Position numbers and translations under genes: made by a program
In this document: positions 1 to 64,000 of the stretch, piece after piece
Layout: each line of letters opens with the position of its first letter
How positions within the stretch are numbered: position 1 is the first letter of the stretch
Notes under the pieces: generated by a model
The model's input: only the letters and a program-made list of their open reading frames with translations
The model's database searches: none
What the model was told of the DNA's origin: nothing
NCBI RefSeq assembly: GCF_002205845.1
Contig: NZ_NISI01000018.1
Coordinates: 1-64,000, forward strand
Length of the DNA stretch: 64,000 bases
Source of the DNA: Roseateles puraquae
Lineage (GTDB): Bacteria > Pseudomonadota > Gammaproteobacteria > Burkholderiales > Burkholderiaceae_C
Direction of reading: 5' to 3'

Positions 1-18
1 TCGGGGGGCGACTTTTTG

Positions 19-46
19 CCTACTTTTTGGTCGCTCAAAAAGTAGG
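19..46. repeat. Palindromic intergenic repeat at window start
   Basis: An 11-bp perfect inverted repeat, CCTACTTTTTG at 19-29 and CAAAAAGTAGG at 36-46, surrounds a 6-nt loop. It lies in the 134-bp gap before the first gene. The A/T-rich arms contrast with the G+C-rich surroundings. From memory, similar palindromes are scattered between genes in Burkholderiales genomes, but this is the only copy I see here. It could also be the terminator hairpin of a gene left of the window, since the arm itself supplies a T run. Confidence 0.6.
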
Positions 47-134
47 TCGCCCGCCGGGGCGAACTCCCGGCACGGTGCACCGAACACAAAGGCTCAAAGC
101 AAAAGCCCCCCACACCAACGTCTAGGAGAACCCC

Positions 135-818
135 ATGCTCCACATGGAAAAACTGCAGAAGGTCTACCGCACTGAAATGGTCGAGACCTACGCCCTGCGC
201 GACTTCAACCTCACCGTCAACGAAGGCGAGTTCGTCGCCGTCACCGGCCCGTCGGGTTCCGGCAAGACGACGTTCCTGACCATCGCCGGCCTGCTCGAGG
301 CCTTCAGTGCGGGCACCTACAAGCTCGATGGCATCGACGTCAGCCGCATGGGCGACGGCGAGCGCTCGCGCATCCGCAACCAGAAGATCGGCTTCATCTT
401 CCAGGCCTTCAACCTCATCCCGGACCTGAACGTGCTCGACAACATCGAAGTCCCGCTGCGCTACCGCGGCATGGGGGCGGTGGAGCGCCGGCGGCGGGCG
501 GCCGACGCGCTGGCGCGGGTGGGGCTGTCGGCGCGGGCCAAGCACTACCCGGCTGAGCTGTCGGGTGGCCAGCAGCAGCGCGTGGCCATTGCGCGGGCGT
601 TGGCGGGGGAGCCGCGCCTGCTGCTGGCCGACGAGCCCACCGGCAATCTGGACAGCGCCATGGCCCGCAGCGTGATGGAGCTGCTGGAGGAGCTGCACCG
701 CGACGGCGCCACCATCGTGATGGTCACGCACGACCCGCAATTGGCCGCCCGCGCGCAGCGCAATGTGCATGTCATCGACGGCCAGGTGGTGGACCTGACC
801 GCGGAGCTGGCGGCGTGA
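135..818 (+). CDS. ABC transporter ATP-binding protein, MacB/LolD type
   Basis: Cytoplasmic ATPase subunit (227 aa) that powers the two FtsX-like permeases encoded just downstream. It shows Walker A GPSGSGKT (residues 38-45), a Q-loop region near FIFQAFNLIP, the signature LSGGQQQR, Walker B LLLADEPTGNLD and the switch histidine in VTHD. The length and the DEPTGNLD motif are typical of the LolD/MacB/FtsE class, which works in lipoprotein release or mechanotransmissive efflux. AGGAGA about 6 nt upstream supports ATG 135; ATG 144 is an alternative. The stop overlaps the next start (GTGA), so translation is probably coupled. The substrate cannot be deduced. Confidence 0.93.
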   Translation: MLHMEKLQKVYRTEMVETYALRDFNLTVNEGEFVAVTGPSGSGKTTFLTIAGLLEAFSAGTYKLDGIDVSRMGDGERSRIRNQKIGFIFQAFNLIPDLNVLDNIEVPLRYRGMGAVERRRRAADALARVGLSARAKHYPAELSGGQQQRVAIARALAGEPRLLLADEPTGNLDSAMARSVMELLEELHRDGATIVMVTHDPQLAARAQRNVHVIDGQVVDLTAELAA

Positions 819-2104
819 GAATCCCCGTTCATCTGCCCCTGGCGGCCCTGGCGTTGGCCCTTGCCGCAGGCGCGACGCGGGCCGAGGACCTGCTGCAGGT
901 CTGGGCCCAGGCCCGGGCGGCGGACCCGGTGCTGCGCCAGGCGGCCGCCTTCAGTGGTGCACAGGAGGCTGCCGCCCGCGAGGCGCGTGCCGCCTTGCTG
1001 CCGCAGTGGAGCGTGCAGGCCAGCGAGCAGCGCGAGAACGGTGATGGCGGGCGCACCCGCAGCGTCACCAGCAGCCTGAGCCAGCCGCTGTTCGACCTGG
1101 CCGCGCTGCGCACCTGGGACGCCAGCCGCGCGCAGGCCTCTGCGGAGTCGGCCCGCCTGGCGGCGGCCGAGCAGGCGGCGCGGGCGCGCGTGGCCGAAGC
1201 GTATTTCGGGCTCTTGTCTGCCCAGGCGCAGCTCGCCACGGCACGCGACAACGAAGAGGCGTTTGCCCGCCAGGTCAGCGAGGCCGACACGCGCTTCAAG
1301 GCCGGCCTGTCGGCACAGGTCGAGGCTGACCAGTCGCGCGCCTACCGCGAGCTGGCGCGCGGCAACACGCTGGCAGCCGAGCTGGCCGTGGCCGATGCGC
1401 GCGAGGCGCTCGCCCAGCTGACCGGCACCGCGCCGATCCAGCTGCAGCCACTGCGTCGCGACCTGCAAGCCCAGCCCCTGCCCGACAGCGCCGACGCCTG
1501 GGCCGAGCGCGCCCTGCAAGGCAACCCGGTGCTGCGCGGCCTGGCGCTGGACGTGGAGGCCAGCGAACAGCGCATCTCCGCGGCGCGCGCGGGCCACCTT
1601 CCGACGCTCAGCATGGGTGTGGACACCACGCAGCGGCGCGGGGATGGCGTCTCGGCGATCGACGCCGGCCGCACGCCCACCTTGATTGGCCTGCGCCTGA
1701 CGGTGCCGCTGTTCGCTGGTGGCGCCGTGGCCGCTGCCACCGACCGCGCCAGCTTCCAGCGCGAGGCCGCCCGTGAGCAGCTCGAAGCGGGCCGCCGGGC
1801 AGTGCTGCGCGAGGTGCGCGCGCAAGTCCTGGCCGTCGGGCAGGGCCAGGCGCAGTTGCGCGCCACGCAGGTGGCCGTGCAGGCGGCCGAGCGAGCCCTG
1901 GAGGCCACGCGCACCGGCCTGACCCTCGGCACCCGCAGTACCACCGACCTGCTCCTCGCCATCCAGACCCTGGCGAGCGCGCAGAACGCCCAGACCCAGG
2001 CCCGCCATCGCCACGTGCTGGCCTTGCTGGCCCTGCACCAGGCCGCAGGCTCCCTTGGGGATGCGGAGCTGGCTGCGGTCAACGCCTTGCTGGAGACCCG
2101 CTGA
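815..2104 (+). CDS. TolC-family outer membrane channel protein
   Basis: Outer membrane efflux protein of 429 aa, near the usual TolC/OprM length. A signal peptide ends about ATRA-ED (residue 23). Two similar halves follow, each rich in Ala/Gln/Arg/Glu heptads of the periplasmic helical barrel and each containing a short strand segment (SSLSQPLFD and LRLTVPLFAGG, the position of the TolC beta-strands). The GTG start overlaps the ATPase stop by 4 nt and the stop overlaps the permease start. No membrane fusion protein is encoded in this operon, so the adaptor must be elsewhere, outside the window, or dispensable. Confidence 0.88.
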   Translation: MRIPVHLPLAALALALAAGATRAEDLLQVWAQARAADPVLRQAAAFSGAQEAAAREARAALLPQWSVQASEQRENGDGGRTRSVTSSLSQPLFDLAALRTWDASRAQASAESARLAAAEQAARARVAEAYFGLLSAQAQLATARDNEEAFARQVSEADTRFKAGLSAQVEADQSRAYRELARGNTLAAELAVADAREALAQLTGTAPIQLQPLRRDLQAQPLPDSADAWAERALQGNPVLRGLALDVEASEQRISAARAGHLPTLSMGVDTTQRRGDGVSAIDAGRTPTLIGLRLTVPLFAGGAVAAATDRASFQREAAREQLEAGRRAVLREVRAQVLAVGQGQAQLRATQVAVQAAERALEATRTGLTLGTRSTTDLLLAIQTLASAQNAQTQARHRHVLALLALHQAAGSLGDAELAAVNALLETR

Positions 2105-3411
2105 TGTTCCTTCACTACCTCGAACTGGCCTGGCGCAACACACGCGCCGCCAAGGGCCTGTCGGCCTTGATGGTGCTGGCCCTGGGCCTGGGCATCGGTG
2201 CCTGCATGACGACCCTGACCGTCTATCACGTGCTGTCGGGCGACCCGATCCCGCACAAGAGCGCGCGGCTGTTCAACGTGCAGCTGGACGCGGGCGACAT
2301 GGTCGGCTGGCAGGCGGGCCAGGAGCCCACCTTCGACCTCACGCGATTCGACGCCACCGCGCTGCTGCGCGACCGCAAGGCGCCACGCCAGGTCATGTCC
2401 AGCGGCTTCAACACCGCGGTCGGTCTGCCCGAGGCCAGCACCAAGCCGGTGTTTTCCAGCGTGCGCATGACCTCGGCCGACTTCTTTGCGATGTTCGATG
2501 CGCCCTGGCAGTTCGGCGGCGGCTGGAACGCCGCGGATGACGAGGCCGAAGCCCGCGTGGCCGTCATTTCCTCCGCGCTCAATGAGAAGTTGTTTGGCGG
2601 TGCCAACAGCCTGGGCCGTGAGGTCATCGTGCGCGGCCAGCCGCTGCGCATCATCGGGGTGCTCAAGCCCTGGAAGGTGCAGCCGCATTTCTGGGATCTG
2701 ACCCTCGGCAGCTATACCGAGACGGAGGACTTCTACCTGCCGTTCTCCACCGCGATGGCTCTGAAGATGGGCCACTGGGGCAACATGGACTGCTGGGGCA
2801 AGGGCGCCAACGGGGGCAGCTCGCTGGACCTGAACGCGAGTTGCTCCTGGATCCAGTACTGGGTCGAGCTCGACAAGCCCGAGGACGCCGCGGCCTACCG
2901 CGACTATCTCGTCGCCTACTCCGAAGCCCAACGCAAGGCGGGGCGGTTCGAGCGGCCGACCAATGTGCGCCTGCGCCCTGTGATGGACTGGCTGGGCGCC
3001 CAGAAAGTGCTGCCGGCCGATGTGCGCCTGCAGACCTGGCTGGCCTTCGGCTTCCTGGCGGTCTGCGTGGTCAACATGGTCGGGCTGCTGCTGGCCAAGA
3101 CGCTGCGCCGCAGTGGCGAGATCGGCGTGCGCCGGGCGCTGGGGGCCACGCGCGGCGACATCTTCCGGCAGTTCCTGGTCGAGGCCGGGTTGCTGGGCAT
3201 GGCCGGTGCTTTGCTCGGCCTGGTGCTGGCCCAGGGCGGCCTGTGGCTGGTGCGCCAGAGCCCCAACGACTACGCCAAGCTGGCCGAGCTGGATGCCTCC
3301 ATGCTGGCCCTGACCCTGGGCCTGGCCCTGCTGGCCAGCCTGATCGCCGGCCTGCTGCCGGCCTGGCGCGCGGCCCTGGTCACGCCGGCCGTCCAACTGA
3401 AGGTGCAGTGA
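2104..3411 (+). CDS. ABC transporter permease, FtsX/MacB type (first of two)
   Basis: Inner-membrane permease of 435 aa with MacB topology: one N-terminal transmembrane helix (about residues 17-40), a large periplasmic MacB-PCD-like domain (about 45-300), and three C-terminal helices making up the FtsX domain (about 315-430). The cytoplasmic loop SGEIGVRRALGATRGDIFRQ is the conserved FtsX coupling motif that contacts the ATPase. The ATG overlaps the preceding stop and its own TGA overlaps the next ATG. With its neighbour it probably forms a heterodimer rather than the MacB homodimer, since both lack a fused ATPase. Cargo is unknown. Confidence 0.9.
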   Translation: MFLHYLELAWRNTRAAKGLSALMVLALGLGIGACMTTLTVYHVLSGDPIPHKSARLFNVQLDAGDMVGWQAGQEPTFDLTRFDATALLRDRKAPRQVMSSGFNTAVGLPEASTKPVFSSVRMTSADFFAMFDAPWQFGGGWNAADDEAEARVAVISSALNEKLFGGANSLGREVIVRGQPLRIIGVLKPWKVQPHFWDLTLGSYTETEDFYLPFSTAMALKMGHWGNMDCWGKGANGGSSLDLNASCSWIQYWVELDKPEDAAAYRDYLVAYSEAQRKAGRFERPTNVRLRPVMDWLGAQKVLPADVRLQTWLAFGFLAVCVVNMVGLLLAKTLRRSGEIGVRRALGATRGDIFRQFLVEAGLLGMAGALLGLVLAQGGLWLVRQSPNDYAKLAELDASMLALTLGLALLASLIAGLLPAWRAALVTPAVQLKVQ

Positions 3412-4634
3412 TGAAAGACTTCATGCCCATCCTGTCCACGCTGCGGCGCCATCGCATCGCGGCCGGCCTCATCGTGCTGGAGGTGGCGCTGACCTGCGCC
3501 ATCGTCACCAACGCGCTGCATCTGATCCAGACGCGCGTCGACGCGCTGAAGACCGACAGCGGCCTGGCCGAGGCCGAGATCGCCGTGCTCAACCTGCGCG
3601 GTGCCAAGCCGGTGCCGCCCGAGCGCAATGCCGCCATCGCCGCCGAGGATGCCCAGCGGCTGCGCGCACTGCCCGGCGTGAAGGCCGCCACCGTGACGAG
3701 CCAGATCGTCTACGGCAACAACAGCAACAACAGCGGCGTGTCGCTCGAGCCCGATTACAAGGGCACGCGGGTCACCGCGGCGCAGTACGCCGCCGACGAG
3801 CAGATGATCCCGGCCTTTGGCCTGAAGCTCATCGAAGGCCGCAACTTCACGCCCGACGAAGTGCTGGACGGCTTCAAGGCCTTCAGCGTGCCGGACCCCG
3901 TCATCGGCCAGGTCATCATCAACAAGGTGATGGCCGACAAGTTCTTCCCCGGCCGTTCGGCGCTCGGGCAGCGGGTCTACATCTTCGGCCGCTCGCCCTC
4001 GACCATCATCGGCGTGGTGGAGACGCTCACCCATACCCAGCTGATGCGCGCCCGCGGCGGCGACGGCAGCGGCGCGGCCATCATCCTGCCGCTGCACGGA
4101 CCCGGGGCCTATGTGCTCCGGGCTGATCCGGCGCAACTGGATGCGGTCATCAAGGCGGCCACGGCCGTGCTCGAGTCGGGTGACGAGGCGCGGGTGGTCA
4201 CCCAGGGCCGGCGCCTGACCGAGATGCGCAGCGACTTCTACGCCCAGGACCGCGCCATGGCCTGGCTGATGGGCGGCGTCTGCGTGTGCCTGCTGCTGGT
4301 CACGGCCATGGGCATCGTCGGGCTGGCCAGCTTCTGGGTTCAGCAGCGCACCCGCATGATCGGCACGCGCCGCGCGCTGGGCGCCACCGAACAGCAGATC
4401 CTGCGCTACTTCCAGCTCGAGAATCTGCTGCTGACGAGTACCGGCGTGCTCATCGGCCTCGTGGGCGCCTGGGGCCTGAGCCAGCTGCTGATGCAGCACT
4501 ACGAGTTGCCCCGTCTGCCGTGGGTGTATCTGCCCGCCGGCGCGCTGGCGTTGTGGCTGCTGGGCCAGGTCGCGGTCTGGGTGCCGGCCCGACGCGCCGC
4601 CCGGCTCTCGCCGGTCGCAGCGCTCAGGAGCTGA
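3411..4634 (+). CDS. ABC transporter permease, FtsX/MacB type (second of two)
   Basis: Second MacB-like permease, 407 aa, diverged from the first. It has an N-terminal helix (about residues 15-37), a periplasmic domain, and a C-terminal FtsX domain with the motif RTRMIGTRRALGATEQQILRYF. The start is ATG 3411, overlapping the upstream TGA; the reading frame is open further upstream, but that stretch lies inside the first permease gene. The product ends with the usual PVAALRS-type tail of MacB family permeases. Its stop overlaps the end of the convergent lipoprotein gene by 11 nt. Confidence 0.9.
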   Translation: MKDFMPILSTLRRHRIAAGLIVLEVALTCAIVTNALHLIQTRVDALKTDSGLAEAEIAVLNLRGAKPVPPERNAAIAAEDAQRLRALPGVKAATVTSQIVYGNNSNNSGVSLEPDYKGTRVTAAQYAADEQMIPAFGLKLIEGRNFTPDEVLDGFKAFSVPDPVIGQVIINKVMADKFFPGRSALGQRVYIFGRSPSTIIGVVETLTHTQLMRARGGDGSGAAIILPLHGPGAYVLRADPAQLDAVIKAATAVLESGDEARVVTQGRRLTEMRSDFYAQDRAMAWLMGGVCVCLLLVTAMGIVGLASFWVQQRTRMIGTRRALGATEQQILRYFQLENLLLTSTGVLIGLVGAWGLSQLLMQHYELPRLPWVYLPAGALALWLLGQVAVWVPARRAARLSPVAALRS

Positions 4635-5448
4635 GGCTGCGCAGCTGCTGGGTCCAGTCGGCCCAGTGGCGCTTGACCTTGTCGCGCTGCTGAGGGCTCA
4701 GCCCGTTGAGCAGCTTGAGCACGCTCGCCATCCCTTCGTCGCGCAGCGCCTGCTCGGCGGGCAGCGGCTGGGCGAGCTTCATCAGCTCGGCAGTGCCGCT
4801 GCTGAAATCCTGGCGCGACCAGGCACGCAGCGCCTCCAGCGTGCGGGCTTCGCGGGTGGACCGTGCTTGCGACAGCGAAGCCACGTCGAAGTGCCAGCCT
4901 TCGGCCTCGGCGCGCGCCTGGCGGCGGGTGCTGCGGTCCAGGTCGCCCAGCCAGCGTTCGAGCGTCGTCACATAGCGCTTGGCGCGCTCGTCCTGGCCAT
5001 CGCGGCCGGTGTTGCGCTCGCGCCATTCGGCGTGCTTTTCTTCCATCTTCTTCTGCAAATGCGCCCATTGCTGGGGCCGCAGGTCGGCCAGCACGGGGGC
5101 GGCCAGCGGCGCGGCATGCTGCAGGCAACGCTCCAGGCTGGCGCGGCCGGCGCGTTCCAGGGCCAGCAGGTCCTCGGCGGTGACCGTGCCGTGGTCCAGC
5201 ATGGCGCCGGCCTGGCGCAACAGCGCCACCCACTGGGGCAACTCCTCGCGCCGGTGCCAGGCCTGCCAGGCGCGCAGCTGCTCCTTCATGCGCGCCTGTT
5301 GGGCACTGTCGAGGTCAAGGTAGCTGTCGATCCACCAGCCGCCCAGGAAAGGCAACTGGTTGTAGGCCAGCGTCAGGCTGGAGCAGCCCGCCAGGCCCAG
5401 GGCCAAGGCCAGGGCGAGCAGGGTGGCGAGGCGCTTGAACAGCTGCAT
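4624..5448 (-). CDS. DUF6279 family lipoprotein
   Basis: Predicted lipoprotein of 274 aa. The N-terminus has two basic residues, a hydrophobic stretch and the lipobox LAGC with Cys22 as acylation site. The mature part is helical and charged, beginning with the family-typical LAYNQLP...WWIDSYLDLD segment, and contains WHRREELPQW. Proteins of this family are common in Gammaproteobacteria and Betaproteobacteria, with no established function. The gene is transcribed towards the ABC export operon and away from the protease gene. ATG 5448 was chosen because the lipoprotein signal starts there; the frame remains open upstream but without signal-like sequence. Confidence 0.85.
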   Translation of the reverse strand: MQLFKRLATLLALALALGLAGCSSLTLAYNQLPFLGGWWIDSYLDLDSAQQARMKEQLRAWQAWHRREELPQWVALLRQAGAMLDHGTVTAEDLLALERAGRASLERCLQHAAPLAAPVLADLRPQQWAHLQKKMEEKHAEWRERNTGRDGQDERAKRYVTTLERWLGDLDRSTRRQARAEAEGWHFDVASLSQARSTREARTLEALRAWSRQDFSSGTAELMKLAQPLPAEQALRDEGMASVLKLLNGLSPQQRDKVKRHWADWTQQLRSLSS

Positions 5449-5622
5449 GGCGGGATGGTGGCGGCATGGCACGGCCTTGTCATGTGCGAGGGCATTCCAT
5501 CCGCTTGTAGGGCGGGGCGCCATGGCCGCGGATGCCGCCCAAGGCCCGCCGCGGCCCGGGGCCGGCCTGGGCCGGTTATCGTTGCAGCCTCCATCACTCC
5601 CTGGACTTCGTCCGCGCCCGCC

Positions 5623-6105
5623 GTGCCCCAGAAGGAGCTTCCCCACACCTTCAAGCTGGTGACGATCTGGCTCGTCGTGACGGTGGTGATCTTTCTGGGC
5701 ATCAAGGCCTGGGAGCGGCACCGCGAAGCGTCGCGCTTTCAGCTGGCCGGGCAGACCATCGTGCTGGCCCGCTCGCCGGACGGGCATTTCCACTGGCCGG
5801 GGCGGGTCGGGAACATCGAGGTCGACTTCCTCGTGGATACCGGTGCCACGGTCACCGCGCTGCCGCAGGCGCTGGCTGAGCGTGCCGGGCTCACGCCGCT
5901 GGCCGCGGTCAGCACGCAGACGGCCGCCGGTGCCACCCGTGGCTTCGTGGCGCGGGCCGACATCGCGCTCGACGGCGGCGTGCGGGCCGACCGGCTGGCC
6001 GTCACGGTGCTGCCGGACCTGGCCGCGCCGCTGCTGGGCATGGACGTGCTGGGCCGGCTGCACTTCTCGCAGAAGCCCGGCGAGCTGCGTATCGACCCGT
6101 CATGA
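5623..6105 (+). CDS. Membrane-anchored retropepsin-like aspartic protease (TIGR02281 type)
   Basis: About 160 aa: one N-terminal transmembrane anchor (about residues 12-28), then a single retropepsin-like domain with the catalytic triplet in FLVDTGATVTALP (Asp72-Thr-Gly) and the second hydrophobic-hydrophobic-Gly element in APLLGMDVLGRL near the C-terminus. Single-domain clan AA proteases of this kind are expected to dimerise and face the periplasm; substrates are not known. No ATG precedes the anchor, so GTG 5623 (product MPQKELPHTF) is the best start, though the ribosome binding site is weak. The stop overlaps the next ATG by 4 nt. Confidence 0.82.
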   Translation: MPQKELPHTFKLVTIWLVVTVVIFLGIKAWERHREASRFQLAGQTIVLARSPDGHFHWPGRVGNIEVDFLVDTGATVTALPQALAERAGLTPLAAVSTQTAAGATRGFVARADIALDGGVRADRLAVTVLPDLAAPLLGMDVLGRLHFSQKPGELRIDPS

Positions 6106-7028
6106 ACCTGCGCCCCCTCACCCGATGCCTGCTGCTCTGGGCCGCCTGCCTCGGCAGCGCCCACGCCGCCTGCCCGCCGCCCGTGGCCCAGCCCAGCCCC
6201 GAGCAGGTGGCGACCTGGACGGCGCGGGCGCCGGACCGCGGCCTGCTGTGGCGCATCAGCAAGGGTGGTCACAGCAGCTACCTGTTCGGCAGCCTGCACA
6301 TGGGCCGGGCCGACTGGGCCTACCCGGGCCCGGCCTTGCGGGCGGCCTGGGCCGCGACCGAAGTGCTGGCCGTGGAGCTGGACCCGGCCGACGTCGGCCC
6401 CGCGTTGGCCGCCCTGCCTCAGGAGGCTCCGCTGCCGGCGCCGCTGGCCCGGCAACTGCAGGCGCAGTGGGCGGCAGCCTGTCTGCCGGCGGCGGCCTTG
6501 CAGTCGCTGCCGGCCGTGCTGCAGCTGAGCACGCTCTCGCTGACCGAAGCCCGGCGCGACGGCTTCGATGCCGCGTTCGGCCAGGACCTGATGCTGATGG
6601 CCTGGGCGCGCGCCGAGGGCCGGCCGGTGCAGTCGCTGGAGACCGTGCAGGAGCAGCTGGACGCGCTCTCGCCGCCGCCTGGCGAGTTGGCCACCGTGGT
6701 GGCCAGCGGCCTGCAGCAGCTGCGCCGCGGGCAGGTCCGGGCGCCGATGCGCAAGCTGGCCGAGGTGTGGTCGCGTGGCGACCTGAAGACGCTGGCCGAT
6801 TACCCGCGCTGGTGCGGCTGTGCCGACACGCCGGCCGAGCGGGCCTGGATGACGCGGGTCAACGATGGCCGCAACGGGCCGCTGGCCGCCCGCATCAGCG
6901 CGCTGCACGGCGCGGGGCAACGCCTGCTGGTGGCGGTGGGCGCCCTGCACATGACGGGCCCGCAGGCCTTGCCGCGCCTGCTGGCGGCCGAGGGTTTTAC
7001 CGTCGAAGCCCTGCTGCCCAGCCAGTAG
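6102..7028 (+). CDS. TraB/GumN family protein
   Basis: 308-aa exported protein with a signal peptide (about residues 1-22, cleavage near SAHA-AC). The TraB/GumN fold is shown by YLFGSLHMGRADW near the N-terminus (the GxxH motif), LAVELDP shortly after, and the closing VGALHMTGPQALPRLLAAEGFTVEAL. Conserved GxxH plus Glu residues suggest a metal-dependent protease-like activity related to the TIKI proteins, but bacterial members are uncharacterised. It overlaps the protease gene by ATGA, so the two are likely co-translated. Confidence 0.85.
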   Translation: MNLRPLTRCLLLWAACLGSAHAACPPPVAQPSPEQVATWTARAPDRGLLWRISKGGHSSYLFGSLHMGRADWAYPGPALRAAWAATEVLAVELDPADVGPALAALPQEAPLPAPLARQLQAQWAAACLPAAALQSLPAVLQLSTLSLTEARRDGFDAAFGQDLMLMAWARAEGRPVQSLETVQEQLDALSPPPGELATVVASGLQQLRRGQVRAPMRKLAEVWSRGDLKTLADYPRWCGCADTPAERAWMTRVNDGRNGPLAARISALHGAGQRLLVAVGALHMTGPQALPRLLAAEGFTVEALLPSQ

Positions 7029-7070
7029 GATGCGGGGGTCGGGGCAAGCCCTGACCATGAAGGGGAGACC

Positions 7071-7835
7071 ATGAGCGACAACAGCTTCACCAAGTTCGTG
7101 CCCGGCTTCGAGTTCCTGCAGGGCCTCGTCAAGAACGCGGGCTCGGCGCTGCCGGGCATCGGCCAGTGGGTCGCCCCCACGCTCAACCCCGAGGAGCTGG
7201 CCAAACGCATCGAGGAGCTGCGCACGGTGCAGTTCTGGCTGGAGCAGAACGCCCGCATGCTCGGCGCCACCATCCAGGCGCTGGAGGTGCAGCGCATGAC
7301 GCTGTCGACCCTCAAGTCCATGAATGTGCCGCTGACCGACCTGCGCGACAGCCTGAAGCTGCCCACCGGCATGGACGCGCCCGCCTGGCCGAGCATCCCG
7401 CCGGAGATCGTGGCCGCCGCTGCGCCTGCCGCCCAGGCCGCCGCCAAGACCGCGGTGAAGACGGCCGCCAAGACCGCCCGCGCGGCAGGCAAGACGGCCG
7501 GTGATGCCGCCAAGGCCGCGGGCCTGCCGATGGGCGCGGTCGACCCCACGCAATGGTGGACTGCGCTGACCCAGCAGTTCACCCAGCTGGCCACCACGGC
7601 CATGAAAGACAGCGCCACCGATGCCGCGCGCAACCTGGCGGGCAATCTGGTCAAGCAGTCCTTCGATGCCGCCAGCGACACCCTGCGCAAGGCGGCCACC
7701 GTGCCGGGCGCCGTGGTGGGCAGCGTGGCCAAGGGCCTGGCCGCCGGCGCGCCCAAGGCCCCGGCCAAGCCCGCAGCCAAAGCCGCTGCGCGGCCCGCCG
7801 CCAAGCGCAGCACGACAACCCGCCGCAAGGCCTGA
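7071..7835 (+). CDS. phaM: PhaM-type polyhydroxyalkanoate granule regulatory protein
   Basis: 254 aa. The N-terminus (FTKFVPGFEFLQGLVKNAG, then a helical region with NPEELAKRIEELRTVQFWLEQN) is the PhaM/PHA_gran_rgn signature. The C-terminus (about residues 115-254) is rich in Ala, Lys, Arg and Pro, ending in histone H1-like KPAAKAAARPAAKR repeats. In Cupriavidus necator, PhaM activates PHA synthase PhaC1 and tethers granules to the nucleoid through this basic tail. GGGGAGACC precedes the ATG. The presence of PhaM implies that the organism makes PHB, although no pha biosynthesis genes are in the window. Confidence 0.88.
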   Translation: MSDNSFTKFVPGFEFLQGLVKNAGSALPGIGQWVAPTLNPEELAKRIEELRTVQFWLEQNARMLGATIQALEVQRMTLSTLKSMNVPLTDLRDSLKLPTGMDAPAWPSIPPEIVAAAAPAAQAAAKTAVKTAAKTARAAGKTAGDAAKAAGLPMGAVDPTQWWTALTQQFTQLATTAMKDSATDAARNLAGNLVKQSFDAASDTLRKAATVPGAVVGSVAKGLAAGAPKAPAKPAAKAAARPAAKRSTTTRRKA

Positions 7836-7863
7836 AAGCGTCCACCCGCACTGGACAGGCGTG

Positions 7864-8709
7864 ATGAAGCGCCGCCCCCTGATGCTGATGCTGGTCAGCG
7901 CGCCCATGTGGGCGCGGGCCGGCGCGCCGCTGGTGTTCCCGATGCACGAGCCGGGACGCGAGTCGCATTGGCGTTACCTGCTGGCGGTGCTGAAGCTCGC
8001 CGCCGAACGGGCAGACACCGATCACGAGTTCCTGGAGTCGCAGGAGCCGATGACGCAGGCGCGGGTGATCCGCGAGCTGTCGGGGCGGACCGGGCGGCTC
8101 GACCTGGCCTGGACCATGACCAGCATCGAACGCGAGCAGCAGATGATCCCCATTCGCGTGCCGGTGGACCGCGGCCTGATCGGCTGCCGCATCGCGCTCG
8201 TGCGCCGGGAGCATGTGGGCCGCTGGGCCGAGCTGCGCACGCCGGAGCAGCTCAAGCGCTTCACCGCAGGGCAGGGCGCGGACTGGCCCGACACCGACAT
8301 CCTGCGCGACAACGGGTTGCCGGTGCAGACGGCCAGCCGCTACGAGGTGCTGTTCGACATGCTGCGCCGCGGCCGGGTCGACTACTTCCCGCGCGCGGTG
8401 TTCGAGATCGACGACGAAGCCGCTGGCGGGCTGGCGCAGGACTTGATCATTGAACCCCATGTGTTGATCCGCTACCCGGCAGCGTCCTACCTGTTCGTGC
8501 GCCCCGACCGGCCGCAGCTCGCGGCGGACCTCGAACGCGGCATGGAGGCCGCCGTGGCTGATGGCAGCCTGCAGCGCCTGTTCCAGCGCTACTTCGGCGA
8601 CCTGATCACCCGGCACCGCCTCAGCCAGCGGGCCACGATCCCTTTGCGCAACCCGCTGCTGCCGCCGGCCACGCCGCTGCAGCGCCCGGCGTACTGGCTG
8701 GTGTTCTGA
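7864..8709 (+). CDS. Periplasmic solute-binding-like protein
   Basis: 281 aa with a short signal peptide (MKRRPLMLMLVSAPMWARA-GAP). The mature part looks like a bacterial extracellular solute-binding (SBP_bac_3-like) domain; it has LDLAWTMTSIEREQQMIPIRVPV and a late RPDRPQLAADLERGMEAAVADGSLQRLFQRYFGDLI helix pattern typical of that fold. No transporter subunits are nearby, so it may be an orphan binding protein or a sensor-like protein. ATG 7864 begins a clear signal peptide; GTG 7861 immediately before it is possible. Confidence 0.7.
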   Translation: MKRRPLMLMLVSAPMWARAGAPLVFPMHEPGRESHWRYLLAVLKLAAERADTDHEFLESQEPMTQARVIRELSGRTGRLDLAWTMTSIEREQQMIPIRVPVDRGLIGCRIALVRREHVGRWAELRTPEQLKRFTAGQGADWPDTDILRDNGLPVQTASRYEVLFDMLRRGRVDYFPRAVFEIDDEAAGGLAQDLIIEPHVLIRYPAASYLFVRPDRPQLAADLERGMEAAVADGSLQRLFQRYFGDLITRHRLSQRATIPLRNPLLPPATPLQRPAYWLVF

Positions 8710-8799
8710 TCCCCCCGTGTCAGCGGCGCGTGGGCTGGCCGGGCTAAAGTCGCCGGCCATCGGGGCCCGGTGTGGTGTCCCTGACCTGAACCGGCCGCG

Positions 8800-10305
8800 A
8801 TGAACACCCCTCACCGAGATCCCGCCATCGAGACTGCCGTCGACCGTGCGGCGCGACTGCAGCAGCTGGTGGCCGCGCTGGCGCCGGTGCTGCCCGCCCA
8901 TGCGCTGCTCTACCAACCCGAGCAGACGACGCCCTACGAATGCGACGGCCTGACGGCCTACCGGCAGCGCCCCCTGGCCGTGGCCCTGCCCGAGACCGAG
9001 GCCCAGGTGGCCGGCGTGCTCAAGGCCTGCCACCGCCTGGGCGTGCCGGTGGTGGCGCGCGGCGCGGGCACCGGGCTGTCGGGCGGCGCGATGCCGCATG
9101 AGGCCGGGCTCACGCTGGCGCTGGCCCGCTTCAACCAGATCGTGGCCATCGACCCGCTGGCCCGCACGGCTCGCGTGCAGTGCGGCGTGCGCAACCTGGC
9201 GATCAGCGAGGCGGCAGCGGCGCATGGCCTGTACTACGCGCCCGACCCCAGCAGCCAGATCGCCTGCAGCATCGGCGGCAACATCGCCGAGAACTCCGGC
9301 GGCGTGCACTGCCTGAAGTACGGCCTCACGCTGCACAACGTGCTGCGGGTGCGCGGCTACACGGTCGAGGGCGAGCCGGTGGAGTTCGGCAGCGAGGCGC
9401 TGGATGCCGCGGGCCTGGACCTGCTGGCCCTGGTGGTGGGCAGCGAGGGCATGCTGGCGGTGGTCACCGAGGTCACCGTCAAGCTCGTGCCCAAGCCGCA
9501 GCTGGCGCGCTGCGTGATGGCCAGCTTCGACGACGTGCGCAAGGCCGGCGACGCGGTCGCAGCCATCATCGCGGCCGGCATCATCCCGGCGGGCCTGGAG
9601 ATGATGGACAAGCCGATGACCGCCGCGGTGGAGGACTTCGTGCACGCCGGCTACGACCTCGACGCCGAAGCCATCCTGCTGTGCGAGAGCGACGGCACGC
9701 CGGAAGAGGTCGCCGAGGAGATCGCCCGCATGGAGGCGGTGCTGCAGGCCAGCGGCGCGACCCGCTGCCAGGTCAGCGTCGACGAAGCCCAGCGCCTGAA
9801 GTTCTGGAGCGGCCGCAAGAACGCGTTCCCGGCGAGCGGTCGCATCAGCCCCGACTACATGTGCATGGACTCCACCATCCCGCGCAAGCACCTCGCCACC
9901 ATCCTGCTCGACATCCAGCAGATGGAAAAGAAGTACGGCCTGCGCTGCGCCAACGTGTTCCATGCCGGCGACGGCAACCTGCATCCGCTGATCCTGTTCG
10001 ATGCCAATGACCCCGACGAGCTGCACCGCTGCGAGCTGTTCGGGGCCGAGATCCTGGAGCGCAGCGTGGCCCTGGGCGGTACCGTGACGGGCGAGCATGG
10101 CGTGGGCGTTGAAAAGCTCAACTCCATGTGCGTGCAGTTCAGCCCGGCAGAGCGCGAGCAGATGCTCGCCCTGAAGGCCGCCTTCGACCCCGCCGGCACC
10201 CTCAACCCCGGCAAGCAGATCCCGACGCTCAACCGCTGTGCCGAGTACGGCCGCATGCATGTGAAGCGCGGCCTGCTGGCCTTTCCCGAGCTGGAGCGGT
10301 TTTGA
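8800..10305 (+). CDS. glcD: Glycolate oxidase FAD-binding subunit GlcD
   Basis: 501 aa. Oxidises glycolate (or D-lactate) to glyoxylate as part of the GlcDEF complex at the inner membrane. The N-terminal PCMH-type FAD domain has PVVARGAGTGLSGGA and the GGNIAENSGG segment (about residues 155-170). The C-terminal FAD-oxidase domain ends with VFHAGDGNLHP, GEHGVGVEK and FDPAGTLNPGK, all characteristic of GlcD. The start is ATG 8800; its TGA overlaps the TTG start of glcE. Length and motifs agree with the family. Confidence 0.95.
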   Translation: MNTPHRDPAIETAVDRAARLQQLVAALAPVLPAHALLYQPEQTTPYECDGLTAYRQRPLAVALPETEAQVAGVLKACHRLGVPVVARGAGTGLSGGAMPHEAGLTLALARFNQIVAIDPLARTARVQCGVRNLAISEAAAAHGLYYAPDPSSQIACSIGGNIAENSGGVHCLKYGLTLHNVLRVRGYTVEGEPVEFGSEALDAAGLDLLALVVGSEGMLAVVTEVTVKLVPKPQLARCVMASFDDVRKAGDAVAAIIAAGIIPAGLEMMDKPMTAAVEDFVHAGYDLDAEAILLCESDGTPEEVAEEIARMEAVLQASGATRCQVSVDEAQRLKFWSGRKNAFPASGRISPDYMCMDSTIPRKHLATILLDIQQMEKKYGLRCANVFHAGDGNLHPLILFDANDPDELHRCELFGAEILERSVALGGTVTGEHGVGVEKLNSMCVQFSPAEREQMLALKAAFDPAGTLNPGKQIPTLNRCAEYGRMHVKRGLLAFPELERF

Positions 10306-11393
10306 ACCTGGCCGACCTGCAATCCCGCATCCAGGACGCCGGTCGTGCCGGCATGCCGCTGCGCATCACCGGCCACGGCAGCAAGGACTTCTACGGTGGC
10401 CCGCTGCAGGGCGAGACGCTGTCCACGCTGGCGCTCGCTGGCGTGACGGCCTACGAACCGTCGGAGCTCTACATCAGCGTCCTGGCCGGCACGCCGCTGA
10501 TGCAGGTGGAGAACCTGCTGGCCCAGCAGCGCCAGCGCCTGGCCTTCCAGCCGCCCCGTTTCGTGGGCGCGGGCGACGGCCGGGGCACGGTGGGCGGCAT
10601 GGTGGCCGCAGGGCTGTCGGGCCCGACGCGCGCGGCGCTGGGCTCGGTGCGCGACCATGTGCTGGGCGCCGTGCTGATCAATGGCCAGGGCGAGCTGCTG
10701 AGCTTCGGCGGCACCGTGATGAAGAACGTCGCGGGCTTTGACGTCAGCCGTGTGCTGGCCGGCTCGATGGGGCAGCTGGGCCTGATCACCGAGGTGACGC
10801 TGAAGGTGTTGCCGTGGCCGGCCGCATCGGCCACGCTGCGCTTCGAGTTCGACCAGCCCGCGGCCCTCAAGGCCATCAACACCTGGGGCGGCCAGCCCCT
10901 GCCCATCGAAGCCAGCGCCTGGTGGGACGGCGCCCTGCTGCTGCGCCTGGCCGGTGCCGACGCGGCGGTGGGCGCGGCCTGCCGCAAGCTCGGGGGCGAC
11001 GTGATTCCGGCCGAGCTCGCCGAGCCCTTCTGGACCGGCCTGCGCGACCAGACCGACGAGTTCTTCGTCGGCGCCGAGCGCGCGGTGGCCGGCGGCGCGC
11101 GTCTGTGGCGGCTGTCGCTGCCCAGCACGGCGCCTGAGCTCAAGCTGCACGGCGAGCAGCTCATCGAATGGGGCGGCGCGCAGCGCTGGGTGGTCACGCC
11201 CATGGAGCCGCTTGCCGTGCGCGAGGCCGCGGCCAGCGTGGGCGGCCACGCCACGCTCTTCCGCGCGCTGGACAAGTCCGCGGGCGCCTTTGCACCGCTG
11301 TCCGCTCCGCTGGCGGCCATTCATCGCCGGCTCAAGGCCAGCTTCGACCCGCACGGCGTCTTCAACCCGGGGCGCCTGTATGCAGACCTCTGA
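10302..11393 (+). CDS. glcE: Glycolate oxidase FAD-binding subunit GlcE
   Basis: 363 aa. Second FAD-binding subunit, shorter than GlcD. Motifs include PLRITGHGSKDFYGG near the N-terminus, GDGRGTVGGMVAAGLSGP (FAD domain) and the terminal FDPHGVFNPGRLYADL. No ATG exists before the conserved N-terminal ADLQSRIQDA helix; the start is TTG 10302, which overlaps the glcD stop as TTGA and gives MNLADLQSRIQ. The same frame continues upstream but only as an out-of-frame reading of glcD. The 3' end overlaps the following methyltransferase gene by 14 nt. Confidence 0.92.
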   Translation: MNLADLQSRIQDAGRAGMPLRITGHGSKDFYGGPLQGETLSTLALAGVTAYEPSELYISVLAGTPLMQVENLLAQQRQRLAFQPPRFVGAGDGRGTVGGMVAAGLSGPTRAALGSVRDHVLGAVLINGQGELLSFGGTVMKNVAGFDVSRVLAGSMGQLGLITEVTLKVLPWPAASATLRFEFDQPAALKAINTWGGQPLPIEASAWWDGALLLRLAGADAAVGAACRKLGGDVIPAELAEPFWTGLRDQTDEFFVGAERAVAGGARLWRLSLPSTAPELKLHGEQLIEWGGAQRWVVTPMEPLAVREAAASVGGHATLFRALDKSAGAFAPLSAPLAAIHRRLKASFDPHGVFNPGRLYADL

Positions 11394-12042
11394 CAACGTC
11401 GCCCGCGTCATGCCCCGCTACTACGCCCAGCGGGCCGCAGAGTACGAGCGCGTGTTCGACAAGCCTCACCGCCAGCCCGACATCGCCGCCCTCAAGGCCT
11501 GGCTGCGAGCGCAGTTCGCCGGCCGCCGCGTGCTGGAAGTGGCCACGGGCACGGGCTTCTGGCTGCCCGAGGCCACGGCTGAGGCCACGGCCTGGCTGGG
11601 CACGGACATCAACCCCGAGGTGCTTGCCCTCGCGCGTGAGAAGGCGCTGGACTTCGACCGCGTCAGCTTCCAGATCGCGGATGCCTATGCCTTGCCCGCC
11701 AGCCTCGCCGCATGCCGCTTCGATGCCGCGTTTGCGGGGCTGTGGTTCTCGCATGTGCCCGTGTCGCGCCGTGCGGCCTGGCTGGCCCAGCTGCAGGCCT
11801 GCCTCGCGCCGGGCGCGCGCGTCGTGCTGATCGACAACCGCTATGTCGCCGGTGACAGCACGCCCATCGTGCGTGTTGATGACGAAGGCAACGGCTTCCA
11901 GCAGCGGCAGTTGTCCGACGGCAGCACGCACGAGGTGCTGAAGAACTTCCCGACCGCTGCCGAATTCGAGGCCCTGCTGCCTGGGCGGCGCTTCGAGTTC
12001 CGCGAACTCGACTACTTCTGGACCCTGGTCTTCGAGGCCTGA
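11380..12042 (+). CDS. Class I SAM-dependent methyltransferase inside the glc operon
   Basis: 220 aa. A Rossmann-type methyltransferase: motif I VLEVATGTGFW (about residues 47-57), motif II region WLGTDINPEVL, and a later RFDAAFAGLWFSHVP and VVLIDNR. Substrate not deducible; the small fold resembles methyltransferase_11/25 members. It sits between glcE and glcF, with a start codon (ATG 11380) 14 nt inside glcE and only 9 nt before glcF, so it is clearly co-transcribed with the glycolate oxidase genes. Whether it modifies a small molecule or protein linked to glycolate use is unknown. Confidence 0.85.
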   Translation: MQTSDNVARVMPRYYAQRAAEYERVFDKPHRQPDIAALKAWLRAQFAGRRVLEVATGTGFWLPEATAEATAWLGTDINPEVLALAREKALDFDRVSFQIADAYALPASLAACRFDAAFAGLWFSHVPVSRRAAWLAQLQACLAPGARVVLIDNRYVAGDSTPIVRVDDEGNGFQQRQLSDGSTHEVLKNFPTAAEFEALLPGRRFEFRELDYFWTLVFEA

Positions 12043-12051
12043 CGCCTGCGC

Positions 12052-13302
12052 ATGCAAACGACCCTCGCTCCTGAATTCACCGGCACCCGCGATGGCACCG
12101 AGGCCGAGGCCATCCTGCGCCGCTGCGTGCACTGCGGCTTCTGCACTGCCACCTGCCCGACTTACCAGCTGCTGGGCGATGAACTCGACGGCCCGCGTGG
12201 CCGCATCTACCTCATCAAGCAGGTGCTCGAAGGCGCCACACCCACTCGCGAGACGCAAGTCCACCTGGACCGCTGCCTGACCTGCCGCAATTGCGAGACC
12301 ACCTGCCCGTCAGGCGTCGAGTACGGCCGGCTCGTGGACATCGGCCGCCGTGTGGTGGACGCCAAGGTCGAGCGCCCGTCAGGCGAGCGGCGCGTGCGGT
12401 GGCTGCTGAAGGAGGGCCTGACCTCGCCGCTCTTCAAGCCCGCGATGAAGCTGGGCCAGGCGCTGCGCCCGTTGGTGCCCGCGTCGCTCAAGGACAAGGT
12501 ACCCGCCAAGGCGCCACCCACCGCCCACGACTGGCCCACCCGGCAGCTCAACCGCAAGGTGGCCCTGCTGCTCGGCTGCGTGCAGCCGGCCATGGCGCCC
12601 AACATCAACAGCGCGACGGCCCGCGTGCTGGACGCCGCCGGCATCCAGACCGTCGTGGCCGATGGCGCCGGCTGCTGTGGGGCCATCCGCGAGCACCTGG
12701 GTGACCATGAGGCGGCACTGAATGACATGCGCCGCAACATCGACGCCTGGTGGCCGCTGGTGTCGGGCCACGGCGAGCGTGTCGAGGCGCTGGTGATGAA
12801 TGCCTCGGGCTGCGGCGTCATCGTCAAGGACTATGCGCATCTGCTCAGCGCAGACCCGGCCTATGCCGACAAGGCCGCGCGCATCAGCGAGGTCACGCGT
12901 GACCTGAGCGAGCTGCTGCCCAGCCTTGTCCCCGCACTCAAGTCACGCCTGAAGGCCAAGCCCGGCAGCCTGGCCTACCACCCGCCGTGCACGTTGCAGC
13001 ACGGCCAGCAGCTGCGCGGCGGCGTGGAGGCGTCGTTGCGCGAGCTGGGCTTCACCATCGGCTGCGCACCGAACGACAGCCACCTGTGCTGCGGCTCGGC
13101 CGGCACCTACTCGGTGCTGCAGCCCGAGCTGTCCAAGCAATTGCGCGACCGCAAGCTGGCGGCACTGGCGCCACTGCAGGCCGAGCAGATCGTGTCCGCC
13201 AACATCGGTTGCATCCAGCACCTGCAAAGCGGCACGGCGCAGCCGGTGCGGCATTGGGTGGAGGTGCTGGACGACGCCTTGCGTGGGGTGAGCGGCGGCT
13301 GA
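12052..13302 (+). CDS. glcF: Glycolate oxidase iron-sulfur subunit GlcF
   Basis: 416 aa. Carries electrons from the GlcD/GlcE flavins to the quinone pool. Two 4Fe-4S ferredoxin motifs are present, CVHCGFCTATCP (about residues 25-36) and CLTCRNCETTCP (about 74-85). Two CCG-type domains follow, with GAGCCGA and LCCGSAGTYS. These match GlcF in length and order. ATG 12052 lies 9 nt after the methyltransferase stop. The gene ends 5 nt from the convergent chemotaxis receptor gene. Confidence 0.95.
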   Translation: MQTTLAPEFTGTRDGTEAEAILRRCVHCGFCTATCPTYQLLGDELDGPRGRIYLIKQVLEGATPTRETQVHLDRCLTCRNCETTCPSGVEYGRLVDIGRRVVDAKVERPSGERRVRWLLKEGLTSPLFKPAMKLGQALRPLVPASLKDKVPAKAPPTAHDWPTRQLNRKVALLLGCVQPAMAPNINSATARVLDAAGIQTVVADGAGCCGAIREHLGDHEAALNDMRRNIDAWWPLVSGHGERVEALVMNASGCGVIVKDYAHLLSADPAYADKAARISEVTRDLSELLPSLVPALKSRLKAKPGSLAYHPPCTLQHGQQLRGGVEASLRELGFTIGCAPNDSHLCCGSAGTYSVLQPELSKQLRDRKLAALAPLQAEQIVSANIGCIQHLQSGTAQPVRHWVEVLDDALRGVSGG

Positions 13303-13307
13303 GCCGC

Positions 13308-14849
13308 TCAGGTCTTGAACGCCGACACCAGCCGCACCAGTTCCTCGGCCTGGCTCTTCAGGCTCTCGGCGGCGGCGGCGCTTTCTTCGACGAGGGCGGC
13401 GTTCTGCTGGGTGGCTTGGTCCATCTGCGTGATGGCCTGGCCGACCTGGCTCACGCCGGTGCTCTGCTCGCGGCTCGCGGCGCTGATCTCGCGCACGATC
13501 AGCGCCACGCGGCCGATGGCCTCGACCACCTGGTCCATGGTCTGACCGGCCTGGTTGACCAGGGCCGAGCCTTGCTCCACCCGCTCGACGCTGTCGCCGA
13601 TCAGGGCCTTGATCTCCTTGGCGGCTTCGGCGCTGCGCTGCGCGAGCATGCGCACTTCGCTGGCCACGACGGCAAAGCCGCGGCCCTGCTCGCCAGCGCG
13701 GGCGGCCTCGACGGCTGCATTCAGCGCCAGGATGTTGGTCTGGAAGGCGATGGCGTCGATGGTGCCGATGATGTCGGCGATCTTGCGCGAGCTCTCCTCG
13801 ATGCCCTTCATGCGCTGCACCGCCTCGCTGACCACCGCGCCGCCCTGTCGGGCGACTTCGCTGGCGGTGTGGGCGAGCTGGTCGGCTTCACCGGCGTTGT
13901 CGGCATTGAGCTTGACGGTCGCAGACAGCTCCTCCATCGACGCCGCCGTCTGTTGGATGGCGCTGGCTTGCTGCTCGGTGCGTGAGGACAGGTCGTTGCT
14001 GCCCATCGAGATCTCGGAACTGGCGGTGGCCACGCCATTGGCGTTGTCGCGCACCGAGCCCACCAGGTGGCGCAGCGAGTGCTGCATCTGCGACAGCGCG
14101 TGGGTCAGTTGGGCCGTTTCGTCTTGGCCGGAGGAGCGGATCTCGCGCGACAGGTCACCCTGGCCGACTTCCTCAGCGGCATGGATGGCCTCGCGCAGCG
14201 GCGCCACGACCGAACGCGTGATCAGCCAGGCTGCGGCCACGCCGAGGCTGAGGCAGGCGATGGCGATGACCAGCATCTGCATCTGCGTGCGACGCGCCTC
14301 GTCCATGAACTGCTGGGTCTCGTTGCGCACGCGCTCGCCCTGGAAATCGGCCATGCGGCTGATGGCGGCGACATAGGTTTCGGAGGCCGGCCGCATCTTG
14401 CCTTCCAGCGTCTGCAGTGCGGCCTCGGCCTCGCCCGCCTTGAGCTGCGCGAACACCTGGTTGCGGATGTCGATGTAGGCCTTGCGGGAGGCGGCAATGT
14501 CGTCGAGCAGGGCCTTGCCCTTGTCGCTGTCGACGGACTTCGTCAGGCTTTCCTGCAACTCGTTGATCTTGGCGCTGGTGGCCTTGATGAGTGGCGAGAA
14601 GAACTCGGCCACCGGGCCGGACCCGCCCGCGCGCGCCACGGCGTCCGTCCGTGTGACGTTCAGCTGGGTCTGGGTGCGCCAGTCCTGGGCAAGGTCCTGG
14701 CGGCGTTGGAGTTCCACCAGGGTGTCGATGCGCGGGCCGACCGTGCCGATCTGGCGGTAGCTCAGCCCCAGCGCCAGGGCCAGCAGCAGCAGCACCAGCC
14801 CGAAGCCGAGGCCCAGCCGGGTGCCGATCCTGAGTGATTGCATCTTCAT
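13308..14849 (-). CDS. Methyl-accepting chemotaxis protein
   Basis: 513 aa. N-terminal transmembrane helix (about residues 10-32), periplasmic four-helix-bundle-like sensor of about 155 residues, second helix (about 190-210), HAMP domain, then a long cytoplasmic coiled coil. The signalling tip contains [22 protein letters not shown] and [24 protein letters not shown], the invariant MCP hairpin. It would signal through CheW/CheA; the ligand is unknown. The start ATG 14849 is preceded by GGAGAC; an in-frame extension upstream lacks membrane-protein character. No chemotaxis gene flanks it, so it is an orphan receptor. Confidence 0.93.
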
Positions 14850-14930
14850 CGCGTGTCTCCTAATCGAATGCCAACGCCGCGTGCTTCCATGAAGACCCGG
14901 CTGGTGTTCTCGGTGACTGACTCTAGCGAG

Positions 14931-14990
14931 GCTTGCTAAACGATGCAATCATGCATAAATGATAAAAACGATAATTGAGAACAACTTGGC
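14931..14990. promoter_or_regulatory. A/T-rich segment upstream of the chemotaxis receptor gene
   Basis: About 60 bp of low G+C sequence, rich in TAAA, ATAA and AAAA tracts, lies 80-140 bp upstream of the receptor ATG in a 239-bp gap between it and metK. A promoter or a nucleoid-protein binding site is likely, since adjacent sequence is much richer in G+C. I cannot assign a sigma factor confidently. Confidence 0.35.
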
Positions 14991-15032
14991 AGCCGAGTGG
15001 TGACGCTGAGTCCTGGCTTCGGCATGGCCATG

Positions 15033-15067
15033 AAAAAGCCCCCGAGGGCCGCGAGGCGTCGGGGGCT
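15033..15067 (-). terminator. Rho-independent terminator of metK
   Basis: On the minus strand, AGCCCCCGA and TCGGGGGCT form a 9-bp perfect stem around a 13-nt loop, followed by TTTT. It begins 22 nt after the metK stop codon. Arms are at 15059-15067 and 15037-15045 and the T run is at 15033-15036. The structure is a canonical intrinsic terminator. Confidence 0.85.
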
Positions 15068-15088
15068 GGGCGTGGGGCCGGGGCTGCG

Positions 15089-16270
15089 TTACAGGCCGGG
15101 TGCCTTGCGCAGGGCTGCCGCCTTGTCGGTGCGCTCCCACGTGAACTCGGGCTCTTCGCGGCCGAAGTGGCCGTAGGCGGCGGTCTTGGAGTAGATCGGG
15201 CGCAGCAGGTCGAGCATCTGGATGATGCCCTTGGGGCGCAGGTCGAAGTGCTCGTTCACCAGCTTGGCGATCTGATCGTCGGGGATGACGCCGGTGCCTT
15301 CGGTGTAGACGGTCACGTTCATCGGCTTGGCCACGCCGATGGCGTAGGCCACCTGCACCTGGCACTGGCGCGCCAGGCCTGCAGCCACCACGTTCTTGGC
15401 CACATAACGGGCCGCGTAGGCGGCGCTGCGGTCGACCTTGGACGGGTCCTTGCCGCTGAAGGCGCCACCGCCGTGCGGGCAGGCGCCGCCGTAGGTGTCG
15501 ACGATGATCTTGCGGCCGGTCAGGCCGCAGTCACCCTGCGGGCCGCCGATGACGAAGCGGCCGGTCGGGTTGATCAGGTACTTGGTGTCGGCCGTCAGCC
15601 ATTCCTTGGGCAGCACCGGCTTGATGATTTCCTCGCGCACCGCCTCGTAGAAGGCATCGGTCATGCGGTTGCCGAGCGAATACTCCGGCGCGTGCTGGGT
15701 GGAGAGCACGATGGTGTCGATGCTGTGCGGCTTGCCATCCACGTAGCGCATCGTGACCTGGCTCTTGGCGTCGGGGCGCAGGAAGGGCAGGCGGCCATCC
15801 TTGCGCAGCTGGGCCTGGCGCTCGACCAGCCGGTGCGCGTAGTAGATGGGCGCGGGCATCAGCTCGGGCGTCTCGTCGCAGGCGTAGCCGAACATCAGGC
15901 CCTGGTCGCCGGCACCGGTGTTGAGGTGGTCGTCGGAGGCGTGGTCGACGCCCTGGGCGATGTCGTTGCTCTGCTTGTCGTAGGCCACCAGCACCGCGCA
16001 GCCCTTGTAGTCGATGCCGTACTCGGTGTTGTCGTAGCCGATGCGCTTGATGGTGTCGCGCGCGACCTGGATGTAGTCGACGTGGGCGTTGGTGGTGATC
16101 TCGCCGGCCAGCACCACGAGGCCCGTGTTGCACAGGGTCTCGGCGGCCACGCGGGAGCGCGGGTCCTGCTCGAAGATCGCGTCCAGGATGGCGTCGGAAA
16201 TCTGGTCGGCCACCTTGTCGGGGTGTCCTTCCGAGACGGATTCAGACGTGAAGAGGAAATCGTTCGCCAC
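15089..16270 (-). CDS. metK: S-adenosylmethionine synthetase MetK
   Basis: 393 aa, normal length. Makes S-adenosylmethionine from methionine and ATP in the cytosol. The N-terminal [24 protein letters not shown] is the family hallmark. [21 protein letters not shown] (ATP-binding hexapeptide region) and [23 protein letters not shown] (P-loop-like GGGAFSGKD) are both intact. GTG 16270 is the start, with GGAG placed 7 nt before. It is divergent from the lpxL-like gene and ends at a strong terminator. Confidence 0.97.
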
Positions 16271-16336
16271 TTTTAAACTCCGGTTGATGTGTTGGACGGC
16301 GTCGCCGTGGCTCCAGGAGGTGCGGCGAACGCTTTA

Positions 16337-16384
16337 GCGGGATTTGTGAATCGCCCCGCAAGTAGTTCAGTAACTCGGCGATTC
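16337..16384. promoter_or_regulatory. Competing inverted repeats between metK and the acyltransferase gene
   Basis: GAATCGCC at 16348-16355 and GGCGATTC at 16377-16384 form a perfect 8-bp inverted repeat. A second pairing, GCGGG at 16337-16341 with CCCGC at 16355-16359, would use the same left-hand sequence. The region is upstream of metK (minus strand) and ends 16 nt before the acyltransferase ATG. It could be an operator or a structured metK leader with alternative folds; no known SAM riboswitch class is recognisable by eye. Confidence 0.35.
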
Positions 16385-16400
16385 GCGCAGTATAAGAAAC

Positions 16401-17276
16401 ATGACCCAGCTCTTTCGCTTGTTTTCACGGCTGCCGCTGGCGCTTTTGCACGCATTGGGCGCCGTTCTGGGCTGGGTGGTGTATGCGGCCTCGCCAACCT
16501 ACCGACGGCGCTTTCAGGCCAACGTGGCGCAGGCCAGCATTCCCTGGCACGAGGCCCGGCCCGCGATCGCCGCGGCGGGTCGCATGACGGCGGAGCTGCC
16601 GTGGCTGTGGGTCGGGCAGCGCGGCAAGCCGCTGGGCCCGGCCTTGCAGTGGGATGGCGGCGAGCTCATCGAGCAGGCCCTGGCCCACAAGCGCGGGCTG
16701 GTGCTGCTCACGCCGCATCTGGGTTGCTTCGAAATCTGTGCCCAGGCCATCGCCGAGCGATTCACCACGCCTGAAGCGCCCATCACGGTGCTCTACCGGC
16801 CCGCGCGCCAGGCCGCGCTGCGGGAGGTGATGGCCGGCTCGCGCGAGCGCCCCGGCCTGGCCACGGCGCCCGCCTCGCTGGCTGGCGTGCGGCAGATGAT
16901 CCGCGCCCTGCGCCGCGGCGAGGTGATCGGCCTGCTGCCGGATCAGGTCCCGCCTGACGGCCTGGGCGTGTGGGCCCCGTTCTTCGGTCGACCGGCCTAC
17001 ACCATGACCCTGGCGGCGCGCCTGGTGCAGCAGACGGGCGCGGCGCTGCTGCTGATCTGGGGTGAGCGCCGGCCCGGTGGCGAGGGTTTCATCGTGCATG
17101 TGCTGCCAGCGCCGGATATCCCGGCCGATGCGCCCGCCGAGGCGGCCGCCACCGCGGTCAATGCCGCCATGGAAAGCCTGATTCGCCGCGCACCCGGGCA
17201 ATATCTCTGGGGTTATCACCGCTACAAGCAACCGCGCGGGCTCGACATCGGTGCGGCGCCCGATAATCCCGCATGA
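16401..17276 (+). CDS. Lipid A biosynthesis (LpxL/HtrB-type) acyltransferase
   Basis: 291 aa. Adds a secondary acyl chain to a lipid A precursor at the inner membrane. An N-terminal amphipathic/transmembrane helix (residues 8-30) is followed by the catalytic HX4E motif in LTPHLGCFE (about residues 111-119), then [23 protein letters not shown], the second conserved acyltransferase block. The order acyltransferase-dapF-DUF484-xerC is common in Betaproteobacteria. It could be LpxL or LpxM-like; the motif alone does not decide acyl-chain specificity. Confidence 0.88.
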
Positions 17277-17358
17277 TGAACATGCCCCCACGCTCCATGC
17301 GCTCGATGCCCCCCGAGAGCGCGCGTCAGTTCGTTCGGACAGCCGGGCAAGACTGACG

Positions 17359-18198
17359 ATGAAACTGCGCTTCACCAAGATGCACGGCGCCGGCAACGAT
17401 TTCGTTGTCATCGACGCCACGCGCGAGCCGTTTGCGCTGACGCCAGCCCAGATGCGCCTGCTGGGTGACCGCCGCTTCGGCGTGGGCTGCGACCAGATCC
17501 TGGTGATCGAGCCCGGCACCGATGCCGGCGCCGACTTCCGCTACCGGATCTTCAACAACACGGGCGACGAGGTGGAGCACTGCGGCAATGGCGCGCGCTG
17601 CTTCGTGCGCTACGTGGCCGACGCCGGCCTGTCCGACAAGCGCGAGATCCAGGTCGACACCATGAACCGCCGCCTGCTGCTGAAGCTGCAGGACGACGGG
17701 CGAGTGACGGTCAACATGGGCGCCCCGGTGTTTGACCACGCCGCCTTGCCCTTTGATGCCGGCCAACTGCAGCCGCGACACCTGAACGGCTTCGAGCTGT
17801 GGCCGGTGGAAGGCGTGGAGCTGGCCGTGCTGTCGATGGGCAACCCGCATGCGGTGCAGCGCGTGGACGATGTCGAGACTGCACCGGTGCTCACGCTCGG
17901 CCCGCGCATTGAGCAGCACGCGCGCTTCCCGCGGCGGGTCAATGCCGGCTTCATGCAGATCCTGGCGCGCGACCGTATCGCCTTGCGCGTGTACGAGCGT
18001 GATGCCGGCGAGACGCTGGCCTGCGGCACCGGTGCCTGTGCGGCCGTGGTGGCAGGCATCCGCCTCGGCTGGCTGGATGCGGCCGTGGAGGTGCAGACCC
18101 GTGGCGGCCTGTTGCGCATCGAATGGGCGGGTGGCGAGAACCCGGTGCTGATGACCGGCCCCGCAGTGAAAGTTTTTGACGGAGAGATCGAGCTGTGA
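17359..18198 (+). CDS. dapF: Diaminopimelate epimerase DapF
   Basis: 279 aa. Interconverts LL- and meso-diaminopimelate for lysine and peptidoglycan synthesis. The two catalytic cysteines are present: Cys75 in [12 protein letters not shown] and Cys222 in [12 protein letters not shown]. The N-terminus [19 protein letters not shown] is classical and fixes ATG 17359, although the frame is open for about 100 bp further upstream. The stop overlaps the GTG of the DUF484 gene. Confidence 0.97.
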
Positions 18199-18911
18199 GT
18201 TCCAACCCGGCCGCGGATGCGGTGCAAGGCATCACCGAAACCGACATCGCCAACTACCTGGCGGCCACGCCCGGTTTCTTCGAGCGCCACGCCGCGCTGC
18301 TGGCGACCGTGCAATTGCAGCATCCGCATGGCGCCCGCGCCGTGTCGCTGCAGGAGCGCCAGGCGGAAATGTTGCGCGACAAGATCAAGGGCCTGGAGCT
18401 GCGCATCATCGACATGATCCGCAACGGCCAGGACAACGTCGCCATCGCCGACCGCCTGCACCGCTGGACCCTGGCCGTCATGCGCGCTGCGGGCGCGCCG
18501 GCTGAACTGCCGGAGGTGCTGCTGCGCGAGTTGCGCCATCAATTCATGATCCCGCAGGCCAGCCTGCGGCTGTGGGGCGTGGCGGCGGCTTTCGAAAAGG
18601 CCGAATACGCCGCCGCCGTGAGTGCGGATGTGAAGAGCTTCGCCTCCAGCCTCAGCCAGCCGTACTGCGGCGTCAATTCGGGCTTCGAGGCGGCACGCTG
18701 GCTGGGCTTGAGCGAAAGCGGTGGCACGGCCACGTCGCTGGCCCTCATCCCGCTGCACCAGCCCGGCGTGCTGGACGACAAGCCCTTTGGTCTGCTGGTG
18801 CTCGGCTCGCCCGACCCCACCCGCTACACGGCCGAAATGGGCACCGACTTCCTCACCCGCGTCGGCGAGATCGCCAGCGCGGGCCTCGCTGGCCTGCTGG
18901 CCACGGCATGA
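18195..18911 (+). CDS. DUF484 family protein
   Basis: 238 aa with a GAF-like fold. N-terminal [44 protein letters not shown] is the DUF484 signature; the central part includes a helix with coiled-coil character ([22 protein letters not shown]). Function is unknown; the gene lies between dapF and xerC in many Proteobacteria, matching E. coli yigA. The start is GTG 18195 (overlapping dapF TGA) and the stop overlaps xerC ATG, so translation is coupled on both sides. Confidence 0.9.
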
Positions 18912-19831
18912 CCGAGCTGGCGCCGGACTTCCAGGATTACCTGCAGCACGCCCGCGTGCAGCAACGCCTGAGTCCGCGCACGCTGCGTCTCTACACCGAC
19001 GGCCTGCTGCGCCTGCAGGCCATGTTGGCCGAGGCGGCCCTGCCGGCGCGCAGTCTCACGCTGGCCCAGGCCCGGCGGCTGGCGGCGCTGCTGCACCGCG
19101 AGGGCCTGGCGCCCAAGTCCATCGCGCTGTTGCTGTCGGTCTGGCGCAGTGCGTACCGCTGGCTGGGCCTGCAGGGTCGCGTGGCGCTGAACCCCTTCGA
19201 TGGCCTGCGCGCCCCCAAGGCGCCCAAGCCTCTGCCCAAGGCCTTGGGTGTGGACGACGCCGTGCAACTGGCCGCCTTCACGCCGGATGACGTGCCCGAC
19301 TCGCGACTCGAAGCCCGTGACCGTGCGCTGGTGGAGCTGCTTTATGGCTGCGGCCTGCGCGCGGCTGAGCTGACAAGCCTGGACGCTCAGGCCAGTGCCC
19401 AGGCGGCCGGCTGGGTCGACCTGCAGGCCGGCGAGGTGCATGTGCTGGGCAAGGGCGGCAAGCGCCGCAGCACGCCGCTGGGTCGTGCGGCGGCCGACGC
19501 GCTGCGCGACTGGTTGACCGTGCGCCCGCAGCTGGCGGCGGCGGGCGAGCCGGCGCTCTTCGTGGGCGCGCGCGGGCACCGCATCGCAGGCTCCACGCTG
19601 CGCGCGATGCTGGGCGCCCGTGCGGTGGCGGCCGGGAGCCCGGCCCATGTGCACCCTCACATGCTGCGCCACAGTTTCGCCTCGCACTTGCTGCAGTCCA
19701 GCGGCGACCTGCGCGCCGTGCAGGAACTGCTCGGCCACGCCCACATCACGACGACCCAGGTCTATACCCAGCTGGACCACCAGCACCTCGCCCGCATCTA
19801 CGACGCGGCTCATCCGCGCGCAAAAAAATGA
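18908..19831 (+). CDS. xerC: Tyrosine recombinase XerC
   Basis: 307 aa. With XerD it resolves chromosome dimers at dif. SAM-like N-terminal domain (about residues 4-90), catalytic domain after. Catalytic residues are all present: Arg151 (YGCGLRAAEL), Lys182 or Lys185 (GKGGKR), His251 and Arg254 (HMLRHSFASHLL), His277 (LGHAHITTTQ) and the nucleophile Tyr286. The synteny with dapF and DUF484 supports XerC over XerD or an integrase. ATG 18908 overlaps the DUF484 stop. Confidence 0.95.
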   Translation: MTELAPDFQDYLQHARVQQRLSPRTLRLYTDGLLRLQAMLAEAALPARSLTLAQARRLAALLHREGLAPKSIALLLSVWRSAYRWLGLQGRVALNPFDGLRAPKAPKPLPKALGVDDAVQLAAFTPDDVPDSRLEARDRALVELLYGCGLRAAELTSLDAQASAQAAGWVDLQAGEVHVLGKGGKRRSTPLGRAAADALRDWLTVRPQLAAAGEPALFVGARGHRIAGSTLRAMLGARAVAAGSPAHVHPHMLRHSFASHLLQSSGDLRAVQELLGHAHITTTQVYTQLDHQHLARIYDAAHPRAKK

Positions 19832-21417
19832 CCCACCCCGTACCGGCTTCGCCGGCCCCCTCAAAGGGGCGACACCGTCAGCCCGGCAAAGCCGGCTCTG
19901 CGGTGTCGGCTCGATCGGGCGCAGCGCTGATCGCGCTCGCGCCGTTGTTCGCGCATGCCGCCCCTGACGATGCACCGTTTGCGCGTGTGCAGACCGTGCG
20001 CCCCGCGGCGGTCGAGGGCAACTGGACGACGATGCGCATGCCCGACGGCGGACGCACCGCCTTTGCGTCCATCAACTACCTGATGGCGCTGGACGACGAC
20101 TGGGGCTTCGGGCCCGGTGTGTATGGCGCGGCCAAGGGCAACTACGGCGGCATCTTCACCGTGGGCTTTACCGGCCAGCGGCGCTGGCGGCTCACCTCGA
20201 ACACGCATGTGTCGGCCAGCCTCTACGTGGGTGCGGGGGGCGGTTTGTCGACGCAGCAACTGCGCTTCGGCGGCGGCCTCATGCTGCGCCCGGAGCTGTC
20301 GCTGCGCACCGAAGTGGGCGCCTGGTACACCGGCGTGGGCCTGTCGCAGATCCGCTTCCCGGGCGGCAACGTGCGCAGCGGCACGGGCCTGAGTTTCACG
20401 CTCGGCCGCGCGATGGGCTTTCCGAGCTTCTCGCCCGAGGACGCCGGCCGCTTTGGCCGCGCGACCGATCGCACCGGGCTGGGCTTTGACGAGATCACGC
20501 TGACCGCTGGCTTCGACAAGCCCACCAGCGCCAGCCGCGACCGCAACGGCAAGCCCCTGACGCGGCGCATCGGCAAGGCCGGTGCCGAGCTGCGCCAGTA
20601 CATCGCCGACGGCAGCTGGTGGGGCGTGGAGGCAGCAGGCGCGGCCAAGGGCGGCGCAGACGGCTACATGGAAGTGCTGGGCCAGATCGGCCAGGACTGG
20701 GCGGTCTTCGGCACGCCGCGCCTGCGCGTCGGCGGCCAGCTCGGTGTGGGCCTGGGCGGCGGCGGCAACCTGGATACCGGCAGCGGATTGCTGCTGCGGG
20801 CGGGTCCCACCGTGCGCTGGATCACACCCTGGGGGCCGAGCGTCCGCCTGGATGCTGGCTACACGCATTCGTACAGCGGAGCCTACCGTGCGCCTTATGT
20901 GCGCGCCGTGCTGGCGATGCCGCTGGATCAGACGCCGGTGCCGCTGGGCGAAGAGCAGGGCGGGACGGTCCGCGTGCAGCAGCTGGGCGCCAGCGCGATG
21001 TACTTGCCGCGCATGCGTTTCAAGGACGGCCGTGTCGAGGCTGTCACGCATCTGGCGGTCAGCATGTCGCGCGAGTTTTCGCCGCGTTGGTATGGCGCGG
21101 CCCAGGCGGGCAGTGCAGCGGCCGGCAGTGCGGGCGCCTATTCCTTCGGCCTGTTCGGCCTGGGCGTGCAGAGCGACCCCCTGTGGGGCGGCCTGCGCGT
21201 GGGCGGTGAATGGCTGGTGGGCGCTGCCGGGGGTGGTGGCGTGAGGGTGGGCGGCGGGGCCGTCACGCAGGCCGAGCTGTGGGCCCAGTGGCCGGTGAGT
21301 GAGCGACTGCGCCTGCGTGGTGGCCTGGGGGGCTTTCACACGCTGCGCGGCAGCAGCCAGTCGACGCCGCTGGCGCATCTGTCGCTGAGCTACGCCTACG
21401 GGACGCTGCAACGATGA
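19828..21417 (+). CDS. Unrecognised exported protein, putative outer-membrane beta-barrel
   Basis: Up to 529 aa; I do not recognise the family. ATG 19828 overlaps the xerC stop by 4 nt, as others in this operon do, but the first 25 codons are read through a palindromic repeat. Translation may really begin at GTG 19903, giving a clean signal peptide (SARSGAALIALAPLFAHA-AP). The mature protein alternates polar and aromatic/hydrophobic residues in many short strands separated by Gly-rich turns (GAGGGLSTQQLRFGGGLML, GVGLGGGGNLDTGSG, LVGAAGGGGVRVGGG), consistent with a large beta-barrel. No catalytic motif is visible. It ends SLSYAYGTLQR, without a terminal Phe. ATGA overlap links it to rlmI. Confidence 0.7.
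   Translation: MTHPVPASPAPSKGRHRQPGKAGSAVSARSGAALIALAPLFAHAAPDDAPFARVQTVRPAAVEGNWTTMRMPDGGRTAFASINYLMALDDDWGFGPGVYGAAKGNYGGIFTVGFTGQRRWRLTSNTHVSASLYVGAGGGLSTQQLRFGGGLMLRPELSLRTEVGAWYTGVGLSQIRFPGGNVRSGTGLSFTLGRAMGFPSFSPEDAGRFGRATDRTGLGFDEITLTAGFDKPTSASRDRNGKPLTRRIGKAGAELRQYIADGSWWGVEAAGAAKGGADGYMEVLGQIGQDWAVFGTPRLRVGGQLGVGLGGGGNLDTGSGLLLRAGPTVRWITPWGPSVRLDAGYTHSYSGAYRAPYVRAVLAMPLDQTPVPLGEEQGGTVRVQQLGASAMYLPRMRFKDGRVEAVTHLAVSMSREFSPRWYGAAQAGSAAAGSAGAYSFGLFGLGVQSDPLWGGLRVGGEWLVGAAGGGGVRVGGGAVTQAELWAQWPVSERLRLRGGLGGFHTLRGSSQSTPLAHLSLSYAYGTLQR
19843..19907. repeat. Compound palindromic repeat inside the 5' end of the barrel gene
   Basis: Several nested inverted repeats occur in 65 bp: CCGGC-TTC-GCCGG at 19843-19855, CCCC-TCAAA-GGGG at 19857-19869, and GACACCG at 19871-19877 pairing with CGGTGTC at 19901-19907 around CCGGC-AAA-GCCGG at 19883-19895. 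From memory, very similar intergenic elements are frequent in Burkholderiales chromosomes. Its position immediately after xerC suggests that it is non-coding, so the annotated reading frame through it may be accidental. Confidence 0.7.
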
Positions 21418-22595
21418 AGACCGTGACCCTGCGCCCCGGCAAGGAGCGCTCCCTCGTCAAGCGCCACCCCTGGGTGTTCGAAAGCTCCATTGCCCGCGGC
21501 GGTGGTGATGCGGGCGAGACGGTGCGGGTCGTGTCGGCCGAGGGGCAGTTCCTGGCCTGGGCCGCGTACAGCCCGCAGTCGCAGATCCGCCTGCGGGCCT
21601 GGAGCTTCGACGAAGGCGAGCGCATCGACGCCGCGCTGTTCCGCCGCCGCATCGACCAGGCGCTGGCCATGCGTGCGCGGCTGGCGATCGCGTCCGACTC
21701 GGTGCGCCTCATCCACGGCGAGGCCGATGGCGTGCCCGGCCTCATCGTCGACCGCTATGGTCAGACGCTGGTGGCGCAGTTCACCAGTGCCGGCGTGGAG
21801 CGCTGGAAGGCGGTGATCGCCGATGCGCTGCTGGCCGCCACCGGGCTCACACGGCTGTACGAGCGCTCCGATGCGCAGGCGCGTGAGTGGGAAGGTCTGC
21901 CCGTGCAGACCGGCTGGTTGCGCGGCGAGGGCGAGACGGCCCTGACCCTGCGCGAGCACGACTGGCAGCTGACGCTGGACGTGGCCGAAGGCCACAAGAC
22001 CGGCTACTACCTCGACCAGCGCGACAGCCGCCATCGCTTCGCCCAGGCCGTGCGGCACTACGGCTGCCAGAGCGTGCTGAATTGCTTCAGCTACACCGGG
22101 GGCTTCTCGGTGGCGGCGCTGGCCGGCGGTGCGCATGAGGTCATCAGCGTCGACTCCTCCGGCCCGGCGCTCGCCAGGGCCACGGCCCATGTGGCACTCA
22201 ACGGGTTCGATCCGGCGCGCCACCAGGCCTGGGATGCCGACGTGAACGCCACGCTGCGGCGCTGCCTGGCCGAAGGCCGGCGCTTCGACGCCATCGTGCT
22301 GGACCCGCCCAAGTTTGCGCCCACGGCCGCGCACGCCGAACGGGCCGCGCGTGCCTACAAGGACATCAACCGCCTGGCCTTCCTGCTGCTGAACGACGGC
22401 GGCCTGCTCTACACCTTCTCGTGTTCAGGTGGCATCTCGCCCGACCTGTTCCACAAGATCGTGGCGGGTGCCGGGCTGGACGCAGGCGTCGATGGCTATA
22501 TCGTCGAGCGCCTGTCCGCCGCGGCAGACCACCCGCAGACGGTGCGCTTCCCCGAGGGCGACTACCTCAAGGGGCTGGGCATCCTCAAACGCTGA
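21414..22595 (+). CDS. rlmI: 23S rRNA (cytosine(1962)-C(5))-methyltransferase RlmI
   Basis: 393 aa. N-terminal PUA domain (about residues 2-75, VTLRPGKERSLVKRHPWVFESSI), an RlmI-type middle region ending in EGHKTGYYLDQRDSR, and a C-terminal SAM-binding methyltransferase with VLNCFSYTGGFSVAAL and the IVLDPPKFAP motif. The family methylates C1962 of 23S rRNA. ATG 21414 overlaps the upstream stop. It ends facing the metalloprotease gene across a 36-bp gap that holds a hairpin. Confidence 0.93.
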   Translation: MKTVTLRPGKERSLVKRHPWVFESSIARGGGDAGETVRVVSAEGQFLAWAAYSPQSQIRLRAWSFDEGERIDAALFRRRIDQALAMRARLAIASDSVRLIHGEADGVPGLIVDRYGQTLVAQFTSAGVERWKAVIADALLAATGLTRLYERSDAQAREWEGLPVQTGWLRGEGETALTLREHDWQLTLDVAEGHKTGYYLDQRDSRHRFAQAVRHYGCQSVLNCFSYTGGFSVAALAGGAHEVISVDSSGPALARATAHVALNGFDPARHQAWDADVNATLRRCLAEGRRFDAIVLDPPKFAPTAAHAERAARAYKDINRLAFLLLNDGGLLYTFSCSGGISPDLFHKIVAGAGLDAGVDGYIVERLSAAADHPQTVRFPEGDYLKGLGILKR

Positions 22596-22607
22596 GGGCC
22601 GGCGCGT

Positions 22608-22625
22608 GAGCGGCCCAGGCCGCTC
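22608..22625. terminator. Hairpin between convergent rlmI and metalloprotease genes
   Basis: GAGCGGCC at 22608-22615 and GGCCGCTC at 22618-22625 are perfect inverted repeats in the 36-bp gap between two convergent stop codons. The inner bases must open to form the loop and there is no T run, so it may be a weak or Rho-assisted bidirectional terminator. Confidence 0.45.
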
Positions 22626-22631
22626 GAACGC

Positions 22632-23687
22632 TCAGGCCGCCTGGCGACGACGCTTCAGGCCGAGAGCCGCGAGGCCACCCAGCAGCAACGCATAGGAGGC
22701 CGGCTCGGGCACGGCGGCGGCCACGTCCCAGCCGATGGCGTCGAACGCCAGCAGGTCGCTCGTGGTGGCGTCGTAGGACTGGCCATCGCCCACGAAGGGG
22801 CGCATCAGCGTGATGACGCTGGTGCCGAAGTGGCTGGCCTGCCAGCCATTGCCGTTGTAGGCGCCGGTCGAGAAGGACTCGATGGCGGTGGCGCCGCCGT
22901 CGATCGAGAAGTAGCGCGTGCCGCCCACCGTCACGTCGAGCTTGCCGGCGGCCGAGTAGCGGAACAGGTCCAGCGGCGAGTACCAGGCCTGCGTCTCGAA
23001 GCTGTTCTTGCAGCTGTTGTTCGCCGCCAGGCATTCGTCGATGCTGTCGACACCCGACACAAAACCCAGCGCGTGGCCGATCTCGTGCTCGGCCACCGTG
23101 ATGAAGTCCGTCTTGTTGGCGGGCACCTGGCCATTGACGCGGCTGTAGGCGAAGCTGCTGGCAAAGCCCGTGGCGAAGATGATGGTGGCGTCGGGGTTGT
23201 TGGCGGTGGTGTTGGTCGTGAGGCCCAGCGCCTTCAGGTTGGCGGTGTTGACCGACAGGAACCGGTTGTTCGCGGTGTTGTCGTTGTCCAGCCGGGTGCT
23301 GAGGTCGCCCTGGGTGGCGTAGAAGCTCAGCGAACTGCCCGTTTGCAGGTGGCTCACCGCGGTGGCGTCGGTGGCTGACTTGGCGTCGTTCACGAGGGCG
23401 CTGCGCAGGGTGCTGTAGCTGACGGACGACGCCGACGAACTGGCCTGACCAAGGATGTTGGCGCCCAGCGAATTGAAGCCGACGTCGATATAGACCGTCA
23501 CGTTGTCGGTCAGCTTGCTGGACCAGTAATTGGCCGCCTGCTGGAAGGCGCCGAGCTGCTCGGCCGTCATCGGCGTGCTGCTGATATCGCGCAGCACGAT
23601 GTTCAGCGCGTGGGCGCTGGGCGCAAGGCCAGCCAGGCCCAGGGAGAGTGCGAGGGCGACCGGGCGCAGCGTGAGGCGGAACGACAT
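22632..23687 (-). CDS. PEP-CTERM sorted zinc metalloprotease (NF038122-like)
   Basis: 351 aa. Signal peptide (residues 1-30, ending SAHA-LN), a metzincin-like catalytic domain with HEIGHALGFVSGVDS (HExxHxxGxxxxxD zinc-binding motif), and a C-terminal PEP-CTERM tag: VPEPASYALL, hydrophobic helix and basic RRR tail. The tag implies cleavage by exosortase and delivery to the cell surface or extracellular matrix. Cysteines in DECLAANNSCKN could form a disulfide. ATG 23687 starts the signal peptide. Exosortase is not in this window. Confidence 0.9.
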   Translation of the reverse strand: MSFRLTLRPVALALSLGLAGLAPSAHALNIVLRDISSTPMTAEQLGAFQQAANYWSSKLTDNVTVYIDVGFNSLGANILGQASSSASSVSYSTLRSALVNDAKSATDATAVSHLQTGSSLSFYATQGDLSTRLDNDNTANNRFLSVNTANLKALGLTTNTTANNPDATIIFATGFASSFAYSRVNGQVPANKTDFITVAEHEIGHALGFVSGVDSIDECLAANNSCKNSFETQAWYSPLDLFRYSAAGKLDVTVGGTRYFSIDGGATAIESFSTGAYNGNGWQASHFGTSVITLMRPFVGDGQSYDATTSDLLAFDAIGWDVAAAVPEPASYALLLGGLAALGLKRRRQAA

Positions 23688-23769
23688 GGGGACTCCAGAG
23701 GCGGTATTGCGTGGATTGTCCTGGCCGCAGGTACGCCGCTTGCCCCTCGCTCCGGGGACGACTGTCAAC

Positions 23770-24243
23770 CTAGGGAGAGGGTAAACCCACCCTGGTGTCG
23801 AACTTGGCCCGCTTCACGCTGAAGAAGGCCTTGATGTTGCGCACGTTGGCGTCCTGGGTCAGCAGGCGCTGCGTGAAGGCGTGGTAGGCCGGCATGTCGG
23901 CCACCTGCACCACCAGCACGAAGTCGGGGCCTGGCGACACCCGCCAGCACTGCTGCACCGCCGCCTCTTGCACGGCGCGGGCCTCGAAGGCGTCCAGGTG
24001 CTCGGCGCCCTGGCGGTCGAGCGTGATCTCCAGCAGGGCCTGCAGTCCGGCACCGAGCTTGTCCGGCGACAGCAGGGCCACGCGCCGCTCGATGACGCCC
24101 GCGTCCACCAGCCGCTTGACCCGGCGCAGGCAGGTGGCCGGCGACACGGCCACGCGGGCGGCCAGGTCCTGGTTGCTCAAGGCAGCGTCGTTCTGCAACA
24201 CCTCAAGCAGGCGGAGATCGATGGCATCAAGCGCGTCATCCAT
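23770..24243 (-). CDS. Lrp/AsnC family transcriptional regulator
   Basis: 157 aa. N-terminal winged helix (residues 5-60, LSNQDLAARVAVSPATCLRRVKRL) and C-terminal RAM/AsnC ligand domain (VQVADMPAYHAFTQRLL, then NVRNIKAFFSVKRAKFDT). The gene is divergent from glmS with a 130-bp shared control region that holds TGAAA/TTTCA palindromes, the probable binding sites. It likely regulates itself and glmS, but the effector is unknown. Confidence 0.92.
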   Translation of the reverse strand: MDDALDAIDLRLLEVLQNDAALSNQDLAARVAVSPATCLRRVKRLVDAGVIERRVALLSPDKLGAGLQALLEITLDRQGAEHLDAFEARAVQEAAVQQCWRVSPGPDFVLVVQVADMPAYHAFTQRLLTQDANVRNIKAFFSVKRAKFDTRVGLPSP

Positions 24244-24252
24244 GGCGACATT

Positions 24253-24293
24253 ATGAAAGGAAATTTCATCTCAGCATAGGCGTGAAATTTCAT
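24253..24293. promoter_or_regulatory. Probable AsnC-type operators between the regulator gene and glmS
   Basis: Two dyads lie just upstream of the regulator start: ATGAAA-N5-TTTCAT at 24253-24269 and the perfect palindrome TGAAATTTCA at 24283-24292. Their centres are about 27 bp apart, roughly 2.5 helical turns. Lrp/AsnC proteins often bind such A/T-rich dyads in phased arrays. The sites are 80-120 bp before glmS. Confidence 0.6.
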
Positions 24294-24373
24294 TTCTTCT
24301 GTGCGATCAATTTGCACGCATCCTTCACTGCGCCTTGCCTACGATGCCGCCACTTCTCAACGGAGATCCATCC

Positions 24374-26233
24374 ATGTGCGGCATCGTCGGCGCGGTCAGT
24401 CAGCGCAATATCGTCCCCATCCTTGTCGAAGGCCTGAAGCGGCTGGAGTACCGGGGCTATGACTCCTGCGGCGTGGCCGTGCACCAGGACGGCGGCCTCA
24501 AGCGCGCCCGCAGCACCTCGCGCGTGGCCGAGCTGCAAGCCCAGGCGGAGCAGGACGGCATCAGCGCCGGCACCGGCATCGCCCACACGCGCTGGGCCAC
24601 CCACGGCGCGCCGGCGGTGCACAACGCCCACCCGCACTTCTCGGCCGGCCCGAATGCCAACGAGGCCAGCGTCGGCCGCATCGCCCTGGTGCACAACGGC
24701 ATCATCGAAAACCACGACGAACTGCGCGCCGAGCTCAAGGCCCGCGGCTATGCCTTCGCCAGCCAGACCGACACCGAGGTCATCGCCCACCTGATCGACC
24801 ACCTCTACAGCGGCGACCTGCTGGAGGCCGTGCAGGCCGCCCTGCCGCGCCTGAAGGGCGCCTATGCCGTGGCCGTGTTCTGCCGCGACGAGCCGCATCG
24901 CGTGGTGGCCGCGCGCGAGGGCTCGCCGCTGGTGCTGGGCGTGGGCCAGGGCGAGAACTTCGTCGCCTCCGACGCCATGGCCCTGGCCGGCGTCACCGAC
25001 CAGATCGTCTACCTCGAAGAGGGCGATGTGGTGGACCTGCAGCTCGGCCGCTACTGGCTCAGCCGGCTGGACGCCGCCACCGGCCGCTTCACGGCCGTGC
25101 AGCGCGAGGTCAAGACTGTGCACGCCCACAGCGGCGCGGCCGAGCTGGGCCCCTACCGCCACTACATGCAGAAGGAAATCTTCGAGCAGCCCGTGGCCAT
25201 CGCCAACACGCTGGACGCGGTGACCGGCATCAGCCCCGAGCTCTTCGGCGACGGCGCCTACCGTGTCTTCAAGGACATCGACAAGGTCCTGATCCTGGCC
25301 TGCGGTACCAGCTACTACTCGGGCTCGACCGCCAAGTACTGGCTGGAGAGCATCGCCAAGATCCCCACCAGCGTGGAGATCGCCAGCGAGTACCGCTACC
25401 GCGACAGCGTGCCCGACCCCAAGACCCTGGTCGTCACCATCAGCCAGAGCGGCGAGACGGCCGACACCATCGCGGCACTCAAGCACGCCCGCAGCCTGGG
25501 CATGACCCACACGCTGACCATCTGCAACGTGGCCACCAGCGCCATGGTGCGCGAATGCGAGCTGGCCTACATCACCCGCGCCGGTGCCGAGATCGGCGTG
25601 GCCTCCACCAAGGCCTTCACGACCCAGCTGGTGGGCCTCTTCCTGCTGACGCTGGCGCTGGCCCAGACCCGCGGCCACCTCAGCGACGAGGTCGAGGCCC
25701 AGCACCTGAAAGACCTGCGCCACCTGCCCGTGGCCGTGCAGGCCGTGCTGGCCCTGGAGCCCCAGGTCATCGCCTGGAGCGAGGAGTTCGCCCGCAAGGA
25801 AAACGCCCTGTTCCTCGGCCGTGGCCTGCACTACCCGATCGCCTTGGAAGGGGCGCTCAAGCTCAAGGAAATCAGCTACATCCACGCCGAGGCCTACCCG
25901 GCCGGCGAGCTCAAGCACGGCCCGCTGGCGCTGGTGACCGCCGAGATGCCCGTGGTGACCGTGGCCCCCAACGACGCACTGCTCGAAAAGCTCAAGAGCA
26001 ACATGCAGGAAGTCCGCGCCCGCGGCGGCCAGCTCTATGTGTTTGCTGACGGTGACACCGCCATCGAAAGCGAAGCCGGCCTGCACGTCATCCGCATGCC
26101 CGAGCACTACGGCGCGCTGTCACCCATCCTGCACGTGGTGCCGTTGCAATTGCTGGCCTATCACACCGCCTGCGCGCGGGGCACGGACGTGGACAAGCCG
26201 CGGAACCTTGCGAAGAGCGTGACGGTGGAGTGA
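24374..26233 (+). CDS. glmS: Glutamine-fructose-6-phosphate aminotransferase GlmS
   Basis: 619 aa. Makes glucosamine-6-phosphate, the first step towards UDP-GlcNAc. The start [10 protein letters not shown] exposes the catalytic N-terminal Cys after Met removal and fixes ATG 24374, with GGAG 6 nt upstream. The glutaminase domain (to about residue 240) includes HTRWATHG; two SIS domains follow with [17 protein letters not shown] and the C-terminal [13 protein letters not shown]. No glmS ribozyme is visible upstream, as expected outside Firmicutes. It lies divergent from an AsnC regulator. Confidence 0.97.
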
Positions 26234-26243
26234 GCGTGCGGGT

Positions 26244-27338
26244 TCACGGCACGATTGCCGTGAACAGATACACCGCAAAGATCACCAGATGCACCGTCCC
26301 CTGCATCACCGTCGTGCGCCCGGTACCCAGCGACAGGGCGGCGACGGTAAGGGACAGCAGCAGCAGCACGGTGGATTTGGCGTCGATGCCCAGCGACAGG
26401 GTCCAGCCGGTGGCGAGTGACACCAGGGCCACGGCCGGGATGGTCAGGCCGATGCTGGCCAGGGCCGAGCCCAGCGCCAGGTTGAGGCTGGTCTGCAGAC
26501 GGTTGGCGCGCGCGGCCTGGTAGGCGGCAATGCTCTCGGGCAGCAGCACGATGCCCGCGATGATGATGCCGACCAGGGCCTTGGGCGCCCCCAGCGCGGC
26601 GACGGCGGCTTCCAGCCGGGGCGAGAGCATCTTGGCCAGCAGCACCACCGTGGTCAGGCACACGAGCAGCAGCAGCAGGCTGAGCACCGCCATGCGCGTG
26701 GGCGGGGGGGCGGCATGCACGTCTTCATCCGCGGCCTCGACCGCGGGCAGGAAGTAGTCGCGGTGCCGCACGGTCTGCACGAGCACGAAGGTGCCGTAGA
26801 GCACCAGCGACACCACCGCGATGAACATCAGCTGGCTGCTGCTGTAGGTGGGCCCCGGTGTGGTGGTGGTGTAGTTGGGCAGCACCAGGGTCAGGACCGA
26901 GATGGCCGCGAGCGTGGCCAGGGCGGCCGACACGCCATGCAGGCCGAAGGACTGCTCCCGGTGGCGGCCCGCGCCGGCGAGCAGGCACAGGCCCACCATG
27001 CCGTTGAGGATGATCATCACGGCGGCGAACACGGTGTCTCGCGCCAGGCCCGTGGCGCTGCCGCCTGCGGCCATCGTGAGTGACACGATCAGCGCCACCT
27101 CGATGGCCGTCACCGCAATGGCCAGCACCAGCGTGCCGTAGGGCTCGCCCACCTTGTGCGCCACCACCTCCGCGTGGAAAACCGCGGCCAGGATGCCGGC
27201 CGCCAACCCGGCCGCGAGCATGGCATCCCAGCCCAGTCCTAGCGAGGACCGGATGTCGGTGAACGACAGACCGAGCAGCACGCAGGCGGCCAGCGGCGCG
27301 AGGATGGACCATCGGGGGAGTTGGGGCGTCAGTCTCAA
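26244..27338 (-). CDS. Calcium/proton (CaCA family) antiporter, ChaA-like
   Basis: 364 aa and about 11 predicted transmembrane helices. Two related halves contain the alpha repeats: FHAEVVAHKVGEPYGTLVLAIAVTAIEVALI in the first, and IIIAGIVLLPESIAAYQAARANRLQTSLNLALGSALASIGLTIPAV in the second (the GSxxxxxG and Glu-containing segments that bind the cation). It is probably a Ca2+ or Na+/H+ antiporter of the ChaA group. There is no nearby ATG; TTG 27338 with AGGAAG upstream gives MRLTPQLPRW and is the best start. Confidence 0.85.
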   Translation of the reverse strand: MRLTPQLPRWSILAPLAACVLLGLSFTDIRSSLGLGWDAMLAAGLAAGILAAVFHAEVVAHKVGEPYGTLVLAIAVTAIEVALIVSLTMAAGGSATGLARDTVFAAVMIILNGMVGLCLLAGAGRHREQSFGLHGVSAALATLAAISVLTLVLPNYTTTTPGPTYSSSQLMFIAVVSLVLYGTFVLVQTVRHRDYFLPAVEAADEDVHAAPPPTRMAVLSLLLLLVCLTTVVLLAKMLSPRLEAAVAALGAPKALVGIIIAGIVLLPESIAAYQAARANRLQTSLNLALGSALASIGLTIPAVALVSLATGWTLSLGIDAKSTVLLLLSLTVAALSLGTGRTTVMQGTVHLVIFAVYLFTAIVP

Positions 27339-27427
27339 TGCGTTCTTCCTGTCGTGGTCAATGCGGCGGCGGGGCAGCGTGCCGGGGAGACTAACAGGCA
27401 GGACCGCGCGGCCAGGGCCGCGCCCGG

Positions 27428-27919
27428 TCAGCCTTGGCCAGAGGCGACGCCAGCGATCACGCCGATCACCACCGCCACGAGGAAGAAGGCCACCCAGGCC
27501 AGCAGCGCGAGGCCCAAGGGCTTGAGCCATCCCTTGCGGGGGTAGTCTTTGCCATAGCGGGCCAGGACGAAGGCGTTCTGTGACTTGCCGATCTGGTAGT
27601 ACCACGCGATGAGCAGGCCGAAGCCGCCGAATCGGGCGAGCGCATCCACGCCCTTGCTCTCGGGCAAGGCGACGGAGATCAGCACCAGCAAGATCAGGAA
27701 GACAGTGACCGTCACCAGCCAGGTCTTGGAAGTCGCGGCCTTTTCCGTTTCGCCCATGGCTTGCCAGTTCTTCATGTGCAGCCAGGCGCCGAAGATGGGG
27801 CTGAAGAGCAGGCTCCAGCTGGCCGCGGCGTTGGGATTCCACAGCGGCGGCGCCGCCTCGTGCTGCGGCAGGTCAAGCACATCGGCCTTGGGCGGGGCGT
27901 AGGGATTCGGGGTGGACAT
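27428..27919 (-). CDS. Small integral membrane protein, family unknown
   Basis: 163 aa. Pro-rich N-terminus (STPNPYAPPKADV), then hydrophobic segments at about residues 33-48, 66-85, 95-108 and 135-158. The middle has QIGKSQNAFVLARYGKDYPRKGW. Such N-terminal NPYAPP proteins are common in Burkholderiales and Xanthomonadales, with no known function. It lies 20 bp upstream of nothing in its own direction and just after the DUF58 gene end, so it may be transcribed separately. Confidence 0.75.
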   Translation of the reverse strand: MSTPNPYAPPKADVLDLPQHEAAPPLWNPNAAASWSLLFSPIFGAWLHMKNWQAMGETEKAATSKTWLVTVTVFLILLVLISVALPESKGVDALARFGGFGLLIAWYYQIGKSQNAFVLARYGKDYPRKGWLKPLGLALLAWVAFFLVAVVIGVIAGVASGQG

Positions 27920-27938
27920 CAGACTCTCCGTTCAGGGT

Positions 27939-29300
27939 TCAAAGCAGCCCCGCCCGCTTCACCTGGTGATAGCGGTTCACCAGCGAGGCGGCCAGGGCCT
28001 GGGGTTCGACGTCGACGGACAGCTTGTCGTGGTCGACGACGCGGGCGAAAGCGTCCTGGCGCGCCTGGGACAGCAGATGGGCGCTGGCCACGGTGGCTGC
28101 GGCCTCGGGGCGGTCCAGGGGCCCGGCGGCCAGGCGCGACAGCGCGGTCTCGCGCAGGCTGGCCAGCAGCACCAGGTGCCGCTGGCGCAGCAGGCGCAGC
28201 GCGGGCTGCAGTTCGGGTGCATCCTCGTCACGGAAGTTGGTGAGGATGATGACCAGCGAGCGGCGGCGCAGCCGGCGCATCAGGCCTTCGGCGGCAGCGA
28301 GGTAGTCGGAATGGTGGGCGCCGGGCTGCACGTCGTGCATGCGGTTCATCAGTGCATGCAGCGTGCCCAGGCCCTTGCGGGGCGCGAAGTCGCGGCTCTC
28401 GCCCGGCGCGCTGCCGAAGGTCATCGCCCCCACTTCGTCGCCTTCGGACAGGGCCACGTAGGCCAGCAGCATCAGGGCGTCGAGGGCGTCGTCGAAGTGG
28501 CTGTTCTCGCCGGCACCGGCTGATTGCTCATCGGCCCGCATGCGGCGCCCGCAATCGAGCAGGAACATGACGCTCTGGTCGCGCTCGTCCTGGTACTCGC
28601 GCACCACCGGCTTGCGCTGGCGCAGCGAGGCCTTGGCGTCGAGGTGGCGCAGGGGATCGCCGCGGCGGTACTCGGCGAGCTGCCGGAAGTCCGTGCCCTG
28701 GCCGCGCTGCACGAAGCTTTTGATGCCGATCTGCGCCAGGCGCCGGTCGCCGCTGAGCCAGGCATAACGCGCCAGCGCAGCGAAGTTGGGGTAGACGCGC
28801 ATCGACTGCGCCTCGCCCACCGACTCGCGCACTTCAAACACCCCGGCACGGGTGCGCCACAGCAGCTGCGTGCGGCCCAGGCGCACCACGCCGCGCTGCC
28901 GGGCCGTGACCTGGAAGCTCAACGGCTGGCTTGTCTGCGCAGCGCACGTCAGCGCGCGCGGCAGGCCGGTGAAGTCGAACACGGGGTCCAGGTCATCGAA
29001 GACCTGCAGCTGCCAGGCATGGCGGCCGGGGTTGACCACGGCTAGCGTCAGCTCGGTGGGCACGCCGATGGCGAAAGCCGCCGGCAGCCGGCGCTCCACG
29101 CGCAGCCCGTCGGCACGCCACAGCACCAGGCTGCGCCACAGGTCCACGCCCGCCAGCACCAGCAGGGCGGCCAGCACCGCGCCGGCAGCCACCGCGGTGG
29201 TGCCGAGCGGCAGCCCCAGCAGGCGCGCGAGCAGGGCCGCGCCCGCCAGCAGGGCCAGGGCGGCGATGCTGGCCCGGCTGGGCAGCACGAGGCGGCGCAT
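27939..29300 (-). CDS. DUF58 domain-containing protein
   Basis: 453 aa. Two N-terminal transmembrane helices (about residues 10-55), a beta-rich region with RLPAAFAIGVPTELTLAV, and the DUF58 segment GTDFRQLAEYRRGDPLRHLDAKASLRQRKPVVREYQDERDQSVMFLLDCGRRM (about 205-260), followed by a VWA-like fold. DUF58 proteins accompany MoxR ATPases. ATG 29300 is used; TTG 29309, overlapping the MoxR stop as TTGA, would add three residues. It is the last gene of the eight-gene operon. Confidence 0.9.
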   Translation of the reverse strand: MRRLVLPSRASIAALALLAGAALLARLLGLPLGTTAVAAGAVLAALLVLAGVDLWRSLVLWRADGLRVERRLPAAFAIGVPTELTLAVVNPGRHAWQLQVFDDLDPVFDFTGLPRALTCAAQTSQPLSFQVTARQRGVVRLGRTQLLWRTRAGVFEVRESVGEAQSMRVYPNFAALARYAWLSGDRRLAQIGIKSFVQRGQGTDFRQLAEYRRGDPLRHLDAKASLRQRKPVVREYQDERDQSVMFLLDCGRRMRADEQSAGAGENSHFDDALDALMLLAYVALSEGDEVGAMTFGSAPGESRDFAPRKGLGTLHALMNRMHDVQPGAHHSDYLAAAEGLMRRLRRRSLVIILTNFRDEDAPELQPALRLLRQRHLVLLASLRETALSRLAAGPLDRPEAAATVASAHLLSQARQDAFARVVDHDKLSVDVEPQALAASLVNRYHQVKRAGLL

Positions 29301-29305
29301 GGGCT

Positions 29306-30286
<981 letters not shown>

Positions 30287-30307
30287 GTCGGGGCCTTTCG
30301 TCGGGAG

Positions 30308-31489
30308 TCAGGAGAGACGGCGCCGGGCCGTCTCGAGCAGTTGCAGTCGGTGGGCCAGTTCGGCGCGGGTGCTGTAGCGGGCGGTCATGGCCGCGGCCAG
30401 GTCGTGCACCGGCAGGCCTGTGGCGTCGGCGATCAGCCGGGCTCGCTCGGGCACCGGCTGGCCGCGGTAGCGCGGCAGGTGGCGGGCGGCGGTTTCGTCC
30501 AGGGCGCGCTGCTGGGCCGCGAGCAGGGCTTCGGTGCCCCCCCGCTGCAGCCAGGCACCCAGGCCGGTGACCTGCTCGGCCACCGAGCGCCGCAGCCGCG
30601 GCGGCGTTGCCTGCAGCGGGCCGAAGCGCACCGCGGCACGCCAGAGGCTGAGGGCCAGGGTCAGCAGGCCGAGCACGATGACCACCCAGGCCTGCTGCCA
30701 CAGCCAGGGCATCAGCGCCTCGCGCTTTTCCTGCAGGTAGACCCAGGCGGTGGCGCCGGGTTCGGCCTGCACCGCCGCGGCCAGCAACAGCGGGGTGTCG
30801 CAGCGCAGCGCGGGTGTGTTGAAGAAGATGCTGGGCAGGTGGCTCAGGCGCGTCACGCTGCCTTGGCCGACTGCCACACGCATCGCGCGCACGTCCTGGC
30901 CGCGAGCGGCCGTCCAACGGGCCGTCTCGCCCTGACGCAGGTGCAGCGCGCGCGCCATCTGCGCGTTGTCGCAGGTGATCAGGCGCTGGGTACTGCCCCA
31001 CAGCGGCGGTGTGGAGATGAGCTCGGTGTGGGCGTGCGATTGCGGCGTGGGGGCGGAGGCGGCCATGCCGGGCAGCACAGGCGCCTCCTTGGGCATGGGC
31101 TTGCCGCTGGGCAGGTCGATGATGGGCAGCCAGTCGGCGAGCGCGTCATCATCGTCATCTTCCACGCCGTGCGGCAGCACGAGGTGCCCGCCCTGCTCGA
31201 CCCAGCGCTTGAGGCTGTCCAGCCGCCCGGGCACCAGCTGCCAGTCGGCCGACAGCAGCACGAGCCGAGCCCCGGGCGGGGGCAGGCTGTCCAGCGATTC
31301 GCGGTGCTCGACCTGCATGCCGAGCTGGCGCAGCAACTGCTCGGCGGCGTAGACCGGGTTGGTCAGCGCCTCACCCCGGGCGCCTCGGGGCGTGCGGTCT
31401 TCCACCCATTCGGTGTTCTCCGCCAGCCACCAGCCGCTCACCCCGAGCAGCAGCACGGCCACCACCCAGGCCAGGGCTTGGCGGCTCAT
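30308..31489 (-). CDS. DUF4350 domain-containing membrane protein
   Basis: 393 aa. N-terminal transmembrane helix (about residues 7-25), a soluble DUF4350 segment (NPVYAAEQLLRQLGMQVEHRESLDSLPPPGARLVLLSA) with WVEQGGHLVLPHG, an acidic run EDDDDDALADW, then a second helix (about 265-290) and a cytosolic tail. The order DUF4129-DUF4350-MoxR-DUF58 is conserved in several Proteobacteria. ATG 31489 overlaps the DUF4129 stop by 4 nt; an upstream in-frame ATG lies inside that gene and is not used. Confidence 0.85.
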   Translation of the reverse strand: MSRQALAWVVAVLLLGVSGWWLAENTEWVEDRTPRGARGEALTNPVYAAEQLLRQLGMQVEHRESLDSLPPPGARLVLLSADWQLVPGRLDSLKRWVEQGGHLVLPHGVEDDDDDALADWLPIIDLPSGKPMPKEAPVLPGMAASAPTPQSHAHTELISTPPLWGSTQRLITCDNAQMARALHLRQGETARWTAARGQDVRAMRVAVGQGSVTRLSHLPSIFFNTPALRCDTPLLLAAAVQAEPGATAWVYLQEKREALMPWLWQQAWVVIVLGLLTLALSLWRAAVRFGPLQATPPRLRRSVAEQVTGLGAWLQRGGTEALLAAQQRALDETAARHLPRYRGQPVPERARLIADATGLPVHDLAAAMTARYSTRAELAHRLQLLETARRRLS

Positions 31490-32220
31490 GCGCGAGCTCC
31501 GGCCGGCGCCGCCATGGCGGCCTCGAAGCGCAGGCACAGCTGCGTGGCATCGTCGCGCGGCAGTTCGCGGTGCGCATAGGCGACCGCCTGCCAGGCGCTC
31601 ACCAGCTCGGCGAGGAAGGCGTGTTGCGCCGGGGGCAGGTGCGCGGCGGCGAGCTTCAGGCAGTCGCGCTCGGTGCTGGCGGCGCGGATGGGCACGCCAT
31701 GCGCATGCACCAGCCGAGACAGCGCGCCGCGGTAGAGCAGCGACAGCGCCGCCCGCAGCGCGCCTTGCTCCAGCAGGTGGCGCGCAGCCAGCCCGATGTC
31801 GTCAGGCAGGCTCTCGGGCCGGATGTCGAGGCTGCCGATATGGGTGGGGGCATCGGGCGCCTGCAAGGTGGCGGGGCCGCTGCGCTTGAGCCAGTCGCGC
31901 AGGCGCAGCAGCGCCAGGATGAACAGCCCTGCCACCACCAGCCACACCACCAGGCGCAGGCCGAACGACAGGTTCTTGAACAGGGCGAGCCACCAGTTGA
32001 CGTCGTCTTCGTTCGGCTTGCTGTCCTTGGTCTTGAACTTCAGCGTGCGGCCTTTCTCGAAGCCGCCCAGCAGCGGGTCGGCCTCCACCGCGCTGGCGGC
32101 CTGCATGACCGCACTGGCGCTCAGGGCCGGCGGCTCGGGCGCCTCGGCGGCCACGGCGGGCCCGGCCAGCAGCGCGGTGGCCAGCAGGGCGGCGCGCAGG
32201 TGAGCCTCAGGCAAACGCAC
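31486..32220 (-). CDS. DUF4129 domain-containing membrane protein
   Basis: 244 aa. Signal-like N-terminus (RLPEAHLRAALLATALLAGPAVAA-EA), a transmembrane helix (about residues 86-108, LRLVVWLVVAGLFILALL) and a C-terminal DUF4129 domain (GALRAALSLLYRGALSRLVHAHGVPI). The domain occurs beside MoxR genes and in some transglutaminase-like proteins. The start is GTG 32220, inside the preceding gene by 14 nt. Function is unknown; it presumably works with the MoxR/DUF58 pair. Confidence 0.85.
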   Translation of the reverse strand: MRLPEAHLRAALLATALLAGPAVAAEAPEPPALSASAVMQAASAVEADPLLGGFEKGRTLKFKTKDSKPNEDDVNWWLALFKNLSFGLRLVVWLVVAGLFILALLRLRDWLKRSGPATLQAPDAPTHIGSLDIRPESLPDDIGLAARHLLEQGALRAALSLLYRGALSRLVHAHGVPIRAASTERDCLKLAAAHLPPAQHAFLAELVSAWQAVAYAHRELPRDDATQLCLRFEAAMAAPAGARA

Positions 32221-32953
32221 CGCGGAACTCCTGTTCGATGTCCCAGGCTTCCAGCGCCACGCGACGGTTCAGGTACATCGCAAACCCGGCGGCCACGTAG
32301 AAGGGTTCCAGGAACAGCACCACGGCGGTGTAGGCCGCGGTCATGGCGAGGTTCATGCCCAGCTCGCCTGTCGCGTGGGCCGACGGATGGAAGAACCAGT
32401 CCCACACCGAGCTGCGTTGGCCCTCCGGCGCGAACCACCACACCAGCGCCACCAGCCCGTAGGTGATCGCGGCCTCGGCGTGGGTGAAGGCCGTCTGCAG
32501 TCCGGCGGCTGCACCGCGGTGGTCGTTCATCAGCAGCCGCACCCGTTTGCGCCGCGCGCTGCCGCGCTGGGCCTCGAGCTGCTCCACCGGTTGCGTGAAC
32601 GCCCGCCAGGGCGAGAAACGCCGCCACAGCAGCGTGCGCAGCCACTGGCCACCCAGCACCAGGCGGCGCGCCTGCCACAGGTCGCGCCAGTGTGTGGCCT
32701 CGCCGAACACCGCGCGCGACAGCACGAACAGCAGGCTGCGGTCCAGCCAGGGCTTGAGCCAGAAGATGATGAGCGCGGGCAGCCAGCCGTAGGTCTCGAT
32801 CGTGCACAGCGCCAGCACCGTCACAGCGACCAGCAGCGGCGCATAGCAGCGCCAGATGGAGGCAGCGTGGGCGCGCACCAGGGCGGCGCCGAGGTCGCAG
32901 GCCTCGGACGGGCTGCGTGGCCGCAGCGCCAGGGCCAGGCCTTCAACGCGCAC
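32207..32953 (-). CDS. Multi-pass membrane protein of the MoxR cluster
   Basis: About 248 aa; no family name recognised with certainty. Hydrophobic segments lie at about residues 40-80 (CYAPLLVAVTVLALC and LPALIIFWLKPWLDRSLLF), 150-170 and 190-230, with a Trp/Arg-rich loop between. GTG 32953 with GGAGG 5 nt upstream is the likely start; longer in-frame starts fall within the SpoIIM-like gene. The conserved cluster position suggests a component of the same complex as the neighbouring SpoIIM-like and DUF4129 proteins. Confidence 0.78.
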   Translation of the reverse strand: MRVEGLALALRPRSPSEACDLGAALVRAHAASIWRCYAPLLVAVTVLALCTIETYGWLPALIIFWLKPWLDRSLLFVLSRAVFGEATHWRDLWQARRLVLGGQWLRTLLWRRFSPWRAFTQPVEQLEAQRGSARRKRVRLLMNDHRGAAAGLQTAFTHAEAAITYGLVALVWWFAPEGQRSSVWDWFFHPSAHATGELGMNLAMTAAYTAVVLFLEPFYVAAGFAMYLNRRVALEAWDIEQEFRGAFA

Positions 32954-33911
32954 GAGCGCCTCCGCGACCCATGAGCAGCAGCCACAGCAGCACCAACGTC
33001 CAGCACACCGCGGCCACGCTGTACTTGACCCAGGGCGCCACCCAAGCGGCCGGTGACCAGAACGCCTCGAAGGCTGCCGCCACCACCAGCAGGAAGAAGG
33101 CGGCATACACCAGCGGCACCGCGGCCCGCGCCGAGGCGCGCAGCGCGTCCAGCCGCCGCAGCCGGCCCGGCGCCAGCCAGCCCAGGCCCAGGCGCAGGCC
33201 CGCGGCACCCGACAGCACGATGCCGGTCAGTTCGAAGGAGGAATGCGTGGCGATGAAGGGCCAGAGGTTGTGACCCAGGTCCACCCGGGTCAGGTGGCCG
33301 GTGATGACACCCATGAAGAGCCCGTTGAACACCAGCACGAAGGCACTGCCGATGCCGGCGAGGATGCCCGCGCCGAAGGTGCGAAAGCCGATGCCGATGT
33401 TGTTGAAGATGTAGTAGCCGAACATCTGCCAGTCGGTGGCAGCCTCGCGCAGGCGGCCTACGTGGGCCTTGCCGTCGCCGTACATGGTTTCGAACTCGCG
33501 CAGCTGCCGTGCATCGAGCACACGCAGCGGGAAGTCCGGCCCGGCCAGCGACAGCCCGAAGGCCAGGGCCAGCGGCAGCACGAACAAGGCCAGTGCGACC
33601 AGCACCAGCCGCCATTCGGCCCGCACGGCACGCGGCAGGTCGACGCGCAGCAGTTGGCCGAGCGCCCGCAGGCCGTAGTCCTGCCGGCGGTAGATGAGCT
33701 GGTGGGCGTCCTGCGCCAGGCTCTCCAGCCGCGAGATGAGGTGCACCGGATACGCGCGCGACTGCGCCAGTGCCAGGTTCTCGCAGACGCGCCGGTAGCG
33801 CGCCGCCAGCAACGCGGCGTCGACCGCCTTGCCTTGCTGCGCCTCGGCCACCTGCTCGGCGAGTGCCGTCCACAGGCTGCCGTACTGGGCTTCGAAACGC
33901 ATGGGCGTCAT
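32943..33911 (-). CDS. Stage II sporulation protein M-like integral membrane protein
   Basis: 322 aa. A soluble N-terminal helical region (RFEAQYGSLWTALAEQV) precedes a SpoIIM-type membrane domain. Typical features are the FGYYIFNNIGIGFRTFGAGILAGIGSAFVLVFNGLFMG segment (about residues 170-207) and FIATHSSFELTGIVLSGAAGLRLG (about 227-250), with Glu in a membrane helix. Homologues in non-sporulating Proteobacteria sit in RDD/MoxR clusters. ATG 33911 overlaps the RDD gene stop by 4 nt; an in-frame start 21 nt upstream is less likely. Confidence 0.88.
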   Translation of the reverse strand: MTPMRFEAQYGSLWTALAEQVAEAQQGKAVDAALLAARYRRVCENLALAQSRAYPVHLISRLESLAQDAHQLIYRRQDYGLRALGQLLRVDLPRAVRAEWRLVLVALALFVLPLALAFGLSLAGPDFPLRVLDARQLREFETMYGDGKAHVGRLREAATDWQMFGYYIFNNIGIGFRTFGAGILAGIGSAFVLVFNGLFMGVITGHLTRVDLGHNLWPFIATHSSFELTGIVLSGAAGLRLGLGWLAPGRLRRLDALRASARAAVPLVYAAFFLLVVAAAFEAFWSPAAWVAPWVKYSVAAVCWTLVLLWLLLMGRGGARAR

Positions 33912-34627
33912 GCGCGCTTCCCCATCAGCCACTGGGCGACGCCCAGCAGGCGGGTGGCCGCGGCAGCCTTGGGCGTCTCGGCGGTGGTGGGCAGCAGGGG
34001 GCTGGCGAGCTGCGCGAGTTCCTCCACGCGGGCCGGCGTGAGCCGGCGGGTGCGGCCCGCCCAGGAGAGGATGGCCGCCTGCTCCGCCGGGCCCAGGGCT
34101 CGCGAGGGCGCCACCGGGTCGGCAGCGGGCGGGGCGTCATGCAGCACGACGGGCTCGGCGTGCACGACCAGGGTGCCCGCGGCGAGGTCGCCCAGGCGCT
34201 TGCTCTCACCGTTGAGCAGCATCGTCACGAGGCCGATGCCGTAGGCCAGGGGCAGGAAGTCAGCGACGCGCACGAGGTTGCGGGTGAACGAGGCCGCCGG
34301 CGTGATCGGCAGGCCGGTGTCCATGACGACACGCAGCCCATAGGTGCGCTTGCCCGGCGTCGCGCCCCAGCGGCTGAGCTCGAAGACGATGGGGTAGAGC
34401 CATTCGATGCAGAACATCGAGATCAGCAGGATGCTCAGGCCGAAGCCGCCCATCGCGCCGAAGGCGATGGCCATGCCGACGTACAGGGACAGCCGGATCA
34501 GCAGGTCGATCAGGAAGGCCATGGACCGCGCCACCAGGCCGGCCGGCCGCAGGGCCAGCACGATGCCCTCCGGCGTCTCGACCTGGGCCAGCGTGTCGAT
34601 GCGCGAGGCAGGGGCGGGCGGGCTCAG
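33908..34627 (-). CDS. RDD family membrane protein, possible CTG start
   Basis: About 239 aa. The RDD domain covers most of the N-terminal two thirds, with ARSMAFLIDLLIRLSLYVG, WGATPGKRTYGLRVV and a third helix, followed by a cytosolic C-terminal tail rich in Ala and Pro. GTG 34561 would start at residue 23 and remove DTLAQVETPEGIV, a segment that resembles the N-terminus of related RDD proteins as I remember them. The only start-like codon upstream is CTG 34627, which overlaps the preceding TGA as CTGA. I therefore use 34627 with reservation. Function unknown. Confidence 0.8.
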   Translation of the reverse strand: MSPPAPASRIDTLAQVETPEGIVLALRPAGLVARSMAFLIDLLIRLSLYVGMAIAFGAMGGFGLSILLISMFCIEWLYPIVFELSRWGATPGKRTYGLRVVMDTGLPITPAASFTRNLVRVADFLPLAYGIGLVTMLLNGESKRLGDLAAGTLVVHAEPVVLHDAPPAADPVAPSRALGPAEQAAILSWAGRTRRLTPARVEELAQLASPLLPTTAETPKAAAATRLLGVAQWLMGKRA

Positions 34628-35142
34628 AGCTGGATCACCTTGGTGTCAGCGATGGTGTCGTGCAGACACTGGCGCGAGCCGCGGAAGATGAGCAGCGAAT
34701 CGATCAGGCCGTAGATCATGGCGAAGCCGGACACCACGCCGGTCAGCGAGCCGATGCCGTAGCGCAGGCCGAGCAGGCGAAAGGCGTCGACCTTGCTGCC
34801 ATCGGTGCGCACGATGCGCAGCTTGCACAGCATCTTGCCGATGGTTTGGCCGCGGGTGACGAGGGGCCAGCCCTGGATGAGCAGGAAGATGGGAATGCCG
34901 ATCAGCAGACCCATCGGATTCCAGGTCCACATGCCCTGTTCCGCAGCCTTGAGATGGGCCTGCGAGATGCTCGCGAACCACGGGATCATCGCAAACGCCC
35001 AGCCGGCAGCGCCGGCAATCACCGCATCGATGATGGCGGCCCCGAGCCGGATGCCGCGACCTGCCAGCGCAGGCTCGGCCGGCGCGACATCCTCCACATG
35101 CGCCAGCGGTGGCGCGAAGCGTTGGTCTTCGGTGGTCGTCAT
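34624..35142 (-). CDS. RDD family membrane protein, first gene of the MoxR operon
   Basis: 172 aa. RDD domain with GRGIRLGAAIIDAVIAGAAGWAFA (first helix, Arg-Asp pair split as R...D), RGQTIGKMLCKLRIVRTDG and LGLRYGIGSLTG...IYGLIDSLLIF, ending in HDTIADTKVIQL. Four hydrophobic segments can be seen. GGAGGG 7 nt before ATG 35142 makes this the probable start; ATG 35148 is too close to the ribosome binding site. It appears to lead the eight-gene operon, reading towards DUF58. Confidence 0.87.
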   Translation of the reverse strand: MTTTEDQRFAPPLAHVEDVAPAEPALAGRGIRLGAAIIDAVIAGAAGWAFAMIPWFASISQAHLKAAEQGMWTWNPMGLLIGIPIFLLIQGWPLVTRGQTIGKMLCKLRIVRTDGSKVDAFRLLGLRYGIGSLTGVVSGFAMIYGLIDSLLIFRGSRQCLHDTIADTKVIQL

Positions 35143-35249
35143 TGGCATTCCCTCCCTGGTGTTTGGGCGAGAGTGTGCCTCGGGCTGACGGCCCGCCTGA
35201 TCGGTATCTTTACCAGCGAAAAATTCCCCTGGGCCGGGGGGCGCGGGGT

Positions 35250-37208
35250 TCAGGGGCCGTACTTGCGGCCGGCGGATTCGAGGGGCCAGCGGTCCGTGCG
35301 CAGGGGCGGCAACGGCAGCCCGTCACCGCCGACGACGTTGGCTTCGCTGGTGTTGTTGACCCAGGCATAACGGGCGGCGACCGGCTGCGCGACCGCCGCG
35401 CTGCGCAGCACGATGCGGTCGCCTTCCAGCCGTGCTTCGGCCGGCACCCAGCGCCGGTCGGCACCCGCCACCAGGAAGCCTCGCAGCGGTTCGCCAGCGC
35501 GCGCCGGGCGCAGGCCGCCGGCGGTGTCGGCCAGGCGCAGCACCAACGTGTCGCCACGCGTCTCATGCCCGATCACGCGCGGGCCGCCAGCCGGAGCGCC
35601 CCGCAGACCCAGCTCACGCAAGGCCAGGGCCGCAAGGCGCTCGCCGAGCGTGCGTTTGTTGCGAGGATGGATGTCGTTGGCATCGCCGACGTCGATGGCC
35701 GTGGCCATGCCGGTGTGGGGCAGGGTGAGGGCGGCGGCCTGGGCCTCGCGCAGTTCGGGCCACCCGCCGGCGCCCGGCTGGTTGTCGGCCAAGGGCAGGA
35801 AGCTGGCCAGTTGCACGAACAGGAAAGGCAGCTTGGCGTCGCCGAACTGGCCGCGCCAGTCCTGGATCAGGCGCCGGAAGGTGCCGGCGTAGGCCTCGGC
35901 GCGCCACACGTTGCTCTCGCCCTGGTACCAGAGCACCCCGCGCACCGACAGGCCGTGCAGCGGTGCGATCAGGCCGTTGTGGGCCAGCGTGGGCGCGTCA
36001 TTGGCGGTCGGCTGGTCAGCGACGGTGATCTTCTCGACCCGGGCTCGCCAGAGGCCGGCCAGCGGCACGCTGCCGGCGGCCGTGTCGAGCCGCATCGCCG
36101 CGGCATCGCCATGAAAGCCGCCGCCGCCACCGGTGTCGGTCACCCGCACCGCGATCCAGTTCGCGCCTGGCCGCAGCACGCCGGCCGGCACGGCATAACG
36201 GCGAGGCTGGTCGTAGCCGCACTGGCCACCCACGCGCTGGCTGTTCACCCAGACCTCGTCGCAGTCGTCCACCTTGGCCAGGTGCAGTTCGGCGGCGCCG
36301 GCGGCCTGGGCCGGGCTGAGTTCGATGCGCTTGCGCAGCCACACGACGCCGTCCAGGTCGGCCAGGCCCTGGCCCTCCCAGACGCCAGGCGCCTGCAGCG
36401 TGGGCCAGGCGGCGTCGAGGTCCTGGGCGGCAGACCAGCCGGTGGCATCCCCCCCGTCCAGCGGCAGTCCCGGCTGCCAGACGGTGACGCGGGCGGACAG
36501 GCGCTGGCGCAGGGCCGTGCTGTAGCTGGCGTTGTCGGCGGGCAGGGCTCGCACGGCCGGGGCGAGGTCGGGGTCTTGCAGGGCGGCATCACGCCGAACC
36601 CAGGTTTCAAGCATGGAGCCGCCCCACGCCACGTTCACCAGGCCGATGGGAATGCCCTGCACCGACTGAAGGCGGCGCGCGAAGTGATAGCCGATGGCGC
36701 TGAACTCGCCGACCCGGCCCGGCTCGGCCACGACCCACGGCGCAGGCGCGATCTCGGCTTCGGGCTGGAGGCTGGCGCGCAGCGGCACGCGCAGCTGGCG
36801 CAACTGGGGGTTCTGCGGCGAGGCGATGTCCTGCGGGCCGGTGTCGGTCGGCGCGAGCGGCCACTCCATGTTGGACTGGCCGCCGAGCAGCCACACATCG
36901 CCGATCAGCACATCCTGCAACTCGACGCTGCCGTCGCCGGCCACCGTCAGGCGGTGAGGGCCGCCCGCGGGCAGCGGCGGGAACTGCACCTGCCAGCGGC
37001 CGCTGGCGCCGACCTTCACCTGGGCGCGGCGACCGGCCAACGCCACCGCCAGGGTCTTGCCTGGCGTGGCCTGGCCCCACAGGCGCAGCGGTCGGTCGCG
37101 CTGCAGCACCATGTGTTCACCGAACACTTCGGCCAGACGCACATCGGCATGGGCGGCAGAGCTGGCCAGGGCCAGGGCGGCGGCCAGGAACATCAGGGGG
37201 TTCTTCAT
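35250..37208 (-). CDS. SGNH-type sialate O-acetylesterase / acetylxylan esterase
   Basis: 652 aa. Signal peptide (MKNPLMFLAAALALASSAAHA-DV), then a SASA-type SGNH hydrolase with the nucleophile Ser112 in LGGQSNMEWP and the Asp-His dyad in DVGDANDIHPRNK near residue 545. A beta-sandwich insertion (about residues 300-430, WLRKRIELSPAQAAGA, VDDCDEVWVNSQRVGG) separates the two halves. In xylan loci such enzymes remove acetyl groups from glucuronoxylan; that role fits here better than sialic acid use, as no sialate genes are present. ATG 37208 begins the signal peptide. It is the last gene of the xyl operon. Confidence 0.85.
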   Translation of the reverse strand: MKNPLMFLAAALALASSAAHADVRLAEVFGEHMVLQRDRPLRLWGQATPGKTLAVALAGRRAQVKVGASGRWQVQFPPLPAGGPHRLTVAGDGSVELQDVLIGDVWLLGGQSNMEWPLAPTDTGPQDIASPQNPQLRQLRVPLRASLQPEAEIAPAPWVVAEPGRVGEFSAIGYHFARRLQSVQGIPIGLVNVAWGGSMLETWVRRDAALQDPDLAPAVRALPADNASYSTALRQRLSARVTVWQPGLPLDGGDATGWSAAQDLDAAWPTLQAPGVWEGQGLADLDGVVWLRKRIELSPAQAAGAAELHLAKVDDCDEVWVNSQRVGGQCGYDQPRRYAVPAGVLRPGANWIAVRVTDTGGGGGFHGDAAAMRLDTAAGSVPLAGLWRARVEKITVADQPTANDAPTLAHNGLIAPLHGLSVRGVLWYQGESNVWRAEAYAGTFRRLIQDWRGQFGDAKLPFLFVQLASFLPLADNQPGAGGWPELREAQAAALTLPHTGMATAIDVGDANDIHPRNKRTLGERLAALALRELGLRGAPAGGPRVIGHETRGDTLVLRLADTAGGLRPARAGEPLRGFLVAGADRRWVPAEARLEGDRIVLRSAAVAQPVAARYAWVNNTSEANVVGGDGLPLPPLRTDRWPLESAGRKYGP

Positions 37209-37245
37209 CGGTGGCAGCAGGAGATGAGGGAGCGGGGCGATGGGT

Positions 37246-38709
37246 TCAGCCGAACTCGGCGCGCAACGCAGCGTACAGCCGCTGGAAGCGCGCATGCCGG
37301 TCGCGCAGCGAAGCGGCCAGCGTGGCGTCCGGCTCGGCCACCCGCGCCACGGCCGGCGTGCGGCAGACCTCGGCCACCGTGCCGCCCACGGCGAGCCAGG
37401 CCAGGCGGGCGGCACCCAGCGCGCCACCGGCTTCGGCACCTACGCCGGTCACGAGGCGCACGTCCAGCAGCGAGGCCAGCAGGCGAGCCCACCAGTCGCT
37501 GCGCGCGCCGCCACCCACGAGCCAGAGTTGGTCGGCGTGGCCGCCGCCAGCCTGCAGGGCCTGCCAGCCATCCAGCAGGCCAAAGCCCACGCCTTCTAGC
37601 ACCGCATAGCCGAGGTCAGCCGGGCCGTGCGCCTGCGTCAGGCCGAAGAACACGCCCTGTGCATGCGGGTTGTTGTGCGGCGTGCGTTCGCCGCTGAGGT
37701 AGGGCAGAAAGATCGGGGCCTGCTGGCGCTGTGCGGGCGTCAGGGCAGCCACCTGCTCGATCAGCGCGGCTTCGTTCGGCTGCCCCAGGGTCTGCGTGAC
37801 CCAACGCAGCGCGCTGGCCGCACTGAGCATGACGCTCATCTGGTGCCATGTGCCCGGCAGCGCATGGCAGAAGGCGTGCACGGCGCGGTCCGGGTTGGGG
37901 CTGAAGGCCTCGTTGCACAGGAAGATGACGCCGGAGGTGCCCAGCGACAAGAAGCCGTCTCCCGGCTTCACAACGCCCATGCCGACGGCGCTGGCGGCGT
38001 TGTCACCCCCACCGCCGGCGATGACGACGCCCGCTTGCAGGCCCCAGCGTGCGCACAGTTCGGGCTTGAGCGTGGTGCTGGCTTCGCTGCCTTCCACCAG
38101 CCGCGGCATGTGGGCTTCGGTCAGGCCCGTCAGCGCCAGGGCCTCGGGCGACCAGCGGCGGCGCGCCACGTCCAGCCACAGCGTGCCGGCGGCGTCGCTC
38201 ATCTCGCTGACCGCCTCGCCGCTGAGCTGCAGGCGCAGCCAGTCCTTGGGCAAGAGCACCCGGGCCACGCGGGCGAAGAGGGCGGGCTCATGCTCGCGCA
38301 TCCAGGCGAGCTTGGGCGCCGTGAAGCCGGGCATTGCGAGGTTGCCGGTGATGGTCGGCAACTCGGGGCAGGCGGCCATCATCGCGGCGCACTGCGCGCC
38401 GCTGCGGCCGTCGTTCCACAGGATGGCGGGGCGCAGCACGGCGCCGTCGCCATCGAGGGCCACGGCTCCGTGCATCTGGCCCGACAGGCCGATGCCGCGC
38501 ACCTGCGCCAGCGCGGCATCGTGCTCAGCCTTCAGCCGGGCCATGCCCTGGTCGAGGGCGGCCCACCAGTCGGCGGGCTGCTGCTCGCTCCACAGCGGTT
38601 GCGGGCGTTGCACCGTGAGTGGCACGCCGGTGGTGGCGACGATGTGGTGCTGCTCGTCCAGGAGCAGCAGCTTCAGCTCGGAGGTGCCGAGGTCAATTCC
38701 AAGGAACAT
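37246..38709 (-). CDS. xylB: Xylulokinase XylB
   Basis: 487 aa. Phosphorylates D-xylulose to xylulose-5-phosphate. FGGY kinase motifs are intact: N-terminal FLGIDLGTSELKLLLLD, GIGLSGQMHGAV, ILWNDGR, the C-terminal nucleotide domain with VIAGGGGDNAASAVGMG, FLSLGTSGVIF, YLSGERTPHNNP and WLVGGGARSDWWARLLA. It follows xylA, from which it is separated by 158 bp containing a mobile-element remnant, and precedes the esterase by 37 bp. Confidence 0.96.
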   Translation of the reverse strand: MFLGIDLGTSELKLLLLDEQHHIVATTGVPLTVQRPQPLWSEQQPADWWAALDQGMARLKAEHDAALAQVRGIGLSGQMHGAVALDGDGAVLRPAILWNDGRSGAQCAAMMAACPELPTITGNLAMPGFTAPKLAWMREHEPALFARVARVLLPKDWLRLQLSGEAVSEMSDAAGTLWLDVARRRWSPEALALTGLTEAHMPRLVEGSEASTTLKPELCARWGLQAGVVIAGGGGDNAASAVGMGVVKPGDGFLSLGTSGVIFLCNEAFSPNPDRAVHAFCHALPGTWHQMSVMLSAASALRWVTQTLGQPNEAALIEQVAALTPAQRQQAPIFLPYLSGERTPHNNPHAQGVFFGLTQAHGPADLGYAVLEGVGFGLLDGWQALQAGGGHADQLWLVGGGARSDWWARLLASLLDVRLVTGVGAEAGGALGAARLAWLAVGGTVAEVCRTPAVARVAEPDATLAASLRDRHARFQRLYAALRAEFG

Positions 38710-38756
38710 GGCGAATCACCGCAAGGGAAAGGCGGGCGCTCAGGGCACCGCTGAAT

Positions 38757-38844
38757 GAACACAGCCACAGAGACACAGACTCACAGAGAGCGCCGGTCAG
38801 AGGCACGAGCCCCTCGGTGTCTCTGTGCCTCTGTGGCGCTTTTC
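38757..38844. mobile_element. MITE-like remnant of the GxxExxY element between xylA and xylB
   Basis: 88 bp without a gene. Its left end matches the left end of the element at 57250 at 30 of 33 positions; GAACACAGCCACAGAG is identical, with changes at positions 17, 24 and 25. Its right end shares CTCTGTGCCTCTGTGGC with the right end of that element. Just inside the left repeat, CCGGTCAG...CACG resembles CCGGGTCAG...CACG of the gene-bearing copy. This suggests an internal deletion derivative. No target-site duplication is evident. It lies in the 158-bp gap between xylB and xylA, both on the minus strand. Confidence 0.75.
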
Positions 38845-38867
38845 CTGGGCCCGGCCTGGCGGCGCCG

Positions 38868-40193
38868 TCAGACGAACTGGTTGACGATGTTTTCCAGACG
38901 TTCCTGGCGGCCGGAGCGCGGCTGCGGCGAGATGCCTTGCGCATGGACGATCTGAGCCAGGTCGTCCAGGCTCGCGCCTGCGTGGATCTTCTGGCCGAGT
39001 TCACCGTTCCAGCCCGCATAGCGGTCGGCCACGACCTTCTCCAGCTGGCCGCTCTCGTACAGCGCGGCGGCGGCCAGGAAGGCGCGGGCCATGGTGTCCA
39101 TGCCGCCGATGTGGCCCTCCAGCTGGTCGATGGGGTCGATGCTCTGGCGGCGCACCTTGGCGTCGAAGTTGGTGCCGCCCGTCGTGTAGCCGCCCGCGCG
39201 GATGATCTCCAGCATGGCCGGCACGAGTTGCACGTGGTTGTTGGGGAACTGGTCGGTGTCCCAGCCGAGCTGCTCGTCGCCGCGGTTGGCGTCGAGCGAG
39301 CCGAAGATGCCCAGGGCGCAGGCCGTGGCCACTTCATGCTCGAAGCTGTGGCCGGCGAGCGTGGCGTGGTTCACCTCGATGTTGACCTTGACCTCGTTCT
39401 CCAGGCCGTAGGTCTTCAGGAAGCCGTAGACCGTGGCGCTGTCGTAGTCGTACTGGTGCTTGGTGGGTTCCTGCGGCTTGGGCTCGATCAGGATGGTGCC
39501 CTTGAAGCCGATCTTGTGCTTGTGCTCGACCACGGCGCTCAGGAAGCGGCCGTACTGGGCCAGCTCGCGCTTGAGGTCGGTGTTCAGCAGGGTTTCGTAG
39601 CCTTCGCGGCCGCCCCACAGCACGTAGTTGGCGCCGCCCAGGCGGTTCGTCCACTCCAGCACTTGCTTGACCTGCGCGGCGGCGTAGGCATAGACCTCGG
39701 GGTCGGGATTGGTCGCCGCGCCGCTCATGAAGCGGCCGTGCGAGAACAGGTTGGCCGTGCCCCACAGCAGCTGGACCTTGCCGTCCTGCATCTTCTTGGC
39801 CGCGGCCTCCAGCAGACCGTCGAGGATGCGGTTGGACTCGGCGAGCGTGGCGCCCTCGGGGGCCACGTCGCGGTCATGGAAGCACCAGTAGGGCAGCCCC
39901 AGCTTGCCGAAGAAGTCGAAGGCCGCGTCGAGCTTGAGGTAGGCCGCCTTGACCGGGTCGGCTTCGGCGAACCAGGGGCGCTGGAAGACGGTGTTGCCCA
40001 GGCCGAACACGTCCTCGCCCTTCCAGCAGAAGTTGTGCCAGTAGCAGACCGCCGGGCGCAGATGTTCGGCCAGGGTCTTGCCCAACACCACGCGGTTGGC
40101 GTCGTACCAGCGGTAGGCGAGGGGGTTGGTGGATTGGGGGCCTTCGTAGGTGACGACGGGCAGATCGGAGTAGGCAGTGTGGGCGGAGCTCAT
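38868..40193 (-). CDS. xylA: Xylose isomerase XylA
   Basis: 441 aa, the length of class II enzymes such as that of E. coli. Converts D-xylose to D-xylulose. Catalytic CFHDRD (His106, Asp109), the loop WGGREGYE, metal ligands in [16 protein letters not shown] and [13 protein letters not shown], and [19 protein letters not shown] are all present. It is preceded by the sugar symporter (56 bp) and followed by xylB. Together with GH43 and the symporter it feeds xylo-oligosaccharides into the pentose phosphate pathway. Confidence 0.97.
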
Positions 40194-40249
40194 GGCGGTG
40201 TCCTGCGGAAACGGGTTCTGGGAAGGGAAGGGGAGGGAGGTGTCGGATG

Positions 40250-41770
40250 TCAGGTGGCGGCGGGAGCGAGGCCCGCCTTCAGGCGCCGCTCGGTCAGGTC
40301 GTCAGCCATCTGCAGCGTCGTGTGCTTGTTGAGCTTGTTGGCCAGCATGCACAGCGTGCAGGCCGCGAACAGCGCGCCCACGCCGAAGCTGGACATGAAG
40401 CGGTAGCCGGCGATCGCCTCGGGCGCCCCGGGCTGCTGGGTGTCGTAGCCGAAGAAGCCGGCCAGCACCCACAGGAAGCAGGCCGAGCCCAGCGCCAGGC
40501 CGGACTTCAGCGAGAAGCCGATGGTGGCGAACACCATGCCCGTGAAGCGCCGGCCGGTCTGCCATTCGGAGTAGTCGGCCGCGTCGGCATACATGGCCCA
40601 CATGACCGCGATGGTGGGCGCATAGAACACCGAGCCGAGCATGTGCAGGCCGAGCATGCCCCACACGGCGTCCGGCGGCATCGCGTACAGCGCGCAGGCC
40701 TGCAGTGCTGACAACGCGAAGCCGGCGATTGCCACGTTGCGTTTGCCGAATCGTGCCGACAGGCCGGAGGACAGCATGATCACGACGATGGTGGTCGCAA
40801 AGCCCGCCATGTTGATGATGCTGTTGTAGACGTCGGCCACGTTGGAGCCGGCGAGCTGGTCGCGGGTGCCATGCACGATGTAGCCCAGCGCGTCGGCCAG
40901 GCTGCCGGTGCCGGCCGGGTCGGGCGTGGTCAGGCCCAGGGCGGCGACGAAGTCGAACATCGCGGCCTTGTCCACGTAGTGGTGGTAGTAGTTGTAGTGG
41001 GCGCCGCCGCGCATGGACAGCATGCCGAAGTTGAAGACGGTGTACGCCACCAGCGCGATCCACGGGCCGTTCTTCAGCAGGTCGCGAAAGTCCTGCAGGG
41101 GCGAGGACTTGACCTCCACCAGCGGCTGGATGCGCTCGCGTGTGGTGAAGAAGGTCACCATGAACAGCACCAGGCACAGCACCGCCCAGATGGTCATCGT
41201 GACCTGCCAGCCATGGGCCCGGTCATGGCCCTGCGCGAACTTGGCCACCAGCGGCAGCGTGAAGCCGCCCACGATGAACTGCGCCACGTTGACCGACACG
41301 AAGCGGTAGGAGTTCAGCTTGGTGCGCTCGTTCAGGTCGCCCGTCATCACGCCGCCCAGGGCGGAGTAGGGCATGTTGTTCATCGAGTAGAGCGTCATCA
41401 GCAGCGTGTTGGTGATGCCCGCGTACGCGATGACCATGCCGGTGCTCCAGCCCCAGGCCGGGTCGGGTGTCGTGTAGGCCAGCACCATCACCACGGCCCA
41501 GGGTACGGCCGTCCACAGCACCCAGGGGCGGAACTTGCCCCAGCGGGTGTTGGTGCGGTCGGCCAGCACACCCATGACGGGATCGAACACCGCGTCCCAC
41601 AGGCGCGGCCACAGCAGGATGGCGGCCGCCGTGCCGGCCGACAGGCCGAACACGTCCGTGTAGAAGTTCAGCTGGAACAGCACCATCGACATGAAGACGA
41701 AGTTGGCGGCGGCGTCGCCTGCGCTGTAGCCGGCTTTCTCCAGGAAGGACAGGGGCGGGTGGGTTGCCAT
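40250..41770 (-). CDS. GPH-family sugar:cation symporter, probable xyloside transporter
   Basis: 506 aa, twelve predicted helices. GPH (MFS_2) signature: N-terminal [53 protein letters not shown], and the mid-protein loop FTTRERIQP. YicJ/XynT-type members import xylosides with Na+ or H+. An internal insertion of about 40 residues between helices 7 and 8 (residues about 270-310) is longer than usual. Its place between xylA and the GH43 gene supports import of xylo-oligosaccharides. Confidence 0.88.
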
Positions 41771-41818
41771 CGGGTTGTCTCGTGTCGTTGTCGTTGTCGT
41801 CTTCAGCTTGGCGCGGTC

Positions 41819-43468
41819 TCAGGCCTGCGCTTCGTAGCTGAAGTGGTCGAAGTCCGCGGCGCGGCGTGTGCCGGACAGGTCCTGGCAGGCCAGACCGATG
41901 AAGTTGCCGGTGAAGCCGAAGCTGCGCGCGAACTCGCCTTCGAAGTGGGTCACGTACTCGTCGCTGAGCATCGCGGTGTCGAGTTGCGGGCCGACGTCCT
42001 GCCAGGCCGCGCCGCCCTGGCGCCACTGGAACTGGTAGTGGTCGTGGCGGAACTGCACCGCGAGCTCCACCGGCCCGTCGGCCAGCTCGACCGGCGTGGC
42101 CGGCTCGGTCAGCGCGCCGCGGCGGTTGACCGTCAGCCGCAGCACGCGCAGGCCGGAATCGACGTCGCGGCTGACGTGCAAATAGGCGTGGTTGTTGGTG
42201 TTGTAGTAGGCAACGAGACCCGCCATCTGCTGGAAGTGCTCGGGCTCGAAATCCACGCGCGTCTCGACGCGGCAGTTGAAGTGCTGCTGACGCCGCGCGA
42301 CCAGGCTTTGGTCGAACGTGCTCATCAGCGACTCGCGGCCCTTCAGGCGCAGCCAGCCCGGCCGTTCCGTGAGGGAGATCCAGCGCTCGTCGAAAGGCAC
42401 GCGCAGCGAGTTGAGGTGCGGGTTGAGCGTGGGGCTGTCGAAGTCGTCGCGTGCGGGCTCGGGCGGGAACGGGTGCTCGGGCAGGCCGCTGTCGGCCACG
42501 TGCAGGCGCGGTGCATTGCCGCCGCCGTCAATCTCGGGCCAGTCGTCCGCGCGCCAGACGATGCGCTGCAGGCTGGTCTCGCGGCCGAGCGGGCAATGCA
42601 GATGTTGGTAGACGCCATTCTGACGATCGGTGTGGGGGCCGCTCCACTCCAGCGGCCGGCCGGCCAGGTGGGCCAGGTACCAGTCGCCGCGCGCGGTCTG
42701 CACGAGGCTGGCATGGCCGCTGCGTTGCAGGCCGTCGGTGGGCTGCTGCCAGGCGGTCAGCAGCGGGTTGCCGGGCAGGGTCTCGTAAGGCCCGTCGATG
42801 TTGCGGGAGCGGGCGAGCGTGACGGCATGTTCGTAGAAGGTGCCGCCTTCGGCGGTGAGCAGGTAGTACCAGCCATTGCGGCGATACAGGTGCGGGCCCT
42901 CCACCACGCCCAGCGGGGTGCCGGCATAGATGTTCTTCACCGGGCCCACCAGGCGGCGGGCGTCGTGGTCGTACTCCTGCAGCAGGATGCCGTTGAAGTT
43001 GTGCTTGCCCGGCTGGTGGATCCACTGCTGGTTCACGAACCAGTGGCGGCCATCGTCGTCGTGGAAGAGGCTGGGGTCGAAGCCCGAGCTGTTCATGTAG
43101 ATGGGCTCGCTCCAGGGGCCGTCGATGTTGGGCGCCGTGATGAGGTAGTTGTGGACGTCCTTGTGGGCACCGTAGAGCGAGCGCACATCGGAGTAGATGA
43201 GCCAGAACTGACCGCCGGCGTAGCTCAAGCAGGGCGCCCAGACGCCGGACGAGTCAGGATGGCCGATCAGGTCGAGCTGGCTTTTGCGGGTGACGGCATA
43301 GCTGTGGTGGCGCCAGTGCTTGAGGTCGCGCGAGTGGTGGATGCGCACGCCCGGCCACCATTCGAAGGTGGAGGTGGCGATGTAGTAGTCGTCCACGCCA
43401 TCAGCGCCAGGCACACGGCAGATGGACGGGTCGGCGTGAAAGCCCGGCAGGATGGGATTGGTGATCAT
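41819..43468 (-). CDS. Glycoside hydrolase family 43 beta-xylosidase
   Basis: 549 aa without a signal peptide, so probably cytoplasmic. N-terminal five-bladed propeller: base Asp13 in GFHADPSI, pKa modulator Asp131 in GFDPSLFHDDDGRHW, and acid Glu190 in VVEGPHLYRR. A C-terminal beta-sandwich (about residues 335-549, DDFDSPTLNPHLNSLRVP...) is typical of subfamily GH43_11/12 xylosidases. It would split imported xylo-oligosaccharides to xylose, though alpha-L-arabinofuranosidase activity is possible. Confidence 0.92.
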   Translation of the reverse strand: MITNPILPGFHADPSICRVPGADGVDDYYIATSTFEWWPGVRIHHSRDLKHWRHHSYAVTRKSQLDLIGHPDSSGVWAPCLSYAGGQFWLIYSDVRSLYGAHKDVHNYLITAPNIDGPWSEPIYMNSSGFDPSLFHDDDGRHWFVNQQWIHQPGKHNFNGILLQEYDHDARRLVGPVKNIYAGTPLGVVEGPHLYRRNGWYYLLTAEGGTFYEHAVTLARSRNIDGPYETLPGNPLLTAWQQPTDGLQRSGHASLVQTARGDWYLAHLAGRPLEWSGPHTDRQNGVYQHLHCPLGRETSLQRIVWRADDWPEIDGGGNAPRLHVADSGLPEHPFPPEPARDDFDSPTLNPHLNSLRVPFDERWISLTERPGWLRLKGRESLMSTFDQSLVARRQQHFNCRVETRVDFEPEHFQQMAGLVAYYNTNNHAYLHVSRDVDSGLRVLRLTVNRRGALTEPATPVELADGPVELAVQFRHDHYQFQWRQGGAAWQDVGPQLDTAMLSDEYVTHFEGEFARSFGFTGNFIGLACQDLSGTRRAADFDHFSYEAQA

Positions 43469-43485
43469 GAGGAGCGCAGGAAAGG

Positions 43486-44685
43486 TCAGGCCGCCACGGC
43501 CAGGCGGCGGGCGGCGATCAGGGGACGGGTGAGCCGGTAGCGGGCCAGGGCGGCCGCGCCAACGGGCACGGCGTCGGCCCCGAAGCGGGACAGGGTGACG
43601 GTGGGAGAGGATTCGCCGGCCGCGCCCGCCAGCTCCTCCAGCGTGGCGAAGGCGTGCTGCAGGAAGGGCGGGCCCAGCTCGACGGACGGCCCGCCGAGCA
43701 CGATGCGGCCGGGGTCATAGGCGGCGCACAGGTTGCCCAGCAGCAGGCCGAGGTAGCGGCCGGCGTTGGCCACGGCGGCGCGGCAGTCGGGCTGCTCGGC
43801 GTCGAGCCGGCGCCGCACCTCGGCGAGGCCACCGGCGTCATCGGCCGCGGGCAGCATGGCGCGCAGGCCGATCAGGGTCTCGGCGCAGCCGCGCCGGCCG
43901 CAGCTGCAACGGGGGCCGTCCAGCGCCAGTGTCATGTGGCCGACCTCGCCGGCCAGGCCGCGCGCGCCGGTCAGCAGCCGGTCCTCGACGATGACGCCGG
44001 CACCGACGCCCACGCCCAGGCTCAGGTAGATGAGCGGGTCGGCCCGGCCTTCGCTGCCGAACTCCAGCTCGCCCAGGGCCGCCACGTCGGCCTCGTTCTG
44101 AACGAACATCGGCACGGTCTGCAACGGCGTGCCGCGCAGATGCTCGGTCAGCAACTGGCCGACTGGCAGGTCGCGCCAGCCGAGGTTGGGGGCGAAATGC
44201 AGGTGCCCGGTGGCTTCATCCACGCCGCCGGGCAGGCCGATGCCGATGCCGATCACCTGCTGCTGCGGCGTGTCCAGCCGTGCGTGCAACTGCACCAGCA
44301 GCTTGGCCGCGCGCACCAGGGCCAGCTGCGGGTCGCGGGCAGCGTCCAGCGGCGAGCGCAGCCGCGCCAGCACGTCGCCGGTCAAGGACGTGACGACCGC
44401 GTTCACACCGTCCACGCCCATTTCGGCGCCGAGCAGCACCAGGCGGCCTGGGTCGATGAAGAGCGGCGTGGGGCGGCGGCCGAGTTCGCCGGTGGCGACC
44501 ACCTCGCGTTCCAGCAGCCAGCCTTCGGCGATGAGCTCCTTCACCAGCGTGCTGACGGTCGACTTGGTGAGCTGCAAGGCTTCCGCCACCGCGGCGCGCG
44601 ACTGCCCGGGCTGTGCGCCCAGGTGCCGCACGATGGCCATGCGGTTGAGGTCCTTGAGCAGATGCTGGTCGGCGGTGAACTGCAT
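43486..44685 (-). CDS. ROK family transcriptional regulator, XylR-like
   Basis: 399 aa. N-terminal winged helix (residues about 15-70, QSRAAVAEALQLTKSTVSTLVKELIAEGW) and a C-terminal ROK kinase-like domain with LGAEMGVDGVNAVV, IGIGLPGGVD and the zinc motif CSCGRRGCAETL. This architecture is that of XylR/NagC repressors that release DNA on binding sugar. ATG 44685 is preceded by AAGGCAGG; TTG 44697 is an alternative. It is the first gene of the xyl operon and divergent from the GH67 gene. Confidence 0.92.
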   Translation of the reverse strand: MQFTADQHLLKDLNRMAIVRHLGAQPGQSRAAVAEALQLTKSTVSTLVKELIAEGWLLEREVVATGELGRRPTPLFIDPGRLVLLGAEMGVDGVNAVVTSLTGDVLARLRSPLDAARDPQLALVRAAKLLVQLHARLDTPQQQVIGIGIGLPGGVDEATGHLHFAPNLGWRDLPVGQLLTEHLRGTPLQTVPMFVQNEADVAALGELEFGSEGRADPLIYLSLGVGVGAGVIVEDRLLTGARGLAGEVGHMTLALDGPRCSCGRRGCAETLIGLRAMLPAADDAGGLAEVRRRLDAEQPDCRAAVANAGRYLGLLLGNLCAAYDPGRIVLGGPSVELGPPFLQHAFATLEELAGAAGESSPTVTLSRFGADAVPVGAAALARYRLTRPLIAARRLAVAA

Positions 44686-44846
44686 GCCTGCCTTCAAGGG
44701 GCGAGGTGCCCGTCAGCGCTGCGGCGCACGGCGGCAGCGGGGGTGGCAGGGGCGAGGGTCAACGTGTGTCTCCGGGAACGCAGCGCTCCAGGGCCACTCG
44801 GCGGGCGAGGGGCTTTGGGCGCCGGATTGGCTTGCTGTGAGCTCAA

Positions 44847-44861
44847 ATGTAGCGCTACCAT
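44847..44861. promoter_or_regulatory. LacI-type operator core in the GH67/ROK divergent region
   Basis: ATGTAGCGCTACCAT contains the perfect 10-bp palindrome GTAGCGCTAC (44849-44858) with a central CG, the usual feature of LacI-family operators. It lies 71 bp before the GH67 ATG and just upstream of a possible -35 box. The LacI regulator encoded downstream of GH67 is the obvious candidate ligand. No second equally good copy was seen in the window. Confidence 0.65.
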
Positions 44862-44862
44862 T

Positions 44863-44891
44863 TTGCTTCGCGCAAGCACGTTTTCTCTAAC
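44863..44891 (+). promoter_or_regulatory. Possible sigma-70 promoter of the GH67 gene
   Basis: TTGCTT (44863-44868) and TCTAAC (44886-44891) are separated by 17 bp and stand 41 bp before the GH67 ATG, in the most A/T-rich part of the divergent region. Matches to consensus are moderate. The operator core overlaps the upstream edge. Confidence 0.4.
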
Positions 44892-44931
44892 ATTCCCGCG
44901 CCTCCGGGGTCGGGCCACCGAAGGAGACCGC

Positions 44932-47064
44932 ATGAAGTTCTGGGCCCGAACCCTGGTGGGATGGCTGCTGGCCGTCGCGCTGCCAACCGCCTGGAGCGCG
45001 GTGGAAGATGGCTACGACCTGTGGCTGCGCTACCGGCCCCTGCCGCCTCAGGCGGCGGCGGCACTGGCTGCGCAAGCGCGCAGCCTCGTGATCGCGCCTG
45101 GAGCGGCCACCTCGCCCGTGCTGAGCGCGGCGCTGGGGGATCTGCAACGCGGCATCCAGGGCCTGACCGGACGCCTGCCGGCGGTGGCCACGGTGCCGCA
45201 GCCGGGTGCCCTGCTGCTGGTCACGCCGGCCACCGCGCCAGCCGGCCTCACCCTGCCCTGGCAGGCGCTCGGCGGCGAGGGCTATCTGCTGCGGCGCGTG
45301 CGGCTGCAGGGCCGGGAGGTCACGGTGATCGCAGCCAACGCCGACCGCGGTCTGCTCTACGGGAGCTTCGCCTGGCTGCGTGCCGCGCAGACCGGCGCCG
45401 ACCTGGCGCGCCTGGACGAGTTCAGCGCGCCCCGGCTGCCGCTGCGCCTCCTCAATCACTGGGACAACCTCGACCGCAGCGTGGAGCGCGGCTATGCCGG
45501 CTCTTCGATCTGGGACTGGTGGAAGCTGCCGGACCTGCGCGATGCACGCTACGTCGATTACGCCCGCGCCAACGCATCCCTGGGCATCAATGGGACGGTG
45601 CTCAACAACGTGAATGCCAAGGCCGAGTCGCTGACGGCGCCTTACCTCGCCAAGGCGGCGGCCCTGGCGCAGGTGTTCAGGCCCTACGGCCTGCGGGTCT
45701 ACCTGTCCGCGCGTTTCTCGGCGCCGGTGGAACTGGGCGGGCTCCAGACGGCCGACCCGCTCGATCCGGCGGTGCGCGCCTGGTGGCGAGCCAAGGCGGA
45801 CGAGATCTACCGTGCCATCCCGGATTTCGGCGGCTTCCTGGTCAAGGCCAATTCCGAGGGCCAGCCCGGCCCGCAGGACTATGGCCGCAGCCATGCCGAC
45901 GGCGCCAACATGCTGGCCGAGGTGCTGGCGCCGCATGGCGGCATCGTGATGTGGCGAGCCTTCGTCTATGCCCCTGACGCGCGCGACCGCGCGGCCCAGG
46001 GCTTCGCCGAGTTCCAGCCGCTGGACGGGCAGTTCGCAGCCAACGTCATCGTGCAGGTCAAGAACGGGCCGATCGACTTCCAGCCGCGCGAGCCCTTCCA
46101 TCCGTTGTTCGGCGCCATGCCTCGCACCGCCACGGCGCTGGAGGTGCAGATCACGAAGGAATACCTCGGCTTCTCGACCCACCTCGTCTACCTCGGGCCG
46201 CTGTTCGAAGAAGTGCTGCGCGCGGACACCCATCGCCCGGCGCCGGGGGCCACCGTCGCGCGGCAGATCACGGCCATGGCCGGCGTGGCCAACATCGGCA
46301 CCGATCGCAACTGGTGCGGCTCCCACTTCGACTGCGCCAACTGGTATGCCTTCGGGCGACTGGCCTGGGACACCGACCTGGCGGCCGCCCGCGTGGCGCG
46401 CGAGTGGGTGCAGCAGACCTTCACCCGTGACCGCCGGGCTGTCGACACCGTCACCGCGCTGATGCTCGATTCACGCGAGGCGGTGGTCGACTACATGACC
46501 CCGCTGGGCCTGCATCACCTGATGGGCACCGGTCACCACCACGGGCCGGCGCCCTGGGTCAGCGACCTGGAGCGGGCTGACTGGAACCCGACCTACTTCC
46601 ACCGAGCGGGCCCCGACGGCATCGGGTTTGATCGGTCGCCGCGCGGCAGCGGCTCGGTGGCGCAGTACGCGCCGGCGCTGGCCGCGCGCTGGTCTGAGCC
46701 CGCCACCACGCCCGAGGCCTTGCTGCTGTGGTTCCATCACCTGCCCTGGGACCACCGCATGGCCTCGGGCCGCACGCTGTGGCAGGAACTCGTGGCCCAC
46801 TACGACCGCGGCGTGGCCCGCGTGGAGGCCATGCGCGAGCAATGGGCGGGCCTGCGAGGCGTCGTGGATGCGCGGCGGCATGCCGAGGTCACCGCCTACC
46901 TGGCGGTGCAGGCCCGCGAGGCGCGCTGGTGGCGGGACGCCTGCCTGGCTTACTTCCAGGCGGTGTCAGGCCTGCCGTGGCCCGCGGGCACGCAGCCGCC
47001 CGCGGAAGCACTGGAGGCCTACCGGGCCCGCCGATTCAAATTCGCACCGGGTCAGGGCGGGTGA
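44932..47064 (+). CDS. Exported GH67 alpha-glucuronidase
   Basis: 710 aa. Removes (4-O-methyl-)glucuronic acid from the non-reducing end of xylo-oligosaccharides. A signal peptide (MKFWARTLVGWLLAVALPTAWS-AV) suggests periplasmic location, unlike the cytosolic enzymes of Gram-positives. The family-typical WDNLDRSVERGYAGSSIWDW and KNGPIDFQPREPFHPLFG are present. Glu309 (KANSEGQPGP), Asp382 (GPIDFQ) and Glu410 (TKEYLGF) have the spacing 73 and 28 of the Cellvibrio catalytic residues Glu292, Asp365 and Glu393 as I remember them. AAGGAGA precedes ATG 44932; the frame is open far upstream but only as antisense of the ROK gene. Confidence 0.95.
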   Translation: MKFWARTLVGWLLAVALPTAWSAVEDGYDLWLRYRPLPPQAAAALAAQARSLVIAPGAATSPVLSAALGDLQRGIQGLTGRLPAVATVPQPGALLLVTPATAPAGLTLPWQALGGEGYLLRRVRLQGREVTVIAANADRGLLYGSFAWLRAAQTGADLARLDEFSAPRLPLRLLNHWDNLDRSVERGYAGSSIWDWWKLPDLRDARYVDYARANASLGINGTVLNNVNAKAESLTAPYLAKAAALAQVFRPYGLRVYLSARFSAPVELGGLQTADPLDPAVRAWWRAKADEIYRAIPDFGGFLVKANSEGQPGPQDYGRSHADGANMLAEVLAPHGGIVMWRAFVYAPDARDRAAQGFAEFQPLDGQFAANVIVQVKNGPIDFQPREPFHPLFGAMPRTATALEVQITKEYLGFSTHLVYLGPLFEEVLRADTHRPAPGATVARQITAMAGVANIGTDRNWCGSHFDCANWYAFGRLAWDTDLAAARVAREWVQQTFTRDRRAVDTVTALMLDSREAVVDYMTPLGLHHLMGTGHHHGPAPWVSDLERADWNPTYFHRAGPDGIGFDRSPRGSGSVAQYAPALAARWSEPATTPEALLLWFHHLPWDHRMASGRTLWQELVAHYDRGVARVEAMREQWAGLRGVVDARRHAEVTAYLAVQAREARWWRDACLAYFQAVSGLPWPAGTQPPAEALEAYRARRFKFAPGQGG

Positions 47065-47118
47065 CGCCCCCTCAAATATGATTGTGCGACCAAGCTCACC
47101 ACCACCTGAGGGACACCT

Positions 47119-48207
47119 TTGAAGCCTACCGTTCGTGCTGGCCGCAGCACCAAGGTCGCCACCATCGCCGATGTCGCACGACTGGCCGGGGTGTCGCCGA
47201 TGACGGTGTCCCGGGTCATCAATGGCGAGCAGAACGTCCGGCCCGGCACCCGCGAGAAGGTGCACGCCGCCGTGGCCGAGCTCAATTACCTGCCCAACCA
47301 AGCCGCCCGCCACCTCGCCGGATCGGAGCCCATCCGCATCGGCATGCTCTACATCGACCCGACGGCGGGCTATCTCAACGAATTCCTGATCGGGCTGCTC
47401 AACAAGGCCACGCTGCGCCATGTGCAGTTGGTGGTGCAGCGCTGCGAGGCGGCGCGCGAGGGCGAGGAGAAGCCGGTGGCCGAGATGATCGCCAACGGCA
47501 TCGACGGCCTGATCCTGCCGCCCCCCTTCTGCGACTCCCAGCCGCTGCTCAAGCTCGTGGCCGAGACCGACACGCCGGCCGTGGTCGTGTCCGCGGGCCA
47601 GCCGCCGGAGGCCGTGTGCGCTGTCGGCATCAACGACTTTGACGCCGCCTACGAGATGACGCGCCACCTGCTGAACCTCGGCCATCACCGGCTGGGCTTC
47701 ATCATCGGCGACCCCTACCAGAGCAGCAGCGCGCGGCGCCTGGCGGGCTTTCATGCGGCGATGGCCGATGCGGGCCTGAACATCGAGGAGGAAGAGGTCG
47801 TCGCGCAGGGCATGTTCACCTACCGCTCGGGCCTGGATGCGGCCGAGTTCCTGCTGTCGCAGGAGCGCCGCCCCACGGCCATCTTCGCGAGCAACGACGA
47901 CATGGCAGCAGCGACCGTCGCCATCGCCCACCGCATGGGGCTGGACGTGCCCAGCGACCTGACCGTCGTCGGTTTCGACGACGCCCCCCTGGCCACCACC
48001 ATCTGGCCCGAACTCACCACCGTGCGCCAGCCCATCATGGAGATGGCCGGCGCCGCGGTGGATCTGCTGGTGCGCCACATCAAGGCGCGCCGCACCGGCG
48101 AGCCTCTGCCCTGCGAGCATGAGCTCATGGATTTCGAACTGGTCCGACGCCAGTCCGACGCGGCCCCGCGGCTGAGACCCAAGCCCCTCGCCCAGGCGCG
48201 CCGCTGA
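47119..48207 (+). CDS. LacI family transcriptional regulator
   Basis: 362 aa. N-terminal helix-turn-helix (VATIADVARLAGVSPMTVSRVINGEQNV, residues about 13-40) with hinge helix, then a periplasmic-binding-protein-like sensor (IRIGMLYIDPTAGYLNEF, PTAIFASNDDMAAATVAIAHRMGLDVP, LTVVGFDDAPLATTIWPELTTV). TTG 47119 with GAGGGA is the likely start; an ATG is lacking nearby. The gene follows GH67 and precedes udh, so it probably responds to uronates or glucuronoxylan fragments, acting at the TAGCGCTA site upstream of GH67. Confidence 0.92.
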   Translation: MKPTVRAGRSTKVATIADVARLAGVSPMTVSRVINGEQNVRPGTREKVHAAVAELNYLPNQAARHLAGSEPIRIGMLYIDPTAGYLNEFLIGLLNKATLRHVQLVVQRCEAAREGEEKPVAEMIANGIDGLILPPPFCDSQPLLKLVAETDTPAVVVSAGQPPEAVCAVGINDFDAAYEMTRHLLNLGHHRLGFIIGDPYQSSSARRLAGFHAAMADAGLNIEEEEVVAQGMFTYRSGLDAAEFLLSQERRPTAIFASNDDMAAATVAIAHRMGLDVPSDLTVVGFDDAPLATTIWPELTTVRQPIMEMAGAAVDLLVRHIKARRTGEPLPCEHELMDFELVRRQSDAAPRLRPKPLAQARR

Positions 48208-48229
48208 ACGCGCGTGCGCCTGGTCGGCC

Positions 48230-48278
48230 CCCCGAGGGGACGGCGATGCGTGCGGCATGGCGCCGCAAGCACATCGCC
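48230..48278. repeat. Hairpin-forming intergenic repeat before udh
   Basis: CCCC-GA-GGGG lies around 48230-48239, followed by a larger imperfect hairpin: GGCGATG (48242-48248) with CATCGCC (48272-48278), and inside it TGCGGC (48251-48256) with GCCGCA (48262-48267). The 127-bp gap between the LacI and uronate dehydrogenase genes is made up mainly of this element. It resembles the palindromic intergenic repeats of Burkholderiales and may stabilise or attenuate the mRNA. Confidence 0.5.
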
Positions 48279-48334
48279 CGCCGGCCGGCTTGGGGCGGCC
48301 CGGCGCTCGGCCAACGGTGAAACCCGTGATCACG

Positions 48335-49177
48335 ATGAGCCACGACATGGAACGACTCTCTGCCCCGCGCTTCAAGCGCCTGCTGCTGACCGGCGCCGCC
48401 GGCAACCTCGGTCGCGTGCTGCGCCCGCGCATGAAGCACTACTGCGACGTGCTGCGCCTGTCCGACCTGGCCCCCATGGACCCCGCCGGCGAGGGCGAGG
48501 AAGTGGTGCAGGCGCCGCTCGAAGACCTCGCCGCGATGCAGTCGCTCTTGAAGGACGTGGACGCCGTGCTGCACTTTGGCGGCGTGTCCATCGAGAAGCC
48601 CTTCGACGTGGTGCTGCCGGCCAACATCGTCGGCGCCTACAACGTGTACGAAGCGGCGCGCCAGCGCGGCGTCAAGCGCATCGTGTTCGCGAGCTCCAAC
48701 CACGTCATCGGCTTCTACAGCCAGGGCGAGACCATCACGCCCCAGGCACTGCCGCGGCCCGACAGCTACTACGGCCTGTCCAAGGCCTTCGGTGAGAACC
48801 TGGCGCAGTTCTACTTCGACCGCTACGGCCTGGAAACCGTCAGCCTGCGCATCGGCTCCTGCTGGCCCGAGCCGACCGACCGCCGCATGCTCGCCAGCTG
48901 GCTCAGCTACGACGACCTGGAGCGGTTGTTGGTGGCTGCGCTGAGCGCGCCTGTGGTCGGCCACAGTGTCATCTACGGCGTGAGCGACAACCGCTCGACC
49001 TGGTGGGACAACAGCGCGGCGCGCCACATCGGCTACCGGCCCCAGGACAGCTCCGAGCCCTGGCGCGCCCAGGTGGAGGCGGCCCATCCTTACGTGGACC
49101 CAAGCCGGCCCGAAGTGCGCTGCCAGGGCGGCGGCTTCGTGGTGCTGGGCCCCTTCGAGAAAGACCCGGCGCCATGA
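48335..49177 (+). CDS. udh: NAD-dependent uronate dehydrogenase
   Basis: 280 aa. Oxidises D-glucuronate or D-galacturonate to the aldarolactone. Extended short-chain dehydrogenase fold: LLTGAAGNLGRVL (NAD-binding), HFGGVSIEKPF, VFASSNHVIGFY, catalytic PDSYYGLSKAFGE (YxxxK) and the family-specific CWPEPTDRRMLASWLSYDD. These agree closely with Pseudomonas and Agrobacterium Udh. ATG 48335 is used; GTG 48317 and ATG 48347 are alternatives. ATGA overlap joins it to the lactonase gene. Substrate would be supplied by GH67. Confidence 0.92.
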   Translation: MSHDMERLSAPRFKRLLLTGAAGNLGRVLRPRMKHYCDVLRLSDLAPMDPAGEGEEVVQAPLEDLAAMQSLLKDVDAVLHFGGVSIEKPFDVVLPANIVGAYNVYEAARQRGVKRIVFASSNHVIGFYSQGETITPQALPRPDSYYGLSKAFGENLAQFYFDRYGLETVSLRIGSCWPEPTDRRMLASWLSYDDLERLLVAALSAPVVGHSVIYGVSDNRSTWWDNSAARHIGYRPQDSSEPWRAQVEAAHPYVDPSRPEVRCQGGGFVVLGPFEKDPAP

Positions 49178-50136
49178 ACATCGCCTTCGCCCCCAACGCG
49201 CGCCGGCCCGACCCGGCCATCGAGGTGCTGGACGACGCCTTCCTGCCGCTGCGGCTGTTTGCCGCGGGGGTCGAGCAGATCGCCACCGGCCTGGCCTGGG
49301 CCGAGGGCCCGGTGTGGTTCGGCGACGGCCGCTATCTGCTGGTGTCGGACATCCCGAACAACCGCATCCTGCGCTGGGACGAAACGACCGGCGCAGTCAG
49401 CGACTTCCGCCGGCCGAGCAATAACGCCAACGGCCATGTGCGCGACCGCCAGGGGCGCCTGGTCAGCTGCGAGCACCTGACCCGGCGCATCACCCGCACC
49501 GAGTACGACGGCCGCATCACCGTGCTGGCCGACCGCTGGCAGGGCAAGCGCCTGAACTCGCCCAACGACATCACCTGCGCGGCCGACGGCAGCCTGTGGT
49601 TCAGTGACCCGAGCTTCGGCATCGCGAGCGACTTCGAGGGCGAGCGCGCCGAGGCCGAACTGCCGCACGGCGTGTACCGCATCGACGGCGCGACAGGCGA
49701 GCTGAGCCTGCAGCTCGACGATCTGCAGGGGCCCAACGGCCTGGCCTTCAGCCCGGACGGCCGCACGCTGTACGTCATCGAGAGCCGCGCCCGGCCGCAC
49801 CGCCTCATCTGGGCCTATGACGCCGACGGCCCGCGGCTGTCGAACAAGCGGCTGCTGATCGACGCCGGTGGCCCTGGCGCCTTCGACGGCATGGCGGTGG
49901 ATGTGCAGGGGAACCTGTGGTGCGGCTTCGGCGGTGACGGCAGCAAGGCGGCCGATCCGGCGCAACTCGACGGCGTGCGGGTCTACAGCCCCGAAGGCCG
50001 GCCGCTGGCTCACATCCATCTGCCGGAGCGCTGCGCCAACCTGTGCTTCGGCGGGGCCAAGGGCAACCGGCTCTTCATGGCCAGCACGCACTCGGTCTAC
50101 GCGCTCTACGTGAACACCCGCGGCGCGGTGGCCTGA
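49174..50136 (+). CDS. SMP-30/gluconolactonase-family sugar lactonase
   Basis: 320 aa. Six-bladed propeller of the SMP-30/SGL family: LAWAEGPVWFGDGRYLLVSDIPNNRILRWD (metal ligand Glu), LNSPNDITCAADGSLWFSDPSFG, QGPNGLAFSPDGRTLYVIE and GGPGAFDGMAVDVQGNLW. In this operon it most likely opens the 1,5-aldarolactone made by Udh to give glucarate or galactarate. It has no signal peptide. The start overlaps the udh stop by 4 nt. Confidence 0.9.
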   Translation: MNIAFAPNARRPDPAIEVLDDAFLPLRLFAAGVEQIATGLAWAEGPVWFGDGRYLLVSDIPNNRILRWDETTGAVSDFRRPSNNANGHVRDRQGRLVSCEHLTRRITRTEYDGRITVLADRWQGKRLNSPNDITCAADGSLWFSDPSFGIASDFEGERAEAELPHGVYRIDGATGELSLQLDDLQGPNGLAFSPDGRTLYVIESRARPHRLIWAYDADGPRLSNKRLLIDAGGPGAFDGMAVDVQGNLWCGFGGDGSKAADPAQLDGVRVYSPEGRPLAHIHLPERCANLCFGGAKGNRLFMASTHSVYALYVNTRGAVA

Positions 50137-50149
50137 GGGCGGGGCGAAC

Positions 50150-51415
50150 TCAGGGGCTGACCCGGCGCTCAGCAGTGTGCTGCCGCGCCAGCGGTCCGAT
50201 CAGCACGCACACCGCCAGCGTCGTGCCGATGAGCACATTGCCCACCCACGGGAAGTGCTCCAGCCGGCCATCGGCCGCGATCACCACGATGTGGCCCGAG
50301 ATCAGCGCTGCCAGGCCGCCGGCCAGCTGCTGCAGCGCCGCGTTGATGGCCGTGAAGGCGCCGCGCTGCTCCGGCGCTGGGATGCCAGTCACCACCACCT
50401 GCCAGGGCACCATGCGCGAGAAGATGCCCGCAAACAGCACCACGTTGATGGCGACCAGCGCGATCAGCGGCGAAGGCCCGAGGCGGGTGTAGATGGCCAC
50501 CATGGCGATCGTGAGGGCGCTGCCCGTGTAGAACACCGGCAGCGGCCCGAAGCGGTCGGCCAGGCGGCCCACCAGCGGGGCGACAAACATCGTGCTGATG
50601 CCGGTCACCAGGTAGACGATGGGCAGGTGGGCCAGGTCGATGCCGACGTTGTGCACCGAGAAGGCGCTGGCGAACGGCATGATCATGAAGCCGCCGGTGG
50701 TCAGCAGCGCGGTGATGAGGAAGGCGTGCAGATGTCGCCGCTGGGCCACCGTGTGCCACAGGTGGGCAAAGGCGCTGCGCTCCTGCTTGAGCTTCAAGTG
50801 GGCATCCACGGGTTTCATGCGCCAGGCGATCAGCAGGCCGCCTGCGGTGCCAAAGGCCACCAGCGCCAGGAAGGGCGTGTGCCAGTCGCCATGCGTGGCG
50901 AGATACAGGCCGAAGGGCAGGCCCAGCACCTGGCTGGCCGCAAAGCCGCCCTGAAGCAGGCCCATCACGCGGCCCCGCAGTGCGGGCTCGAAGAGGTCGG
51001 CCGCAATCGCCATCACGATGGAGCCAATGACGCCGCCGAACAGGCCCGTCACGATGCGGGCCAGCAGCAGGGACTCGAAGCTGGTGGCCAGGCCGCACCA
51101 CAGTGTGCCGAGCAGGAAGCCGCCGTAGAAGAACAGCAGCAGCCGCTTGCGGTCGAAGCGGTCGGCAAAGCCCGCGGTCAGCAGGCCTGACAGCCCCGCG
51201 CTGAAGGCATAGGCCGACACCACCATGCCGAACTGCTGGGCGGTCATGCCCATGGCCGGCATGATCATGGCGCCCAGCGGCGACATGATCATGAAGTCCA
51301 GGATGACCGCGAACTGCAGCAGTGTCAGCAGGGCGGTCACGAAGCGCTGGTAGCGCGTGAGGGAGGGCGGGGCCCCGGCGGCGGTGGCGGCGGAGGCGGG
51401 TGCAGAGGTGGCCAT
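50150..51415 (-). CDS. MFS transporter (DHA1-like)
   Basis: 421 aa and twelve predicted helices. Loop 2-3 motif GFADRFDRKRLLLFF (motif A), LLARIVTGLFGGVIGSIVMAIAADLF (motif B/C area) and the second-half GRLADRFGPLPVFYTG copy are present. Substrate cannot be deduced: drug or sugar efflux is typical of the group, and no uronate-specific feature is visible. It converges on the lactonase gene with only 13 bp between them, so it is not part of the udh operon. Confidence 0.88.
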   Translation of the reverse strand: MATSAPASAATAAGAPPSLTRYQRFVTALLTLLQFAVILDFMIMSPLGAMIMPAMGMTAQQFGMVVSAYAFSAGLSGLLTAGFADRFDRKRLLLFFYGGFLLGTLWCGLATSFESLLLARIVTGLFGGVIGSIVMAIAADLFEPALRGRVMGLLQGGFAASQVLGLPFGLYLATHGDWHTPFLALVAFGTAGGLLIAWRMKPVDAHLKLKQERSAFAHLWHTVAQRRHLHAFLITALLTTGGFMIMPFASAFSVHNVGIDLAHLPIVYLVTGISTMFVAPLVGRLADRFGPLPVFYTGSALTIAMVAIYTRLGPSPLIALVAINVVLFAGIFSRMVPWQVVVTGIPAPEQRGAFTAINAALQQLAGGLAALISGHIVVIAADGRLEHFPWVGNVLIGTTLAVCVLIGPLARQHTAERRVSP

Positions 51416-51552
51416 GGGTGCGGAGTGTGCGTCAGATGCCGCTTGAACGTGGCAGCAGGGATGTCGTCCTACGCGGGTTCGCGCCGGTATGCCCTGGCGC
51501 GCGCGGGCGGCGAGCGCCAGAGTTGCAGAACCCCCGATTGCGGAGCACCGCC

Positions 51553-52023
51553 ATGCCCACCACCGATTGCCTGTCCGACCCCCGAGCCACCCCGACCGCC
51601 GAACAAGCCCAGCTGCTGATATGCGTGGTCGGCACCGCGGATGTGCTGCGCGCCCGGGCGCAGGATCTCGCGCCTCTGGCAGCCGATGCCCGCGTGAAGC
51701 GCATCGACTGGCGGCTGGACGACGAATGGGGCCAACCTCCGGCCGAGGCCGACTGGGCAGACGGCGTCATCGTGCTGAACTCGGACGCCTGGGCGGCGCC
51801 GACCGGCTGCGCACGCTTGCAGGCGTTGCTGAAGATGGCCTGGCGCTGTGGTCGCACGGTGGCCCTGTGTGGCGATGCGATGAACTGCCTGCGGGTGCTG
51901 GGCTTCGCGGTGGATGTGCCGGCCGAGGCCGAGGGCCTGTTCCTGTGCCCGCAGGCGCCCTGCCAGGGCACGCTGCGGGAGTTTCTCGATGCTGTCCGGG
52001 AGCAGCCGCATCGCGGGCGTTGA
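51553..52023 (+). CDS. Hypothetical protein, family unknown
   Basis: 156 aa, not recognised. Mostly soluble, with a Rossmann-like alternation (LICVVGTADVLRARAQDLAPL, DGVIVLNSDAWA, RTVALCGDAMNCLRVLGFAVDVP) and four cysteines. GGAG 7 nt before ATG 51553 supports that start. The gene is alone between divergent MFS and convergent DUF1328 genes and ends before a strong hairpin. Similar short proteins may be family-specific to Burkholderiales; I cannot name a function. Confidence 0.6.
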   Translation: MPTTDCLSDPRATPTAEQAQLLICVVGTADVLRARAQDLAPLAADARVKRIDWRLDDEWGQPPAEADWADGVIVLNSDAWAAPTGCARLQALLKMAWRCGRTVALCGDAMNCLRVLGFAVDVPAEAEGLFLCPQAPCQGTLREFLDAVREQPHRGR

Positions 52024-52040
52024 GCCGGTGGGGGCAGAAA

Positions 52041-52071
52041 CGAAGCGGCGGGCTCTGGGCCCGCCGTTTCG
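52041..52071. terminator. Bidirectional terminator-like hairpin
   Basis: CGAAGCGGCGGGC at 52041-52053 pairs with GCCCGCCGTTTCG at 52059-52071 over 13 bp (one G-T) around a 5-nt loop. It starts 18 bp after the stop of the preceding plus-strand gene and 17 bp from the DUF1328 stop on the minus strand. The outer A/T part of the stem provides TTTCG on one side and GAAA on the other, so it could serve both genes. Confidence 0.7.
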
Positions 52072-52087
52072 CTTGTCATCGGCGTGA

Positions 52088-52249
52088 CTATCGGCGGATC
52101 AGGCCCACCACCAGGCTCACGATGGCCAGGATGACGAAGCCATAGAACAGCAGCTGGGCGATGCCTGCCGCGCTGGCGGCAATGCCACCAAAGCCGAACA
52201 GGGCCGCCACGAGGGCGATGACGAAGAAGATGATGGCGTAACGCAGCAT
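52088..52249 (-). CDS. DUF1328 family small membrane protein
   Basis: 53 aa: [19 protein letters not shown] at the start, then [18 protein letters not shown] and [15 protein letters not shown] at the end. Two transmembrane helices are separated by a Gly/Ala-rich turn. This is the YtjA-like DUF1328 family, widespread in Proteobacteria and often stress-induced. AGGAG precedes ATG 52249. It is short, hence easily missed. It lies between a terminator hairpin and the AsmA-like gene. Confidence 0.9.
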
Positions 52250-52291
52250 GAGGATCTCCTGTAAGGGAAGGAAAGTGTTGGCAACGTCAAT

Positions 52292-54235
52292 CTAGGGCGC
52301 GGCCTTGCCGCGAGATGCCGGCTGCTGCCGCGCGGCGGGGTAGGAGGCCGCCGACGCTGCAGCGGCAGGCGGCGCCGCGGTGTCGCAGCGCACCGGCGGC
52401 ACGTCCTCGCCGGGGTCCACGAAGGCCAGCAGGGCTGCCGGCGGCGCCAGCGCCCCCAGCGCGATCGCCGCGATCGCCTTGCCGCCCAGGGCCTTGCCTT
52501 CCAGCGCCACGCGTGGGTCGGCGAGCGTGCCTTGCACACGCAGCGGGGTGCGCAGCGTGAGCAGCGAAAAGTCCTTGGGCTGGGCCTTCAGCCGCAGGTC
52601 GAGCGATTCATCGGCGAAGTTGATCCGGCCATCGATGTCGATGCGGCTGTCCCGGTTGTCGACCACCGCGGTGCGTGGCCGCAGCGCCCCGGCCTTGAAG
52701 CGGCCCGCGAGCTCGGCGCAGTTCAGCATCAGCTTGCGGTCGCCCCGCAGCCACACGGCCAGGCCCTGGGCCAGGTCCAGCCCCACGGCCTCGGTCAGCA
52801 GGTGGGAGATCTGGCCCTTGTCGAGTTGTAGCCGCACGGGCCCGTCCAGGCTGCCCAGCAGCTCGGCGGGACTGCGGCCGCGGCCGGAGAGGTCGAGGTC
52901 GGCCCGCAGCCGGCCGGTGACCGGGTCGTCCGCCAAGGCGCGGGTCGGCAGGCGCAGCCATTGCTCGATGGCCATGCCGCGCACGCCCAGGCCCAGCGTC
53001 CATTGCGGCGGGGCGACCCGGGTGTCCAGCCGCACGGCGCCGGTGGCCTCGCCGCCAGCAATGCCGGCATGCAGGTGTTGCAGGTCGAGCACGCCGTCTT
53101 CCAGAACCAGGCTCACGTTCACCGGCGAGAGCGGCGCGAGCTTGGGTGTTCCCAGGTCCAGCTGGTTCAGGGCCGCGGCCACGCGGGCGTCCATGGTGCG
53201 CAGCGAGGGCAGGTCCCAAGGGCGGTCGGGCAACACGCGACCGGGGCGGCTCGGGCGGGTGTCGGCGCCCACGGCCGGACCAAGGTCGGCCAGGCGCAGC
53301 CCGCCGCGCAACAGCCCGCTCAGTTGCGGCCGCGCGGGCCGGGTGTCGAAGTAGAAGTCACCTGCGAGCTGGCTCTGGCCGACGCGCGCCTGGGCGCCGC
53401 CCAGCTGCCAGACGCCCGCCGCATGTTGCAGTCGCCCGCTCAGCGTCACGGGTGGTGTGCGTGGCAGCGTGATGTTGAAGGGCCGGCCGATGTCGGCGAG
53501 CGACCGGCCGCGCACCTCCAGCCGGCCGTCCAGCGCGCGGGCATCCAGCAGCGACGAGGCCGTGCCTTCAAAGCTCAGCCGGCCCTCGCGCTGGGTCAGT
53601 TCGGCCCGCAACTGCACCGGCGGCAGCCCCGCGTCGGCGGGCGCCAGCAGGGCCAGACCAGCCCCGGCTTCGGCCTTGAGCGCGAGTTGCTGGCCTCGCA
53701 GCTGGCCTTGCAGGTCGGCCTGCCAATGGCCATTGGCGGCGGTGGAGAAGCGAGCGTCGCCGCGCAGGCGCAGTGGCTGGTCGTCGAGGCTGGCCTGGCC
53801 GTCACGAATGATCAGGTGATCGATCTGCGGCAGCTCGGCGCGCTCCTGGCGTTGCCCACTCGGCTGCACGGGCCAGGCCGTTCGCCCGTCGGCATCGCGC
53901 TGCCAGGAAAGTTTCAGGCGGTCGGCCTGCACCAGGCGCAGCCGCAGCGGTGCGCCGTGGCGCCAGGCCCACAGGTCAGCCCAGCGCCACTTCAGCAGCA
54001 CCGCACCGGCTTCGGCCAGCGCCTCGCCGGCCGGCCCGGTCACGGCCAGGCGAGACGCCTGCAGGCGTGGGTCCAGCAGCAGATGCAGCCGGGCGTCACC
54101 GTCGAGCTGCAGCCCCCGGTCGGCGCGCGTGGCCAGCCAGGGCGCCACACCGGGCCAGCCCGCCCATTCCATGCCGGCGACCCCGGCCACCAGGGCCAGT
54201 GCGGCCGCGCCGACGGCTTTGATGGCAAATCTCAT
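52292..54235 (-). CDS. AsmA family protein
   Basis: 647 aa. N-terminal signal/anchor helix (MRFAIKAVGAAALALVAGVAGMEW) followed by a long beta-rich periplasmic body. AsmA features are the N-terminal LDPRLQASRLAVTGP region and the C-terminal AsmA_2 domain (LGSLDGPVRLQLDKGQISHLLTEAVGLDLAQGL, then INFADESLDLRLKAQPKDFSLLTLRTPLRVQGTLADPRVALE). Family members are thought to move lipids between membranes. ATG 54235 starts the anchor. It is divergent from the ABC gene, 162 bp away. Confidence 0.9.
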   Translation of the reverse strand: MRFAIKAVGAAALALVAGVAGMEWAGWPGVAPWLATRADRGLQLDGDARLHLLLDPRLQASRLAVTGPAGEALAEAGAVLLKWRWADLWAWRHGAPLRLRLVQADRLKLSWQRDADGRTAWPVQPSGQRQERAELPQIDHLIIRDGQASLDDQPLRLRGDARFSTAANGHWQADLQGQLRGQQLALKAEAGAGLALLAPADAGLPPVQLRAELTQREGRLSFEGTASSLLDARALDGRLEVRGRSLADIGRPFNITLPRTPPVTLSGRLQHAAGVWQLGGAQARVGQSQLAGDFYFDTRPARPQLSGLLRGGLRLADLGPAVGADTRPSRPGRVLPDRPWDLPSLRTMDARVAAALNQLDLGTPKLAPLSPVNVSLVLEDGVLDLQHLHAGIAGGEATGAVRLDTRVAPPQWTLGLGVRGMAIEQWLRLPTRALADDPVTGRLRADLDLSGRGRSPAELLGSLDGPVRLQLDKGQISHLLTEAVGLDLAQGLAVWLRGDRKLMLNCAELAGRFKAGALRPRTAVVDNRDSRIDIDGRINFADESLDLRLKAQPKDFSLLTLRTPLRVQGTLADPRVALEGKALGGKAIAAIALGALAPPAALLAFVDPGEDVPPVRCDTAAPPAAAASAASYPAARQQPASRGKAAP

Positions 54236-54252
54236 GAGCCGATGCTCGTGGG

Positions 54253-54272
54253 CACGCTCCCGCGCGAGCGTG
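54253..54272. repeat. Small inverted repeat upstream of the AsmA-like gene
   Basis: CACGCTC at 54253-54259 and GAGCGTG at 54266-54272 form a perfect 7-bp dyad with a 6-nt centre, 18 bp before the AsmA ATG in the divergent 162-bp gap. It could be an operator or a leader hairpin; nothing else is recognised in that gap. Confidence 0.4.
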
Positions 54273-54397
54273 GGACGCGCACGATGCGGCCTGTAGGACA
54301 CGGCGACGGCGGGGCCCGGCGCTGCGTCGGCCTGCCGTCCGACAGCCAGCCCGCGGGCCGGCGACTAGCCTTGCCGCATCACTGACAACGGCTGGCC

Positions 54398-56089
54398 ATG
54401 GCTGAGAACGCTTCCGCGCTGCAACGATTTCTGACCGTGGCCCGGCCCTATTGGGTGGGTGACCGGCGGGCCTGGGCCTGGGGCTTTCTCGCCGGCATCA
54501 TCGTCCTGATGCTGGCCGATACCCAGCTGGCCGTCATGCTCAACGACCAGACCGGCGAGATCACGTCGGCGCTGGCAGCGCGCGACGCCGACAGGTTCTG
54601 GGCCGCCGTGCGCCAGATGCTGTGGGTGCTGGCCTTCGCGGTGCCGGTGTTTGCCACCTACTACTACGCCCGTGATGCGTATGCCAATGACTGGCGCCGG
54701 TGGCTGACGCAGCGCTTCCTGGAGGGTTATCTGCGCGAACGGCGCTACTTCCATCTGGCAGGCGAAGACATCGACAACCCGGACCAGCGCATGGCCGACG
54801 ACGTGAACACCTTCACCGGCCGCTCGCTGCATTTCCTGCTCATCCTGCTGGGGTCGCTGATGCAACTGGTGGCCTTCAGTGCGGTGTTGTGGCGGCTGTC
54901 GCACACGCTCGTCGGCTTCCTGGTGGCGTATGCGTTGGCCGGCACGGTGCTCTCGCTCGGGCTGTTCGGGCGGCCGCTGATCAAGCTCAACCACTGGCAG
55001 CTCAAGCGCGAGGCGGACTTCCGCTTCCGCCTGATGCGGGTGCGCGAGAACGCTGAATCCATCGCCTTCTATGGCGGCGAAGACCAGGAGCGCCACCAGC
55101 TGCAGCAGCGCCTGCGTGCCACCTTGCTGAACACCCGCCGGCTGATCCGTGCGCAGTTCGGCCTGAACCTGTTCCAGCGCGGCTTCAGCCAGCTCAGCCT
55201 CCTGGTGCCCAGCGTGGTGCTGGCACCCGAGGTGCTGTCGGGGCGGTTGGAAGTGGGCCAGGCCGTGCAGGCGGCGGGCGCCTTTGCGGCGGTGCTGGGC
55301 GCGGTGTCGCTGATCATCGACAACTTCGAAAGCCTGTCGCGCTTCGTCGCCGGCATCGACCGGCTGCACGTGATGGCGCGGGTGCTGGAATCGCCACCGC
55401 CCGAGGCGGGCATCGCACGCCAGGAAGGGCAGGAGCTGCATCTGCAGGGCCTGACCGTGCAGGCGCCGGGCAGCGACCGTGTGCTTGTGGAGAACCTGTC
55501 CTTGCGCGTTCCCGAAGGCGGCTCGCTGCTGATCACGGGCGCGAGCGGCTGTGGCAAGAGCTCCTTGCTGCGCGCCATCGCGGGGCTGTGGACCCAGGGC
55601 AGCGGGCAGGTCTCGCACCCGCCGCGGGAGGACGTGTTCTTTCTGCCGCAGAGGCCCTATCTGCAGACCGGCACGCTGCGCAGCCAACTGATCTACCCCA
55701 GCTCGCAATCGACGCTGGACGATGCCGCGCTGCTCAAGATCCTCGACGAGGTGCAGTTGCGCCACCTGGCCGAAGACGAGGGCGGACTGGACCGGGTGCG
55801 CGACTGGGAAAAGGTGCTCAGCGGCGGCGAGCAGCAGCGCCTGGCCTTCGCGCGGCTGCTCGTGCATGAGCCGCGCCTGGCCATCCTGGACGAGGCGACG
55901 AGCGCGCTCGACGACGCGAACCAGAAGCGCCTGTACGAGCGGCTGCGCGAACGCGGCACGACGCTGGTCAGCATCGCCCACCGGGCGGCCGTGGCGGGCT
56001 TTCATCGCCATGTGCTCAAGCTGACCGACGGCGGTCGCTGGACCCTGGCGCGCACCGGCAGCGAAGCGGCGAAGAAGTCAAGCGACTGA
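54398..56089 (+). CDS. ABC transporter with fused permease and ATPase, SbmA/YddA type
   Basis: 563 aa. N-terminal SbmA/BacA-like (ABC_membrane_2) domain with about six helices (residues 20-330); NPDQRMADDVNTFTGRSLHFLL and ENAESIAFYGGEDQE are the conserved NPDQR and EEIAFY-like motifs of the ABCD/YddA group. The C-terminal ATPase has Walker A GASGCGKSS, signature LSGGEQQRLAF and Walker B LAILDEATSALD. Homologues import peptides or vitamin B12 or act on acyl-CoA. ATG 54398. Confidence 0.92.
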   Translation: MAENASALQRFLTVARPYWVGDRRAWAWGFLAGIIVLMLADTQLAVMLNDQTGEITSALAARDADRFWAAVRQMLWVLAFAVPVFATYYYARDAYANDWRRWLTQRFLEGYLRERRYFHLAGEDIDNPDQRMADDVNTFTGRSLHFLLILLGSLMQLVAFSAVLWRLSHTLVGFLVAYALAGTVLSLGLFGRPLIKLNHWQLKREADFRFRLMRVRENAESIAFYGGEDQERHQLQQRLRATLLNTRRLIRAQFGLNLFQRGFSQLSLLVPSVVLAPEVLSGRLEVGQAVQAAGAFAAVLGAVSLIIDNFESLSRFVAGIDRLHVMARVLESPPPEAGIARQEGQELHLQGLTVQAPGSDRVLVENLSLRVPEGGSLLITGASGCGKSSLLRAIAGLWTQGSGQVSHPPREDVFFLPQRPYLQTGTLRSQLIYPSSQSTLDDAALLKILDEVQLRHLAEDEGGLDRVRDWEKVLSGGEQQRLAFARLLVHEPRLAILDEATSALDDANQKRLYERLRERGTTLVSIAHRAAVAGFHRHVLKLTDGGRWTLARTGSEAAKKSSD

Positions 56090-56142
56090 GCGAGCCACCG
56101 GTGCCTGCCTGGCCCGGCGGCAGGCGGGCCTGGGTGAATTCC

Positions 56143-56156
56143 CGACCGTTCGGTCG
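56143..56156. promoter_or_regulatory. TetR-type operator upstream of livH
   Basis: CGACCG-TT-CGGTCG is a perfect 14-bp palindrome centred 51 bp before the livH ATG. The ACCGTTCGGT core is typical of TetR-family binding sites. A TAGGAT hexamer at about 56167-56172 could be the -10 box. No TetR gene lies in the window, so the regulator would act from elsewhere. Confidence 0.6.
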
Positions 56157-56200
56157 ATCAATCGCGCATAGGATCGGCCACGCCTTCTTTCCGCGTTGCC

Positions 56201-57238
56201 ATGGACCTCACGATTGCCGCCATCCTCGGGCTCGACGGCCTCACCAACGGGGCCATCTATGCCTTGGTCGCCCTGGCCCTGGTGCTGGTGTTCTCCGTCA
56301 CCCGCATCATCTTCATTCCGCAGGGCGAGTTCGTCGCCTTCGGCGCGCTCACGCTGGCGTCGCTGCAACTCGGCAAGGTGCCGGGCACGGTGTGGCTGCT
56401 GTTGATGATGGCCGTGGCCGCGGCGGTGCTGGACGTCACGCAGGGACTGCGCGAGCGCTGGCCCGCCGGGCGATTCAAGTCCGTGCTGCTGAAGACGCTG
56501 GCGCTGCCCGTGGCCTTGTCGCTCGCCACCCCGTGGCTGCTGCAGCAACAGCCGCCCCTGTGGCTCCAGGTGCTGCTGACCCTGGCCATCGTCACCGCCA
56601 TGGGCCCGCTGCTGTACCGCCTGGCCTACCGCGCGCTGTCGGGCGCGAGCGTGCTGACGCTGCTCATCGTGTCGGTCGGCGTGCACTTCGCGCTGACCGG
56701 GCTGGGGCTCGTGTTCTTCGGGGCCGAGGGCTACCGAACACCGGCGTTCTGGGAGGCGCGCTTCGATGTCGGGCCGCTGAGCTTTACGGGCCAGACGCTG
56801 ATCATCTTCGGCGCCTCGGTGGCCTTGCTCGTGGCCATGTATCTGTTCTTCGAGCGCACCCTCACCGGCAAGGCGCTGCGGGCCACGTCGGTCAACCGCA
56901 CCGGCGCCCGGTTGATGGGCATCTCGGGGGATGCCGCCGGCAGCCAGACGTTCACCATGGCCGCCTTCATCGGCGCCCTGTCGGGCCTGCTGATCGCGCC
57001 GTCCACCACCATCTATTACGACACCGGTTTCCTGATCGGTCTCAAAGGCTTCGTCGCCGCGGTGTTCGGTGGCCTGGGCAGCTTCCCGATGGCGCTGTCG
57101 GGTGCCATCGGCGTGGGCCTGATCGAGAGCTTCGGCTCCTTCTGGGCCAGTGCCTTCAAGGAGGTCATCGTGTTCACGGTGATCCTGCCGGTGCTGCTGT
57201 GGCGGTCCTTCGTGGACCCGCACCACGAGGAGCATTGA
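56201..57238 (+). CDS. livH: Branched-chain amino acid ABC transporter permease LivH
   Basis: 345 aa, inner-membrane permease of a HAAT-family importer. Begins [39 protein letters not shown], the classic LivH start. Eight or more helices; the C-terminal SFRATSVNR-type loop ([21 protein letters not shown]-like) and [34 protein letters not shown] are typical. It is slightly longer than the usual 300 aa because of an extra segment around residues 65-125. The stop overlaps the GxxExxY ATG (TGATG). Confidence 0.92.
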
Positions 57239-57645
57239 TGGGCGACGCCGAACACAGCCACAGAGGCACAGAGGCACAGAGATACCGGGTCAGTGACACG
57301 GTCATCGCTGCTGCCATCGAAGTCCACAAGGAACTGGGTCCTGGCTTGTTCGAAAGCGCCTATGAGGCCGCCATGGATATCGAACTGAAGGCGCGCGGCG
57401 TGGAAGTGCAGCGCCAGTTGGAGGTGCCCATGACGTACAAGGGGCAGCCGCTGGGCTCCAGTTACCGCGTCGATCTGGTGGTGGAGCGCGAGCTGGTGGT
57501 GGAGCTCAAGGCCGTCGAGCGCCTTGCCCCTGTTCACACCGCCCAGGTGCTGACCTATCTGCGGCTGCTGAAACTGCGCGCCGGCTTGCTGATCAACTTC
57601 AATCACGCCCAGCTTCGACAAGGTGTGAAGAGGATTTCGCTGTGA
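57238..57645 (+). CDS. GxxExxY family protein, PD-(D/E)XK nuclease-like
   Basis: 135 aa. The diagnostic GLFESAY (Gly36, Glu39, Tyr42) is present, and Asp79 with Glu89-Leu-Lys91 (YRVDLVVERELVVELKAVE) matches the D...ExK core of the PD-(D/E)XK superfamily; LTYLRLLKLRAGLLINF completes the fold. The biological role of the family is not established. Residues 5-15 (EHSHRGTEAQR) are encoded by the left inverted repeat, and the only possible start, ATG 57238, lies outside the element, overlapping the livH stop. Thus the gene appears to borrow its start from the host operon. It interrupts the liv transporter genes and has no evident link to amino acid uptake. Confidence 0.9.
   Translation: MGDAEHSHRGTEAQRYRVSDTVIAAAIEVHKELGPGLFESAYEAAMDIELKARGVEVQRQLEVPMTYKGQPLGSSYRVDLVVERELVVELKAVERLAPVHTAQVLTYLRLLKLRAGLLINFNHAQLRQGVKRISL
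57250..57282 (+). repeat. Left 33-bp terminal inverted repeat of the GxxExxY element
   Basis: Starts GAACACAGC and continues with three tandem octamer units of CACAGAGG type, the last ending CACAGAGA. It is the perfect reverse complement of 57654-57686. It also codes for the N-terminus of the GxxExxY protein. Confidence 0.9.
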
Positions 57646-57653
57646 ACCCGCTC

Positions 57654-57686
57654 TCTCTGTGCCTCTGTGCCTCTGTGGCTGTGTTC
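57654..57686 (-). repeat. Right 33-bp terminal inverted repeat of the GxxExxY element
   Basis: Reads TCTCTGTGCCTCTGTG and ends GGCTGTGTTC, the exact reverse complement of the left end. It lies between the GxxExxY stop and livM. A long in-frame extension of livM would read through it, which is why ATG 57704 is preferred for livM. Confidence 0.9.
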
Positions 57687-57703
57687 TGGGGCCTGTGCCG
57701 ATC

Positions 57704-59488
57704 ATGACGTCTTTGAAACGTGCCCATTTCGCGGCAGTTGCCGCGCTCGTGCTGCTCGTGCTGCCCTTCGTGCCGGTGCCCGATTTCTGGATCACGCAGC
57801 TCAACTACATCGGCCTGTTCTCGCTGGTCGTGCTTGGGCTCGTGCTGTTGACCGGTGTCGGCGGCCTGACCTCGTTCGGGCAGGCGGCGTTTGCCGGTGT
57901 CGGCGCTTATACGACGGCCTACATGAGCACGGTCATGGGCCTGTCGCCCTGGCTCGGACTGGTGGCGGGGCTGGCCATCACGCTGGTGCTGGCCCTGGTC
58001 ATCGGGGCGCTGACGCTGCGCATGTCGGGCCACTACCTGCCGCTGGCCACCATCTGCTGGTGCCTCGCGCTGTACTACCTCGTCGGCAACCTGGAGGCCC
58101 TGGGCAAGTACGACGGGCTGCTCGGCCTGCCGGCGCTGCAACTGGGCGACTTCAGCTTCCGGAGCGAGCGGCGCATCTACCTGCTGATCTGGGCAGCGGC
58201 GCTGCTGGCAGCGGTGGGCGTGACCCGGCTGCTGGACTCGCGGCCCGGGCGCATCATGCGCGCGCTCAACACCAACCGCGGTGGCGGCGCCACCATGCCC
58301 GAGGCCATGGGCGCGAGCACCTTCCGCTACAAGCTGGTGATGTTCGTCGTGGCCGCGCTGCTGGCCTCGCTGTCGGGCTGGCTGTATGCGCACATGCAGC
58401 GCAGCGTGAACCCCTCACCCTTTGGCATCAAGTTCGGCATCGAGTACCTGTTCATGGCGGTGCTCGGCGGCATTGGCACGGTGGGCGGAGCGTTCACCGG
58501 CGCGGCACTGGTCAAGCTCGCGGAGGACCAGCTCAAGGTCTGGCTGCCGGTGGTGTTCGGCGGCTCGGGCAACTACGAGATCATCGTGTTCGGCGTGGTG
58601 CTGGTGCTGGTGCTGCGCTTCGCGCCCGAGGGGCTGTGGCCGCTGTTGGCGCGCTGGCTGCCCGCCCGCGGCCACAAGGCGGTGGACGAGCAGGCACCGC
58701 GGCTGTCCGCTCGCAGCCATCCGCCGCGCGGCGCCGCGCTGCTGGATGTGCGCCAGATCCGGAAGCAGTTCGGCGGGCTGACGGCCGTCAACGACATCAG
58801 CTTCACCATCCGTGCCGGCGACATCGTCGGCCTGATCGGCCCGAACGGCGCAGGCAAGAGCACCACCTTCAACCTGGTGTCCGGCGTGCTGCCGCTCACC
58901 GCCGGGGAGGTCGAGCTGCTGGGCCAGCGCGTGGACGGCCGTGGCAGCCGGGCCATCGCGCGGGCGGGGCTCTCGCGCACCTTCCAGCACGTCAAGCTGG
59001 TGCCCGACATGACGGTGCTCGACAACGTCGCCCTCGGCACCTATCTGCGCACCCGCACGGGCACGCTGCGCGCCATGCTCGGCCTGAATGGCGCCGAGGA
59101 GGCCCAGGCCCGCGCCGAGGCGATGCGCCAACTGCGCCGCATCGGCCTGGATGGCCAGGCCCATGAGCTCGCTGGGAACCTGGCCCTTGGCCCGCAACGT
59201 CTGGTGGAAATTGCGCGTGCGCTGGCCAGCGACCCGTCGCTGCTGCTGTTGGACGAACCGGCCGCTGGCCTGCGCCACAAGGAGAAGGCCGCGCTGGCCG
59301 ATGTGCTGCGCCAGCTGAAGGCCGAGGGACTGTCCCTGCTGCTGGTGGAGCACGACATGGACTTCGTGATGAAGCTCACCGACCGCATCGTCGTCATGGA
59401 ATTCGGCCGCCACTTGATGGAGGGCACGCCCGCCGAGGTGCAGGCCAGCCCGGCCGTGCGCGCGGCCTACCTGGGGGCAGAAGAATGA
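57704..59488 (+). CDS. Fused LivM-LivG branched-chain amino acid ABC permease/ATPase
   Basis: 594 aa. N-terminal LivM permease (residues 1-320; NYIGLFSLVVLGLVLLTGVGGLTSFGQAAFAGVGAYTTAY, and GIKFGIEYLFMAVLGGIGTVGGAFTGA) joined to a LivG ATPase (about 345-594) with Walker A IGPNGAGKST, a GLSRTFQHVKLVPDMTVLDNVALG stretch, an atypical signature region NLALGPQRLVEIARAL and Walker B LLLLDEPAAGLR. Such fusions are known in Betaproteobacteria. The LivG signature reads LALGPQR instead of LSYGxQR. ATG 57704 lies 18 bp past the mobile element. The stop overlaps livF. Confidence 0.92.
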   Translation: MTSLKRAHFAAVAALVLLVLPFVPVPDFWITQLNYIGLFSLVVLGLVLLTGVGGLTSFGQAAFAGVGAYTTAYMSTVMGLSPWLGLVAGLAITLVLALVIGALTLRMSGHYLPLATICWCLALYYLVGNLEALGKYDGLLGLPALQLGDFSFRSERRIYLLIWAAALLAAVGVTRLLDSRPGRIMRALNTNRGGGATMPEAMGASTFRYKLVMFVVAALLASLSGWLYAHMQRSVNPSPFGIKFGIEYLFMAVLGGIGTVGGAFTGAALVKLAEDQLKVWLPVVFGGSGNYEIIVFGVVLVLVLRFAPEGLWPLLARWLPARGHKAVDEQAPRLSARSHPPRGAALLDVRQIRKQFGGLTAVNDISFTIRAGDIVGLIGPNGAGKSTTFNLVSGVLPLTAGEVELLGQRVDGRGSRAIARAGLSRTFQHVKLVPDMTVLDNVALGTYLRTRTGTLRAMLGLNGAEEAQARAEAMRQLRRIGLDGQAHELAGNLALGPQRLVEIARALASDPSLLLLDEPAAGLRHKEKAALADVLRQLKAEGLSLLLVEHDMDFVMKLTDRIVVMEFGRHLMEGTPAEVQASPAVRAAYLGAEE

Positions 59489-60216
59489 GCGCGTTGCTTG
59501 AAGTGCGCGACCTGCATGCCGGCTACGGGCGCGCGGAAGTGCTGCACGGCCTGAGCCTGACGGCCGAGGCCAGGAGCGTCGTCACGGTGATCGGGCCCAA
59601 TGGCGCCGGCAAGAGCACGCTGCTGGGCGCCTTGATGGGCTTGATCCCGTCGCGCAGTGCCGTGTTGAAGTTCGCCGGCGAAGACATCGCGCGCCTGACG
59701 CTCGAAGAGCGCGTCATGGCCGGCCTGGCCCTCGTGCCGGAAAAGCGCGAGCTCTTCGGCACCATGAGCGTGGAAGACAACCTGCTGCTCGGCGGCTGGC
59801 GGCCCAAGACCCTGGGCCAGCGGCAGTGGCGTGACGGCCTGGAGAGCGTCTATGCGCGCTTCCCCCGCCTGAAGGAGCGCCGCACGCAGGCGGCGGGCAC
59901 CTTGTCAGGCGGCGAGCGCCAGATGCTTGCGCTGGGGCGGGCGCTGATGGGGCAACCCAAGCTGCTGATGCTCGACGAACCCAGCCTGGGGCTGGCGCCG
60001 CTGATCGTGCGTGAGATCTTCGCCATCGTCGAGGACCTGCGCGCCACCGGCGTGAGCATTCTGTTGGTGGAGCAGAACGCGCGTGCCGCGCTGCGCGTGG
60101 CTGACCACGGCCATGTGCTGGAGACGGGTGAGTTCGGCCTGAGCGGCCCGGCCGATCAACTGGCCGCCGACCCGCGAGTGATCGAGACCTACCTCGGCGC
60201 CGGTCACGCGGGCTGA
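59485..60216 (+). CDS. livF: Branched-chain amino acid ABC transporter ATP-binding protein LivF
   Basis: 243 aa. Second ATPase of the transporter: LLEVRDLHAGYGRAEVLHGLSL at the start, Walker A IGPNGAGKST, LALVPEKRELFGTMSVEDNLLLG (LivF-specific), signature LSGGERQMLALGRAL, Walker B LLMLDEPSLGLAPLIVREIF and LLVEQNARAAL. ATGA overlap with the fused gene. It ends within 13 nt of overlap with the convergent DUF938 gene. No substrate-binding protein gene (livK/livJ) is present next to the operon. Confidence 0.95.
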   Translation: MSALLEVRDLHAGYGRAEVLHGLSLTAEARSVVTVIGPNGAGKSTLLGALMGLIPSRSAVLKFAGEDIARLTLEERVMAGLALVPEKRELFGTMSVEDNLLLGGWRPKTLGQRQWRDGLESVYARFPRLKERRTQAAGTLSGGERQMLALGRALMGQPKLLMLDEPSLGLAPLIVREIFAIVEDLRATGVSILLVEQNARAALRVADHGHVLETGEFGLSGPADQLAADPRVIETYLGAGHAG

Positions 60217-60815
60217 GCCTGCACCCAGAGCAGCAGCAGGTTGTTCGCGGGCATCGCCACGCGCTCGCGCAGCATGAGGCCGTGGGCGCGGGCCACCCTC
60301 GCCACATCGGCCAGGCGCCGCAAGCCCCAGGCCGGGTGGCGCTGCTTCAGGTCGGCGTCGAAGGCGAGATTGCTGGGGGCGGTGTCCACGCCGTCTTCCA
60401 GGTAGGGGCCGTAGGTGATCAACATCCCCTGAGGCGCGAGGTGGCGAGATGCCCCGCGCATCAGCGCCTCGGTGCAGGCCCAGGGCGCGATGTGGATCAT
60501 GTTGGCGCAGTAGATCGCGTCCACCTCGGCCGACACGCCGGCCCAGGTCGGCGCCAGGACGTCCAGCGGCAGCGGGGTCCGCACGTTCGATAGTTCGGCG
60601 CACCAGTCGGCGATGCCCGGCAGGGCGTCGGCGTCGAAATCGGTGGGCTGCCATTGCCAGCCTGGCAGCGCGGCGGCGAAGGCGGCGGCATGCTGGCCCG
60701 TGCCGCTGGCGATCTCCAGCATCAGGCCCGAGGCGGGCAGCCAGCGCTGCAGCTCGGCCAGGATGTGCGGCGCGTTGCGTTCCGCGGCGGGGCTGTGACG
60801 GCGGGCGTCGTGCAT
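60204..60815 (-). CDS. DUF938 family SAM-dependent methyltransferase-like protein
   Basis: 203 aa. DUF938 starts RRHSPAAERNAPHILAELQRWLP and has the SAM-binding LEIASGTGQHAAAFAAALPGWQWQPTDFD, then IYCANMIHIAPWACTEALM and LITYGPYLEDG with SNLAFDADLKQRHPAWGLR. These are all family hallmarks. Its substrate is unknown. ATG 60815 lies 3 nt beyond the TauE/SafE stop; the in-frame extension upstream belongs to that gene's antiparallel frame. Confidence 0.92.
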   Translation of the reverse strand: MHDARRHSPAAERNAPHILAELQRWLPASGLMLEIASGTGQHAAAFAAALPGWQWQPTDFDADALPGIADWCAELSNVRTPLPLDVLAPTWAGVSAEVDAIYCANMIHIAPWACTEALMRGASRHLAPQGMLITYGPYLEDGVDTAPSNLAFDADLKQRHPAWGLRRLADVARVARAHGLMLRERVAMPANNLLLLWVQAQPA

Positions 60816-60817
60816 GC

Positions 60818-61558
60818 TCAGATCGGCCGCAGGAAGAGCCCAACCGTCAGCGCGATGCCCAGGCCCACGATGGCCAGGCGCAGCGCCTTCTCGTTGACGT
60901 GGTGCAGCGCCCAGGCGCCGGCCAGGCCACCGAGCAGGGCGCTCACGCCCAGCACCACGGCCTGCAGCCAGTGCACCTCGGGTGAGGTGATGAAGAGGGC
61001 CACGGCCGAGGCATTCATGATGCCGGCGAGCACGTTCTTGGTGGCCCCCGCATTGCGCGTCGGCATGCCGGCGATGGTGAGGGCCGCCAGCATCAGGAAG
61101 CCGATGCCGCCGCCGAAGTAGCCGCCATAGATCGCGATCAGGAATTGCATGACCGCCGTCGGCGCCGCGCCGAGGTGCCGGCCTTCGGCCGCAGGCTTGC
61201 GCAGGAAGCTGCCCCAGGCGAACACGCTGGTGGCGAACAGCACCAGCCAGGGCACGAGGCGCGCAAAGACCGACGAGGGCGTGTGCAGCAGCAGCCAGGC
61301 ACCCACGGCGCCGCCGACCAGGCTCAGCCCGATGAGCGCCCGCACCGACAGCGTCGGCGTGCCGCTGACCAGCCGCCGGCCGGCCCAGCCCGAGGTCATC
61401 TGCCCCGGGAACAGGGCCACGGTCGAGGTGATGTTGGCCGCCAGTGGCGACATGCCCGTGAGGATGAGGGCGGGCAGCGTCACGAAGGAGCCACCACCTG
61501 CGAGAGCGTTCTGCAGACCGGCCCAGAGGCCGGCCAGCACCAGGAGGGCGAGAGCCAT
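60818..61558 (-). CDS. TauE/SafE family sulfite exporter-like protein
   Basis: 246 aa and about eight helices. The repeat begins LAGLWAGLQNALAGGGSFVTLPALILTGMSPLAANITSTVALFPG and recurs as FLIAIYGGYFGGGIGFLMLAALTIAGMPTRNAGATKNVLAGIMNASAV. This GGGSF/GGGIGF pairing is typical of the family, which exports sulfite, sulfoacetate or other small anions. ATG 61558 starts a clear first helix; a longer in-frame start is less likely. It is divergent from the AAA ATPase gene with 62 bp between. Confidence 0.9.
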   Translation of the reverse strand: MALALLVLAGLWAGLQNALAGGGSFVTLPALILTGMSPLAANITSTVALFPGQMTSGWAGRRLVSGTPTLSVRALIGLSLVGGAVGAWLLLHTPSSVFARLVPWLVLFATSVFAWGSFLRKPAAEGRHLGAAPTAVMQFLIAIYGGYFGGGIGFLMLAALTIAGMPTRNAGATKNVLAGIMNASAVALFITSPEVHWLQAVVLGVSALLGGLAGAWALHHVNEKALRLAIVGLGIALTVGLFLRPI

Positions 61559-61620
61559 GTCGGAGGTTGCGCGAGTAAAGACTGGAAGTTCCGTCGAGCA
61601 TACGGCTCGACCCGACCACA

Positions 61621-62370
61621 ATGCTGGCCATGGCCCGTCTGAACCGTCCGTATCTGCTGCATGCAGGCTTGCGCCCGGGGGCCGAGGTCGACTTCGACAG
61701 TTACCCGTTCAACATTCCGGCCGTGCGGGAGATGGGCCAGATCGACTTCCACCCGAACGTCACGTTCTTCGTAGGCGAAAACGGCGCGGGCAAGTCGACC
61801 GTGCTGGAAGGTCTTGCACTGGCGCTGGGCTACAGCGCAGAAGGCGGCACACGCAACGTGCGCCTGCAGACGGTCGAATCAGTCTCCAACCTGCATGAAG
61901 TGCTGCGCCTGGCGCGCGGCGTGCCGGCGCCGCGCGACGGCTACTTTCTGCGGGCCGAGACCTTGTTCAACGTGGCCTCTTACATGGATGAGGTCGGCTA
62001 CACCGAGGGCTATGGCGGCTCTCTGCATCGGCGCTCGCACGGTGAGGCGTTCATGGCGGTGCTGCTGAACAAGCTGCGCGGCCGCGGCCTGTACCTGCTG
62101 GACGAACCCGAAGCCGCGCTGTCGCCGAACCGGCAGCTGGCCGCACTGTCCGCGATTCATGCGCTGGTCGAAAACGGTTCTCAGTTCATCATCGCCACGC
62201 ACTCGCCCATCCTGCTGGCCTACCCGCATGCCCGCATCGTGCTGTTCGATGGCTCGGGTCTGGCCGAGGTCGCCTACGAGGACACCGAGCACTACGCCGT
62301 CACGCGAGACTTCCTCAATCATCCCCAGCGCCGCCTGGCGCAACTGCTGGGCGATGACGGTTCGCCCTGA
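61621..62370 (+). CDS. Stand-alone AAA (ABC-like) family ATPase
   Basis: 249 aa. An ABC/SMC-type ATPase without a transporter domain: Walker A VGENGAGKST, a signature-like GGSLHRRSHGEAF (SxGE), Walker B LYLLDEPEAALSP, followed by FIIATHSPILLAYP. The N-terminus has LRPGAEVDFDSYPFNIPAVREMGQIDFHP. Homologues are widespread as predicted ATPases of unknown function, and some similar proteins belong to OLD-like or anti-phage modules. No nuclease partner is adjacent. ATG 61621 or 61630 may be used. Confidence 0.85.
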   Translation: MLAMARLNRPYLLHAGLRPGAEVDFDSYPFNIPAVREMGQIDFHPNVTFFVGENGAGKSTVLEGLALALGYSAEGGTRNVRLQTVESVSNLHEVLRLARGVPAPRDGYFLRAETLFNVASYMDEVGYTEGYGGSLHRRSHGEAFMAVLLNKLRGRGLYLLDEPEAALSPNRQLAALSAIHALVENGSQFIIATHSPILLAYPHARIVLFDGSGLAEVAYEDTEHYAVTRDFLNHPQRRLAQLLGDDGSP

Positions 62371-62436
62371 TCACAGAGCGCGTGCGACGCGAGAGACAGG
62401 CCAGTTGCGCGCTGTTGACACATCGTTTGCCCGCCC

Positions 62437-62454
62437 TGGCCTGCCGTCAGGCCA
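62437..62454. terminator. Hairpin overlapping the pirin stop codon
   Basis: TGGCCTG at 62437-62443 and CAGGCCA at 62448-62454 form a 7-bp stem with a 4-nt loop at the end of the pirin gene, in the convergent gap after the AAA ATPase. No T run follows, so it is only a possible weak terminator. Confidence 0.4.
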
Positions 62455-63316
62455 GACGCCCGGCCTGGAAGTCGCGCACCGCCTGCACCAGTTCGGCCTC
62501 GGTGTTCATCACGAACGGGCCGTACTGCGCAATCGGCTCACCCAGCGGCTGGCCGGCAATCAGCAGCGCGCGGGTGGGGGCCTCGGCGGCTTGCAGGCGC
62601 ACGCCGTCGCTGCCGGGCGTGTTGGCCAGGATGGCCATGCGGCCTGACAGCACCTGGCAACCGGTGTCAAAGCGCAGGCCGCCTTCGTAGACGTAAACGA
62701 AGGCGTTGTGCGTGGCCGGCAGCGGCTGCTCGAAGGTCGCACCGGGCGGCAGTTCCAGGTCGAGGTAGAGCGGCTCGGTCACTTCGCGCTGCACGGCGCC
62801 CTTCACGCCATGGCTTTCGCCAGCAATCACCCGCACCGTCACGCCGTCGCGCTCGAACTGCGGCACGTCGGCGCCTTGCACGTCCAGGTACCAGGGTGCG
62901 CGCAGCTTGTCGCGCGCCGGCAGGTTCAGCCAGAGCTGAAAGCCTGCCATGCGGCCTTCGCGCTGCTCGGGCATCTCGCTGTGGATGACGCCGCGGCCGG
63001 CCGTCATCCATTGCACGCCGCCGTCCGACACCAGGCCTTCATTGCCGGCCGAATCGCGGTGGCGGATGCGACCCTGGCGCATGTAGGTCACGGTCTCGAA
63101 GCCGCGGTGCGGATGCTCGGGGAAACCGGCGCCATAGTCCTCGGGCTTGTCCGAGGAGAAGTGGTCCAGCATCAGGAAGGGATCCAGGCGCCGCTGCAGG
63201 TTTTGCGTCAGCACACGCTCCAGCTTGACGCCGGCCCCGTCGCTCGTGGGCTGGCCCACCACCAGGCGTTCGACCTGGCGGGGTTGGCTCAGCAGGGAGG
63301 TGATGACGGTGGACAT
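62447..63316 (-). CDS. Pirin family protein
   Basis: 289 aa, bicupin. The N-terminal cupin has FPEHPHRGFETVTYMRQG (metal-binding His residues), then GRGVIHSEMPEQREGRMAGFQLWLNLPARDKL, both pirin signatures. The C-terminal cupin has GPFVMNTEAELVQAVRDFQAGRLA. Pirins can act as quercetin dioxygenase or regulatory proteins; the exact role is unknown. ATG 63316. It may be co-transcribed with azoR, which lies 126 bp upstream. Confidence 0.92.
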   Translation of the reverse strand: MSTVITSLLSQPRQVERLVVGQPTSDGAGVKLERVLTQNLQRRLDPFLMLDHFSSDKPEDYGAGFPEHPHRGFETVTYMRQGRIRHRDSAGNEGLVSDGGVQWMTAGRGVIHSEMPEQREGRMAGFQLWLNLPARDKLRAPWYLDVQGADVPQFERDGVTVRVIAGESHGVKGAVQREVTEPLYLDLELPPGATFEQPLPATHNAFVYVYEGGLRFDTGCQVLSGRMAILANTPGSDGVRLQAAEAPTRALLIAGQPLGEPIAQYGPFVMNTEAELVQAVRDFQAGRLA

Positions 63317-63393
63317 GGTCGTGGCCTTTCGGCGGCTTGCGGCCGCTGGAACATCTCAATGCAGTGGAGGGCGCCGTGCCCCTCGGGGCAGAT

Positions 63394-63425
63394 CAGGTCC
63401 GCGCGCGGTGAGCAGCACGGACCTG
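63394..63425. terminator. Inverted repeat downstream of azoR
   Basis: CAGGTCCG at 63394-63401 and CGGACCTG at 63418-63425 are perfect 8-bp arms around a 16-nt loop, 17 bp beyond the azoreductase stop on the minus strand. The G+C-rich loop can extend the stem partly. No T run is present, so terminator activity is uncertain. Confidence 0.4.
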
Positions 63426-63442
63426 GGCGGCGGACTTTCGGG

Positions 63443-64000
63443 TCAGGCGGCGAGCAGTTCGTCGATCTGGGCGCGGGCGGCGCTCAGGCCCTGCTCGGCC
63501 GCGAAGGCCATGCCCTCGGCGTAAACGAAGCTGACGTCCGTCATGCCCAGGAAGGCCAGCACGGTGCGCAGGTAGGGCGTCATCTGGTCGCTGGGCTGGT
63601 CGCGGTGGATGCCGCCGCGGCTGGTGACCACATAGACCTTCTTGCCCTGCAGCAGGCCGACCGGGCCCTTCTCGGTGTACTTGAAGGTGACGCCGGCGCG
63701 GGCGACCGCGTCGATCCAGTTCTTGAACTGGGCCGTCACGTTGAAGTTGTACATGGGCACGCCGATCACGACGGTGTCGGCTGCCTGCAGTTCGGCGATC
63801 AGCGCATCGTCCAGGGCCACCCGGGCGGCTTGCTCGGCGCTGCGTTGGTCGGCCGGGGTGAAGAGGGCGCCGAGGGCAGCTTCGTCGAGCACCGGCTGGG
63901 GCGTCACGGCCAGGTCGCGCACCGTGACGGTGGCGGCCGGATGGGCGCTGCGCAGGCGGGCGGTCAGCTCATTGGCCAGCCGGGTGGACACCGAGCCTTG
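63443..64000 (-). CDS. azoR: FMN-dependent NADH-azoreductase, 5' end beyond the window
   Basis: About 185 of the usual 200 residues are seen. The flavodoxin-like fold of AzoR is shown by [21 protein letters not shown], the FMN-contact segment [44 protein letters not shown], and the [45 protein letters not shown] region. The frame remains open to position 64000 ([10 protein letters not shown]), and AzoR proteins begin about 15 residues earlier, so the start is outside. GTG 63991 is not a real start. It reduces quinones or azo dyes. Confidence 0.9.

Follow-up and report, generated by a model that had tools for sequence, protein, structure and literature searches.

What is a small nuclease-like gene, bounded by perfect inverted repeats, doing in the middle of an operon for branched-chain amino acid transport? 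The question is raised by a locus in the 64,000-nucleotide stretch of Roseateles puraquae DNA analysed here (hereafter the window). The initial annotation had described a 437-bp segment bounded by perfect 33-bp inverted repeats, holding one GxxExxY ORF and no transposase, and placed between livH and a fused livM-livG; all these features were recovered by repeat and profile searches (Table 1). The repeat search of the window returned the same two 33-bp arms, the pair growing to 41 nt at 95% identity if mismatches are allowed, and the arm-to-arm span of 437 bp contains a single ORF, which matched TIGR04256 (cut-off 35) and PF13366 (cut-off 22) at 148.3 bits. In Pfam and NCBIfam at E 0.001, the ORF between the arms gave only PDDEXK_3 / GxxExxY and no transposase family. 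This ORF can start at an ATG that overlaps the livH stop, so that the left arm is also coding, and it is co-directional with the liv genes on both sides. The downstream gene is called a livM-livG fusion since a single ORF carries both a permease and an ATPase domain.

Table 1. Features of the liv locus, and a second member of the hairpin family, in the window
Feature	Coordinates	Strand	Remarks
Left arm, inverted repeat	57250..57282	+	About three 8-bp CACAGAGG units behind GAACACAGC; also N-terminal codons if the ORF starts at 57238
GxxExxY gene (TIGR04256 / PF13366, PD-(D/E)XK fold)	57238..57645	+	135 aa; ATG overlaps livH stop
Right arm, non-coding	57654..57686	-	Perfect reverse complement of the left arm
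livH, branched-chain amino acid permease, left neighbour	56201..57238	+	PF02653
Fused livM-livG, permease and ATPase, right neighbour	57704..59488	+	PF02653 and ABC_tran in one ORF
Gene-less hairpin with the same arms, second family member in the window	38757..38837		DNA fold z -2.1

An AlphaFold2 model based on 61 sequences had a pLDDT of 90.5 and a pTM of 0.84. In these 61 sequences D79 and K91 were invariant and E89 was present in at least 90%, and in the model these residues lie on the strands 76-82 and 86-91; alignment and model together indicate a predicted active site in which the PD-(D/E)XK catalytic residues are kept. Foldseek returned no match to the model at E 0.001 or below. Its best, weak matches fell in the Cas4 / lambda exonuclease group of PD-(D/E)XK nucleases (SSO0001, 4ic1, TM 0.53, E 0.003, which we take to be a Cas4 protein; lambda exonuclease, with 6m9k among the best), followed further down the list by tRNA splicing endonucleases and an archaeal Holliday junction resolvase. 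Searched by sequence, the PDB gave no relative up to E 1, PADLOC gave weak Cas4 matches (best E 0.0013) and PHROGs one weak match, to a family of unknown function. In the portions of the open-licence literature that were covered, no description of a role for GxxExxY was found: the name occurs there as that of a mere neighbouring domain, and PF13366 in passing. Neither PDDEXK_3 nor any of six arm sequences was mentioned in the open-licence library searched.

Arms of this kind are common at GxxExxY loci. One scan of genome contigs gave 587 candidate loci, the best 80 of which were analysed; their labels include proteobacteria, planctomycetes, cyanobacteria, Bacteroidetes, Chloroflexi, acidobacteria, Verrucomicrobia, Methanothrix and others. 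An arm pair (score at least 14) was found at 60 of these 80 loci, compared with 2 of 271 shifted control placements in the same loci, so the pairs are not due to chance; loci at contig edges count as misses here, and some of the 20 loci under the threshold lie at such edges. Each arm consists of purine-rich units, 8-10 bp long and repeated in tandem (CACAGAGA, ACGCAGAGG, ACGCGAAGG, CACGAAGG and others). Copies within one genome differ in unit, yet the two arms of each copy tend to agree: G465, for example, has seven copies with about six kinds of unit. For the 75 loci left after five of the 80 were dropped for contig edges, the locus's own right arm was the best or tied-best partner of its left arm at 32 (29 strictly), where about one would be expected. 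Copy number reached 11 in the 50 carrier genomes drawn from the 80 loci, and one 8-bp pattern had at least five matches on each strand in 16 of these 50 (carriers only, a single arm type). No GxxExxY element was matched in a phage collection, and plasmid matches were limited to five records, each below 60% identity. Repeats are present around GxxExxY genes at other loci and in other positions than liv, yet no copy was seen to move; nor was any insertion or movement event observed among the genomes compared.

In the genome of the window, the arms are not confined to the gene. Allowing up to three mismatches, the arm pattern matched at 84 places on the forward strand and 85 on the reverse, the gene's own arms included. 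Among 100 places listed, 76 make 38 convergent pairs with starts 37-99 bp apart, and none occurs in the opposite order; these pairs form gene-less hairpins of about 60-100 bp. Twenty stretches were fetched, picked since most showed a pair, and 19 proved to be hairpins of 63-96 bp with arms of the same kind and loops of 2-38 nt. Other genera have hairpins of the 9-bp type, most of which exceed these lengths, with a maximum of about 200 bp. DNA folding was poor for the left arm region alone (z -1.2), in contrast to z -2.1, -5.0 and -9.5 for three whole hairpins. Stop-free frames span 28 of 40 hairpins, compared with all 39 control places; in some frames the arms themselves contain no stop codon.

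Most loop sequences look unrelated between copies. The hairpins of G002 show recurring loop lengths, and a pair of them located at unrelated sites, L294 and L295, differ at one of 18 loop bases in a comparison by eye, which is a sign of copying. Among four regions with matching flanks, the second hairpin of the window (Table 1) is present in G017 and absent at the aligned junction in G010, G012 and G015. Alignments of filled and empty junctions could not be read for target duplications, since the intergenic flanks of these relatives are too diverged between species. Two terminal subtypes, GAACACAGCC and AATGCAACC, were noticed in G002 hairpins and at different GxxExxY genes (L296, L297, L303, L305, L004 and L036); occurring at both hairpins and genes, they may represent subfamilies that each had a gene of their own.

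The hairpins track the gene within the genus. The GxxExxY gene is carried by five of the 20 genomes of the window's genus that were sampled, and the forward/reverse arm matches of these five (84/85, 185/186, 67/72, 96/98 and 98/83) are the five highest of the 20. Non-carriers had 61/59, 34/33, 25/26, 23/19, 19/19, 12/15, 8/4, 2/0, 1/2 and 1/1 matches, and 0/0 in five cases (Mann-Whitney P = 0.0006, n = 20). Seven of the 15 genomes without the gene keep 8-61 forward matches (G010 and G007 having the most), which we read as relics after loss of the gene. G010, with the highest count, is sister to a genome that has the gene (G014); this looks like a recent gene loss, in a genome listed with 6% contamination.

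The same association was found in a sample of 200 genomes of the bacterial family, of which 14 carry GxxExxY. Hairpin families, defined as at least three matches on each strand, were present in nine of the 14 carriers and in one of the 186 other genomes (Fisher P = 2e-11, a value that ignores kinship and rests on thresholds set after the counts were seen and on two arm patterns taken from carriers' arms). Since the patterns were designed from carriers, gene-free genomes whose hairpins are built from a different unit would escape detection. First, the 9-bp pattern reached nine or more matches in seven carriers (G034, G053, G082, G089, G101, G115 and G131) and in no other genome, the top non-carrier being G084 with 6/2. 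Second, the 8-bp pattern had at least three matches on each strand in three carriers (G000, G032 and G053); the sole non-carrier to reach this level was G006, which belongs to the window's genus, and two more non-carriers had 7-8 matches in a single one-strand array. Carriers also differed from gene-free members of their own genera: 42/57 in G034 compared with 0/0 in G164, 51/59 in G089 with 1/0 in G194, 132/139 in G115 with 3/0 in G215, and 21/23 in G032 with 0/0 in G162. A reversed-pattern control was not independent, because a reversed CACAGAGG or GTGAGTA array is close to a rotation of the same array, and the balance between strands and the comparison with gene-free genomes carry the weight instead.

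The type of arm follows the gene as well. Thirteen of the 15 GxxExxY genes of the family sample lie between arms scoring at least 15, and each of the nine hairpin-rich carriers has at least one hairpin family with the arm type of its own gene. With the two patterns tried, five of the 14 carriers had no hairpin family; among them are G031 and G140, whose genes are the two without arms and which gave zero matches with either pattern. A further hairpin family (L313-L315), of the CACAGAGG type (21/21), was observed in G053, whose single GxxExxY gene has ACGCAGAGG arms.

We propose, with a probability of roughly 0.55, that the locus belongs to a system with two components, a GxxExxY gene between arms and gene-less hairpins with the same arms, of which the segment represents the former, and that the PD-(D/E)XK protein acts on the paired arms. 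The protein would recognise the arms once they are paired, as single-stranded hairpin or cruciform DNA, and would cut at the base of the paired arms; host repair or replication would then copy the hairpins to new places. In the host's bacterial family the GxxExxY gene is itself mostly single copy, being inherited or lost as RAYT genes are. We infer these steps of binding, cutting and copying, a role of the gene as cause rather than companion of the hairpins, and likewise mobility and its target sites. The data suggest that a nuclease is paired with parasitic DNA hairpins, a partnership not described before.

The closest precedent is the REPIN / RAYT system, in which many hairpins coexist with one gene beside the same repeat (PMC3116915, in the text available). 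As there, many short hairpins are made of two inverted repeats, and a single-copy gene, apparently not self-mobile, is associated with the same repeat. The enzymes differ, however (PD-(D/E)XK here, a Y1 HUH tyrosine transposase for RAYT); the arms here are tandem 8-10 bp units whereas REPs are palindromic, and the gene here lies inside the arm pair. Because enzyme and repeat differ, the GxxExxY system is not a member of REPIN / RAYT. If our proposal is true, the plan of REPIN-RAYT has arisen a second time around an unrelated enzyme, and the GxxExxY family gains a concrete and testable partner in the hairpins that carry the gene's own arms.

MITEs are short, gene-less, multi-copy elements with terminal inverted repeats, and the gene-less hairpins share all these properties. 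In contrast to the MITEs of insertion sequences, which the introduction of PMC3116915 also treats, the gene-bearing partner here has no transposase, just a nuclease-fold protein of about 135 aa. The hairpins might nevertheless be ordinary non-autonomous elements moved by another enzyme (a RAYT or an IS transposase), GxxExxY being a passenger that uses the same ends. We consider this rather unlikely, since GxxExxY genes are found repeatedly between arms of this kind across many phyla, and since from one genus to another the hairpins change their arm type in step with the arms of the gene itself. It would account for G053 and G006, which have hairpin families without a matching gene, and it accords with the open-licence literature, in the parts covered, where no cutting activity of GxxExxY was found. 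It also agrees with the age of the liv copy, for which the history of the junction provides the evidence.

Within the genus, the gene and its repeats are not shared by all relatives at livH-livM: they occupy this junction in four of the 20 genomes (G000, G002, G014 and G017), and the gene lies elsewhere in G008. Thirteen of the 16 genomes without the gene at liv (G008 included) pass from livH to livM within about 10 nt, which bears out the supposition that the two genes are normally contiguous. The others are G003, in which merely a 33-bp match to livH was found, and G011 and G019, which have no element and other sequence after livH. In these last two (L017 and L024) the sequence directly after livH is mutually similar and is not GxxExxY; it is perhaps another repeat at the junction.

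Between the four filled species, the left arms are identical at 32-33 of 33 positions (six pairs) and the right arms at 31-33 of 33, compared with 6-17 of 17 for the 17 bp past the right arm. The 363-bp core is identical at 285-351 of 363 positions and the first 300 bp of livM at 239-276 of 300; for the G000-G002 pair the values are 292/363 for the core and 243/300 for livM. As judged from these alignments, the liv insertion is old, its core being about as diverged as livM, and the arms, the non-coding right one included, are constrained or homogenised. A fresh insertion at liv is excluded by the equal divergence of core and livM, and by the presence of the copy in four species at the same site. 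Vertical inheritance at liv with no loss is not supported either: gene presence is patchy on the livH tree, many forks of which are weak, with G010 empty next to its sister G014 (support 88/84) and G002 grouping apart. The initial annotation had suggested that the product might be the mobility nuclease, or that the element might be mobilised in trans. That idea is strengthened by the gene-less hairpins, which have the same arms and track the gene. It does not hold for the liv copy as a recently mobile element, since divergence among species is about equal for the core and for livM, and the hairpins kept by seven of the 15 gene-free congeners speak against it as well.

A parallel to the GxxExxY loci was found with S23 (23S_rRNA_IVP), a second small protein, whose genes occur in 43 of the 249 genomes examined from the phylum. 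Thirty S23 loci were taken and three dropped at contig edges; 17 of the remaining 27 lie between arms of mostly 7-bp units, compared with none of 54 controls. Of the 43 S23 carriers, 16 had matches on both strands to a heptad pattern derived from S23 arms; none of the 206 other genomes did. Fourteen of 17 places fetched, most of which had been picked for nearby two-strand matches, were heptad hairpins too small to hold a gene. S23 loci and their hairpin relatives are L130-L159, L190-L193 and L327-L343. Two unrelated small proteins, GxxExxY and S23, thus share one plan. Like the intervening sequences of 23S rRNA with S23, as the available part of PMC4990558 presents them, the GxxExxY segment has one small gene in a long terminal stem, a span of about 430 bp and a scattered occurrence. 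It differs from them in its protein and in its units (7 bp in S23 arms), and as an rRNA insertion it can be rejected: no rRNA match was found in the GxxExxY loci searched (two S23 rRNA loci left out) and none in the window, the whole 64 kb of which gave no Rfam match.

In Coxiella, a 28-bp stem of the S23 intervening sequence is cut by RNase III (PMC4990558, text seen in part). The arms of GxxExxY might similarly act in RNA, as a transcript stem processed by RNase III or by the GxxExxY protein itself, which would make insertions into operons tolerable; pairing would then be kept by selection on RNA rather than by DNA mobility. The shared architecture is in favour of this, as are two S23 copies of G432 that lie inside 23S rRNA genes with stuttering arms (of the two copies outside, one is armed and one armless), and the co-directional position of the window's gene between two liv genes. 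We nevertheless regard an RNA role as unlikely, as processing alone leaves dozens of gene-less, gene-tracking copies unexplained. Finally, a host or defence nuclease of the Cas4 kind, with the hairpins as its binding or regulatory sites rather than mobile DNA, could be proposed from the weak PADLOC and Foldseek similarities to Cas4, and is very unlikely, given that a hairpin present or absent at an orthologous junction, copy-specific arms and the near-identical L294/L295 loops look like a spreading family.

The two-part system of gene and hairpins, proposed above for the segment, may extend further. GxxExxY proteins could be the mobility nucleases of miniature hairpin elements in many bacterial phyla, and perhaps in some archaea, with S23 serving a parallel class that includes the intervening sequences inserted in 23S rRNA, and transposition proceeding through the cleavage of hairpin or cruciform DNA by a PD-(D/E)XK enzyme. 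We put this forward tentatively, as a possibility somewhat on the doubtful side. To our knowledge, no miniature element is known to be driven by such cutting alone. The function and origin of rRNA intervening sequences are termed unclear in the accessible text of PMC4990558, and the S23 parallel offers a source for them.

GxxExxY genes were also observed repeatedly at another junction. Eight of the 15 genes of the family sample (L037, L040, L041, L042, L043, L045, L047 and L048) directly precede a gene whose start resembles TrpG, as the motif DNYDSF[TV]YN presumably indicates; this makes the trp operon junction a repeated or an old home of the gene. Both armless copies sit at this trp junction.
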